Part shown: in pieces, positions 1 to 36,786 of the stretch
How positions within the stretch are numbered: the stretch's first letter is position 1
Layout: the number at the start of each line of letters is the position of its first letter
Assembly (NCBI GenBank): GCA_900321205.1
Contig: ONVC01000005.1
Span: 1 to 36,786 of the forward strand
Direction of reading: 5' to 3'
From: an uncultured Acinetobacter sp.
GTDB taxonomy: Bacteria; Cyanobacteriota; Vampirovibrionia; Gastranaerophilales; Gastranaerophilaceae
Length of the DNA: 36,786 bases
Made by a program: the position numbers and the translations under genes
Notes under the pieces: model-generated
The model's database searches: none
The model's input: only the letters and a program-made list of their open reading frames with translations
Told to the model about the DNA's origin: nothing

Positions 1-32
1 AGTGGTACAAAGTGATAGGAGGAGTTGAAAAT

Positions 33-725
33 ATGGTAACAGCCGTTCATGAAAAAACAGAAAATGATACGATAAGCGTTGTGATAATCGAAGACTTTAA
101 GCTTACACGTGTAGGTTTAAGATGTGCTTTAAACTCAAATGACGATATAAATGTTGTGGCAGAAAGCGAAAATGCGACAGAAGGTTTGGCATTAATTGAA
201 CGTCATAAACCTGATGTTGTGCTTATGGATTTGGGGCTTGCCGGCATGAACGGGATTGAGGCAACAATTAAGGTAAGGGAGATGAATCCTGATATTAAGG
301 TTATCGCACTTACCTCTCATGACAGGGAAGAAGAAGTTATTTCTGCACTTTCGTCCGGTGCAATGGCATACTGTTTAAAGGATATCGACCCTTCAAAACT
401 GGCGGATGTTATAAGGGATGTAAAAGATGGCGTATGCTGGCTTGACCCTGTTATTGCAAGAAAAGTTCTGGATTCATTCCCCAAACAGGAAACAATCGGT
501 CTGCTGAACTCCAGGGGTTCGGAAGAGGGAAGAGTGCCTCTTACGGAAAGAGAGTTTGAAGTTCTGAAACATTTGGTAGAAGGCAAGAGTAATACAGAAA
601 TTGCAAAAGAACTTATTGTGAGTGTGCATACCGCAAAGGCCCATGTGTGTTCAATCCTTCAGAAAATGTGTGTGAATGACAGAGTTCAGGCAGCAGTAAA
701 AGCGGTCAAAGAAGGTTTGGTTTAG
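33..725 (+). CDS. NarL/LuxR-family response regulator
   Basis: This encodes a 230-residue two-component response regulator that should bind DNA when phosphorylated by an unidentified histidine kinase. The receiver domain (about 14-130) has the acidic pair E20/D21, phospho-acceptor D66 in VVLMDLGL, switch T94 and invariant K116. A LuxR/GerE helix-turn-helix covers about 168-228, starting LTEREFEVL and containing the SVHTAKAHV recognition region. A GTG at position 12 is in frame, but an AGGAGG ribosome binding site at 17-24 lies inside that extension and is well spaced from the ATG at 33, so I chose 33. The gene is followed directly by a terminator and looks monocistronic at its 3' end. The partner kinase and target genes cannot be told from the window. 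Confidence 0.93.
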   Translation: MVTAVHEKTENDTISVVIIEDFKLTRVGLRCALNSNDDINVVAESENATEGLALIERHKPDVVLMDLGLAGMNGIEATIKVREMNPDIKVIALTSHDREEEVISALSSGAMAYCLKDIDPSKLADVIRDVKDGVCWLDPVIARKVLDSFPKQETIGLLNSRGSEEGRVPLTEREFEVLKHLVEGKSNTEIAKELIVSVHTAKAHVCSILQKMCVNDRVQAAVKAVKEGLV

Positions 726-744
726 TGTTTATTTTATATAAATA

Positions 745-789
745 AGTTAATGCCAGAAAAATTCTTATAATTTTCGGCATTAACTTTTT
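745..789 (+). terminator. Rho-independent terminator after the response regulator
   Basis: AGTTAATGCC-A-GAAAA at 745-760 pairs with TTTTCGGCATTAACT at 771-785 around a 10-nt loop, leaving one bulged A, and is followed by a T-run. It separates the regulator from the permease gene. The T-rich end also supplies the -35 of the next promoter. Confidence 0.85.
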
Positions 790-808
790 ATTGATTTTAT
801 AGTATAAT
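780..808 (+). promoter_or_regulatory. Sigma-70-type promoter for the LptF/LptG-like gene
   Basis: TTAACT (780-785), a 17-bp spacer and a perfect TATAAT (803-808). The -35 lies in the descending arm of the preceding terminator. Transcription would start near 815, giving a leader of only about 12 nt that is mostly the AGGGAG ribosome binding site. Confidence 0.6.
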
Positions 809-826
809 TACGCCAGGGAGCATATT

Positions 827-1963
827 TTGAAAAATTTAGCTAAGCGTATAAGAATACTGGTATATAAACTTAAACACGTAAAACAACTTGATAAATACAT
901 TCTGAAACAGGTTATTGAGATGTTTATAATGGGTGTCCTTGTTTTTACCTCTATAATATTTGCATCGGACACATTTATTACACTTATAAAACAGATTTCA
1001 ATGTACGGAATCCCGTTTAAAATCGCTTTTCTGATAATAATTTTGCACCTCCCGTCAGTTTTTGTAATGACGATTCCTATGGGTGTTTTGCTTGCTACCG
1101 TAATGACATTGAACGGACTGAGTTTAAGTTCGGAAATAACTGTTATGAGGGCATGCGGAATCGGCATAAACAGAATCGCCAGACCGATTTTTATTTTTGC
1201 AATAGTAATGGCTTTTATAAGTTTTCTTACAAATGAAACGATAGTTCCGGTTATGACAAAGCAATCAACGGATTTGGCTTTGTATGCGTTCAGTAAGAAA
1301 AATATACCGGAAGGAAAAGAAAATTTTACATTTAAAGAAGTAAAAGATAACGGTATGTTGAAGCGCTTATTTTATGTCGGGGAATGTACAGACGGGATAC
1401 TTCATAACATAACGGTTCTGGATGCTTCAAAAGACGGAACTATCCAGATTTTGCAGGCAAGGGAAGGAAATACGAAGGAAGAAGGTTGGCAATTTAAAAA
1501 AGGTGCTATTTACACAGTTACAAACAGAGGAAAAGCCTTGGATACGACTCTGTTTGATGATACAGTCATAAAATTCGGTATGGATTTATCTGATGAGATT
1601 AACAGAAACCTGGCAAGCGAACATAATTTTATTCAGCTCTGTTCTATTATTCCGAAAGCAAATGAAGAAGACAGGGCTTGGCTTACCATAAGTTTATTTG
1701 ACAAGATAGCACTTCCTGTTACAACGGTTGTATTTGTTCTAATAGGTGTTCCGCTTGCAATTACTCCGCCGAGGGTAAGGTACAATCGCGGATTTTTATT
1801 CAGTATTTTTATTATTTTTGCATACTATCTGGTGCGGGCTTTGTCAATTTCTTTTGGCGAGGCAGGTTCTCTAGCTCCGGCGCTTGCTGCATTCATGCCT
1901 GATATTGTCTTAACAATAATCGGTGTAGGATTGTATTACAGAAAAGTTTATACAATCTGCTAG
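827..1963 (+). CDS. LptF/LptG-family permease (YjgP/YjgQ)
   Basis: This 378-residue inner-membrane protein belongs to the LptF/LptG family, the transmembrane half of the LptB2FG exporter that extracts lipopolysaccharide from the inner membrane. Hydrophobic helices lie at about 30-53, 62-92, 116-138, 290-312, 322-342 and 350-371. A periplasmic beta-rich domain spans about 145-270, and the family segment LSSEITVMRACGIG is at 99-112. The start is TTG at 827, with AGGGAG at 815-820. The sequence does not show whether it is the F or the G paralogue; Cyanobacteria generally carry one such gene. The next gene begins 26 bp downstream, so read-through into the cassette is likely. It implies a diderm envelope. 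Confidence 0.9.
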   Translation: MKNLAKRIRILVYKLKHVKQLDKYILKQVIEMFIMGVLVFTSIIFASDTFITLIKQISMYGIPFKIAFLIIILHLPSVFVMTIPMGVLLATVMTLNGLSLSSEITVMRACGIGINRIARPIFIFAIVMAFISFLTNETIVPVMTKQSTDLALYAFSKKNIPEGKENFTFKEVKDNGMLKRLFYVGECTDGILHNITVLDASKDGTIQILQAREGNTKEEGWQFKKGAIYTVTNRGKALDTTLFDDTVIKFGMDLSDEINRNLASEHNFIQLCSIIPKANEEDRAWLTISLFDKIALPVTTVVFVLIGVPLAITPPRVRYNRGFLFSIFIIFAYYLVRALSISFGEAGSLAPALAAFMPDIVLTIIGVGLYYRKVYTIC

Positions 1964-1989
1964 GGGTAACTAACTGGGGGTAAACACTT

Positions 1990-2769
1990 TTGGACAGATA
2001 CAGATTGATAGTTTCAATTATTTGTTTATTTGTATATTTGCTCGTGATATATCCTTGGCAGACTATTGTTGTCAGTGTATTTTTAGGAATTGCTTATTTT
2101 ACAATAATTAATTTAAAATCCTCAAATCAGGCATCGAACAGTATGTCTTCACGCAGACTGGCTGCATTAAGAGACGCTAAAATTTATCTCTCCCCGTATA
2201 GTGATATATGGCGGAATTTAAGATTATCAAATAAATATTGTGAGCTCAGACTTGGTGCAGACGGACAAACTATAAGGGCAAAAGACTTTACCTCAAATCG
2301 TTCTTTTAAAATTATAAGTTCAAAAGTTCATAACAAAAATGATTTGTGGGATATGTTTTGCATAACGTTTAGTCATAACACTTCTTTTGATGAACTTATT
2401 TCCTTGTGTGGAAGATTTGAAGCCGAGATTGATTTAAGAGATGAAAAAAATCATTATGAAAAGCGTTTAAACAAAGTTGAACCTGCGGTGATAAAAGTTG
2501 ATTCTATTGAACCGCAAAAACCAAAGCTTGATGTAAATAATGCATCCGAAGTAGAGCTTACGGCTCTTCCGGGTATAAGTATAGTTATGGCAAAAAAACT
2601 CATAAAAAAAAGAGAAGAGCTGGGTGGTTTTAAATCAGTAAATGATGTTTTTTTGTTTTTGCACATAAAACCGCATATACAGTCACAACTTGAAAACTTA
2701 ATTTGTGTTAATAAGATGAAAAGCAGCGGAAAAATCAAACGATACAATGAGCGGAGTATTGATTTGTAG
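1990..2769 (+). CDS. Membrane-anchored protein with novel Cys-Leu domain and C-terminal ComEA-type helix-hairpin-helix
   Basis: 259 residues starting at a TTG with GGGGGT upstream. Two hydrophobic stretches (about 5-21 and 24-42) anchor it in the membrane. Residues 81-143 form a domain starting NKYCELRL that also occurs twice in the next gene. Residues 180-241 are a helix-hairpin-helix pair typical of ComEA and non-specific DNA-binding proteins (LDVNNASEVELTALPGI, then AKKLIKKREELGGF). The last residues, IKRYNERSIDL, are nearly identical to the end of the next protein. The HhH suggests DNA contact, but the lack of a ComEA-like secreted layout and the cassette context argue against simple naming as competence protein ComEA. 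Its stop codon overlaps the next start (TAGTG), so the two are translationally coupled. Overall function unknown. Confidence 0.85.
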   Translation: MDRYRLIVSIICLFVYLLVIYPWQTIVVSVFLGIAYFTIINLKSSNQASNSMSSRRLAALRDAKIYLSPYSDIWRNLRLSNKYCELRLGADGQTIRAKDFTSNRSFKIISSKVHNKNDLWDMFCITFSHNTSFDELISLCGRFEAEIDLRDEKNHYEKRLNKVEPAVIKVDSIEPQKPKLDVNNASEVELTALPGISIVMAKKLIKKREELGGFKSVNDVFLFLHIKPHIQSQLENLICVNKMKSSGKIKRYNERSIDL

Positions 2770-3686
2770 TGGAATTTATAATTTATCTGATTATAGGAAT
2801 AATATATGCAATAGCTTCTGCTAACGGATATAACGGCAGATACTCAAGAAATAATTTCCGATTGAGGAATATGGAATACGGAAGGTACGGATTAATCGGT
2901 GTAGACGAGAACTTTTCGCTTTCGCTGGATGATCGTCTGAACATGATTCGTGAAGAGTATGATAAAAGGCTCAGGCAGTATTATGCTGATCACTCACCAA
3001 GGTTTTATCTAAAAAATAATCATTGTGTATTGCGTCTGATAAAGAACGAAAATGGTACAAGTTTTTATTGCAAAGAAAAAACAAACGGAACTAAGAAGGG
3101 AAAGTACTTTGAAGTACGCGGAAATAACGAACATGCAAGTACAATGTGGGCAATTATTGATATGGAGTTTTCAAAAAGAAGTGACTATCAATCAGTAAAA
3201 GCTTTGTATTATCGCTTAAACCAAACAACAAATACAACAGGTGGTTTGATGTATTTTAAAGAACCGTTTTTCAGTAAATACCCTGATTATGATGAAAAAT
3301 ACGCCCAGAATGAATTCTGTTCATTAGAATATTCGGATAGAGAAAACAGTATTATTTGTTCGGAACTCTGGTCGCATCATCCAAAACAATTTATTATAAA
3401 AGGTAATAAGTATTTGTTGATTAATCTTATTACAGAGTTCAAGCGTGAAAAAGATAAATTTTTGTCTTTTTCGCAGTTGTTAGCAAAATATTCAATACGG
3501 GGTGATGTTACAGTAAATATGATATCAGAACAAAAGACTGAAAAACCAAAAGCTGAGACAAAACAAACCCCAAACGTTTCTGAAAATAAAATTCAGGTTG
3601 AAACAAATGATAAAAAAATAAATAATGAAGGATTTGAAAATTTTAAAGATATAAAAAAATATAATGAAAGAAATCTGGATTTATAA
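2769..3686 (+). CDS. Membrane-anchored protein with two copies of the novel Cys-Leu domain
   Basis: 305 residues, unknown function. The GTG start overlaps the preceding TAG by one base, with GGAG about 12 nt upstream. It has one N-terminal hydrophobic helix (about 2-18). Two copies of a 60-70 residue domain follow, at about 82-150 (NNHCVLRL at the start, MEFSKRSDYQSVKALYYRL at the end) and 181-241 (NEFCSLEY, ITEFKREKDKFLSFSQLLAKY). A polar linker rich in Lys, Glu, Asn and Thr (about 253-292) leads to the tail IKKYNERNLDL, matching the upstream protein at almost every position. The arrangement of anchor, paired domains, flexible linker and conserved tail suggests the tail is presented to a shared partner. 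That last step is inference. Confidence 0.82.
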   Translation: MEFIIYLIIGIIYAIASANGYNGRYSRNNFRLRNMEYGRYGLIGVDENFSLSLDDRLNMIREEYDKRLRQYYADHSPRFYLKNNHCVLRLIKNENGTSFYCKEKTNGTKKGKYFEVRGNNEHASTMWAIIDMEFSKRSDYQSVKALYYRLNQTTNTTGGLMYFKEPFFSKYPDYDEKYAQNEFCSLEYSDRENSIICSELWSHHPKQFIIKGNKYLLINLITEFKREKDKFLSFSQLLAKYSIRGDVTVNMISEQKTEKPKAETKQTPNVSENKIQVETNDKKINNEGFENFKDIKKYNERNLDL

Positions 3687-3706
3687 TTAGAAAAAAGCGG
3701 AAGAAA

Positions 3707-4303
3707 ATGCAGTTAAGAGTTTTTAATATAATAAAAAATACAAAAGTAGAAGGTCCCGGTAACAGATATTGTATCTGGGTTCAGGGTTGTTCAAGGCATT
3801 GTAAAGGATGTCAGGCTGTTCATACTTGGGCACACGATAAAGGGGAACTTTATGAAACCGAATATATTATTTTGGATATATTAAAAAACCAGGAAAAGAT
3901 TGAAGGCGTAACTTTTTTAGGCGGTGAACCTTTTGAACAGGCGGAAGCTCTCGGTATAATTGCAGAAAGAGTCCGGGCAAAAGGACTAAGTGTTCTTTGT
4001 TTTACGGGGGGAAAATATGAAGATTTAAGAGAAAACTCTGAAAATCAAAAACTTTTAGCTAATACAGATTTGTTAATTGACGGAGAGTTTATTCAGGAGC
4101 TTACTGATTATTCACGCCCATGGTGCGGTTCATCTAATCAAAGATATCATTTTTTGACTGACAGGTATAATGAAGAAATTTTTACGAAATACAAAAACAA
4201 AGTCGAGGTAAATATCTCAAAAAACGGACAAATCTTTATCAACGGAATGGGCGACTTTGATGAGATACTGCGTAAGGTTGATTTAATCGGGCTTAAAAAA
4301 TGA
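3707..4303 (+). CDS. Radical SAM protein, NrdG/activase-like (single 4Fe-4S cluster)
   Basis: 198 residues. The radical-SAM CX3CX2C motif is C28, C32, C35 in GCSRHCKGC, and the SAM-contacting GGEP is at 72-75 (VTFLGGEPFEQ). Size and motifs resemble NrdG-type glycyl-radical-enzyme activases. The NrdG substrate, class III ribonucleotide reductase NrdD, is not adjacent, and the gene sits inside a cassette with an AAA+ ATPase. Activases of this size modify a partner polypeptide, so the neighbouring tail-bearing proteins are candidate substrates; this is inference. The gene starts 20 bp after the upstream stop, with a weak GGAAG ribosome binding site, and the ATPase gene follows after 24 bp. It could instead be an ordinary NrdG recruited here. 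Confidence 0.87.
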   Translation: MQLRVFNIIKNTKVEGPGNRYCIWVQGCSRHCKGCQAVHTWAHDKGELYETEYIILDILKNQEKIEGVTFLGGEPFEQAEALGIIAERVRAKGLSVLCFTGGKYEDLRENSENQKLLANTDLLIDGEFIQELTDYSRPWCGSSNQRYHFLTDRYNEEIFTKYKNKVEVNISKNGQIFINGMGDFDEILRKVDLIGLKK

Positions 4304-4327
4304 TAATATTTTTAAAAGGAGATTTAT

Positions 4328-5941
4328 ATGAGTACTTACAAATTAGCAAACTTAATCAGAGCTCGTTTTCCGATGATATATATCACTACATTTGAAGAAG
4401 ACAGAGTTACAAAATATATTAAATCTGTTGTGACTGATGAAAAACAAGTTAAATACCCCAGAGAAGTTTTTACGTGGACTCAGACAAACGGTTTATTCAA
4501 TGATACAACACAAAAGTCTGTCGCTGATACGGCTTGTCCGTGCAAGGCATTGGAATTTGTCAGAAAATACGACAAAGATGCTGTTTTTATTCTTTACGAT
4601 TTTCATGTAAACTTTGGTCCTAAGGGAAGACAGCCTGATTATAATACAATAAGAAAAGTAAGAGATATTGTCCCTGATTTGAAACTCGGAACGGTAAGAA
4701 AAACACTTTTCTTTGTTTCAACCGAACTTTTAATTCCGGAATCTTTGCAGAAAGAGATTACAATATATGATTTTGCTCTTCCCACTCTCGATGAGATAAA
4801 GGCAAAGTTTAACAGCATGATTAATCAGAACTCATCTGTTGTAAACGAACTTTCGGAGGAAGATAAAGATAAACTGTGCAAGGCTGCACTCGGATTAACT
4901 CTTCAGGAAGCTGAAAGTGCTTTTGCGCTTGCAATGGTAAATGACGGAAAAATTAGCATAAAAGATTTGCAAGTAGTTTTAGAAGAAAAGGTTCAAGTTA
5001 TTAAGAAAACAGGGATTTTGGAATTTATCCGTTCTGATTATACGATGAAGGATATAGGCGGATTAGACAATCTTAAAAATTGGCTTTTAAAAAGAAATAA
5101 TTCATGGTCTGAACAGGCAAAGAAATATTGTATTCCTGCGCCAAAAGGTGTTCTTGTAACCGGAGTTCCCGGTTGCGGAAAGAGTTTGACTGCAAAAGCA
5201 ATGAGTACTATCTGGGGATTACCGCTTTTAAAACTAGATTTTGGAAAAGTATTTTCAGGACTTGTAGGAAGTTCTGAGGAAAATATGAGAAGAGCTCTCC
5301 GGACTGCAGAAGCAGTTGCACCTTCAATTCTCTGGATTGATGAGATTGAAAAAGGTTTGAGCGGACTCGGTTCAAACGGTGACAGCGGCGTTTCCTCGCG
5401 AATTTTTGGTCAATTCTTAACATGGATGCAGGAAAAAGAAGCGCCTGTTTTTGTTATTGCAACTGCAAACAATATAAGCGGACTGCCTCCGGAACTTCTC
5501 AGAAAAGGTCGTTTTGACGAAATCTTTTTTGTAGATTTACCAACGGAAGAAGAAAGAAAAGAAATTTTTAAACTTCACCTTGAAAGAAGATTAAAAGATA
5601 AAGAAGTTGCAAGTGAAATAATCAAAGTTAAGAACTTGTGCGGAGAACTGGCAAAAATGACGGAAGGATTTATCGGTTCAGAAATCGAACAGGTTGTTGT
5701 TTCTGCTCTCTGTGATGCATTCTTTGAAAACAGACCGCTCAGGTTTGAAGATTTGGCAAAAAATATTCAGACTACTGTACCGCTTTCTATGACTCAGAGA
5801 GAACAGGTGCTTGCTCTTCGACAGTGGGCAAATGTTAGAGCTGTGTCTGCAACGAAAACATCAAAGATGAAAAATTATTCAAAAGAAATTGATGAAGGAA
5901 ATGCTGCAACAAGCAGAGGCGGAAGAACATTAGATTTCTAG
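4328..5941 (+). CDS. Ycf46-like AAA+ ATPase
   Basis: 537 residues. The C-terminal AAA+ module has Walker A GVPGCGKS (279-286), Walker B ILWIDE (334-339), a sensor-1 asparagine in ATANN (378-382) and arginine-finger region LLRKGRFDE (390-398), then a helical lid to about 470. The N-terminal ~230 residues resemble the degenerate AAA-like half of Ycf46-type proteins and lack a P-loop. The protein ends GGRTLDF, related to the RSIDL and RNLDL ends of two upstream proteins. Ycf46 proteins of cyanobacteria and plastids are poorly understood; the Synechocystis homologue has been linked to inorganic carbon uptake, which cannot apply unchanged here. AAAGGAG lies upstream of the ATG. Role here is probably ATP-driven remodelling within the cassette (inference). 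Confidence 0.9.
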   Translation: MSTYKLANLIRARFPMIYITTFEEDRVTKYIKSVVTDEKQVKYPREVFTWTQTNGLFNDTTQKSVADTACPCKALEFVRKYDKDAVFILYDFHVNFGPKGRQPDYNTIRKVRDIVPDLKLGTVRKTLFFVSTELLIPESLQKEITIYDFALPTLDEIKAKFNSMINQNSSVVNELSEEDKDKLCKAALGLTLQEAESAFALAMVNDGKISIKDLQVVLEEKVQVIKKTGILEFIRSDYTMKDIGGLDNLKNWLLKRNNSWSEQAKKYCIPAPKGVLVTGVPGCGKSLTAKAMSTIWGLPLLKLDFGKVFSGLVGSSEENMRRALRTAEAVAPSILWIDEIEKGLSGLGSNGDSGVSSRIFGQFLTWMQEKEAPVFVIATANNISGLPPELLRKGRFDEIFFVDLPTEEERKEIFKLHLERRLKDKEVASEIIKVKNLCGELAKMTEGFIGSEIEQVVVSALCDAFFENRPLRFEDLAKNIQTTVPLSMTQREQVLALRQWANVRAVSATKTSKMKNYSKEIDEGNAATSRGGRTLDF

Positions 5942-6001
5942 GGGTAAATATAAATATTTCTCAGTGAAACAACAAAATACAGGAAAGGATAAAGAAATAG
6001 T

Positions 6002-6541
6002 ATGTCTTGTACAGTAATAGCGGTACCCTATGCTCTTATGTGGGTGGTTGGTGCAATAGCAACAGCAGCAGCTACGGCAGCAACAAATAATCAGCAGGAA
6101 AATCAAAGTTTACAGGAATTTACATCGATATACAATGAAGCTGAAAATTGTAGTGAAGACCATGTAATTACAGAAAAACATTTTATTGAAAAAACATTTG
6201 AAACACCGTTTATGGACAGAGATATTTTGATGAAAACGCTGGAAGAACACGGTGTTAAAAATATTTCCGAATGGGAAAACGGTATAGCCGGTGATGTTGA
6301 AAATTATAAACTTACGTTTGAAAAACCGGCAGTTGATAAGCCTTATAACCTCAGAATATCATGTCTGGAAAATGCAAATGCGGAAGAAAAAGTCGGTGAT
6401 TTAAGCGGTGAGTACGCTATGAATGTTCAGGAGGATGCATATCTTCATATTATAGATAAGTTAAAAGATAATAATATGCAAATTGAACAAGAAGAGGTTA
6501 TGGAAGACAATACCATAGTATTAACTGTAAACATTGATTAA
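6002..6541 (+). CDS. DUF1257 (Ycf35-family) protein with N-terminal hydrophobic segment
   Basis: 179 residues. The C-terminal half (about 60-179) matches DUF1257/Ycf35 in pattern: a conflict of a TPFMDRDILMKTLEEHG helix, then a QEDAYLHIIDKLKDNN helix, and a final acidic strand ending EDNTIVLTV. The first ~30 residues form an Ala-rich hydrophobic helix that may be a membrane anchor. The molecular function of DUF1257 is unknown, though family members occur beside Ycf46-like ATPases and DUF2997 genes. It lies 60 bp after the ATPase and 12 bp before the DUF2997 gene, so it should be in the same operon. The family call rests on pattern recognition of a divergent protein and is moderately sure. Confidence 0.75.
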   Translation: MSCTVIAVPYALMWVVGAIATAAATAATNNQQENQSLQEFTSIYNEAENCSEDHVITEKHFIEKTFETPFMDRDILMKTLEEHGVKNISEWENGIAGDVENYKLTFEKPAVDKPYNLRISCLENANAEEKVGDLSGEYAMNVQEDAYLHIIDKLKDNNMQIEQEEVMEDNTIVLTVNID

Positions 6542-6553
6542 AAGGAATAAAAT

Positions 6554-6760
6554 ATGTCTGATAAGAAACTTAAAATAAAACTGTTGCCTAATGGTGAGAT
6601 TCAGATGGAGACTGTAGGTGTAAAAGGGAAAAAATGTCTTGATTATATAGATGTTTTAAAAAAACTTGTTGATGTAAAAATAACTGATACTCAGTTGTCT
6701 CAAGAATATTATGAAACAGAAGTTCTTGATAATGAGAATAATGAATTAAAGTTTGATTAA
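6554..6760 (+). CDS. DUF2997 small protein
   Basis: 68 residues with the compact DUF2997 layout: a beta hairpin (LKIKLLPNGEIQMETVGVKGKKC), a short helix starting at CLDYIDVLKKL, and a C-terminal EYYE segment. The GVKGKxC turn is the most telling family feature. DUF2997 has no established function and is typically encoded next to DUF1257. AAGGA precedes the ATG. It is the last gene of the cassette; the ATP synthase promoter follows at once. The cofactor or ligand, if any, is not evident, but C28 is in the position conserved in the family. Confidence 0.85.
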   Translation: MSDKKLKIKLLPNGEIQMETVGVKGKKCLDYIDVLKKLVDVKITDTQLSQEYYETEVLDNENNELKFD

Positions 6761-6765
6761 TAATC

Positions 6766-6794
6766 TTGCACAGAGTTGAAAAATATGATATTAT
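6766..6794 (+). promoter_or_regulatory. Promoter of the ATP synthase operon
   Basis: TTGCAC (6766-6771), a 17-bp spacer and TATTAT (6789-6794), ending 23 bp before the atpB start. An AGAGAGG ribosome binding site follows. Confidence 0.7.
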
Positions 6795-6817
6795 TGATTT
6801 AAGAAGAGAGGTTATTA

Positions 6818-7516
6818 ATGAGCGAAGGACACTGGATAGTAAATACAGTGATTGCAGGGCATCCTATGGCGTTTAATATGGATACACTTGTAACCATGTG
6901 GGCTGCAATGGCTTTTTTGTTAATAGTTGCTTTTATAGCAACAAGAAAATTGACAATTGTTCCTACAAAACTGCAGCTTGTTTTTGAAAGCATTCTGAGT
7001 GCTTTTTGGGGACTTGTTGACAGTCTTATGCCAAAAGAAGGAAGAAAACATATTCCCCTTATTGCATCACTGTTCTTGTTTATTATAACTGCAAACCTTA
7101 TGGGGCAGCTTCCGCTCAGAATGATTGAACTTCAGCATGGAGAAATGGCTTCTCCTACAAATGATATAAACTTAACAGCCGCAATGGCTATTATAGTTTT
7201 GGTATATTATGTTGGTGCAGGATTTAAGAAAAAGGGTTTTCGTTATTTTCTGCATGATTTTAAACCGATGTCAATATTTATGGCAGCCTTAGAAGTTTTA
7301 GATATGATAACAAGACCTTTAACGCTGGCTTTACGTTTGTTTGGTAATATATTGGCAGGAGAATGTCTTATGACTGCGCTATTGGGTATCTGCGCATATT
7401 TCTTGCCTTTACCTGTAATGTTTTTTGAAGTATTGGTTGCCTGCGTTCAGGCTTTGGTCTTTGCGTTGTTAACCACGGTATATATATCTTCTGCCGTAGA
7501 AGAGGGTGAACATTAA
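6818..7516 (+). CDS. atpB: ATP synthase F0 subunit a
   Basis: 232-residue integral membrane subunit a, which forms the two proton half-channels beside the c-ring. Predicted helices fall at about 24-42, 80-98, 118-136, 150-170, 172-198 and 200-224. The essential stator arginine is R173 in the family motif LTLALRLFGNILAG. The start has AGAGAGG upstream. It leads the operon, as in Cyanobacteria (where it is called atpI); no separate uncI-type gene precedes it. Confidence 0.96.
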   Translation: MSEGHWIVNTVIAGHPMAFNMDTLVTMWAAMAFLLIVAFIATRKLTIVPTKLQLVFESILSAFWGLVDSLMPKEGRKHIPLIASLFLFIITANLMGQLPLRMIELQHGEMASPTNDINLTAAMAIIVLVYYVGAGFKKKGFRYFLHDFKPMSIFMAALEVLDMITRPLTLALRLFGNILAGECLMTALLGICAYFLPLPVMFFEVLVACVQALVFALLTTVYISSAVEEGEH

Positions 7517-7550
7517 TAGAGTTTATTAATAAAATTAAAAGGAGATTAGA

Positions 7551-7793
7551 ATGGAAGAAGTAAAAACAATTTCAGATTTGGCACAATTAGGTGCAGGTGT
7601 TGCAATGGGTTTTGGTGCAATCGGTGCCGGAGTTGGTATTGGTATTGCAACAAAAGGGTTCTTGGAATCAATTGCAAGACAGCCTGAAATCTTCGGTAAA
7701 GCGTTAGTATTCTTTATGGTTGGTGCTGCTTTATCAGAAGCTTGTGCTATTTATGCGTTGGTTATCGCATTAAAGTTAGTAGGAATTTGGTAA
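7551..7793 (+). CDS. atpE: ATP synthase F0 subunit c
   Basis: 80-residue two-helix proteolipid that builds the rotor ring. Helix 1 is glycine-rich (about 13-35), the polar loop carries ARQPE (42-46) and helix 2 carries the ion-binding carboxylate E63 in ALSEACAIYALVIAL. Sodium-type rings typically have Gln in the first helix (GVGQG) and Ser after the Glu. Here these are Ile (GVGIG) and Ala, so a proton-coupled ring is the better reading. AAGGAG precedes the ATG. The tail after helix 2 is short, ending GIW. Confidence 0.96.
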   Translation: MEEVKTISDLAQLGAGVAMGFGAIGAGVGIGIATKGFLESIARQPEIFGKALVFFMVGAALSEACAIYALVIALKLVGIW

Positions 7794-7808
7794 GAAGAAG
7801 CTTAAAAT

Positions 7809-8288
7809 ATGGAATTTAACGGAACTTTTTTAGCATCAATAATAACATTTCTTGTATTTGTTTATCTGATGAACAAGGTACTTTACCAGCCAATGGCTGA
7901 CATAGTTTCAAAAAGAAAAAATATTATTGACGAGAATTATCAAAAAGCAGATGAGCTTGAAAAAAAAGCAGAATCTATTGAAGCTGAGGTTGAAGAAAAA
8001 CTTTCAACCGCCAGAGATGAAGCACGTGAAAAATATCTTGAAGTTATTGACGGATATAAAGAACAGCGTGCCGGAATAATCAGAGAAGCTCAGGACATTT
8101 CAAAAGAAGAACTTGAATCAGCTTATGCTGCTCTTGATAATGTTTCAAATGAAGTCAAAGAGGGGCTTAAATCAAAAATGACTGATTTGGCAAATGATAT
8201 TGCAGAAAAAGTTCTCGGATACAGAAGTGAAGTTCAAGGTTTTGATGTTGATAAAGTAAATGAGATTCTTTATCAACAGAAAGGTTAG
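7809..8288 (+). CDS. atpF': ATP synthase F0 subunit b' (second b-type stator subunit)
   Basis: 159 residues: one N-terminal membrane helix (about 5-22), then a long charged coiled coil to near the C terminus. Two consecutive, divergent b-type genes are characteristic of Cyanobacteria, plastids and some phototrophic proteobacteria, where b and b' form a heterodimeric peripheral stalk. Position directly after subunit c and before the second b identifies this one as b'. It begins 15 bp after the c gene and ends 3 bp before the next start. Confidence 0.92.
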   Translation: MEFNGTFLASIITFLVFVYLMNKVLYQPMADIVSKRKNIIDENYQKADELEKKAESIEAEVEEKLSTARDEAREKYLEVIDGYKEQRAGIIREAQDISKEELESAYAALDNVSNEVKEGLKSKMTDLANDIAEKVLGYRSEVQGFDVDKVNEILYQQKG

Positions 8289-8291
8289 AAA

Positions 8292-8795
8292 ATGTTTGCT
8301 ACGATTCTTGATTATATAGCTCGGACAAACTTGTTCAATTTTATTATATTTGCAGCTGTTTTTGCTCTTATATTCTGGAAAATCGACTTAATTGGCGGTT
8401 TAGAAAAAGGCAGACAGTCAATTGCTGAAAAAATTGAAGATTCTGAGACTAAAAAAGAAGAAGCTGAATCAAACCTTACTGCGATAGAGGATAAATTTTC
8501 AAACCTTGAAAATGAGATTGAAGCGTTTATCGGTAAGTCAGAAGAAAATGCTAATCTTGTAGGACAAAAGATAATTACAGATGCTAATATCACAGCAGAA
8601 AATATTAAAGCCGGAACTTCAAAGATGGCCGATAACAGGGCTGAACTTTTAAAAAATGATATTATGCGCAGAGCTTCTCTTGCGGCAGTTGAAATTGCAA
8701 AAAATCATATAATTAATGAACTTATGAGCAATCATGATCTCCATAACAAGCTTATAGATGAAAGTATAGAAGCTATAAACGGAGGAAATATATAG
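8292..8795 (+). CDS. atpF: ATP synthase F0 subunit b
   Basis: 167 residues with an N-terminal membrane helix (about 14-32) and an extended coiled coil rich in Glu, Lys and Ala. It pairs with b' to make the peripheral stalk that holds F1 against rotation through delta. The first residues before the membrane helix are longer than in b', as usual for cyanobacterial b. The gene starts 3 bp after b', so translation is probably coupled. Confidence 0.92.
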   Translation: MFATILDYIARTNLFNFIIFAAVFALIFWKIDLIGGLEKGRQSIAEKIEDSETKKEEAESNLTAIEDKFSNLENEIEAFIGKSEENANLVGQKIITDANITAENIKAGTSKMADNRAELLKNDIMRRASLAAVEIAKNHIINELMSNHDLHNKLIDESIEAINGGNI

Positions 8796-8835
8796 TTTCA
8801 GAACTATATATAAATTAAATAAGGTGGAATTCTAA

Positions 8836-9378
8836 ATGGCGGAACTCGTGTCAAAAAAGTGGGCTAAGGCTCTTATAGAACTTACATCAGAGGATGAAAG
8901 CATATCGAAAGAAGATGTTTTGTCTGATTTAAAAGGTATTGCCGAAACAATTGAATCTTCGGAAGAATTAACAAATGTCATTAATAATCCTTCTATATCA
9001 ACAGAAGAGAAACAAATTGTTATCTGTAAACTTTTTCAGGACAAAGTAAAACCTATTGTTTATAACTTTCTGTTTGTTCTTAACCTGAAAAAACGTATGA
9101 ATATAATTGGTGAAATAGTTGCAGAGTTCGAAAAAGAATTGGAACTGCTTAAAAATATTGTGAGAGTTGATATAACTTCTGCAATAGATTTAAGTGATGA
9201 AAAGAAATCCAGTATCAGACAGCGTGTTGCAGAAAAACTTCAGAAAGATGTAAAAGTTTCATGGGATGTTGATTCTGATATAATAGCAGGGCTGATATTT
9301 AATATAGATGATACTGTTGTAGATAACAGTATCAGACATAAGTTAGACACATTAAGTAATATTATAATAAGAGGATAG
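8836..9378 (+). CDS. atpH: ATP synthase F1 subunit delta
   Basis: 180-residue delta subunit (OSCP homologue) linking the peripheral stalk to the top of the alpha3beta3 head. It has the helical N-terminal domain (about 1-105, with VSKKWAKALIEL at the start) and the C-terminal strand region (VRVDITSAIDL near 112-122, then the conserved DSDIIAGLIFNIDDTVVDNSIRHKL segment in pieces near 146-170). AAGGTGGA precedes the ATG at 8836. The alpha gene starts 12 bp downstream. Confidence 0.94.
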   Translation: MAELVSKKWAKALIELTSEDESISKEDVLSDLKGIAETIESSEELTNVINNPSISTEEKQIVICKLFQDKVKPIVYNFLFVLNLKKRMNIIGEIVAEFEKELELLKNIVRVDITSAIDLSDEKKSSIRQRVAEKLQKDVKVSWDVDSDIIAGLIFNIDDTVVDNSIRHKLDTLSNIIIRG

Positions 9379-9390
9379 GAAAGGACATAT

Positions 9391-10902
9391 ATGGCAGTAA
9401 TTAATCCTGATGAAATTAGTTCAATCCTGAAAGAGAACATTAAAAATTATGAAGCAAAAGCTGAAGTTTCAAATATTGGAAGTGTTCTTGAAGTAGGTGA
9501 CGGTATTGCAAGAATTTATGGTTTGCGTAACGTTATGTCAAATGAACTTGTTGAATTTGAAGACGGAAAAGGTACATTAGGTATTACATTAAACCTTGAA
9601 GAAGGAAATGTAGGTGTAGTTATTCTTGGTGAATATACACAGATTAAAGAAGGTATGACAGTTAAAACAACAGGCAGAATTGCTTCCGTACCGGTAGGTG
9701 ATGCATTAATCGGAAGAATAGTTAACCCGACAGGTCGTCCTATAGACGGTAAGGGTGATATTATTTCTGACAGAACAAGACCTATTGAAAGAGTTGCACC
9801 CGGTATTGTTGCAAGAAAATCTGTACATCAGCCGCTTCAGACAGGTTTAACTGCTATTGATGCATTAACTCCTATCGGTAGAGGTCAGCGTGAGTTGATT
9901 ATCGGAGACCGTCAGACAGGTAAGACAGCAGTTGCTATTGATACAATTATTAACCAAAAAGGCGGTGACGTAATTTGTATTTATGTTGCAATCGGACAAA
10001 AAGCTTCAACAGTTGCTCAGATTGCCAAAACATTAGAAAAACATGGTGCTATGGATTATTCAATAATCGTTGCATCAACGGCAAACGAACCAGCTCCTCT
10101 TCAATATATAGCACCGTTCGCGGGTGTTGCTATAGCAGAAGAGTTTATGGAACAAGGAAAACATGTTCTTATTGTATATGATGATTTAACAAAGCACGCT
10201 CAGGCATATCGTGCAATGAGTTTGCTTTTGAAAAGACCACCGGGACGTGAAGCTTATCCGGGTGACGTATTCTACTTACACTCAAGATTACTTGAAAGAG
10301 CTGTTAAGTTGAATGATGAACTCGGCGGCGGCAGTATTACTGCATTACCTATTATTGAAACACAGGCAGGAGACGTTTCAGCGTATATTCCTACAAACGT
10401 AATTTCAATTACAGATGGTCAGATATTCCTGGAATCAGCTCTGTTTAACTCAGGTGTAAGACCGGCTATTAACGCAGGTATTTCTGTTTCTCGTGTAGGT
10501 GGTGCGGCTCAGACAAAAGGTATTAAACAGGTTGCAGGTAAACTTCGTTTGGACCTTGCACAATTCAGAGAACTTGAAGCATTTGCTCAGTTTGCATCTG
10601 ATCTTGATGCTGCTACTAAAAAGCAACTGCTTAGAGGGCAGAAACTTACCGAAGTTCTTAAACAACCGCAATATAAACCGCTTTCAGTTGCTCAGCAGGT
10701 TACAATATTGTTTGCTGCAAACGAAGGCTATCTTGATGATATCGAAGATAAAGATATTACATCATATAAAAACGGTTGGTTTGAATACTTTGAAGCAAAT
10801 ATGCCTGAACTCAGCAAGGCTTTAAATGAAGGTGCAAAACTTTCTGATGATAATATTGCAGATTTAAAAGCCAAACTTGAAGAGTACGGAAAGACATTAT
10901 AA
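9391..10902 (+). CDS. atpA: ATP synthase F1 subunit alpha
   Basis: 503 residues, the usual length for the non-catalytic nucleotide-binding subunit. Walker A is GDRQTGKT, preceded by GRGQRELII. The signature [10 protein letters not shown] with its arginine finger is present, as is the C-terminal helical domain ending [11 protein letters not shown]. It alternates with beta in the F1 head, but the beta gene is not in this operon, which matches the split cyanobacterial arrangement (beta-epsilon at a second locus). Confidence 0.98.
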
Positions 10903-10919
10903 TTAAGAAAGTATAAAAA

Positions 10920-11834
10920 ATGCCAAACTTAAAAGATATTAAAAGCAGAATAACAAGTGTTCAGAATACTAAGAAAATAACAAAAGCAATGAAAATGGTT
11001 GCCGCTGCAAAGGTAAAAAAAGCCGAATATACGGTAAAAGCAGCAAGACCATTTTCAGATGAGCTTTTGCATCTTTTCAGAAGGATGCTTGCTACCGTAA
11101 ATGATTACACTTCTTCCGGTTTAAAAGTCGAAAGGGCATTGGATAATTATCCTGAACTTATTAAACCGAGAGAGGTTAAGGCAGAAGGGCTGCTTGTAAT
11201 GACTTCTAACAAAGGCTTGGCTGGTGCTTATAATGCTAATATTATCAAAACTGCATTTAAACGCATTGAAGAAAACAAGGAGAAAGGTATAAAAACTTAT
11301 ATTTATCCTGTCGGGCAAAAAGCTATTTCTGCGTTTAAACATAAGCAGAGTGATGATTTTGTACTCAAAAAAGGTTATATGGCTATTGCAAATGAACCGA
11401 CTGCAACCGGTGCTAATCTTATAGCAGAAGATATTGCGGCAGATTTTGTAAGCGGTGAACTGGACAGTATTGATATTATAACAACTCATTTTAATAATAT
11501 GATGTCTTATAATGTTGTTGCATGGGAAATTTTACCTGTAAAAATAGAGAAAGGTGATGCAAAAGATGTTGATCCTCTGATGATGTTTGAACCTTCACCT
11601 CATGCAATTTTACAGCAGTTAGTTCCTATGTATATTACCAACTCAATTTATCAGGCTTTACTCGAAGCAAATGCCAGTGAACTAGCATCAAGAATGACTG
11701 CTATGTCAGCTGCTTCTAATAATGCAGAAGAAATGATTAATACATTAACTGTCGATTACAACAAAGTTCGTCAGGGTGCTATCACAAACGAAATTGTTGA
11801 AATTGTATCAGGTGCAAACAGCGTTAATAATTAG
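10920..11834 (+). CDS. atpG: ATP synthase F1 subunit gamma
   Basis: 304-residue central-shaft subunit. The N-terminal helix (LKDIKSRITSVQNTKKITKAMKMVAAAK) and C-terminal helix (ASELASRMTAMSAASNNAEEMI) are strongly conserved. Cyanobacterial and plastid gamma carries a regulatory insertion of about 30-40 residues in the central Rossmann-like domain. Here the chain passes from FNNMMSYNVVAWEILPV straight to the PSPHAILQQLVPMY segment with only about 18 residues between, so that insertion is absent. This fits a non-photosynthetic relative. It is the last gene of the operon and converges on a minus-strand gene 9 bp away. Confidence 0.96.
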   Translation: MPNLKDIKSRITSVQNTKKITKAMKMVAAAKVKKAEYTVKAARPFSDELLHLFRRMLATVNDYTSSGLKVERALDNYPELIKPREVKAEGLLVMTSNKGLAGAYNANIIKTAFKRIEENKEKGIKTYIYPVGQKAISAFKHKQSDDFVLKKGYMAIANEPTATGANLIAEDIAADFVSGELDSIDIITTHFNNMMSYNVVAWEILPVKIEKGDAKDVDPLMMFEPSPHAILQQLVPMYITNSIYQALLEANASELASRMTAMSAASNNAEEMINTLTVDYNKVRQGAITNEIVEIVSGANSVNN

Positions 11835-11843
11835 GCTATTTAT

Positions 11844-12173
11844 TTACAGTAAAAGCGTCAGCAAACTTACTATAAAACACATAATTTGGATTATTGTGTA
11901 TTTTTTTAGTGTTTCAAATTTTACGAGCTTTCCTATTACAAATGGTGAAATTATGCATAAAAGTAATACAATTCCTCTTATGTAATGATTTGTAAGTAAT
12001 ATGTATATTGTAATAAAGCTTAGGACTATAAGATACAAAATCATGCTTCCTGCAATAAAGTATCCGAAAACAGCTTTACTTTTCGGCTGCTTAAAATTGT
12101 ATAAAAGACCGATTAAAAGCATAATTATTGATAAAATATTTGCAACGGCTGCTAATGTAATAACTAAATGCAT
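11844..12173 (-). CDS. Small multi-span membrane protein, unknown function
   Basis: 109 residues, almost wholly hydrophobic, with four predicted membrane helices (about 4-24, 35-58, 62-82 and 90-108) separated by short basic loops (NFKQPKSK, KLVKFETLKK). I do not recognise the family. Its ATG lies inside the last codons of the upstream hydrolase gene, overlapping it by 10 bp in another frame. This overlap supports translational coupling and makes the ORF credible. It may assist or anchor the hydrolase, which is only a contextual guess. Confidence 0.7.
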   Translation of the reverse strand: MHLVITLAAVANILSIIMLLIGLLYNFKQPKSKAVFGYFIAGSMILYLIVLSFITIYILLTNHYIRGIVLLLCIISPFVIGKLVKFETLKKYTIIQIMCFIVSLLTLLL

Positions 12174-13006
12174 ACGACCTCTTTCTCATTTGCACCGGAA
12201 GTTATTTTACTCAAAAATTCTTTAACTGAATTCATTACTAACTCTTTTTCATTATCATATAAAATCATGTGATAACTGTCATTGAGTTCAATGTATTGCT
12301 TAATATCGGAAGAAATGCCTTCCAGAACAACTTTTGCACCTTTTGTACTTGATAAATTGTCGTATTTTGAATGAATACACAAAACAGGACAATTAACGTT
12401 TTTGAGATTTTTTCTTACGTTTTTTGATAATTTTAAAAGCCCGTCAACACAGTTAAGCGGATAATTATCCATGCCTATATCAACTTTTGCCGTAATTTTT
12501 GCCAAACTTTTTCTTGTTCTTTCATTTTTTACACCAAAACAGTCATCTTCAGGAAAAGTATAATAAAATCTGATGATTGTTTTTAAAGCAAACGGGAGTA
12601 ATGATATTGTCCAGGGAATGCAAAAACCGTCCAGGAATAATGTAGTTGAAAGAGCAACAACCCCCGTGATATCTTTGTTGTGTTCAGCAAGATATACTGC
12701 CATGGAGGCTCCCAGGCATAAACCTGAAACAAAAAACTGATTGTAATTGCCTCTTAATATATTATATTTTTCCTGAGCAAAATTGCACCAGTCCTGCCAT
12801 GTGACCGTTTCTATTTCACTAATCCTGTCACCATGCCCAGGAAACGAATAACAAAAAACGTCATATCCGTTTTTAAACAGGAAATCACCATATTTGCGCA
12901 TTTCAAAAGGACTTCCTGTAAGTCCGTGAAATAATAATACAGCTTTCTTGTCTTCCTTTTTTTGAATTTCTGTATGGAGTAACTCAAAGTCAATGCTGTG
13001 TGTCAC
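12164..13006 (-). CDS. Alpha/beta hydrolase with cysteine nucleophile
   Basis: 280-residue cytoplasmic alpha/beta-hydrolase of the esterase/monoacylglycerol lipase type. The oxyanion segment is LLFHGLTGSPFEM (24-36). The nucleophile elbow reads SGLCLGAS (94-101), so the usual Ser is C97. The likely partners are D216 in HSKYDN and H246 in DSYHM. Cysteine at this position is typical of dienelactone hydrolases, but the rest of the sequence looks more like carboxylesterase/thioesterase members. Start is a GTG overlapping the aminotransferase stop (TAGTG) with GAGG upstream. Substrate unknown; the operon with an aminotransferase suggests a small amino-compound ester or thioester, without proof. 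Confidence 0.87.
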   Translation of the reverse strand: MTHSIDFELLHTEIQKKEDKKAVLLFHGLTGSPFEMRKYGDFLFKNGYDVFCYSFPGHGDRISEIETVTWQDWCNFAQEKYNILRGNYNQFFVSGLCLGASMAVYLAEHNKDITGVVALSTTLFLDGFCIPWTISLLPFALKTIIRFYYTFPEDDCFGVKNERTRKSLAKITAKVDIGMDNYPLNCVDGLLKLSKNVRKNLKNVNCPVLCIHSKYDNLSSTKGAKVVLEGISSDIKQYIELNDSYHMILYDNEKELVMNSVKEFLSKITSGANEKEVVCI

Positions 13007-14460
13007 TACGACAACCTCGTAAACAGCTGGTCAAGAAGTTCTATTGCCATGTCGATTTCCGCATAAGATATCGTTACAGCAGGAACTAATGTTATAGTGT
13101 TGTTATAATGGCTTCCCTTATTAAGAATTAAACCACACTTCTTGCCGTTATAAGATAAGTTACCTTTCAGTCCTTCTGATAAAATGTCATGGAGTAATTT
13201 AGGATCCGGAGTATAACCATCTTCTGTTACACACTCTATTCTGAGAGCCAAACCAAGTCCGTCAACATTACCGATACGTTTATGTTTCTTTTCTAATGTT
13301 TTTAATCCGTCTAAGAAGTATTTGCCTTTATTTGCAACTTCTCTTTCAAAATCGCCTTCTTCAAATGTACTCATAACTTCATATCCTGCTCTCATACCGA
13401 TAGGATTGTTACAGAAGGTTGAATGAGTTCTTCCGTTTGGCCATATCTCAGGATTGATTAATTCTTCTTTTGCCCACATGCCACCAAGCGGATTTAATCC
13501 GTTAGTTAATGATTTACCAAAAGTAATTACATCCGGTTTAACGTCATAGTGTTCAATTGCCCATAATTTACCGGTTCTGTAGAATCCCATCTGGATTTCA
13601 TCATCTACAAAAAGAACACCAAAATCGTCTAAAACTTTTTTCAATTCTTTGAAGTATCCTTTTGGCGGAACAATATAACCGCCTGAACCCTGAACAGGTT
13701 CTACAAAGAAAGCGCCTAACGAACATTCTTTAGAAGAATGGTCATATAATCCTGCGCAATTATCTTCAAATTCACGTCTTAATTGCTGAACGCAATAATA
13801 GTTGCAAGAATCACATTTCTTACCGTAAGGACAACGATAGCAATACGGATAAGGAACGAAGTGTGCTTCTTCCGCAAAATGTCCGAACGGTTTTCTGTAT
13901 CTGTATCCTGCTGTTAAACAGCTTGCGCCCAATGTTCTTCCATGGAAACCGCCATAGAAAGAGAACATTCTGCTTTTGTGAGTGTAATTTCTGACGAGTT
14001 TCAGAGCATCCTCTATGACCTGTGAACCGCCAACATTAAAATGTACACGTCCTTTTCTTCCGAATCTCTTTATATTTGCTTTTGCAATTTTCTCTGATAA
14101 TAAAACTTTATAATCGTATTGAAAATGTGAAGATATCTGCGGTAATGTATCTATCTGATTAACAACAGCATCTCTGATTCTTTTGTTTTTGTAGCCTAAG
14201 TTACATGATGCAAACCACATCTCCAAATCTAAAAACGGAACATTTTGTGAATCATACATAAAAGAACCGTTGCAGTCTCTGAATACTTTTGGAACCGGTT
14301 CAGCGTGTATTTTGTCACCATAAGTACAATATTCTTTATCAATACTTGCCAGCTCTTCGTCTGATATATCAAGTCTTGATATTTCACTATTGTCTCTGTT
14401 GTTGATTTTCTTTAAATTTGTTACAAGTTCTTTTTCTAATACTGCCATATCTTTTCCCAT
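13006..14460 (-). CDS. Class III PLP-dependent aminotransferase
   Basis: Fold-type I, class III (omega/ornithine/GABA-type) aminotransferase, 484 residues from the ATG at 14460. Key sites are the phosphate-binding GGSQVIEDALKL, the pyridine-contacting Asp in VDDEIQMG (near 287) and the PLP lysine K316 in ITFGKSLTNGLNPLGG. A cluster of five cysteines (207, 210, 216, 219 and 223, in CYRCPYGKKCDSCNYYC) sits in the segment where some GABA aminotransferases hold a CxxC and Fe-S pair, so metal binding is possible. The start is uncertain: GTG at 14478, ATG at 14460 and ATG at 14448 are all in frame and none has a well-placed ribosome binding site. The substrate cannot be told from sequence alone. 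Confidence 0.9.
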   Translation of the reverse strand: MGKDMAVLEKELVTNLKKINNRDNSEISRLDISDEELASIDKEYCTYGDKIHAEPVPKVFRDCNGSFMYDSQNVPFLDLEMWFASCNLGYKNKRIRDAVVNQIDTLPQISSHFQYDYKVLLSEKIAKANIKRFGRKGRVHFNVGGSQVIEDALKLVRNYTHKSRMFSFYGGFHGRTLGASCLTAGYRYRKPFGHFAEEAHFVPYPYCYRCPYGKKCDSCNYYCVQQLRREFEDNCAGLYDHSSKECSLGAFFVEPVQGSGGYIVPPKGYFKELKKVLDDFGVLFVDDEIQMGFYRTGKLWAIEHYDVKPDVITFGKSLTNGLNPLGGMWAKEELINPEIWPNGRTHSTFCNNPIGMRAGYEVMSTFEEGDFEREVANKGKYFLDGLKTLEKKHKRIGNVDGLGLALRIECVTEDGYTPDPKLLHDILSEGLKGNLSYNGKKCGLILNKGSHYNNTITLVPAVTISYAEIDMAIELLDQLFTRLS

Positions 14461-14558
14461 TATATATATGAATATCACCTTAATCTATATTATCACTAAA
14501 AACTTTGAAAAAAATAGTTTTGCTAAAAATATTACAAAATGTAAAGTCTTATTGAGTA

Positions 14559-15368
14559 TTATTGTGTTTCATAGAACACGGTAAAAGACTCTGAGGTTAA
14601 TAATTTAGCTTTACCGCCGTGGATTGGTACAAAAACAAAACCTGCGACATAAAAACATATATTCCCTGCCTGATACAACGGATAAACCCACAGAGACCTG
14701 TTTGCTCCGGTTTTGGATATTGAACCGTAAAGGATTATTTCTTCTTTCCCGGGAATATAAAAATTACTGATTTTTATACATTCGGGTGTTCCCATTTTAT
14801 CAGATTCTGAAATTGTTTCTACTCTGCCGAGAATCGTTGTTCCGCTGTTATATTTTTGACCGTTAATTTCAAAATCCTGCTGTGCAATAAAAGGTATTGT
14901 AGAACCTTCCAGTATTTGACGAGTTGATTTTAGTTGTTCTGCAATTTTGATTTGAATGGGAACTATCTTTTTTGTAAAGTCATATTTATTTTTAGATGTT
15001 ATTTTTCTGACTGTTGATAAGTCTATGTTCTTTTCGATAAAAAACTCATCCGGAATAACTTTATCCGATATTGTTGAATTCTCTGTTGTTTTACTAAATA
15101 TATCACTATGAATCAGTTCGTCTTCAATAGGTTCGTTTGCATATTGATTAGTGTATATACTCATTCTGAACGGTGAGTTTTCGTACAAATCAGGGTTTAA
15201 AAGGTCGTCTGTTATCGGACTGTTGTTTTTGTTTATTGTGGTTTCATTATAGTGTTTAAAAAATCCGTCATGTAAAAGCTCATCTTCAATCGGGTCGGCA
15301 AACGCTTTGAAATTTGCCGGGATTGTCAGAAAAGAAACTATAATTAATGTCAGCCAAATTTTTTTCAT
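14559..15368 (-). CDS. Secreted protein with PIxDELL-type repeats, unknown function
   Basis: 269 residues with a clear signal peptide (1-24, MKKIWLTLIIVSFLTIPANF then cleavage near AFA-DP). The mature N terminus carries a 12-residue motif three times: PIEDELLHDGFF (26-37), PITDDLLNPDLY (51-62) and PIEDELIHSDIF (80-91), with a decayed fourth at 104-110. Spacing is 25 and 29 residues, joined by Asn/Thr/Ser-rich linkers. The C-terminal half (about 140-269) is beta-rich (FIAQQDFEINGQKYNSGT, then GRVETI) and looks like an extracytoplasmic domain. No family recognised. The start lies 1 bp after the peptidase-like gene stop, so the two are co-translated. Confidence 0.78.
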   Translation of the reverse strand: MKKIWLTLIIVSFLTIPANFKAFADPIEDELLHDGFFKHYNETTINKNNSPITDDLLNPDLYENSPFRMSIYTNQYANEPIEDELIHSDIFSKTTENSTISDKVIPDEFFIEKNIDLSTVRKITSKNKYDFTKKIVPIQIKIAEQLKSTRQILEGSTIPFIAQQDFEINGQKYNSGTTILGRVETISESDKMGTPECIKISNFYIPGKEEIILYGSISKTGANRSLWVYPLYQAGNICFYVAGFVFVPIHGGKAKLLTSESFTVFYETQ

Positions 15369-15369
15369 A

Positions 15370-16068
15370 TTAGTAAGTATATTTTATTTTCTTTTGCGAG
15401 TTAGTCTGAATTTTTTCCAGTAACTTCATTCTGTTGTTTCTGGATGTTAACAAAAAGTTTTGATAATACAAATTATCCTTGTATTCATTGTCAACCAGGA
15501 CATGAGGATATTTTGTATATATATATTCATATATTAACATCATTCTTCTGGATACAAGTGTATGGTTGGAGAATATGTCATATCTGTATTGTTTGCCGAT
15601 TTTATTTATTATCGTAATGAGGGCAAGAGGATTGTAGTCTGCATTAACCATAAAATCTACTGCGCTTTTGTCAGCTTTTGCATCATATTTGTTAGGAGCA
15701 ACCCAGTAATTTAATATTGAAACGTAACCTCTTAAAACCCCTTCATAAGTATCAACACCATGCGCAAGTGAATGACTCAATATAGCAGCAAGTTCATCGT
15801 CACTATCAATATATGGAATTACAACAGGTTTAACCCAAACAATTCTGTTAACGGAACTTACGTCTGTCCAAAAATCCCGAGTATAAACTCTGTTAATCGC
15901 CATGAATGTGAATCTTTGTTCTATTCTGTTTGCATTCAACAGTCTGAAACCAACCTCATTCATGCGAGTTTGGAGTTCATCTGTCGTCTTAACATCCCAT
16001 GCTGATACAGGCTGTATAAAGGATATTAGTATAAAAATAATTAAACTTACAAAAAACTTAATACGCAT
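15370..16068 (-). CDS. Degenerate M48 (BepA/YfgC-like) metallopeptidase homologue, secreted
   Basis: 232 residues with a signal peptide (about 1-23, ending PVSAWD). The fold looks like periplasmic M48 peptidases: DDELAAILSHSLAHG at 90-104 is the HExxH helix, and KYDAKADKSAVDFMVNADYNPLALI at 127-151 is the third-ligand helix with the family motif ADxxAxxxMxxAGYxP. The catalytic Glu of HExxH is replaced by Ser (H99-S100-L-A-H103), and the third-ligand Glu appears as D129. The codons read cleanly (CAT TCA CTT GCG CAT), so this is not a one-base error. Zinc may still bind, but proteolysis by the normal mechanism should be lost; a chaperone-like role is possible. It overlaps the upstream phosphatase gene by 11 bp. 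Confidence 0.8.
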   Translation of the reverse strand: MRIKFFVSLIIFILISFIQPVSAWDVKTTDELQTRMNEVGFRLLNANRIEQRFTFMAINRVYTRDFWTDVSSVNRIVWVKPVVIPYIDSDDELAAILSHSLAHGVDTYEGVLRGYVSILNYWVAPNKYDAKADKSAVDFMVNADYNPLALITIINKIGKQYRYDIFSNHTLVSRRMMLIYEYIYTKYPHVLVDNEYKDNLYYQNFLLTSRNNRMKLLEKIQTNSQKKIKYTY

Positions 16069-16705
16069 GATTATATTTCCCTTCTTCTAATATATCTATG
16101 ATATTACGAAATGAGGTGAAATGAGAATGGTTTATATCATTTTCTTTACAATATTTATGTAAATTTTTTGATGCAAATAAAACGTCAGCCTTAGAAGCTA
16201 TGCATAAATCACTTGTCCCGTCACCTATGTAACAAAATTTTCTTTCTTTAACTTTTTGACACTTGCACATCCCTGCTTTTTTATCACAATTGTTGTTGTA
16301 ATACGGAAACTCAATGCTGAATTTTCCGTCTTTATATATAAATTTGTTTGCATAATACGGAATATTAAGGTTATAACGTTCAAGAACTTTTTGTATAAAT
16401 AAATCGAATCCGTCACTCAGTATAGTCAGCTTAATGTTTTTTGATTTTACATAACTGACAAAATCTAAAAAATAATCATCAATCTCAATAGAGTTTATGT
16501 AATCATCCAGCTGTTTTTGAGAAATATTTTTTAACAAACCAACCTGAATAATTGCATTTTCTTTCGATGAGATTTTACCTTCTATCCACAATTTTTCGGA
16601 ATCCAGCCAATTTTCGGCGGCATACAATTCAAAAAATTCGTTAACAGAATCATGTTTGGTAATTGTTCCGTCAAAATCACAATATATAGCTTCAAAATTC
16701 TTCAT
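16058..16705 (-). CDS. HAD-superfamily phosphatase (MtnX/SerB-like)
   Basis: 215-residue cytoplasmic HAD-IB phosphatase. Motif I is CDFDGTIT (9-16, nucleophile D10, acid/base D12), motif II is TILSDG near 94-99, and motif IV is IGDGTSDLC near 160-168. The overall pattern is closest to MtnX and phosphoserine phosphatase relatives, including a Cys-containing CDKKAGMCKC loop ahead of motif III/IV comparable to the CxxC region of MtnX. No other methionine-salvage gene is nearby, so the substrate is open. No ribosome binding site is visible before the ATG; TATAAT lies close upstream on the minus strand, so the mRNA may have a very short leader. It heads a three-gene minus-strand operon. Confidence 0.82.
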   Translation of the reverse strand: MKNFEAIYCDFDGTITKHDSVNEFFELYAAENWLDSEKLWIEGKISSKENAIIQVGLLKNISQKQLDDYINSIEIDDYFLDFVSYVKSKNIKLTILSDGFDLFIQKVLERYNLNIPYYANKFIYKDGKFSIEFPYYNNNCDKKAGMCKCQKVKERKFCYIGDGTSDLCIASKADVLFASKNLHKYCKENDINHSHFTSFRNIIDILEEGKYNHAY

Positions 16706-16872
16706 AATATTAATTATATTATAAACTAATAAAAATCTAAAATAAATTCCGGTAATTATACATTATTTTAAACTAAATAATACTCTTTTGCCTTATTTTA
16801 TTCTGTTCTTATTCTTATAATATCATTATTTAAACCAATATTTTTTTGTACTCCATAAGTTAATTTTAATAT

Positions 16873-16905
16873 AAAAAGCCGATGGCATAAAAACCACCGG
16901 CTTTT
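16873..16905 (-). terminator. Terminator of the HU gene
   Basis: On the minus strand AAAAGCCGGTGG pairs with CCATCGGCTTTT (one mismatch) around a short loop and is followed by a T-run. It is 18 bp beyond the HU stop. Confidence 0.85.
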
Positions 16906-16922
16906 GGAATTAAGAATAATTC

Positions 16923-17198
16923 TTATTTAGAAAGCAAAGATTTGAATGCTTTTCCTGCTGAGAATGATGGAACATTTTTAGCGGCGATTTTAAGTTCTTT
17001 TCCTGTTTGAGGGTTACGACCATTTCTAGCAGCTCTGTGTTTAGATGCAAATGTACCGAAACCAACAAGAGTTACTTTGTCACCTTTTTTAACTGATTTT
17101 TCAATAGTTTCAATTGTAGCTGATAAAATCATTCCTGCTTCTTTTTTAGAAACTTTTGTCTTTTTTGAAATTTCTGAAATTAACTCTTCTTTGTTCAT
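16923..17198 (-). CDS. hup: DNA-binding protein HU
   Basis: 91-residue HU/IHF-family nucleoid protein, full length. Family landmarks are the N-terminal helices [21 protein letters not shown], the [12 protein letters not shown] strand turn, the flexible DNA-binding arm [18 protein letters not shown] and the closing [14 protein letters not shown]. The frame stays open further upstream, but the ATG at 17198 with AGGAG just before it is the proper start and matches HU length. It has its own promoter and terminator, so it is monocistronic. The homodimer bends DNA non-specifically. Confidence 0.96.
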
Positions 17199-17226
17199 AA
17201 TAAACTCCTTTCCTAATATAAATATT

Positions 17227-17255
17227 ATTATATATATATTAAAAAAATAAAGCAA
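17227..17255 (-). promoter_or_regulatory. Promoter of the HU gene
   Basis: On the minus strand: TTGCTT (17250-17255), 17-bp AT spacer and a perfect TATAAT (17227-17232), 29 bp before the HU start. Confidence 0.7.
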
Positions 17256-17279
17256 AATTTTTCAAAAATTTGCGTAAAA

Positions 17280-17333
17280 AATAGCCTCAAATTTTCAAAA
17301 GTCCTGTCCCAAAATTCGCAAAGTGTTGTCATT
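17280..17333. repeat. 54-bp direct repeat, copy 1
   Basis: A perfect 54-bp match, same orientation, to 18422-18475. It begins AATAGCCTCAAATTTT and ends AGTGTTGTCATT. The two copies bracket the 85-residue ORF. Confidence 0.95.
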
Positions 17334-17390
17334 ATAAAACAACAGTCATATTAAGAAGAAAGAACACTGATTTTGAGAATCTCAAAAATT

Positions 17391-17455
17391 GTAGGTCAAG
17401 CATTGCTTGACAAAAACTTCTAATATCCTTAAAAGTCAGGCACTGCCTGACCTAC
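17391..17455. repeat. Nested palindromic (REP-like) element
   Basis: Two 17-nt perfect hairpins, GTCAAGCA-T-TGCTTGAC (17395-17411) and GTCAGGCA-C-TGCCTGAC (17435-17451). With flanking GTAG and CTAC they also form one larger inverted repeat (17391-17411 with 17435-17455). The two hairpins differ at paired positions (A-T in one, G-C in the other), so pairing is kept while sequence drifts. Confidence 0.85.
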
Positions 17456-17697
17456 GAACTGTCCGTATTTCGCACTCTAATTGCACTTTTCAGCTATTAC
17501 TGATTTTGAGGTTAAAAATAATCGCAAAAAAAATGAGTAGAAAAAGTCACTTTTCGAGCAGTTTGCAAAATTGATTTTCTGCATACTTCCGACCGCTAAA
17601 ATATAATAAACTTGGGATAATTGGGGATTTTCCGCAAATTACCTGTAAAAAAACAGTCGGTTTGAGAAGAAAGAACAGCGATATTGATAATTTTTTG

Positions 17698-17713
17698 GTG
17701 CAAAAAATTGCAC
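17698..17713. repeat. GTGCAA...TTGCAC palindrome, copy 1
   Basis: GTGCAA-AAAA-TTGCAC. Related palindromes lie at 18167-18184 and 34059-34076, all in non-coding DNA. Confidence 0.7.
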
Positions 17714-17899
17714 ACTACAAACTTCTTGAATGTGGGGGATTTACCAATGATTTACCAATGTAAAGTTTTGTAAATACAAATTTTTCATATTATTGCTCAA
17801 TTCTGACGATTTTTACTAATTTGTCCCCAAGTTCTTAGGCAATTATATCTCATATAAATACTTTATATATATGTGATGCAATTAATAAGGAGAGAGAAT

Positions 17900-18157
17900 A
17901 TGCCTGTAGAATTTAATATTAAGCTATATGATGTAGGTGGGAAAAATGCTACAAAAGGAGACAATAAGTTAACTGGTGAAGAAATTAATATTGCAAGAAA
18001 AGCTGGTTGGGATATCGATAAAAAGAATGGGTATACTTTGGATATGGATACCCCTAAACGTATTGAAACAAATGAACCAGAAAGCTGTGATGTAATTGGA
18101 GATTTAATAGTTTTTATTTTTGATTTATTCTGTAATTGTTCTAAAGTAGAAAATTAA
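17900..18157 (+). CDS. Small EF-hand-like protein, unknown function
   Basis: 85 residues. I chose the ATG at 17900 because AAGGAGAGAG precedes it; an ATG at 17873 is in frame but lies before that site. Residues about 19-42 (KGDNKLTGEEINIARKAGWD) resemble an EF-hand or dockerin loop followed by its helix, and DIDKKNGYTLD (38-48) could be part of a second loop. The C terminus (65-80) is hydrophobic and ends FCNCSKVEN with two cysteines. No family assigned. It is the only gene in a repeat-rich segment flanked by 54-bp direct repeats, so it may have been acquired or moved with that segment. No clear promoter seen. Confidence 0.6.
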   Translation: MPVEFNIKLYDVGGKNATKGDNKLTGEEINIARKAGWDIDKKNGYTLDMDTPKRIETNEPESCDVIGDLIVFIFDLFCNCSKVEN

Positions 18158-18166
18158 AGTCCGTAG

Positions 18167-18184
18167 GGTGCAATTTTTTGCACC
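18167..18184. repeat. GGTGCAA...TTGCACC palindrome, copy 2
   Basis: Perfect arms GGTGCAA and TTGCACC around a 4-nt T-run (GGTGCAATTTTTTGCACC), 10 bp after the stop of the small ORF. With its internal T-run it could weakly terminate, but it matches the other two copies better than a terminator. Confidence 0.7.
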
Positions 18185-18421
18185 AAAATTGCAAATTACC
18201 TATTTTAATTCTTTTGTGTAATTTAGACGTAATGAACATTTGAGCAAAATATTTACCCATTCAAATTTCCAAATTTGGAATTTTGACACCCGAAAATGAT
18301 ACTTTGAGGTAATTTGAATTTTTTATTTCCGACCTCACAAAATCGCTAATATTTACTAAAATCAGCAACTTTACCGATTAAATTTATTTACCCCTTCCGA
18401 CCAAATGTCCTGTTAAAAGGT

Positions 18422-18475
18422 AATAGCCTCAAATTTTCAAAAGTCCTGTCCCAAAATTCGCAAAGTGTTGTCATT
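18422..18475. repeat. 54-bp direct repeat, copy 2
   Basis: Identical to 17280-17333. It lies 72 bp beyond the 3' end of tRNA-Ser, on the far side of the tRNA terminator. Confidence 0.95.
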
Positions 18476-18510
18476 TCGCAAAAGTCCTGTCAGAGTACAA
18501 TCAACAAAAT

Positions 18511-18544
18511 AAAAAACGGTCTGACAAAAGTCAAACCGTTTTTT
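18511..18544 (-). terminator. Terminator of tRNA-Ser
   Basis: AAAAAACGGT-C-TGAC, AAAA loop, GTCA-A-ACCGTTTTTT: a strong hairpin with one mismatch and A/T-runs on both sides, active for minus-strand transcription from the tRNA. Confidence 0.85.
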
Positions 18545-18547
18545 ATT

Positions 18548-18634
18548 CAGAGGGGATGGGATTCGAACCCACGGTATAGTTGCCCATACACAACCCTTCC
18601 AAGATTGCACCATCAACCACTCGGACACCCCTCT
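18548..18634 (-). tRNA. tRNA-Ser (anticodon GGA)
   Basis: The minus strand folds as a type II tRNA of 87 nt. The acceptor stem AGAGGGG pairs with CCCCTCT and the discriminator is G. The anticodon stem is CAATC/GGTTG around loop TTGGAAG, giving anticodon GGA (Ser, UCC/UCU codons). A long variable arm, as expected for serine, is followed by a T-arm GTGGG-TTCGAAT-CCCAT. The 3' CCA is not encoded. It has its own promoter and terminator. Confidence 0.94.
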
Positions 18635-18648
18635 ATGATTGTATAAAC

Positions 18649-18677
18649 ATTATATATAAGACATATTGCCTTGTAAA
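18649..18677 (-). promoter_or_regulatory. Promoter of tRNA-Ser
   Basis: Minus strand: TTTACA (18672-18677), 17-bp spacer, TATAAT (18649-18654), 14 bp before the tRNA 5' end. Confidence 0.75.
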
Positions 18678-18765
18678 GATTATTTTTTTTAATGTTATAA
18701 TAGCTCTGAAAAAACACTGGCAAAAAATATTTTTTTTAAATTATATTCTCTCGAAAATTTACCCC

Positions 18766-18794
18766 TTGAAATAGTGTTATTGTGATGTTAAACT
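18766..18794 (+). promoter_or_regulatory. Promoter of the 4-alpha-glucanotransferase gene
   Basis: TTGAAA (18766-18771), 17-bp spacer and TAAACT (18789-18794), ahead of AAAAGGAG and the ATG. Confidence 0.55.
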
Positions 18795-18824
18795 CCATGT
18801 TATAAGAAGAAAAGGAGTATATAT

Positions 18825-20675
18825 ATGGTTTGTTTAACACCACAAAAAAATGACGCTAAGCTTATAGCTGAAGCGTTAAAAGTATTAGGAAAAGAAAATC
18901 TCGCTTTGATTATACACGGGAGCAGTTTCCCATCAATTAATGGTCAGGATACCGGTTTTGGTACATTCAACTCGGAAGCGGGACATTCTTTAATCGATTA
19001 TGTATCAGGAATTTTTAATGCTTTACAGCTCGGACCAGCAGGAAAAACAAAAAGTTCCGATTCGTCACCTTATACCGGTACTATTTTTTCAGGAAACCCG
19101 TTGTTTATTGATCTTAAGCAACTAACTGACAAAAAATGGGATTGCATCTTATCGGAAGAAACCTTCAATAAAGTTGTGCAAAACAATCCAAAACAGAATA
19201 CTGGCAGGACTTGTTATTCTTATATTTATAATGCTCAGAACGAAGCTTTAAAAGAAGCATGGAATAACTTTAAAAACGGTAAAAAACTTCATAAAGAGTT
19301 TGAAAGTTTCAAAAAAGAAAATGCTTTTTGGCTTGATAATGACTCTCTGTACGAAGCTTTATCTGTCGAAAACGGAAACGATTACTGGTATATCTGGAAA
19401 AACGAAACAGACAAAAGATTATTAAATCCGAAAAACGCAGATGAAAAGAAAGCTTTTACGAAAAGAATAAAAGAGATACAAACAAAGTATGAAGACGAAA
19501 TAGAATTTTATAAGTTCTGTCAGTTTGTACTCGAAAGACAAAATGAAGAAACCAAAAAGTACGCACTTAAAAAAGGAATAAAAATGATTGCAGACAGACA
19601 GGTTGCTTTCTCTGACAGAGATGCCTGGGCATATCAGTCACTATTCCTTGACGGCTGGTTCCTCGGTTGTCCTCCCGATTATTTTTCAAAAGACGGACAG
19701 GCATGGGGTTTTCCGGTTATGGATCCTGAAAAAATGTATAAAAAAGACGGTTCATTAGGCGAAGGCGGAATCCTAATGAAAAAACTTTTCAAGAAAATGT
19801 TCAAAGAAAATCCGGGCGGTGTCAGAATTGACCATATTGTAGGATTGATTGACCCGTGGGTTTACAAGGTAGGCAAAAAACCTATGTGCGAAGACGGAGC
19901 CGGCAGGCTTTATTCTTCTCCGGAACATCCTGAACTTAAAAAATATGCCATTGCAACAGAAGCTGATTTAGACTGGACTCTGGAAGCTGATAAAGAAAAA
20001 CGAGTGAAAACTCTGTCTGATAAACAAATAGAACTCTATGGAAGACTGATAGAAAAAATTGTTATCGGGGCGGCAAAAGAATGTGGTCTTGATAAAAATG
20101 CAATTGTATGCGAAGACCTCGGAACGCTTACCAACCCTGTTGATGCAGTTATGAAAAAATACGAACTTCAGGGTATGAGATTAACTCAGTTTGTTCTTCC
20201 TGACAAACCGGAACATCCATACAGATGTAAAAACATTACCGAAAATGTATGGAATATGGTTGGTACTCATGATAACAATCCTATTGAAAAGTGGGCAGAA
20301 TCAATGATTAATACTCATGAAGGTTATTTGCACGCAAAGAATCTTGTAGAGGATTTGTTTGCTGAGGCTGACAATAAAGACGACATTATTGTAAGAATGA
20401 CAACTGATAAAGAGTTCCTAAAGTTTGTAAAACTTGTTGAGATTTTTGCATCAAAAGCAAGAAATGTTCAAATTTTCTTTACCGATTTCTTCCAAATCAA
20501 TGAAACTTATAACACTCCGGGAACATCAGGTGACCAGAACTGGTCGTTGAGACTTCCGAATGATTATAAAGATATGACACCGATTGATTTGCAGGCAATT
20601 TTGAAACAAGCAATTCTTTCCCGCGGTAAAGAGTTTGCAGAAAAACATTCAAAACTTCTTGCAAAATTAGGTTAG
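18825..20675 (+). CDS. malQ: 4-alpha-glucanotransferase (GH77, amylomaltase)
   Basis: 616 residues of glycoside hydrolase family 77, a cytoplasmic enzyme that transfers alpha-1,4-glucan segments between chains. The catalytic nucleophile is D336 in GGVRIDHIVG, the acid/base is E430 in VCEDLGTLT, and the stabilising Asp is D483 in VGTHDNN. The closing GH77 segment NTPGTSGDQNWSLRLP is at 563-578. It is longer than the common ~500-residue bacterial enzyme because of an extra Lys/Glu-rich helical stretch near 140-235. With glgA elsewhere in the window it points to glycogen turnover. AAAAGGAG lies before the ATG and a terminator follows. Confidence 0.93.
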   Translation: MVCLTPQKNDAKLIAEALKVLGKENLALIIHGSSFPSINGQDTGFGTFNSEAGHSLIDYVSGIFNALQLGPAGKTKSSDSSPYTGTIFSGNPLFIDLKQLTDKKWDCILSEETFNKVVQNNPKQNTGRTCYSYIYNAQNEALKEAWNNFKNGKKLHKEFESFKKENAFWLDNDSLYEALSVENGNDYWYIWKNETDKRLLNPKNADEKKAFTKRIKEIQTKYEDEIEFYKFCQFVLERQNEETKKYALKKGIKMIADRQVAFSDRDAWAYQSLFLDGWFLGCPPDYFSKDGQAWGFPVMDPEKMYKKDGSLGEGGILMKKLFKKMFKENPGGVRIDHIVGLIDPWVYKVGKKPMCEDGAGRLYSSPEHPELKKYAIATEADLDWTLEADKEKRVKTLSDKQIELYGRLIEKIVIGAAKECGLDKNAIVCEDLGTLTNPVDAVMKKYELQGMRLTQFVLPDKPEHPYRCKNITENVWNMVGTHDNNPIEKWAESMINTHEGYLHAKNLVEDLFAEADNKDDIIVRMTTDKEFLKFVKLVEIFASKARNVQIFFTDFFQINETYNTPGTSGDQNWSLRLPNDYKDMTPIDLQAILKQAILSRGKEFAEKHSKLLAKLG

Positions 20676-20697
20676 ATAATTTATAAATGTAAAAATA

Positions 20698-20729
20698 AAA
20701 AAGGCGAACTCAGGTTCGTCTTTTTTTTT
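20698..20729 (+). terminator. Terminator after malQ
   Basis: GGCGAAC-TCAG-GTTCGTC (one G-U pair) preceded by A-run and followed by nine T. Confidence 0.88.
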
Positions 20730-20771
20730 GTAAATAAATGTAACAATTTTTTAATATTCTCTTTGAAACCC

Positions 20772-20798
20772 TAAAGTTTTCTAAAAATATGCCGTATA
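20772..20798 (+). promoter_or_regulatory. Sigma-28 (FliA)-type promoter, site 1
   Basis: TAAAGTTT (20772-20779), exactly 11 bp, then GCCGTATA (20791-20798). This fits the sigma-28 consensus TAAAGTTT-N11-GCCGATAA with two mismatches in the -10. It ends 38 bp before the chosen start at 20837. A TGTAACAATTTT word is at 20739-20750, as also found upstream of site 2. Confidence 0.8.
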
Positions 20799-20836
20799 GG
20801 TTAGTAGTAAATGGGATTAAATCTCGGAGAAAACAA

Positions 20837-21898
20837 ATGGGAATGCAGAACGTATCATTCGGATCGCTAACAAAAATACATCAACTGAGCTTTGGTGAGT
20901 TTGATGAAAATAAAGACGGTGTAATAACACAGGAAGAACTCCAGACCGTAGCTGAAAATGGCGGTTTTGATATGCTTGATATTTCTGCCATTGATAAAAA
21001 TGCTGATCAAAAAGTTACACATGAAGAATTTGTTCTCTGGCAGCAGGAAGCAGAGATGAGTGATTATTTGAAGAAGATGAAAGATCAGTCTGCAAAAGAT
21101 TTGCTCGGTCAGGACCAGGAAGATATCAATAAGCTTGTTAATAAGTTAATTGAGTTTGAAAAATCATTTAAGGAAACTTACAAAAGCACTCATAAGAATT
21201 TAGAGGGGATGGCTGCTGTATTTACAACCCAACTCACCGTAAAGTATAACGAATTTAAAAAAGATGTATTAACAAATACAAAGTCTGCTGTAATTTCAAG
21301 GGTCGTAAATAGTGTTGTTGAAGATTTTGCAGAGTCAGATAAAAAAGCGGGCGGTACATTCTTGAGTCTTGTGGACAGCAAAGCGTCATCATTATCTGAT
21401 AACGCTAAACGTATGTTGTCAAATGAACTTACAAGAGAAGCAGAAAAATTTGTAAAAAAATACGAAGGTGAAAACCTTGAAAAAGATTTAAATACATACC
21501 TGAGCAGTTATTTGGCTCAAACAGACAAAGAAAAACTGGCAGATGCAATCGGTGTGTGGGAAAAAGGAAAACAGGAACTTGAAGAGTTGCCGGCAGAAAT
21601 AAAATTTATGCAGCTGAAAGCTAAGGCAAAAGAGGTTTTGCTTACAGCTTTGGAAAATGATATTTCATTAAAAATTGGCGACATAGTTGTTCGTTCTGAA
21701 ACAGCAATACCTGCTGTGCTTGGACAATATAAAGACGTGGAAAGTTTAAAAAGGTCTTTTGACAAAGCTTTGAGTGAACTTTCTTCAAAAACACGCGCTC
21801 AGGAAATAAAAGAAAAAGATGAAGAGCGCAGAACAGCTGCCTTAGAAGAAGCTTATAAAGAAATGAAAAAAGATGACAGTGATAATATCTTTATGTAA
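20837..21898 (+). CDS. EF-hand and coiled-coil protein, unknown function
   Basis: 353 residues. Two canonical calcium-binding loops lie near the N terminus: DENKDGVITQEE (23-34) and DKNADQKVTHEE (53-64), each with acidic or Asn ligands at positions 1, 3, 5 and Glu at 12. The remaining ~280 residues are charged and alpha-helical, with long predicted coiled coils (about 75-130, 205-290 and 300-345). There is no signal peptide. An in-frame ATG at 20789 falls inside the sigma-28 -10 element, so it cannot be the start; the ATG at 20837 has GGAGA at proper spacing. Function unknown; regulation by a sigma-28-like factor is suggested by the promoter. Confidence 0.82.
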   Translation: MGMQNVSFGSLTKIHQLSFGEFDENKDGVITQEELQTVAENGGFDMLDISAIDKNADQKVTHEEFVLWQQEAEMSDYLKKMKDQSAKDLLGQDQEDINKLVNKLIEFEKSFKETYKSTHKNLEGMAAVFTTQLTVKYNEFKKDVLTNTKSAVISRVVNSVVEDFAESDKKAGGTFLSLVDSKASSLSDNAKRMLSNELTREAEKFVKKYEGENLEKDLNTYLSSYLAQTDKEKLADAIGVWEKGKQELEELPAEIKFMQLKAKAKEVLLTALENDISLKIGDIVVRSETAIPAVLGQYKDVESLKRSFDKALSELSSKTRAQEIKEKDEERRTAALEEAYKEMKKDDSDNIFM

Positions 21899-21932
21899 AT
21901 AAAAAATGTAAACTTTTGTAAAAACTTATACG

Positions 21933-21960
21933 AAGGAGTAAAAATATTTACTCCTTTTTT
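21933..21960 (+). terminator. Terminator after the EF-hand gene
   Basis: GGAGTAAA-AATA-TTTACTCC, a perfect 8-bp stem, followed by six T. Confidence 0.92.
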
Positions 21961-21961
21961 G

Positions 21962-21990
21962 TTGACACCCGTTTTTGTTTGGTTTACGAT
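21962..21990 (+). promoter_or_regulatory. Promoter of the ribosomal protein operon (rpsJ)
   Basis: A perfect TTGACA (21962-21967), 17-bp spacer and TACGAT (21985-21990). The start would be near 21997, giving a leader of about 115 nt that opens with GCTAT...ATAGC (21997-22017). Leaders of S10 operons can be autoregulatory, but I cannot assign this one. Confidence 0.75.
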
Positions 21991-22111
21991 TAAAATGCTA
22001 TAGTCGAAAGTAATAGCCCGGACGGAAACAAAGGTTGGCTGGAAAACGGTGAAGAGCTGATGTTTTGTTGATTGCCGCTCGGAAAGTTAATACAAAATGA
22101 AGGAAAGAAAA

Positions 22112-22432
22112 ATGGCAACAGATTCAAAAAGACAAAGAATTAGAGTTTGTTTAAGATCTTACGAACACAAATTAGTTGATGTATCAGCTGAAAAAATCGT
22201 AGAGACTGCTAAAAGAACAGACGCAAAAGTAGCCGGACCTATTCCTTTACCAACTAAAAGACGTATTTATTGTGTATTACGTTCACCTCACGTTGATAAA
22301 AAATCTCGTGAACACTTTGAGATTAGAACTCATAAACGTATAATCGATATTTACGAACCTACTCAGCAAACTACTGAAGAGTTGAGTAGATTAGACTTAC
22401 CTGCTGGGGTAGATATTGAAGTTAAGTTATAA
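22112..22432 (+). CDS. rpsJ: 30S ribosomal protein S10
   Basis: 106 residues, full length. Conserved segments are [44 protein letters not shown] (in parts) and the closing [13 protein letters not shown]. An ATG at 22097 is in frame, but S10 alignments and the AAGGA-rich sequence just ahead favour 22112. In many Cyanobacteria S10 lies with tufA rather than with L3; here it leads the L3-S14 run but is separated from L3 by a 232-bp spacer with its own possible promoter. Confidence 0.96.
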
Positions 22433-22494
22433 TATATAAATAGCTTTATATACACTGGCTCAGATTTTTGAAAACTTAATAAAAGCATTATGCA

Positions 22495-22500
22495 TATAAT
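22495..22500 (+). promoter_or_regulatory. Possible second promoter (-10) before rplC
   Basis: A perfect TATAAT 63 bp after the rpsJ stop. The nearest good -35 (TTGAAA, 22468-22473) is 21 bp away, longer than optimal, so this is tentative. Confidence 0.35.
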
Positions 22501-22664
22501 GTGAACTACAACAGAGGACAAGTTTAAAAGGTAAGCAGTAACCTCTGTGGATTAGAAATAATCCAAACGATTGGTAAAGAGACTAAGGTAGCGCTCGCAA
22601 GATGAAAGGCATATTTGTACGACAGAATTATTCTGTGCGTATATATGTCGGAAAGGAAGAACAC
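22501..22664 (+). ncRNA. Structured leader RNA candidate upstream of rplC
   Basis: The spacer holds several hairpins in series: ACAGAGG (22511-22517) with CCTCTGT (22542-22548); GGATTA-GAAA-TAATCC (22549-22564), a perfect stem capped by a GNRA tetraloop; and ACAGAA-TTA-TTCTGT (22622-22636) just before the GGAAAGGAAG ribosome binding site. S10-L3 spacers are normally short, so this is a candidate cis-regulatory RNA. No known Rfam family recognised. Confidence 0.45.
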
Positions 22665-23303
22665 ATGACATTAGGTGTAATAGGTAAAAAGGTTGGAATG
22701 ACTCAAATCTTTGATTCAGAAGGTTTGGCAGTTCCTGTTACTGTAATCCAGGTTGGTAAAACAGTTGTTACTCAGGTTAAGACTGTTGAAACTGACGGTT
22801 ACAATGCAATACAGGTTGGTACCATTGAAGCTAAAGAAAAACACTTAACAAAAGCTGAAATAGGTCACTTCAAGAAAAACGGTCTTGATAACTTCAGACA
22901 TTTGCAAGAATTCAGAGTAGAAAATCCTGCAGACTATAAAGTTGGTCAGGAACTCGATTTATCTGTATTGAATGATGTTCAAAAGGTTGACGTAACAGGT
23001 ACTTCAATAGGTAAAGGTTTCCAGGGTACAGTTAAGAGATGGAACTTTGGAAGAGGACCGATGGCTCACGGTTCAAAGAACCACAGAGAACCGGGTTCAA
23101 TCGGTGCAGGTACAACTCCGAGCCGTGTTATCAAAGGCAAAAGAATGGCAGGTAACATGGGTAACGAAAGAGTTACAATAACAAAACTTAAACTCGTTAA
23201 AGTTGATTCTGAAAACGGTTTAGTATTGATTAAAGGTTCAGTTCCTGGTTGTGAAGGCAGATTGGTAACAATCGTTCCTACAAGAACAAAATGGAATGCT
23301 TAA
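22665..23303 (+). CDS. rplC: 50S ribosomal protein L3
   Basis: 212 residues beginning MTLGVIGKKVGMTQIF, the canonical L3 N terminus, so the in-frame ATG at 22602 is rejected as start. The central loop GRGPMAHGSKNHREPGSIG reaches the peptidyl-transferase region in L3 structures. GGAAAGGAAG precedes the start. It initiates 50S assembly with L24. Confidence 0.97.
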   Translation: MTLGVIGKKVGMTQIFDSEGLAVPVTVIQVGKTVVTQVKTVETDGYNAIQVGTIEAKEKHLTKAEIGHFKKNGLDNFRHLQEFRVENPADYKVGQELDLSVLNDVQKVDVTGTSIGKGFQGTVKRWNFGRGPMAHGSKNHREPGSIGAGTTPSRVIKGKRMAGNMGNERVTITKLKLVKVDSENGLVLIKGSVPGCEGRLVTIVPTRTKWNA

Positions 23304-23388
23304 TAACAGATAAGTTAAAAAAATCCCGAGTTGCCATATAAAACTCGAAAGAGAAAGGGGTAATCGGAAAGCAAAAGGAAAAAGGAAA

Positions 23389-24015
23389 ATGTCAAAACAA
23401 TTATTAAATACAAACGGTGAAGCATTAGGCGAAATCACACTTGCAAAAGAAGTTTTTGGTGTAGAGCCTAACTTACACGTAATGCATTTAGCATTAAGAA
23501 GACAATTAAACAACGCAAGACAAGGTTCTGCTTGTGCAAAAACAAGAGCAGAAGTTTCAGGCGGCGGTAAAAAACCTTGGAAACAAAAAGGTACCGGCCG
23601 TGCAAGAGCAGGTTCTCTTCGTTCACCTTTATTTGCAGGTGGTGGTGTAGTATTTGGTCCAAAACCGAGAAGTTTTGAAATCAATATGCCGCAAAAAGCG
23701 AGAAAATTAGCTCTTAAATCTGCACTTAGCGCAAGAGAAGAACAGCTTGTTATCGTTAAAGATTTTTCAGCAATTGATGCTCCGAAAACTAAATTGATGG
23801 CCGGTATTATTAAATCACTTAATTTAACAGGCAAAATTTTAGTTATCGCTGATACAGCAGCTGAAGAAAATAAAAATTTGAGTTTGGCAGCAGGTAATAT
23901 TCCTTCTGTTAAGTTGTTATTGCCTTCAAACTTAAACGTAAAAGACTTACTCGAAGCTGATTTTGTTGTAATGACTGAAAAGGCTGTAGAAACAATAACA
24001 GAGAGGTTAAAATAA
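23389..24015 (+). CDS. rplD: 50S ribosomal protein L4
   Basis: 208 residues with the extended exit-tunnel loop (RRQLNNARQGSACAKTRAEVSGGGKKPWKQKGTGRARAG in parts), including the conserved GGGKKPWKQKGTGRAR. The stop codon overlaps the L23 start (TAATG). The 85-bp spacer before it contains a CGAGTT...AACTCG hairpin. In E. coli L4 autoregulates the S10 operon; whether that holds here is unknown. Confidence 0.97.
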   Translation: MSKQLLNTNGEALGEITLAKEVFGVEPNLHVMHLALRRQLNNARQGSACAKTRAEVSGGGKKPWKQKGTGRARAGSLRSPLFAGGGVVFGPKPRSFEINMPQKARKLALKSALSAREEQLVIVKDFSAIDAPKTKLMAGIIKSLNLTGKILVIADTAAEENKNLSLAAGNIPSVKLLLPSNLNVKDLLEADFVVMTEKAVETITERLK

Positions 24016-24317
24016 TGGCTAGAACAAATAAAGAAAAATTATATGATGTTATTAAAAAACCTATCATTACAGAAAAATCAATGATGGCAACAGCTCAGGG
24101 AAAATATACTTTTGAAGTTCAGAAAGATGCAACAAAGGTTGAAATTGCTCAGGCAGTTGAACTTGCATTCCCTGGCAGAAAAGTTAAGAAGGTTCAAACT
24201 ATTTATATGCCTTCTCACGAAAAAAGAATGGGCTTAAAATTCGGCAGAACTGATTCTTCAAAAAAAGCAATCGTTACTGTTGAAGGTGACCCAATCGAAG
24301 AATTAACAGCTATCTAG
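24015..24317 (+). CDS. rplW: 50S ribosomal protein L23
   Basis: 100 residues, with the family KKPIITEKSMM start and the VKKVQTIYMPSHEKRMG loop. It sits at the exit tunnel and docks trigger factor and SRP. Start overlaps the L4 stop. Confidence 0.96.
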   Translation: MARTNKEKLYDVIKKPIITEKSMMATAQGKYTFEVQKDATKVEIAQAVELAFPGRKVKKVQTIYMPSHEKRMGLKFGRTDSSKKAIVTVEGDPIEELTAI

Positions 24318-24324
24318 TATAGCG

Positions 24325-24450
24325 TAGGCCGGAGTTGAGTCCGGAGTTGCGTTTGCGGAGGCAAATGCAAGCAGGGACGAAACTCTACGACACCGCCGTT
24401 GTGACGGAACGTAAGTGAAGGAACGAAGCAATCTGTGATTGCACAGGCGG
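24325..24450. repeat. Palindromic repeat element in the L23-L2 spacer
   Basis: Four hairpins in series: CCGGA...TCCGG (24329-24344), GCGTTTGC-GGAG-GCAAATGC (24349-24368), CCGT-TGTG-ACGG and GCAATC-TGT-GATTGC further on. It is more GC-rich than its surroundings. The GCAATCTGTGATTGC plus AACGAAG end resembles the widespread bacterial intergenic palindromes of the GATTGCTTCGTT type (from memory, not searched). It lies inside the transcribed operon. Confidence 0.7.
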
Positions 24451-24500
24451 AAAGATAAAGTAACTAAAGCCAAAAAAAGATAATAATAGGAGAAAGAAAA

Positions 24501-25328
24501 ATGGCAATTCGTAAAATTAATCCGACATCTCCGGGACAAAGAGGTATGATGAAGAGTGATTATCAAGAAATCACTACTCAAACTCCTGAAAAATCTTTAT
24601 TGATGAAAATAAATAAAACTGCCGGTAGAAATAATACAGGTAGAATTACATGTCGTCATAAAGGTGGCGGTGTTAAACAGTCATACCGTATTATTGACTT
24701 CCGCAGAGAAAAATTCGGAGTACCGGCAACGGTTAAAACTATTGAATATGATCCGAACAGAAACGTAAGAATTTCATTAGTATTCTATGCTGATGGTGAA
24801 AAGAGATATATCTTAACACCGGATGGTTTAAATGTTGGTGATGTTATTGTTTCAGGTCCGGAAGCAACTGTTCAGACAGGTAATGCACTTCCTTTGGAAC
24901 TCATTCCTCTTGGTACAATCGTTCATAATATAGAAATGATTCCGGGCAGAGGTGCTAAACTCGTTCGTTCAGCAGGTAACTTTGCACAAGTTATGGCAAA
25001 AGAAGGCAACTACGTAACAGTTAAATTACCTTCAGGCGAAATGAGAATGATTCGTAAAGAATGTATGGCAACAATCGGAACTCTCGGAAACTCAGAATTC
25101 AAGAACCTGAAGATTGGTAAAGCTGGCCGTAAGAGATATATGGGTGTAAGACCTACTGTTCGTGGTGTAACGATGAACCCATGCGATCACCCACACGGTG
25201 GTGGTGAAGGTAAAACAGGTCCCGGCGGACATCCTAAGACACCTTGGGGCAAACCGGCTCTTGGTTATAAGACAAGAAAACAAGGTAAGACTTCTGATAA
25301 ACTTATCGTAAGAAGACGTACTAAGTAA
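24501..25328 (+). CDS. rplB: 50S ribosomal protein L2
   Basis: 275 residues, full length. Conserved features are [17 protein letters not shown] in the N-terminal OB domain and the C-terminal [19 protein letters not shown] loop, whose histidine is important for peptidyl transfer. AGGAGAAAG precedes the ATG. The gene is separated from L23 by a 183-bp palindrome-rich spacer. Confidence 0.97.
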
Positions 25329-25339
25329 ATATAAAGATT

Positions 25340-25361
25340 GGGGTAAACTTATTTACCCCAC
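25340..25361 (+). repeat. GGGGTAAA hairpin between rplB and rpsS
   Basis: TGGGGTAAA-CTTA-TTTACCCCA: a perfect 9-bp stem with 4-nt loop. It lacks a T-run, so it is not a standard terminator. The arm is the same word (GGGGTAAAT) seen after other stop codons in this window. Confidence 0.75.
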
Positions 25362-25413
25362 CCGCAAAAAAATAAATTAGAAACATTATTACTAATATAC
25401 AAAGGAGAAATTA

Positions 25414-25695
25414 ATGGCACGTTCATTAAAAAAGGGCCCATACGTAGAAGAAGCTCTTCAAAAGAAAATCAACAAGATGAATGAAAATTCAGAAAAGAAA
25501 GTTGTTAAAACTTGGTCAAGAGCATCCATGATTATTCCTGATATGTTGGGACATACAATTGCTGTTCATAACGGCAAGACTCATGTTCCTGTTTACGTAA
25601 CAGAACAAATGATTGGGCACAGATTAGGTGAGTTTGCACCTACAAGATTATATAAAGGACACGCTGGTTCTGATAAAACAGCAAAAAGAGGTTAA
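25414..25695 (+). CDS. rpsS: 30S ribosomal protein S19
   Basis: 93 residues. Starts [15 protein letters not shown] and carries the conserved [22 protein letters not shown] and [11 protein letters not shown] segments in the 30S head near S13. AAAGGAG before the ATG. Confidence 0.97.
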
Positions 25696-25740
25696 GCCTC
25701 AAACAGTTAATTAGAATTAATTAATATAAGGAAAATAAAA

Positions 25741-26079
25741 ATGGAAGCTAAATCAAGACAAACTGATATTAAAATGACAGCAAGAAAACTTCGCAGAGTA
25801 ATCAACGAAGTAAGAGGTAAAGCTGTTACTGAAGCTCTTGATATGTTGAGATTTATGCCGTATTTTGCAGCGAAAGTTGTTGAAAAGAACGTAAAAGCAG
25901 CAGCAGCCAACGCATTTGAAAAAGACGGTGTAAAAGCAGAAGCATTAAAGATTTCTGAAATCTATGCTGATGAAAGCGCAACATACAAAAGAGGGAAACC
26001 AAGAGCTCAAGGCAGAATATACAAGAGACTCAAAAGAACTTCTCACCTCACAGTAAAAGTAAGTAATGAAACGAAATAG
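25741..26079 (+). CDS. rplV: 50S ribosomal protein L22
   Basis: 112 residues. Family features are [15 protein letters not shown], the NAFEKDG helix end and the tunnel-lining hairpin with [13 protein letters not shown]. It binds 23S rRNA and lines the exit tunnel opposite L4. AAGGAAA before the start. Confidence 0.97.
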
Positions 26080-26090
26080 AGGAAATAGAA

Positions 26091-26825
26091 ATGGGACAAA
26101 AAACACATCCAAAAGGATTTAGAGTAGGTATAATCAGACCTTGGGACAGTACTTGGTACGCTAACTTCAAAGATTATGCCGCAAATGTAGCAGAAGATGC
26201 TAAAATTAGAAAATTTATCAAGAAGAAACTTTATGCAGCAGGTGTTGCAAATATAATGATCGACAGAAAGTCACAAAACGTTACTATAACTGTTGTTACA
26301 GCTAAACCCGGTATCGTAGTAGGCAGAGGCGGTCAGGGTATCGAAGAACTTAAAGCAGAAGTTTCCAAATACTTAGGAAAACCGGTAGTTATCAACGTTG
26401 TTGAAGTTGCAAGGATTGATGTTGATGCACTTTTGGTTGCAGAATCAGTAGCTCAACAGCTTGAAAAACGTATAGCTTTCAGAAGAGCAATGAAACAAGC
26501 TATGCAGAGAACGATGAGAGCAGGTGCTCAGGGTATCAAAATTATGGTATCAGGTCGTTTAGGCGGTGCTGAAATTGCTCGTTCAGAATGGGCTAAAGAA
26601 GGAAGAATTCCTCTTCAAACTCTCAGAGCTGACGTTGATTACGGTTTTACCGAAGCAGATACAGTCATGGGTAAGATTGGTGTTAAAGTTTGGATTTTCA
26701 AAGGCAACTTAATGCCGGGTGAAAAAGCTGACATGAACATCAAATCAAAAAGCTCAAAAGAAAACAACTCCGCTGAACGTTTCCAAGGCAGACGCGGAAA
26801 ACGTAAAGCAGTAGAAACAAAATAG
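26091..26825 (+). CDS. rpsC: 30S ribosomal protein S3
   Basis: 244 residues. It begins [20 protein letters not shown], has the KH domain with [13 protein letters not shown] and the C-terminal domain with [20 protein letters not shown]. The C-terminal tail after 215 is basic and of low complexity ([22 protein letters not shown]), longer than the core. It is part of the mRNA entry helicase site with S4 and S5. Confidence 0.97.
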
Positions 26826-26845
26826 TAAATTAGGAGAACAATATA

Positions 26846-27259
26846 ATGTTAATGCCGAAAAAAACAAAATACCGCAAACAAATGAAAGGTAGAATGAAAG
26901 GCACCGAAACAAGAGGTGTTGATTTCGAATTCGGTCGTTACGCACTCAGAGCTCTTGAACCGGGCTGGATTACAAGCCGTCAGATAGAAGCTGCAAGACG
27001 TGCAATGACAAGAGAAATCAAACGTGGCGGTAACGTTTGGATTAAAATATTCCCGGATAAGCCGATTACAGCAAAACCTGCTGAAACTCGTATGGGTTCA
27101 GGTAAAGGTAATGTTGAATACTGGGTAGCGGTTGTAAAACCAAACAGAATCTTATTTGAACTTGATTACTTTGACAGAAGTGTTGCAGTTCATGCTTTAG
27201 AGCTTGCTGCACAAAAGCTTCCTATCAAGGTAAAAGTAATAGAGAAAGAACAAGCGTAA
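26846..27259 (+). CDS. rplP: 50S ribosomal protein L16
   Basis: 137 residues. [19 protein letters not shown] matches the L16 start, so the first ATG is used; GGAGAACA lies upstream. The conserved [24 protein letters not shown] and later [13 protein letters not shown] are present. L16 contacts the A-site tRNA in the 50S. Confidence 0.97.
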
Positions 27260-27271
27260 GGAAATAAAACA

Positions 27272-27475
27272 ATGAAATTAAGTGAAATGCGTGAAAAAAC
27301 AGTTGAAGAACTTAAGCAATTCGTTTTAGATTCTAAGAAAGCTTTGTTAGATGCAAGAATCAAGTTGTCTATGCACAAACTTGAAAATACAGCAGAGATT
27401 TCAAAGACTAAGAAAGCTATTGCACAAGCAAAAACTGTTATTGTAGAAAAAGAAAATGAGGTAAAAAATGCCTAA
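27272..27475 (+). CDS. rpmC: 50S ribosomal protein L29
   Basis: 67 residues, two-helix protein starting MKLSEMREKTVEELKQF and ending in the IAQAKTVIVEKENEV helix. It lies at the tunnel exit next to L23. It overlaps the S17 start by 8 bp. Confidence 0.93.
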   Translation: MKLSEMREKTVEELKQFVLDSKKALLDARIKLSMHKLENTAEISKTKKAIAQAKTVIVEKENEVKNA

Positions 27476-27713
27476 GAAAGAAAAACAAGGTGTAGTTATA
27501 TCAGACAAGATGGACAAAACTATTGTTGTTAAAGTTGCATCTTACGAACCGCACCCAAAATATAAGAAAATTATTGAATCAAACAAAAACTACAAAGCTC
27601 ATGATGAAAAGAATGAATGTGGTGTTGGCGATATTGTTAGAATTATCGAATCAAAACCAATTTCAGGCGGAAAAAGATGGGCTCTTGAATCTATCGTTGA
27701 AAAAGCAAAATAG
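27468..27713 (+). CDS. rpsQ: 30S ribosomal protein S17
   Basis: 81 residues, OB fold: GVVISDKMDKTIVVKV, YEPHPKYKKIIESNKNYKAHDE in parts and IIESKPISGGKRWALESIVEKA. Start AAAATGCCTAAG lies within the end of rpmC. It is a primary 16S-binding protein. Confidence 0.95.
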   Translation: MPKKEKQGVVISDKMDKTIVVKVASYEPHPKYKKIIESNKNYKAHDEKNECGVGDIVRIIESKPISGGKRWALESIVEKAK

Positions 27714-27748
27714 TTCTTAATGAGCGGTAGCGAGTTTAGAAATATTTT

Positions 27749-27831
27749 GTCCTGAACTTGTTTCAGGACCTAGAGGAAAAATCATCATTACATAAGTAAT
27801 GCGCTGAAAAGTAGGTTGGGTGAAACCCAAC
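27749..27831. repeat. Three-hairpin palindromic repeat in the S17-L14 spacer
   Basis: GTCCTGAA-CTTGT-TTCAGGAC (27749-27769), CATTAC-ATAA-GTAATG (27786-27801) and GTTGGGT-GAA-ACCCAAC (27815-27831) in a row. Both the CCTGAA...TTCAGG and the GTTGGGT...ACCCAAC types resemble palindromes scattered through many bacterial genomes (recalled, not searched). The spacer is 140 bp, where this junction is usually short. Confidence 0.75.
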
Positions 27832-27853
27832 AAAAGAGAAAAGGAAAAGAAAA

Positions 27854-28222
27854 ATGATACAACAAGAAACAAGACTGGTAGTCGCAGATAACACAGGTGC
27901 TAAGGAATTATTGGTTATCCGTGTAATGGGTAGCTCAAATAAGAAATTTGCATCAGTTGGTGATGTTGTTGTAGCAACTGTTAAGGATGCAACTCCTAAT
28001 ATGACAGTTAAAAAATCTGAAGTAGTTAAGGCTGTTATCGTAAGAACAAAACACGATATCAAACGTGCTGACGGTTCAGTTATCAGATTTGATGAAAATG
28101 CTGCAGTAATTATCGCAAAAGACGGTAACCCGAGAGGAACCCGTGTATTTGGACCTGTAGCAAGAGAACTTCGTGATAAGAACTTCATGAAGATAGTTTC
28201 ACTTGCACCTGAGGTAATATAG
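27854..28222 (+). CDS. rplN: 50S ribosomal protein L14
   Basis: 122 residues, the invariant family length. It starts [19 protein letters not shown] and includes [30 protein letters not shown] in parts. It forms an intersubunit bridge. AAAAGGAAAAG before the ATG. Confidence 0.97.
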
Positions 28223-28278
28223 TTTTTCTACAAAGAAAAAGCTATAAGTCCCTCACAATAAAAATGGAGAAATAAAAA

Positions 28279-28614
28279 ATGGCAAATTCAAAGAAAAGCT
28301 TGCATGTTAAAACCGGTGACAGAGTCATCATTACAGCAGGCAAGGATAAAGGAAAACAAGGTAACATAAAAAAAGCTATACCTTCAGAAGGCAAAGTTAT
28401 TGTTGAAGGAGCTAATATGGTTACCAAAGCTACAAAAGCTAATCCGGCTTACGGCATCCAGGGCGGATTAATCAAGAAGGAAGCTCCTCTTGATTCATCA
28501 AACGTTATGATTGTTTGCCCGGCTTGTGAAAAAGCAACAAGAGTAGCACACAAAATCGTTGACGGAAAAAAGGTTCGCGTTTGTAAAAAATGTGGTGAAT
28601 CACTCGACGTGTAA
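28279..28614 (+). CDS. rplX: 50S ribosomal protein L24 with zinc-ribbon C terminus
   Basis: 111 residues. The KOW motif is HVKTGDRVIITAGKDKGKQG, followed by VIVEGANMVTKATK. The C terminus has CPACEKATRVAHKI...VRVCKKCGE, with two CxxC pairs that can hold zinc; some bacterial L24 proteins have these and others lost them. It initiates 50S assembly with L3. Confidence 0.96.
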   Translation: MANSKKSLHVKTGDRVIITAGKDKGKQGNIKKAIPSEGKVIVEGANMVTKATKANPAYGIQGGLIKKEAPLDSSNVMIVCPACEKATRVAHKIVDGKKVRVCKKCGESLDV

Positions 28615-28732
28615 ATAGTATATACGCGGTCCAGGGGGGCAGGGGTAAATATATATTTAACCTTTCGCCAAATATTCAAGATTATTGAAAACCCGCTGCG
28701 GCCTATCGTATCAATTATAAGGAAATAGAAAA

Positions 28733-29290
28733 ATGACAAAAACTAAAAGCTTAAGAGAAAAATACAACTCAGAAGTTAAAGTAGCACTCAAGGAAAAATT
28801 CGGTTACAAAAACGATATGATGATTCCTAAACTTCACAAAATCGTTTTGAACATGGGTGTTGGTGAAGCTTCTCACAACTCAAAAATAGCTGATGCAATC
28901 CAGGCTCAATTAACAAAGATTGCAGGACAACACGCAGTAGTTACTAAGGCAAAAAAATCAATCGCTTCTTACAAGTTAAGAGAAGGTATGCCTGTTGGTG
29001 CTATGGTTACTCTCAGAGGCGAAAGAATGTACGATTTCTTGCAAAAGTTAATTTGTGTAGTTCTTCCTCGTATCAGAGACTTCCGTGGTGTTTCTGCTAA
29101 GAGCTTTGACGGCAGAGGTAACTATACTCTTGGTTTAAAGGAACAATCATTGTTCCCTGAAATCACTTATGAAGAAGTTGATTTGGTAAAAGGTATGAAC
29201 GTATCTGTTATCACAACTGCTAATACAGATGATGAAGCAAGAGAATTATTAAGATTACTTGGTATGCCATTCAAAGGAATGAACAAGTAG
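28733..29290 (+). CDS. rplE: 50S ribosomal protein L5
   Basis: 185 residues with [42 protein letters not shown] in parts and [22 protein letters not shown]. It binds 5S rRNA in the central protuberance. The 118-bp spacer before it carries a GGGGTAAATA word (28642-28651). Confidence 0.97.
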
Positions 29291-29327
29291 TAGGTACTGT
29301 TAGAAATTAATTAAAAAGGAGATAATC

Positions 29328-29534
29328 ATGGCTAAGAAAGCGATGATAAATAAAGAAGAAACAAGAAGAATCTTAGCAGCAAAAGGCAAATACCCATCTG
29401 TAAGATTACATAACAGATGCTCAATTTGCGGCAGACCTCACGGTTTCCACAGAGATTTCGGTCTTTGCAGAATCTGCTTGAGAAAAATGGCTCACCAGGG
29501 ATTACTTCCCGGTGTAACCAAAGCAAGCTGGTAG
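29328..29534 (+). CDS. rpsN: 30S ribosomal protein S14, short zinc-binding type
   Basis: 68 residues. CSICGR and [22 protein letters not shown] give the two CxxC pairs of the zinc-binding (C+) S14 form. The usual cyanobacterial S14 is the ~100-residue zinc-free form. AAAGGAG precedes the start. It is the last ribosomal gene here: S8, which normally follows, is absent and a terminator comes instead. Confidence 0.95.
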
Positions 29535-29590
29535 GGGTAAATATAGGGGTTTGTCCCCTCATCCTAACCCTCTCCTGTCGGGCGAGGGGA
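29534..29590. repeat. GGGGTAAATA word plus CCCTC/GAGGG palindromic repeat after rpsN
   Basis: GGGGTAAATA (29534-29543) begins in the stop codon region. Then GGGG-TTTGT-CCCC (29546-29558) and TCCCCTC (29554-29560) pairing with GAGGGGA (29584-29590). The intervening CATCCTAACCCTCTCCTG resembles a repeat common in bacterial intergenic DNA (recalled, not searched). A related element lies at 33998-34076. Confidence 0.65.
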
Positions 29591-29622
29591 TATTGCAAGA
29601 TTTGCTAAAATAATAATTTAAT

Positions 29623-29655
29623 AAAGCGACTTGATTTTTATCAGGTCGCTTTATA
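29623..29655 (+). terminator. Terminator of the ribosomal protein operon
   Basis: AAAGCGACTTGA pairs with TCAGGTCGCTTT over 12 bp (one G-U), with a 5-6 nt loop. T/A-rich sequence on both sides means it can also serve the converging minus-strand gene at 29682. Confidence 0.85.
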
Positions 29656-29681
29656 TTGTTTTAAATACATAAAATCAGGTG

Positions 29682-30878
29682 TTATACAATACGGTTCTTT
29701 TGTTCGTTTTGGTATCTTTTTTTTGTTGCCATAACAGTCATACCTGATACAAAGAATCCCATAACTCCGATTGCAAACAGGTAAGGAAGTCCGAATATTA
29801 ACCCTTTTTGCTTAACAAGTGATTTAAACTCCTGTTCAACCGTAGTGCCTCTTTCTTTCGCAAGTTTATTCGCAAGCTCACCGAGTTTTTCAAACGGTAC
29901 CGTTTCTTTTTTGTCATTTAGAACGTCTTTGCATTTTCCGTATTTGTGTAAAAAGTTTTTAAATCCTTTTTCGACAAGTTCGCTACCGGTGATTACATAT
30001 AAAGCAACCAGCGGAAAACGTGTTGCGGTTTCTTTAAAGTTTTCTTTTCCTCTGTCAGCTGATGCTCCAAAATATCCGCAGCCGCCAACAAGAACGCAGG
30101 TTGTAAGTTGTCCTTTGCTCAATACTAATTTACCTTTGGGGCTTTTGTTAAAATCTATGTTGAAGTATTTGTTAACAAAGTTTTTTGCTTTTTCATTTTT
30201 TGAGAATAATTTATTTCCGGGAGCAACAATAAACTCAGATATTTTTTGTAAAACTTTTGAGTTTTTGCCCCTCGTAGCAAGAAGTCCTGCAAGACCTAAA
30301 AGTCCTGCGTAAACTCCTGTCGCACCCAAAATATGTTTTTTTGCACTCTGTTTAACTCTTTCCTGCTGAGCTTTGTCTTCCTGATTTTTTTCCAGTGAGG
30401 CGATATTTTTAAAATCACTTTTGTTAAAAAGTTTTAGTGTCATCAGGTTTTTAATATAGTTTAATGAATATTCAGCAAGCGGTATAGCTGTTGCAGCAAG
30501 AGCAATTGCTGCTTTAACGGGAAGGATTTTTTTGTTATTTTTTCCGCCTTTTTTTAAGAGATTTACTCCTGTTTCAGCAACTTCTTTTTTTAAGTCGTTT
30601 GACAACCCTTTTGAGAAACCTTTTCTTGCTGCGTATTCACCTAAAACTGTTGGTGAAAGATAAATAAGGGCTTCTTCTGTTGTTTCAAGAAAAGTATTTT
30701 CGGTTAAATCTTCGATACTTCTTGAAAACACAGCTTTTGGAATAAGACAGGTTGAAACATCCTGTATATAACGGGTGGTTGAAAGCCCTGATGCGCTTTC
30801 CTGGTGTCTTAAAAATCGTGCGACAGGTTTTAGTTTTTTCGGTAGTGTGTTGATTAAGATTTTAATATTATCTGACAT
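29682..30878 (-). CDS. Multi-span membrane protein, unknown function
   Basis: 398 residues. The N-terminal ~110 residues are polar and helical (LPKKLKPVARFLRHQESASGL). Predicted membrane segments lie near 120-142, 183-203, 255-275, 290-310 and 360-385, with Lys-rich loops between. The C-terminal end is strongly basic (TKKRYQNEQKNR). I do not recognise the family; no catalytic motif is evident. GGAG lies before the ATG. It has a 270-bp upstream region shared with the divergent gene at 31149, containing inverted repeats. Confidence 0.8.
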   Translation of the reverse strand: MSDNIKILINTLPKKLKPVARFLRHQESASGLSTTRYIQDVSTCLIPKAVFSRSIEDLTENTFLETTEEALIYLSPTVLGEYAARKGFSKGLSNDLKKEVAETGVNLLKKGGKNNKKILPVKAAIALAATAIPLAEYSLNYIKNLMTLKLFNKSDFKNIASLEKNQEDKAQQERVKQSAKKHILGATGVYAGLLGLAGLLATRGKNSKVLQKISEFIVAPGNKLFSKNEKAKNFVNKYFNIDFNKSPKGKLVLSKGQLTTCVLVGGCGYFGASADRGKENFKETATRFPLVALYVITGSELVEKGFKNFLHKYGKCKDVLNDKKETVPFEKLGELANKLAKERGTTVEQEFKSLVKQKGLIFGLPYLFAIGVMGFFVSGMTVMATKKRYQNEQKNRIV

Positions 30879-30942
30879 TTTTTATTTTCTCCAATATAAA
30901 CTTTTCTCGACTAAGAACTGCCGATTTTGTTTATATTGTTTC

Positions 30943-31004
30943 AATTGAATAGCGTGACAAAACAGGCAGTTAAACTAAGCTGCGCCACCAATATCTATTC
31001 AATT
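30943..31004 (-). other. Inverted repeat / possible leader structure upstream of the membrane protein gene
   Basis: AATTGAATAG (30943-30952) pairs perfectly with CTATTCAATT (30995-31004), enclosing a GCAG...CTGC hairpin (30966-30983). It would be in the 5' region of the minus-strand transcript. No known riboswitch class recognised. Confidence 0.45.
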
Positions 31005-31036
31005 TCAGAGAATTATTATTTTTCATTTTATCCCTT

Positions 31037-31068
31037 TTTCCTTGTATCGATATATCGATACAAGGAAA
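31037..31068. promoter_or_regulatory. 32-bp perfect palindrome, probable operator
   Basis: TTTCCTTGTATCGATA followed immediately by its exact reverse complement, so the core reads TATCGATA twice. It lies between divergent genes, 34 bp upstream of the -35 of the gene at 31149. The symmetry points to a dimeric or double-dimer repressor site; the regulator is unknown. Confidence 0.7.
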
Positions 31069-31092
31069 GTATAACTCTCATAAAATAGTTTG

Positions 31093-31131
31093 TCAATATA
31101 TATTGACTAAACCAACAGTTTTTAATAACCT
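31093..31131 (+). promoter_or_regulatory. Promoter with overlapping 14-bp palindrome
   Basis: TTGACT (31103-31108), 17 bp, TAACCT (31126-31131). The perfect palindrome TCAATATATATTGA (31093-31106) overlaps the -35. Confidence 0.5.
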
Positions 31132-31148
31132 ATGTTTAGAGGGATTAT

Positions 31149-31676
31149 ATGAAAGTACATAGTGTAAGCAATCAATATATTAATCATAAAGGGTTGAAAA
31201 TCAGCTATCAGGCTGAAAATAAATTGAGGAATGCCGATGCTTCCTTAATTTCTGCATTATTCAAAGCAGGAAAAGAACATGAAAATAATCAGTATATTGA
31301 TATATTAGTTTTTAAAAATCTGGCATACCGTATAAAAGAAAAAGCAAATCCTTTTTTTCGTATTAAAGAGCCATATTATTTAAATAAAGTATCAGATAAA
31401 AAATTAAACATAGGTGCTGTTTATGACGGCGTGGATGACGAAGTTCATGTCAAAGGTGACAAGATTAATATAGGTATTGATTTTGGTACACCTCAGGAAG
31501 CAGACGAAGCCCTTTATAAATTCAATTTTATGAAAGGGCTGCAAAGAGTATCTTTTATTGCAAAACTAATAGAGGGTCAGTTTTTTAAAACAAAAAGTGA
31601 GCCTCTGCTAACAAACGGAAACAGAGCAACAGTAGTTACGCTGTTAATGGATAAATATGCTGATATTATTGTTTAG
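31149..31676 (+). CDS. Hypothetical protein
   Basis: 175 residues, soluble, unknown. It has no signal peptide or membrane helix. Notable stretches are an alternating strand region [25 protein letters not shown] (about 105-130, in parts) and a C-terminal helix [21 protein letters not shown] ribosome binding site precedes the ATG. Its last four bases overlap the converging udp gene. The large palindrome upstream suggests tight regulation. Confidence 0.72.
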
Positions 31677-32428
31677 AAAAGCTCTTTTATGGCTTCTATT
31701 GCAATTTTAATGGCTGAATCAGTATCGTGAACAACAGGGTTTTCAAGTCCAAGCTTTTCTCTTTCCTGATTAGCTACAACAAGAAATATTGAACCTACTT
31801 TGACTTTAAGAAATTGACCTGCGATAAATAAAGCCGCTGATTCCATCTCTGATGCTAAAGTTCCCATTCTTAACCAGGCATTCCATTTGTTTTCAAGCTC
31901 ATAACTTACCGGCATAAGTTCGGGATTATGCTGACCGTAGAAGGCATCTTTGCACTGAACTACTCCGAGATGGTGAGGTAAATTTAGTTTTTCTGCTGAT
32001 TTTTTAAGTGCTGTTACAATATTATAGTCTGCAACAGCAGGAAACTCAATCGGAGCGTATTCTTTAGATGTTCCTTCCATTCTGATTGCACCTGTTGCTA
32101 TTACCAAATCACCGCTTTTAACATCTTTTTGCATGCCGCCGCAGGTTCCTACGCGGATAAAATATTTACCCCCTACTTTTACGAGTTCTTCGAGTGCTAT
32201 GGAAGCAGACGGTCCGCCTATGCCTGTTGAGGTTACGCTGACTTTTGTTCCGTTAAGATAACCGGTATAAGTTACAAACTCTCTTCTGTCAGCGATAAGC
32301 TTCGGTTCATCAAAATATGCTGCAATTTTTTCGCATCTTTTAGGGTCGCCGGGGAGTATAACGTATTCTCCTATGTCACCTTCTTTTAATCCGATGTGGT
32401 ATTGTGTTCCGTCTGTTGAATATTTCAT
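31673..32428 (-). CDS. udp: Uridine phosphorylase
   Basis: 251 residues of the nucleoside phosphorylase-I family. It cleaves uridine with phosphate to uracil and ribose-1-phosphate. Family sites seen are VILPGDPKR (phosphate loop), [25 protein letters not shown] and the nucleoside-binding [13 protein letters not shown]. The uracil-binding [13 protein letters not shown] region favours uridine over purine substrates. AGGAG lies before the ATG. Convergent with the preceding gene and divergent from glgA. Confidence 0.93.
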
Positions 32429-32492
32429 ATAAATCTCCTGATAGAAAACCTAATTTTAACAATTATTTGAGTTTAAGTCAATATAATTATTA

Positions 32493-32521
32493 TTGCAAAA
32501 ATATTTAAAATATTTTATAAT
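32493..32521 (+). promoter_or_regulatory. Promoter of glgA
   Basis: TTGCAA (32493-32498), 17-bp spacer and perfect TATAAT (32516-32521), 37 bp before the start. Confidence 0.75.
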
Positions 32522-32558
32522 TTAACCATCACAAATCGTTAAATAAGAAGGAGCCGAT

Positions 32559-34004
32559 ATGAAGATTTTATTTGCAGCCGCTGAAGTTGCCCCGTTTTCA
32601 AAAGCAGGCGGATTGTCTGATGTAGTTGGAAGTTTACCCAAAGCACTTGAAAAAGATGCTGAGATTGCAATTTTTACACCGTTACATGGATGTATTGATT
32701 ACAACAAATGGGGATTAAAAGAGCTTGAAAACTCAGAAAAATGGATAACTTTCGGCGGTTATTCACCGCAAAAATTTAAACTTCATATGACAAAACTTCC
32801 CGGAACAAATATTAATGTATTTTTTGTTCAGAACGACTGGTATTTTTCTTGTTTTAAAGAAGTTTATCCGAGATGGCTTGATCCGAGGTATGAACACGAA
32901 AGATATATTGCGTTTTCTCTTGCAACGTTAGAGTACGCAAAAGATTTGAACTTCAGAGCAGATGTTATACATTCTAATGACTGGCATACTGCCATGATTC
33001 CGTTGTATATCAAGGCTAATTATAAGTTTGATGAGTTCTGGTCTAAGACCAAAAATGTATTTGAAATTCATAATCTTGCTTATCAGGGTGTTTGGTTTGA
33101 AGATATCTTAGATTTTGCAAATATGAGAAAAGATATTGTCTATAATGAGTGGGGCTGTGAACACTATGGCAGAGTAAACTGGATGAAGGGTGCAATAAAT
33201 TATTCCGATAAAATAGTTGCCGTTTCACCGACTTATGCAAGAGAAATCTTGACAGGAGAATACGGTGAAGGTATGGATTATACTTTAAGAGGTCATACAA
33301 ACAAACTTGTCGGAATAGTTAACGGTATTGATTATACCGTATTTAATCCAAAAACGGATAAAACAATTTGTAAAAATTATGATATAGATACTCTTAAATA
33401 CAAAGCTGAAAATAAAAAGAAAATTGTTGAGTATTTTGGCTTAAAATACAATCCTGACAGACCTCTAATTGCTTTGATATCTCGCCTTGTTGACCAAAAG
33501 GGGCTGGATTTGATCAGACAGGTTGAAAATGATTTAAGATATATGGATGCTGATTTTATATTCCTGGGAACGGGTGACAAGTCTTATGAAAATCTGTTTA
33601 TATGGTTATCAAATAATACTCCGAACATAAGAGCTTATGTAGGATATCGTGGTGATTTGGCAAATCAGATTTATGCCGGTTCGGATTTCTTCCTGATGCC
33701 TAGTAAATTTGAACCATGCGGCTTGTCACAATTAATTGCGATGAGATACGGCTCACTTCCGATAGTCAGGGCAACGGGCGGACTGGAAGATACTGTTACA
33801 GGGTATCCGCTTGATAACTCAACAGGCTTTAAGTTCTGGGGTTATGACGGTTGGGCAATGAAGGATGCAATAAACTGTGCATTGTGGGTTTACAAAGATC
33901 AATATACATTTAACGCAATGCGTCGTTCTGCTATGCAGGCTGATTTCAGCTGGAAAGAAAGTGCTAAAAAGTATTTAGACATGTACAAAAGTCTTCTGGG
34001 GTAA
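32559..34004 (+). CDS. glgA: Glycogen synthase (GT5, ADP-glucose type)
   Basis: 481 residues, GT-B fold glycosyltransferase family 5. It extends alpha-1,4-glucan from ADP-glucose. The KxGGL donor-binding motif is at K15 (KAGGLSDVVGSLPKAL), VIHSNDWHTAMIPLY and EIHNLAYQGVW follow, and the C-terminal domain has GIVNGIDYTVFNP and the catalytic-site FEPCGLSQLIAMRYGSLPI (in parts). AAGGAG precedes the ATG. Together with malQ this indicates glycogen storage. Confidence 0.96.
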   Translation: MKILFAAAEVAPFSKAGGLSDVVGSLPKALEKDAEIAIFTPLHGCIDYNKWGLKELENSEKWITFGGYSPQKFKLHMTKLPGTNINVFFVQNDWYFSCFKEVYPRWLDPRYEHERYIAFSLATLEYAKDLNFRADVIHSNDWHTAMIPLYIKANYKFDEFWSKTKNVFEIHNLAYQGVWFEDILDFANMRKDIVYNEWGCEHYGRVNWMKGAINYSDKIVAVSPTYAREILTGEYGEGMDYTLRGHTNKLVGIVNGIDYTVFNPKTDKTICKNYDIDTLKYKAENKKKIVEYFGLKYNPDRPLIALISRLVDQKGLDLIRQVENDLRYMDADFIFLGTGDKSYENLFIWLSNNTPNIRAYVGYRGDLANQIYAGSDFFLMPSKFEPCGLSQLIAMRYGSLPIVRATGGLEDTVTGYPLDNSTGFKFWGYDGWAMKDAINCALWVYKDQYTFNAMRRSAMQADFSWKESAKKYLDMYKSLLG

Positions 34005-34076
34005 ATACATAAAAATTTTCTCTCGCCCCTTGATGGAAAGGGTAGGGTAAGTTTGCAGGGTGCAATTATTTGCACC
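33998..34076. repeat. GGGGTAAATA word and palindromes in the glgA-mgtE spacer
   Basis: GGGGTAAATA (33998-34007) overlaps the glgA stop, followed by a CCCTT...AAGGG hairpin and the GGTGCAATTATTTGCACC palindrome (34059-34076), the third member of that family in the window. Confidence 0.65.
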
Positions 34077-34093
34077 TCATTTAACACTTATCC

Positions 34094-35461
34094 CTAAATA
34101 TTGACTAAATACCAGGTGACAAGTGTCAGATAGACTGCCAAACCTATTACGTCAATCGTTGTTGCGATTACGGGACCTGAAGCAACAGCAGGGTCAACAC
34201 CCATTTTCTTCAAAATTAACGGCGTGCAGGTTCCAATCATAGTTGCTATTGTCATATTGAGTGACATAGCGATACCAACTACCAACCCTAATTGTACGTG
34301 TCCTTGCCAGCCCCAAGTTACAAGCATAACAACCAATCCGAACAAAGCACCGATGCTTAATCCTGTAATTGTTTCTCTCCAGATGTAGTGCCAGCCTGAA
34401 CTAAGTGTGATTTGTCCTGTTGACATACCACGAACCATAAGCGTAATTGATTGTGTACCGATGTTTCCGCCAAGTCCTGCAAGCAAAGGCATAAACGCAG
34501 CAACTATCGGGAGAGCATTAAAAGTTTTGTCGTATCTGCTGGTGATGGATACGGCTAAAAATTCTCCTACAAGCGTAATTAAAAGCCAGGGAACACGTGC
34601 TTTTATTGCGTGTCTTATACTTCCTGTTAAGATGTCATCATCATCTTCTCCAAGGTCGGTTAAGATACCTGAAGACTGCAGGATTTCATCTGTTGTTTCT
34701 TCTTCAACAATGTCCTGAACGTCATCCCAAGTTACGATACCTTTAAGGTGGTTATATAAATCAACTACAGGCAGTGCGTTAAACTGGTATTTCATAAAGA
34801 CATCCGCTATATAATCCTGATAATCGTCAACATGAATTTTTACCAAATCTTTTATCATTATGTCCGAAACATTTGATGATACAGGCGCTGTCATAAGTGT
34901 TCTCAGTGATAAAACACCTACAAGATGCAAGTTTTTGTCAACAACGTATGCATAATACAATTCCATGTTATCTTTTTCTGCTTTAATTCGGATGGTATCT
35001 AAAGCTTCTTGAACAGTCATATTGTCATATACAGTGAGAACAAGAGGGTTCATGATACCGCCGGCAGTGTCTTCGTTGTATGTTAACAGCTCTCTGACGT
35101 CAGATGAGAATTTTTGAGGCAGGTTTTCAAGGAAAGCCTCAGTTTCATCTTCTTCCATGTTACCGAGGACGTCAGCAGCATCATCGTGAGGAAGTTTTGA
35201 TACAAGTCGTGAAGCTAAATTTTCATCAATTTCGCCTAAAATCTCAACCTGTAATTGCGGCGTTAAGTATTCAATAACGTCAGAGGCAAGTTCTTCGTTA
35301 ATATTTGTAATACAAGAAAGACGTTCTTCCGGTTTCAGTTCCTGAAATATATCCGCAAGGTCAGCTGAGTGATATGTTTCAAGTTCTTCTCTGAGCTGAA
35401 CGTTATCACCATTTTCAACTAATTCCCTTATTCTGTCTATAGTATTTTCAATATTAACCAT
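34094..35461 (-). CDS. mgtE: Magnesium transporter MgtE
   Basis: 455 residues with full MgtE architecture. The acidic N domain (about 1-135, including ADLADIFQELKPEER) is followed by paired CBS domains (about 138-258) and five membrane helices (about 290-455). GGNIGTQS (331-338) and the pore-region Asp D437 in IATTIDVIG are present. The channel closes when Mg2+ binds the cytosolic domains. It starts 23 bp after yajQ ends, so the two are likely co-transcribed. Confidence 0.95.
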   Translation of the reverse strand: MVNIENTIDRIRELVENGDNVQLREELETYHSADLADIFQELKPEERLSCITNINEELASDVIEYLTPQLQVEILGEIDENLASRLVSKLPHDDAADVLGNMEEDETEAFLENLPQKFSSDVRELLTYNEDTAGGIMNPLVLTVYDNMTVQEALDTIRIKAEKDNMELYYAYVVDKNLHLVGVLSLRTLMTAPVSSNVSDIMIKDLVKIHVDDYQDYIADVFMKYQFNALPVVDLYNHLKGIVTWDDVQDIVEEETTDEILQSSGILTDLGEDDDDILTGSIRHAIKARVPWLLITLVGEFLAVSITSRYDKTFNALPIVAAFMPLLAGLGGNIGTQSITLMVRGMSTGQITLSSGWHYIWRETITGLSIGALFGLVVMLVTWGWQGHVQLGLVVGIAMSLNMTIATMIGTCTPLILKKMGVDPAVASGPVIATTIDVIGLAVYLTLVTWYLVNI

Positions 35462-35484
35462 AACTAAACTTTCAAAAATTTATA

Positions 35485-35985
35485 TTAACGATAATTTGTA
35501 AACTGAAGCGGAATATCATATTTATCTTCATTTTTTCTTAAAAGTCCGATAACTTCCTGCAAGTCATCTTTACTTTTTCCGCTTACTCTGACCTGTTCGC
35601 CCTGAATTGATGCCTGAACTTTTAATTTACTGTCTTTAATGTCTGCAACAATTTTTTTAGCGAGTTCCTGAGTTAAACCTTTTTTAAGATTGTAAATTTG
35701 TCTGACATTTCCGCCCAATGCATTTTCCATAGGTTGTGCATCAAGAATTTTTATACTTAAACCTCTTTTTACAAGTTTTGTTTGAAGGATGTCAAAAATG
35801 TTTCTTAGTTTCATTTCATCATTAGTTGTTATGGTGATTGATTTATCACCCTCTAAATCAATTGAAGAATTTGAATTTTTTAAATCAAACCTTGATGTTA
35901 AATCTCTCTTAACCTGGTCAACAGCATTAACGAGTTCTTGTTTATCAAATTCCGAAACGATATCAAAACTGCAATCTTTAGCCAT
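35485..35985 (-). CDS. yajQ: YajQ-family nucleotide-binding protein
   Basis: 166 residues, the standard length. The opening CSFDIVSEFDKQELVNAVDQVKRDLTSRFD (in parts) and closing DIPLQFTNYR are diagnostic. The fold is two ferredoxin-like halves. Some homologues bind cyclic di-GMP; others are described only as RNA- or nucleotide-binding, so the ligand here is open. AAGGAG before the ATG. It leads the yajQ-mgtE pair. Confidence 0.95.
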   Translation of the reverse strand: MAKDCSFDIVSEFDKQELVNAVDQVKRDLTSRFDLKNSNSSIDLEGDKSITITTNDEMKLRNIFDILQTKLVKRGLSIKILDAQPMENALGGNVRQIYNLKKGLTQELAKKIVADIKDSKLKVQASIQGEQVRVSGKSKDDLQEVIGLLRKNEDKYDIPLQFTNYR

Positions 35986-36072
35986 GGTTGAACTCCTTTA
36001 TTTAATTACATGAAATATATTACCATGAATAAATAAATTTAGTCAGATAGCTAATATTCAGCCGATTATAAA

Positions 36073-36309
36073 TTATCCAAACATTTTTCCGAAAATTTTA
36101 CTAATCCAGGAAGTACGGAAAGCTTGTGGCGGAAGCGGATTTACATTTGTTTGCAGATTATAAGGAACTGTTCCTCTCTGATAGCAGTTCGGACAGCTGT
36201 ACTGATTTGCGATACCATTATAAACACCTCCCTGGTTCGCACCCATATAAGAGTTCATCATAGGGTTTGCCCCCATTCCATATCCGCCATAACCAAAATT
36301 AATGCTCAT
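36073..36309 (-). CDS. Gly/Asn/Met-rich small protein with CxxC, unknown function
   Basis: 78 residues. The first half is low complexity (FGYGGYGMGANPMMNSYMG), then YSCPNCYQRGTVPY with a CxxC, and an amphipathic basic C-terminal helix SWISKIFGKMFG. No signal peptide. AAGGTG lies before the ATG. It resembles small glycine-rich proteins with a zinc-knuckle-like pair, but two cysteines alone make metal binding uncertain unless it dimerises. Confidence 0.65.
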   Translation of the reverse strand: MSINFGYGGYGMGANPMMNSYMGANQGGVYNGIANQYSCPNCYQRGTVPYNLQTNVNPLPPQAFRTSWISKIFGKMFG

Positions 36310-36408
36310 AATTACACCTTCAAATTACTTCTACACATTTATATAAAGTTTTTTTTTAACGAAAACTTGACTATATGTAACGATTTGTAACAATTTTATT
36401 TAAAAACC

Positions 36409-36435
36409 TAAAGTTTTTCAAAAAAATGCCGATAA
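36409..36435 (+). promoter_or_regulatory. Sigma-28 (FliA)-type promoter, site 2
   Basis: TAAAGTTT (36409-36416), exactly 11 bp, GCCGATAA (36428-36435): a perfect match to the sigma-28 consensus. It ends 37 bp before the ATG at 36473, the same layout as site 1. TGTAACAATTTT is at 36386-36397. Confidence 0.87.
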
Positions 36436-36472
36436 CAGTAGTGTAAAGAAAAGAAAATTAAGGAGTAGAAAA

Positions 36473-36786
36473 ATGGCAGACGGAATTCACGGAATCGGGT
36501 ATGGCAACACATCAGGTATTGGCGGTGGTTATTTACCACAGAGAAAAGGTCAGGATGTTGATGCAAATGCAGAAAAACAGGCTCAACCTCAGATTAATTA
36601 TGAGGAAACACAGGTAGATCCTAATAAGGTAATGGATTTCCTGGCAAATAACAATTATTTTATTTCCGGGGCTGAAACTGCTCCGGCAACAGATGTAACT
36701 TCAGTTGACTCTGAAACAGAAGACAGAGTTGCAGGTTATATGGAAAGATTTGAACAAATTTTACCAGTAATAGAAACTTATCAAAA
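36473..36786 (+). CDS. Hypothetical protein, truncated by the window edge
   Basis: Only the first 104 residues are present. The N terminus is glycine-rich (MADGIHGIGYGNTSGIGGGY), followed by a Gln/Asn/Asp-rich linker and a segment starting VDPNKVMDFLANNNYF that looks helical. No signal peptide, no recognised domain. AAGGAG precedes the ATG. The perfect sigma-28 promoter suggests co-regulation with the EF-hand protein gene at 20837. Flagellar or other sigma-28 regulon membership is inference. Confidence 0.8.
   Translation, partial: MADGIHGIGYGNTSGIGGGYLPQRKGQDVDANAEKQAQPQINYEETQVDPNKVMDFLANNNYFISGAETAPATDVTSVDSETEDRVAGYMERFEQILPVIETYQ

Follow-up and report, generated by a model that had tools for sequence, protein, structure and literature searches.

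A C-terminal tail shared by a Ycf46-like AAA ATPase and neighbouring proteins in bacteria, plasmids and phages

Why do three of the six proteins encoded in one compact bacterial gene cassette end in nearly the same residues? The cassette lies in the 36,786-nucleotide stretch of Gastranaerophilaceae DNA under study (the window) and, as an earlier note on this DNA had described, consists of six open reading frames on the forward strand, spaced by a 1-base overlap or by gaps of 12–60 bases. Protein A (1990–2769) carries N-terminal hydrophobic segments, a ~75-residue domain of unknown fold, an HHH_3 domain (Pfam, 3e-12) and the tail NERSIDL, with ERSIDL and the stop codon at 2749–2769. Protein B (2769–3686) has an N-terminal hydrophobic segment and the tail NERNLDL (ERNLDL and stop, 3666–3686); nothing significant was found for it in Pfam, and a search at E<1e-3 across 146 genomes of the order, 145 of them besides the window's, returned only the window's own copy. 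These are followed by a radical SAM protein (3707–4303), a Ycf46-like AAA ATPase (4328–5941) with GRTLDF and the stop codon at 5921–5941, a divergent DUF1257 (Ycf35-like) protein with an N-terminal hydrophobic segment (6002–6541) and a DUF2997 protein (6554–6760). Proteins A and B and the ATPase end in IKRYNERSIDL, IKKYNERNLDL and RGGRTLDF, respectively, all of the form R-x-[IL]-D-[LF]. The shared tail reported in the earlier note is therefore real in the window, and the comparisons below make it stronger than that note could know; the hydrophobic segments of A, B and the DUF1257-like protein likewise bear out its suggestion of a membrane link. Its description of the tail-bearing members as otherwise different holds for the ATPase against A and B but not for A against B, which have a weak ~75-residue domain in common (blastp E 0.005).

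The cassette occupies an island (1964–6817) between lptF (827–1963) and atpB (6818–7516) of the ATP synthase operon, in a 1.83-Mb genome assembled into 134 contigs. Because lptF directly adjoins atpB in two genomes of the same genus that lack the cassette, we regard it as an accessory insertion at this site. PADLOC returned only weak AAA and viperin matches for a defence system, so no such claim is made. The last gene was assigned directly to DUF2997 (PF11211, 1e-9, 38.5 bits against a gathering score of 24.1), and the Cys of its GxxC-type motif is kept in 60/60 family members under 110 residues. A group of small phage proteins that looks DUF2997-like by eye has a similar Cys (VCAYR). The preceding protein, named DUF1257 in the earlier note, had no direct Pfam match (0 families, thus none to PF06868) and is for this reason described only as a divergent relative: a profile of window-type proteins matched a profile including a PF06868 member (hhalign, 95.4%, E 1.6e-8), one row of which passes PF06868 at 6.5e-23. 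Its core is predicted to fold confidently but has no clear relative in the PDB: the top Foldseek match had E 0.0096, and the top VIA match, to the beta2-adaptin appendage, had Z 9.4, only just over the 7–8 that top matches usually reach. No function is therefore claimed from the fold.

The tail is conserved among relatives. An ATPase homologue (E<1e-60) was present in 39 of the 146 genomes from this order, and conservation was read in forty ATPase neighbourhoods from an alignment right-anchored at the C terminus. The ATPase tails have Arg at −5 and Asp or Glu at −2 in 40/40 cases and a preceding RGG in 39/40, while A-type tails have Arg at −5 in 30/34 and Asp at −2 in 31/34. The three A-type exceptions at −2 (L068, L071 and L072) are one residue short (ERTVD, ERIVD), the final hydrophobic residue being missing. 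Since the residues upstream form a variable linker and the Arg and Asp codons of the tail differ among relatives, conservation acts on the protein sequence. A different branch of the order (L074–L080) has the tail on TPR proteins that finish in an HHH-like stretch and, in the same locus, on membrane proteins with an Mrr_cat domain. These Mrr_cat proteins (L074, 1651–2403; L075, 12724–13449; L079, 10046–10789; L080, 9602–10348) adjoin the ATPase, keep the QCK motif and end in GRRLDI, GRKLDI or GRRIDI. In L047, the slot of B between A and the radical SAM gene holds a 232-residue protein without a Pfam family and with the tail EDREVDL (9020–9718), and in L051 an unrelated-looking gene for 367 residues (6001–7104) is inserted between the radical SAM and ATPase genes.

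Ycf46-like ATPases also carry the tail or variants of it in many phyla, on plasmids of Actinobacteria and in phages, the motif having been defined from the window and its relatives and afterwards tried on these more distant loci. Genome and viral contig scans, in which the best 80 matches were kept, ORFs were called simply and many genomes were MAG bins, yielded at least about 150 ATPases, at least 49 of which end exactly in the motif. Among the matches listed, other ATPases end in variants such as GLRQMELG or YQRMEF, and many lineages end bare at RARPAS. Paenarthrobacter and Rhodococcus plasmids carry the same cassette, with five genes and with tails on the ATPase and on the gene in the HHH position (the Actinobacteria plasmid pairs are WRGGRQIDF/ARKLDI, GGRTFEF/GRRLEF and GGRRIDF/GGRTLDL). 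In Anaerolineae the ATPase ends in GLRQMEL and the membrane protein of the next gene in GLIQLEI or GLIKLEL, Bacillus and Paenibacillus plasmids have the tails FDQLDF/DIEFDF and FEDLDL/ADLELF, and cyanobacterial Ycf46 ends in YQRMEF or YQRLEF. No published account of the tail was found in the literature searched.

Genes close to a tailed ATPase end in phi-[DE]-phi more often than genes farther away. At 138 dereplicated loci among the matches listed, such an end was present in 35/172 genes lying at most two positions from a tailed ATPase, compared with 8/171 genes five to seven positions away (p 7e-6); beside tail-less ATPases it was present in 7/173. Of the phage DUF3150-like partners, picked by profile, 16/26 had phi-[DE]-phi close to the C terminus, against 29/495; nothing on DUF3150 was found in the literature searched. 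The similarity of paired partner and ATPase tails exceeded that of random C termini in 500/500 draws, in a test for which some pairs had been chosen after their tails were noticed. Partner tails scored a mean of 10.0 against the tail of their own ATPase and 8.5 against those of other systems, with 16/500 swaps as high; the closer likeness to the tail of their own ATPase is thus only slight.

The ATPase at the centre of these loci matches phrog_8638 over its full length (E 6.6e-141, residues 5–516 of 537), with an AAA core at residues 275–403 (PF00004, 1.6e-28). An AF2 model (pLDDT 86) aligned to p97/Cdc48 over both AAA domains (Foldseek E 2e-23, ~557 columns, TM 0.57), giving two consecutive AAA folds, so that the model predicts a tandem AAA architecture of the p97/Cdc48 kind. 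Nucleotide-binding motifs were not found in both domains: Pfam matched AAA in the C-terminal half and returned no AAA match for the N-terminal half, so the first AAA domain is probably degenerate. The tail was unplaced in the monomer model (mean pLDDT 51 over the last block), so docking is not seen there.

What might the tail do? The reading that we favour, with a little better than even confidence, is that it serves as a docking motif at the C terminus, comparable in principle to HbYX, through which a membrane-tethered p97-like machine would be assembled. The tail would mark the subunits of a single machine around the tandem AAA ATPase, its parts being the membrane-anchored HHH proteins (replaced in other genera by TPR-HHH proteins and Mrr-type membrane nucleases) and the DUF1257/DUF2997 pair with the NrdG-like radical SAM protein. 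Carried on flexible linkers, the tails would fit a single receptor pocket within the complex and would thereby hold the ATPase close to its partners in the membrane; there it may remodel or extract protein. HbYX is a short extreme C-terminal motif by which an AAA ATPase and unrelated partners dock to one receptor, and the present tail is similarly placed at the extreme C terminus of an AAA ATPase and of unrelated partner proteins. Unlike HbYX, described for proteasome activators and Cdc48/p97 (PMC11475706), the tail reads R-x-phi-[DE]-phi; the window's ends (SIDL, NLDL, TLDF) have no Tyr at −2 and hence no hydrophobic-Tyr-X, and no proteasome or peptidase gene was seen within the cassette.

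The reader of the tail could be the ATPase, DUF1257 or DUF2997; two Anaerolineae bins with the tail have neither DUF. For cellular loci, DUF1257 and DUF2997 are attractive candidates: among the matches listed there, the tail goes with a DUF1257/DUF2997 neighbour (29/8/3/27, Fisher p 1.7e-8), an association that is not independent of phylogeny and may be due to common descent, since an underpowered test on the tree gave only three supported independent pairs. In a tailed Phycisphaerae locus (L131), both genes lie elsewhere in the genome. The tail could instead be a client signal read by the ATPase ring, which would engage tail-bearing partners from the C terminus and remodel or pull them, its own tail being autoinhibitory or self-packing. 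This we judge to be unlikely, if worth keeping in view. Among the matches listed, no protein but the ATPase is present at every tailed locus, and bins L118 and L120 of Anaerolineae have tails on the ATPase and on the membrane protein of the next gene with no match to DUF1257 or DUF2997 in the genome searched, but these are MAG bins, perhaps incomplete, and both the cellular association with the DUFs and the failure of the AF2 monomer to place the tail on the ATPase speak against it.

We give considerably less credence to a C-terminal degron or PDZ-type ligand, by which a general protease or chaperone would set the levels of the cassette proteins jointly. Class II PDZ ligands do resemble phi-D-phi-COOH, but the tail is confined to ATPase loci and is met again next to this ATPase family in phages and in distant phyla. 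Ends of the form R.[ILMVF][DE][FLIMVWY] were present in 12/2637 other ORFs of the ATPase loci, and 9 of these 12 are cassette partners. In the 39 genomes with the ATPase, a DNA pattern coding for [DEG]-R-x-phi-D-phi-stop matched 129 times (3.3 each); in the 107 genomes of the order without it, there were 119 matches (1.1 each). In the window's genome the pattern matched five times; three matches are the cassette tails and the other two do not end genes, so within the limits of a DNA pattern nothing points to a wider set of tail-bearing proteins across that proteome.

The earlier note had proposed that the tail is a recognition or modification site for the radical SAM enzyme or the ATPase. Recognition fits a motif tied to the ATPase and its cassette rather than to genomes without the ATPase, but modification by the radical SAM enzyme is not supported, and we consider it very improbable that the tail is that enzyme's substrate. 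The radical SAM gene does adjoin the ATPase in nearly all Gastranaerophilales loci, most of the 39 ATPase genomes having a close homologue, and on Actinobacteria plasmids. Against this, 52/101 tailed ATPase loci among the matches listed, phage and Anaerolineae loci included, have no radical SAM neighbour by a motif test, and Arg and Asp/Glu are the only near-invariant residues common to the A and ATPase tails, Gly(−6) being E in many A tails. Cyanobacterial Ycf46 is tailed as well, and in the Synechocystis duf2997-ycf35-fed7 cluster the DUF2997 and Ycf35 genes adjoin a ferredoxin gene (PMC4284462). The cassette has the ATPase family, DUF1257 and DUF2997 in common with cyanobacteria and differs in having a radical SAM protein where they have ferredoxin; no tail-bearing HHH, TPR or Mrr partners were seen adjoining the cyanobacterial ATPases examined. 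The radical SAM protein itself (Fer4_12) has the CX3CX2C and GGEP motifs, and its closest named family is NrdG, the anaerobic ribonucleotide reductase activase. Because its score lies below the curated cut-off (TIGR02491, E 3e-33, 115 against 126.1 bits) and NrdD, absent near the cassette as previously noted, lies on another contig of a genome that also encodes a separate 163-residue NrdG-like protein, it is unlikely to be the ribonucleotide reductase activase. It may act on another component of the cassette, the conserved Cys of DUF2997 being one candidate. At a further locus (G000:C55, L287 1544–4133), a pyruvate formate-lyase-like gene is seemingly split into a 698-residue core ORF and a separate 142-residue ORF with the glycyl radical motif RVSGYAV, either genuinely or through an assembly error.

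Chance or recent duplication is already refuted as a general explanation: the weak domain common to A and B means that their tail match alone could be old paralogy, but this cannot account for the tails of the ATPase, TPR-HHH and Mrr proteins, the probability of finding three such ends among six genes by chance is ~2e-6 (2637-ORF background), the tail codons differ among A, B and the ATPase, and unrelated families and phyla carry the tail.

Together with the docking reading, we entertain, at somewhat under even confidence, a bacteria-wide, phage-shared family of p97-like ATPases with a private C-terminal address peptide that marks their own partners. If this is true, the partners of the machine could be found in any genome from the last residues of neighbouring genes, and a conserved docking tail would allow direct and cheap tests of machine membership and targets. 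The tail would also offer a handle on Ycf46, Ycf35/DUF1257 and DUF2997, which are widespread in bacteria and plastid genomes and, to our knowledge, have no firm function. It further suggests a p97-like module for membrane remodelling, mobile on plasmids and phages.
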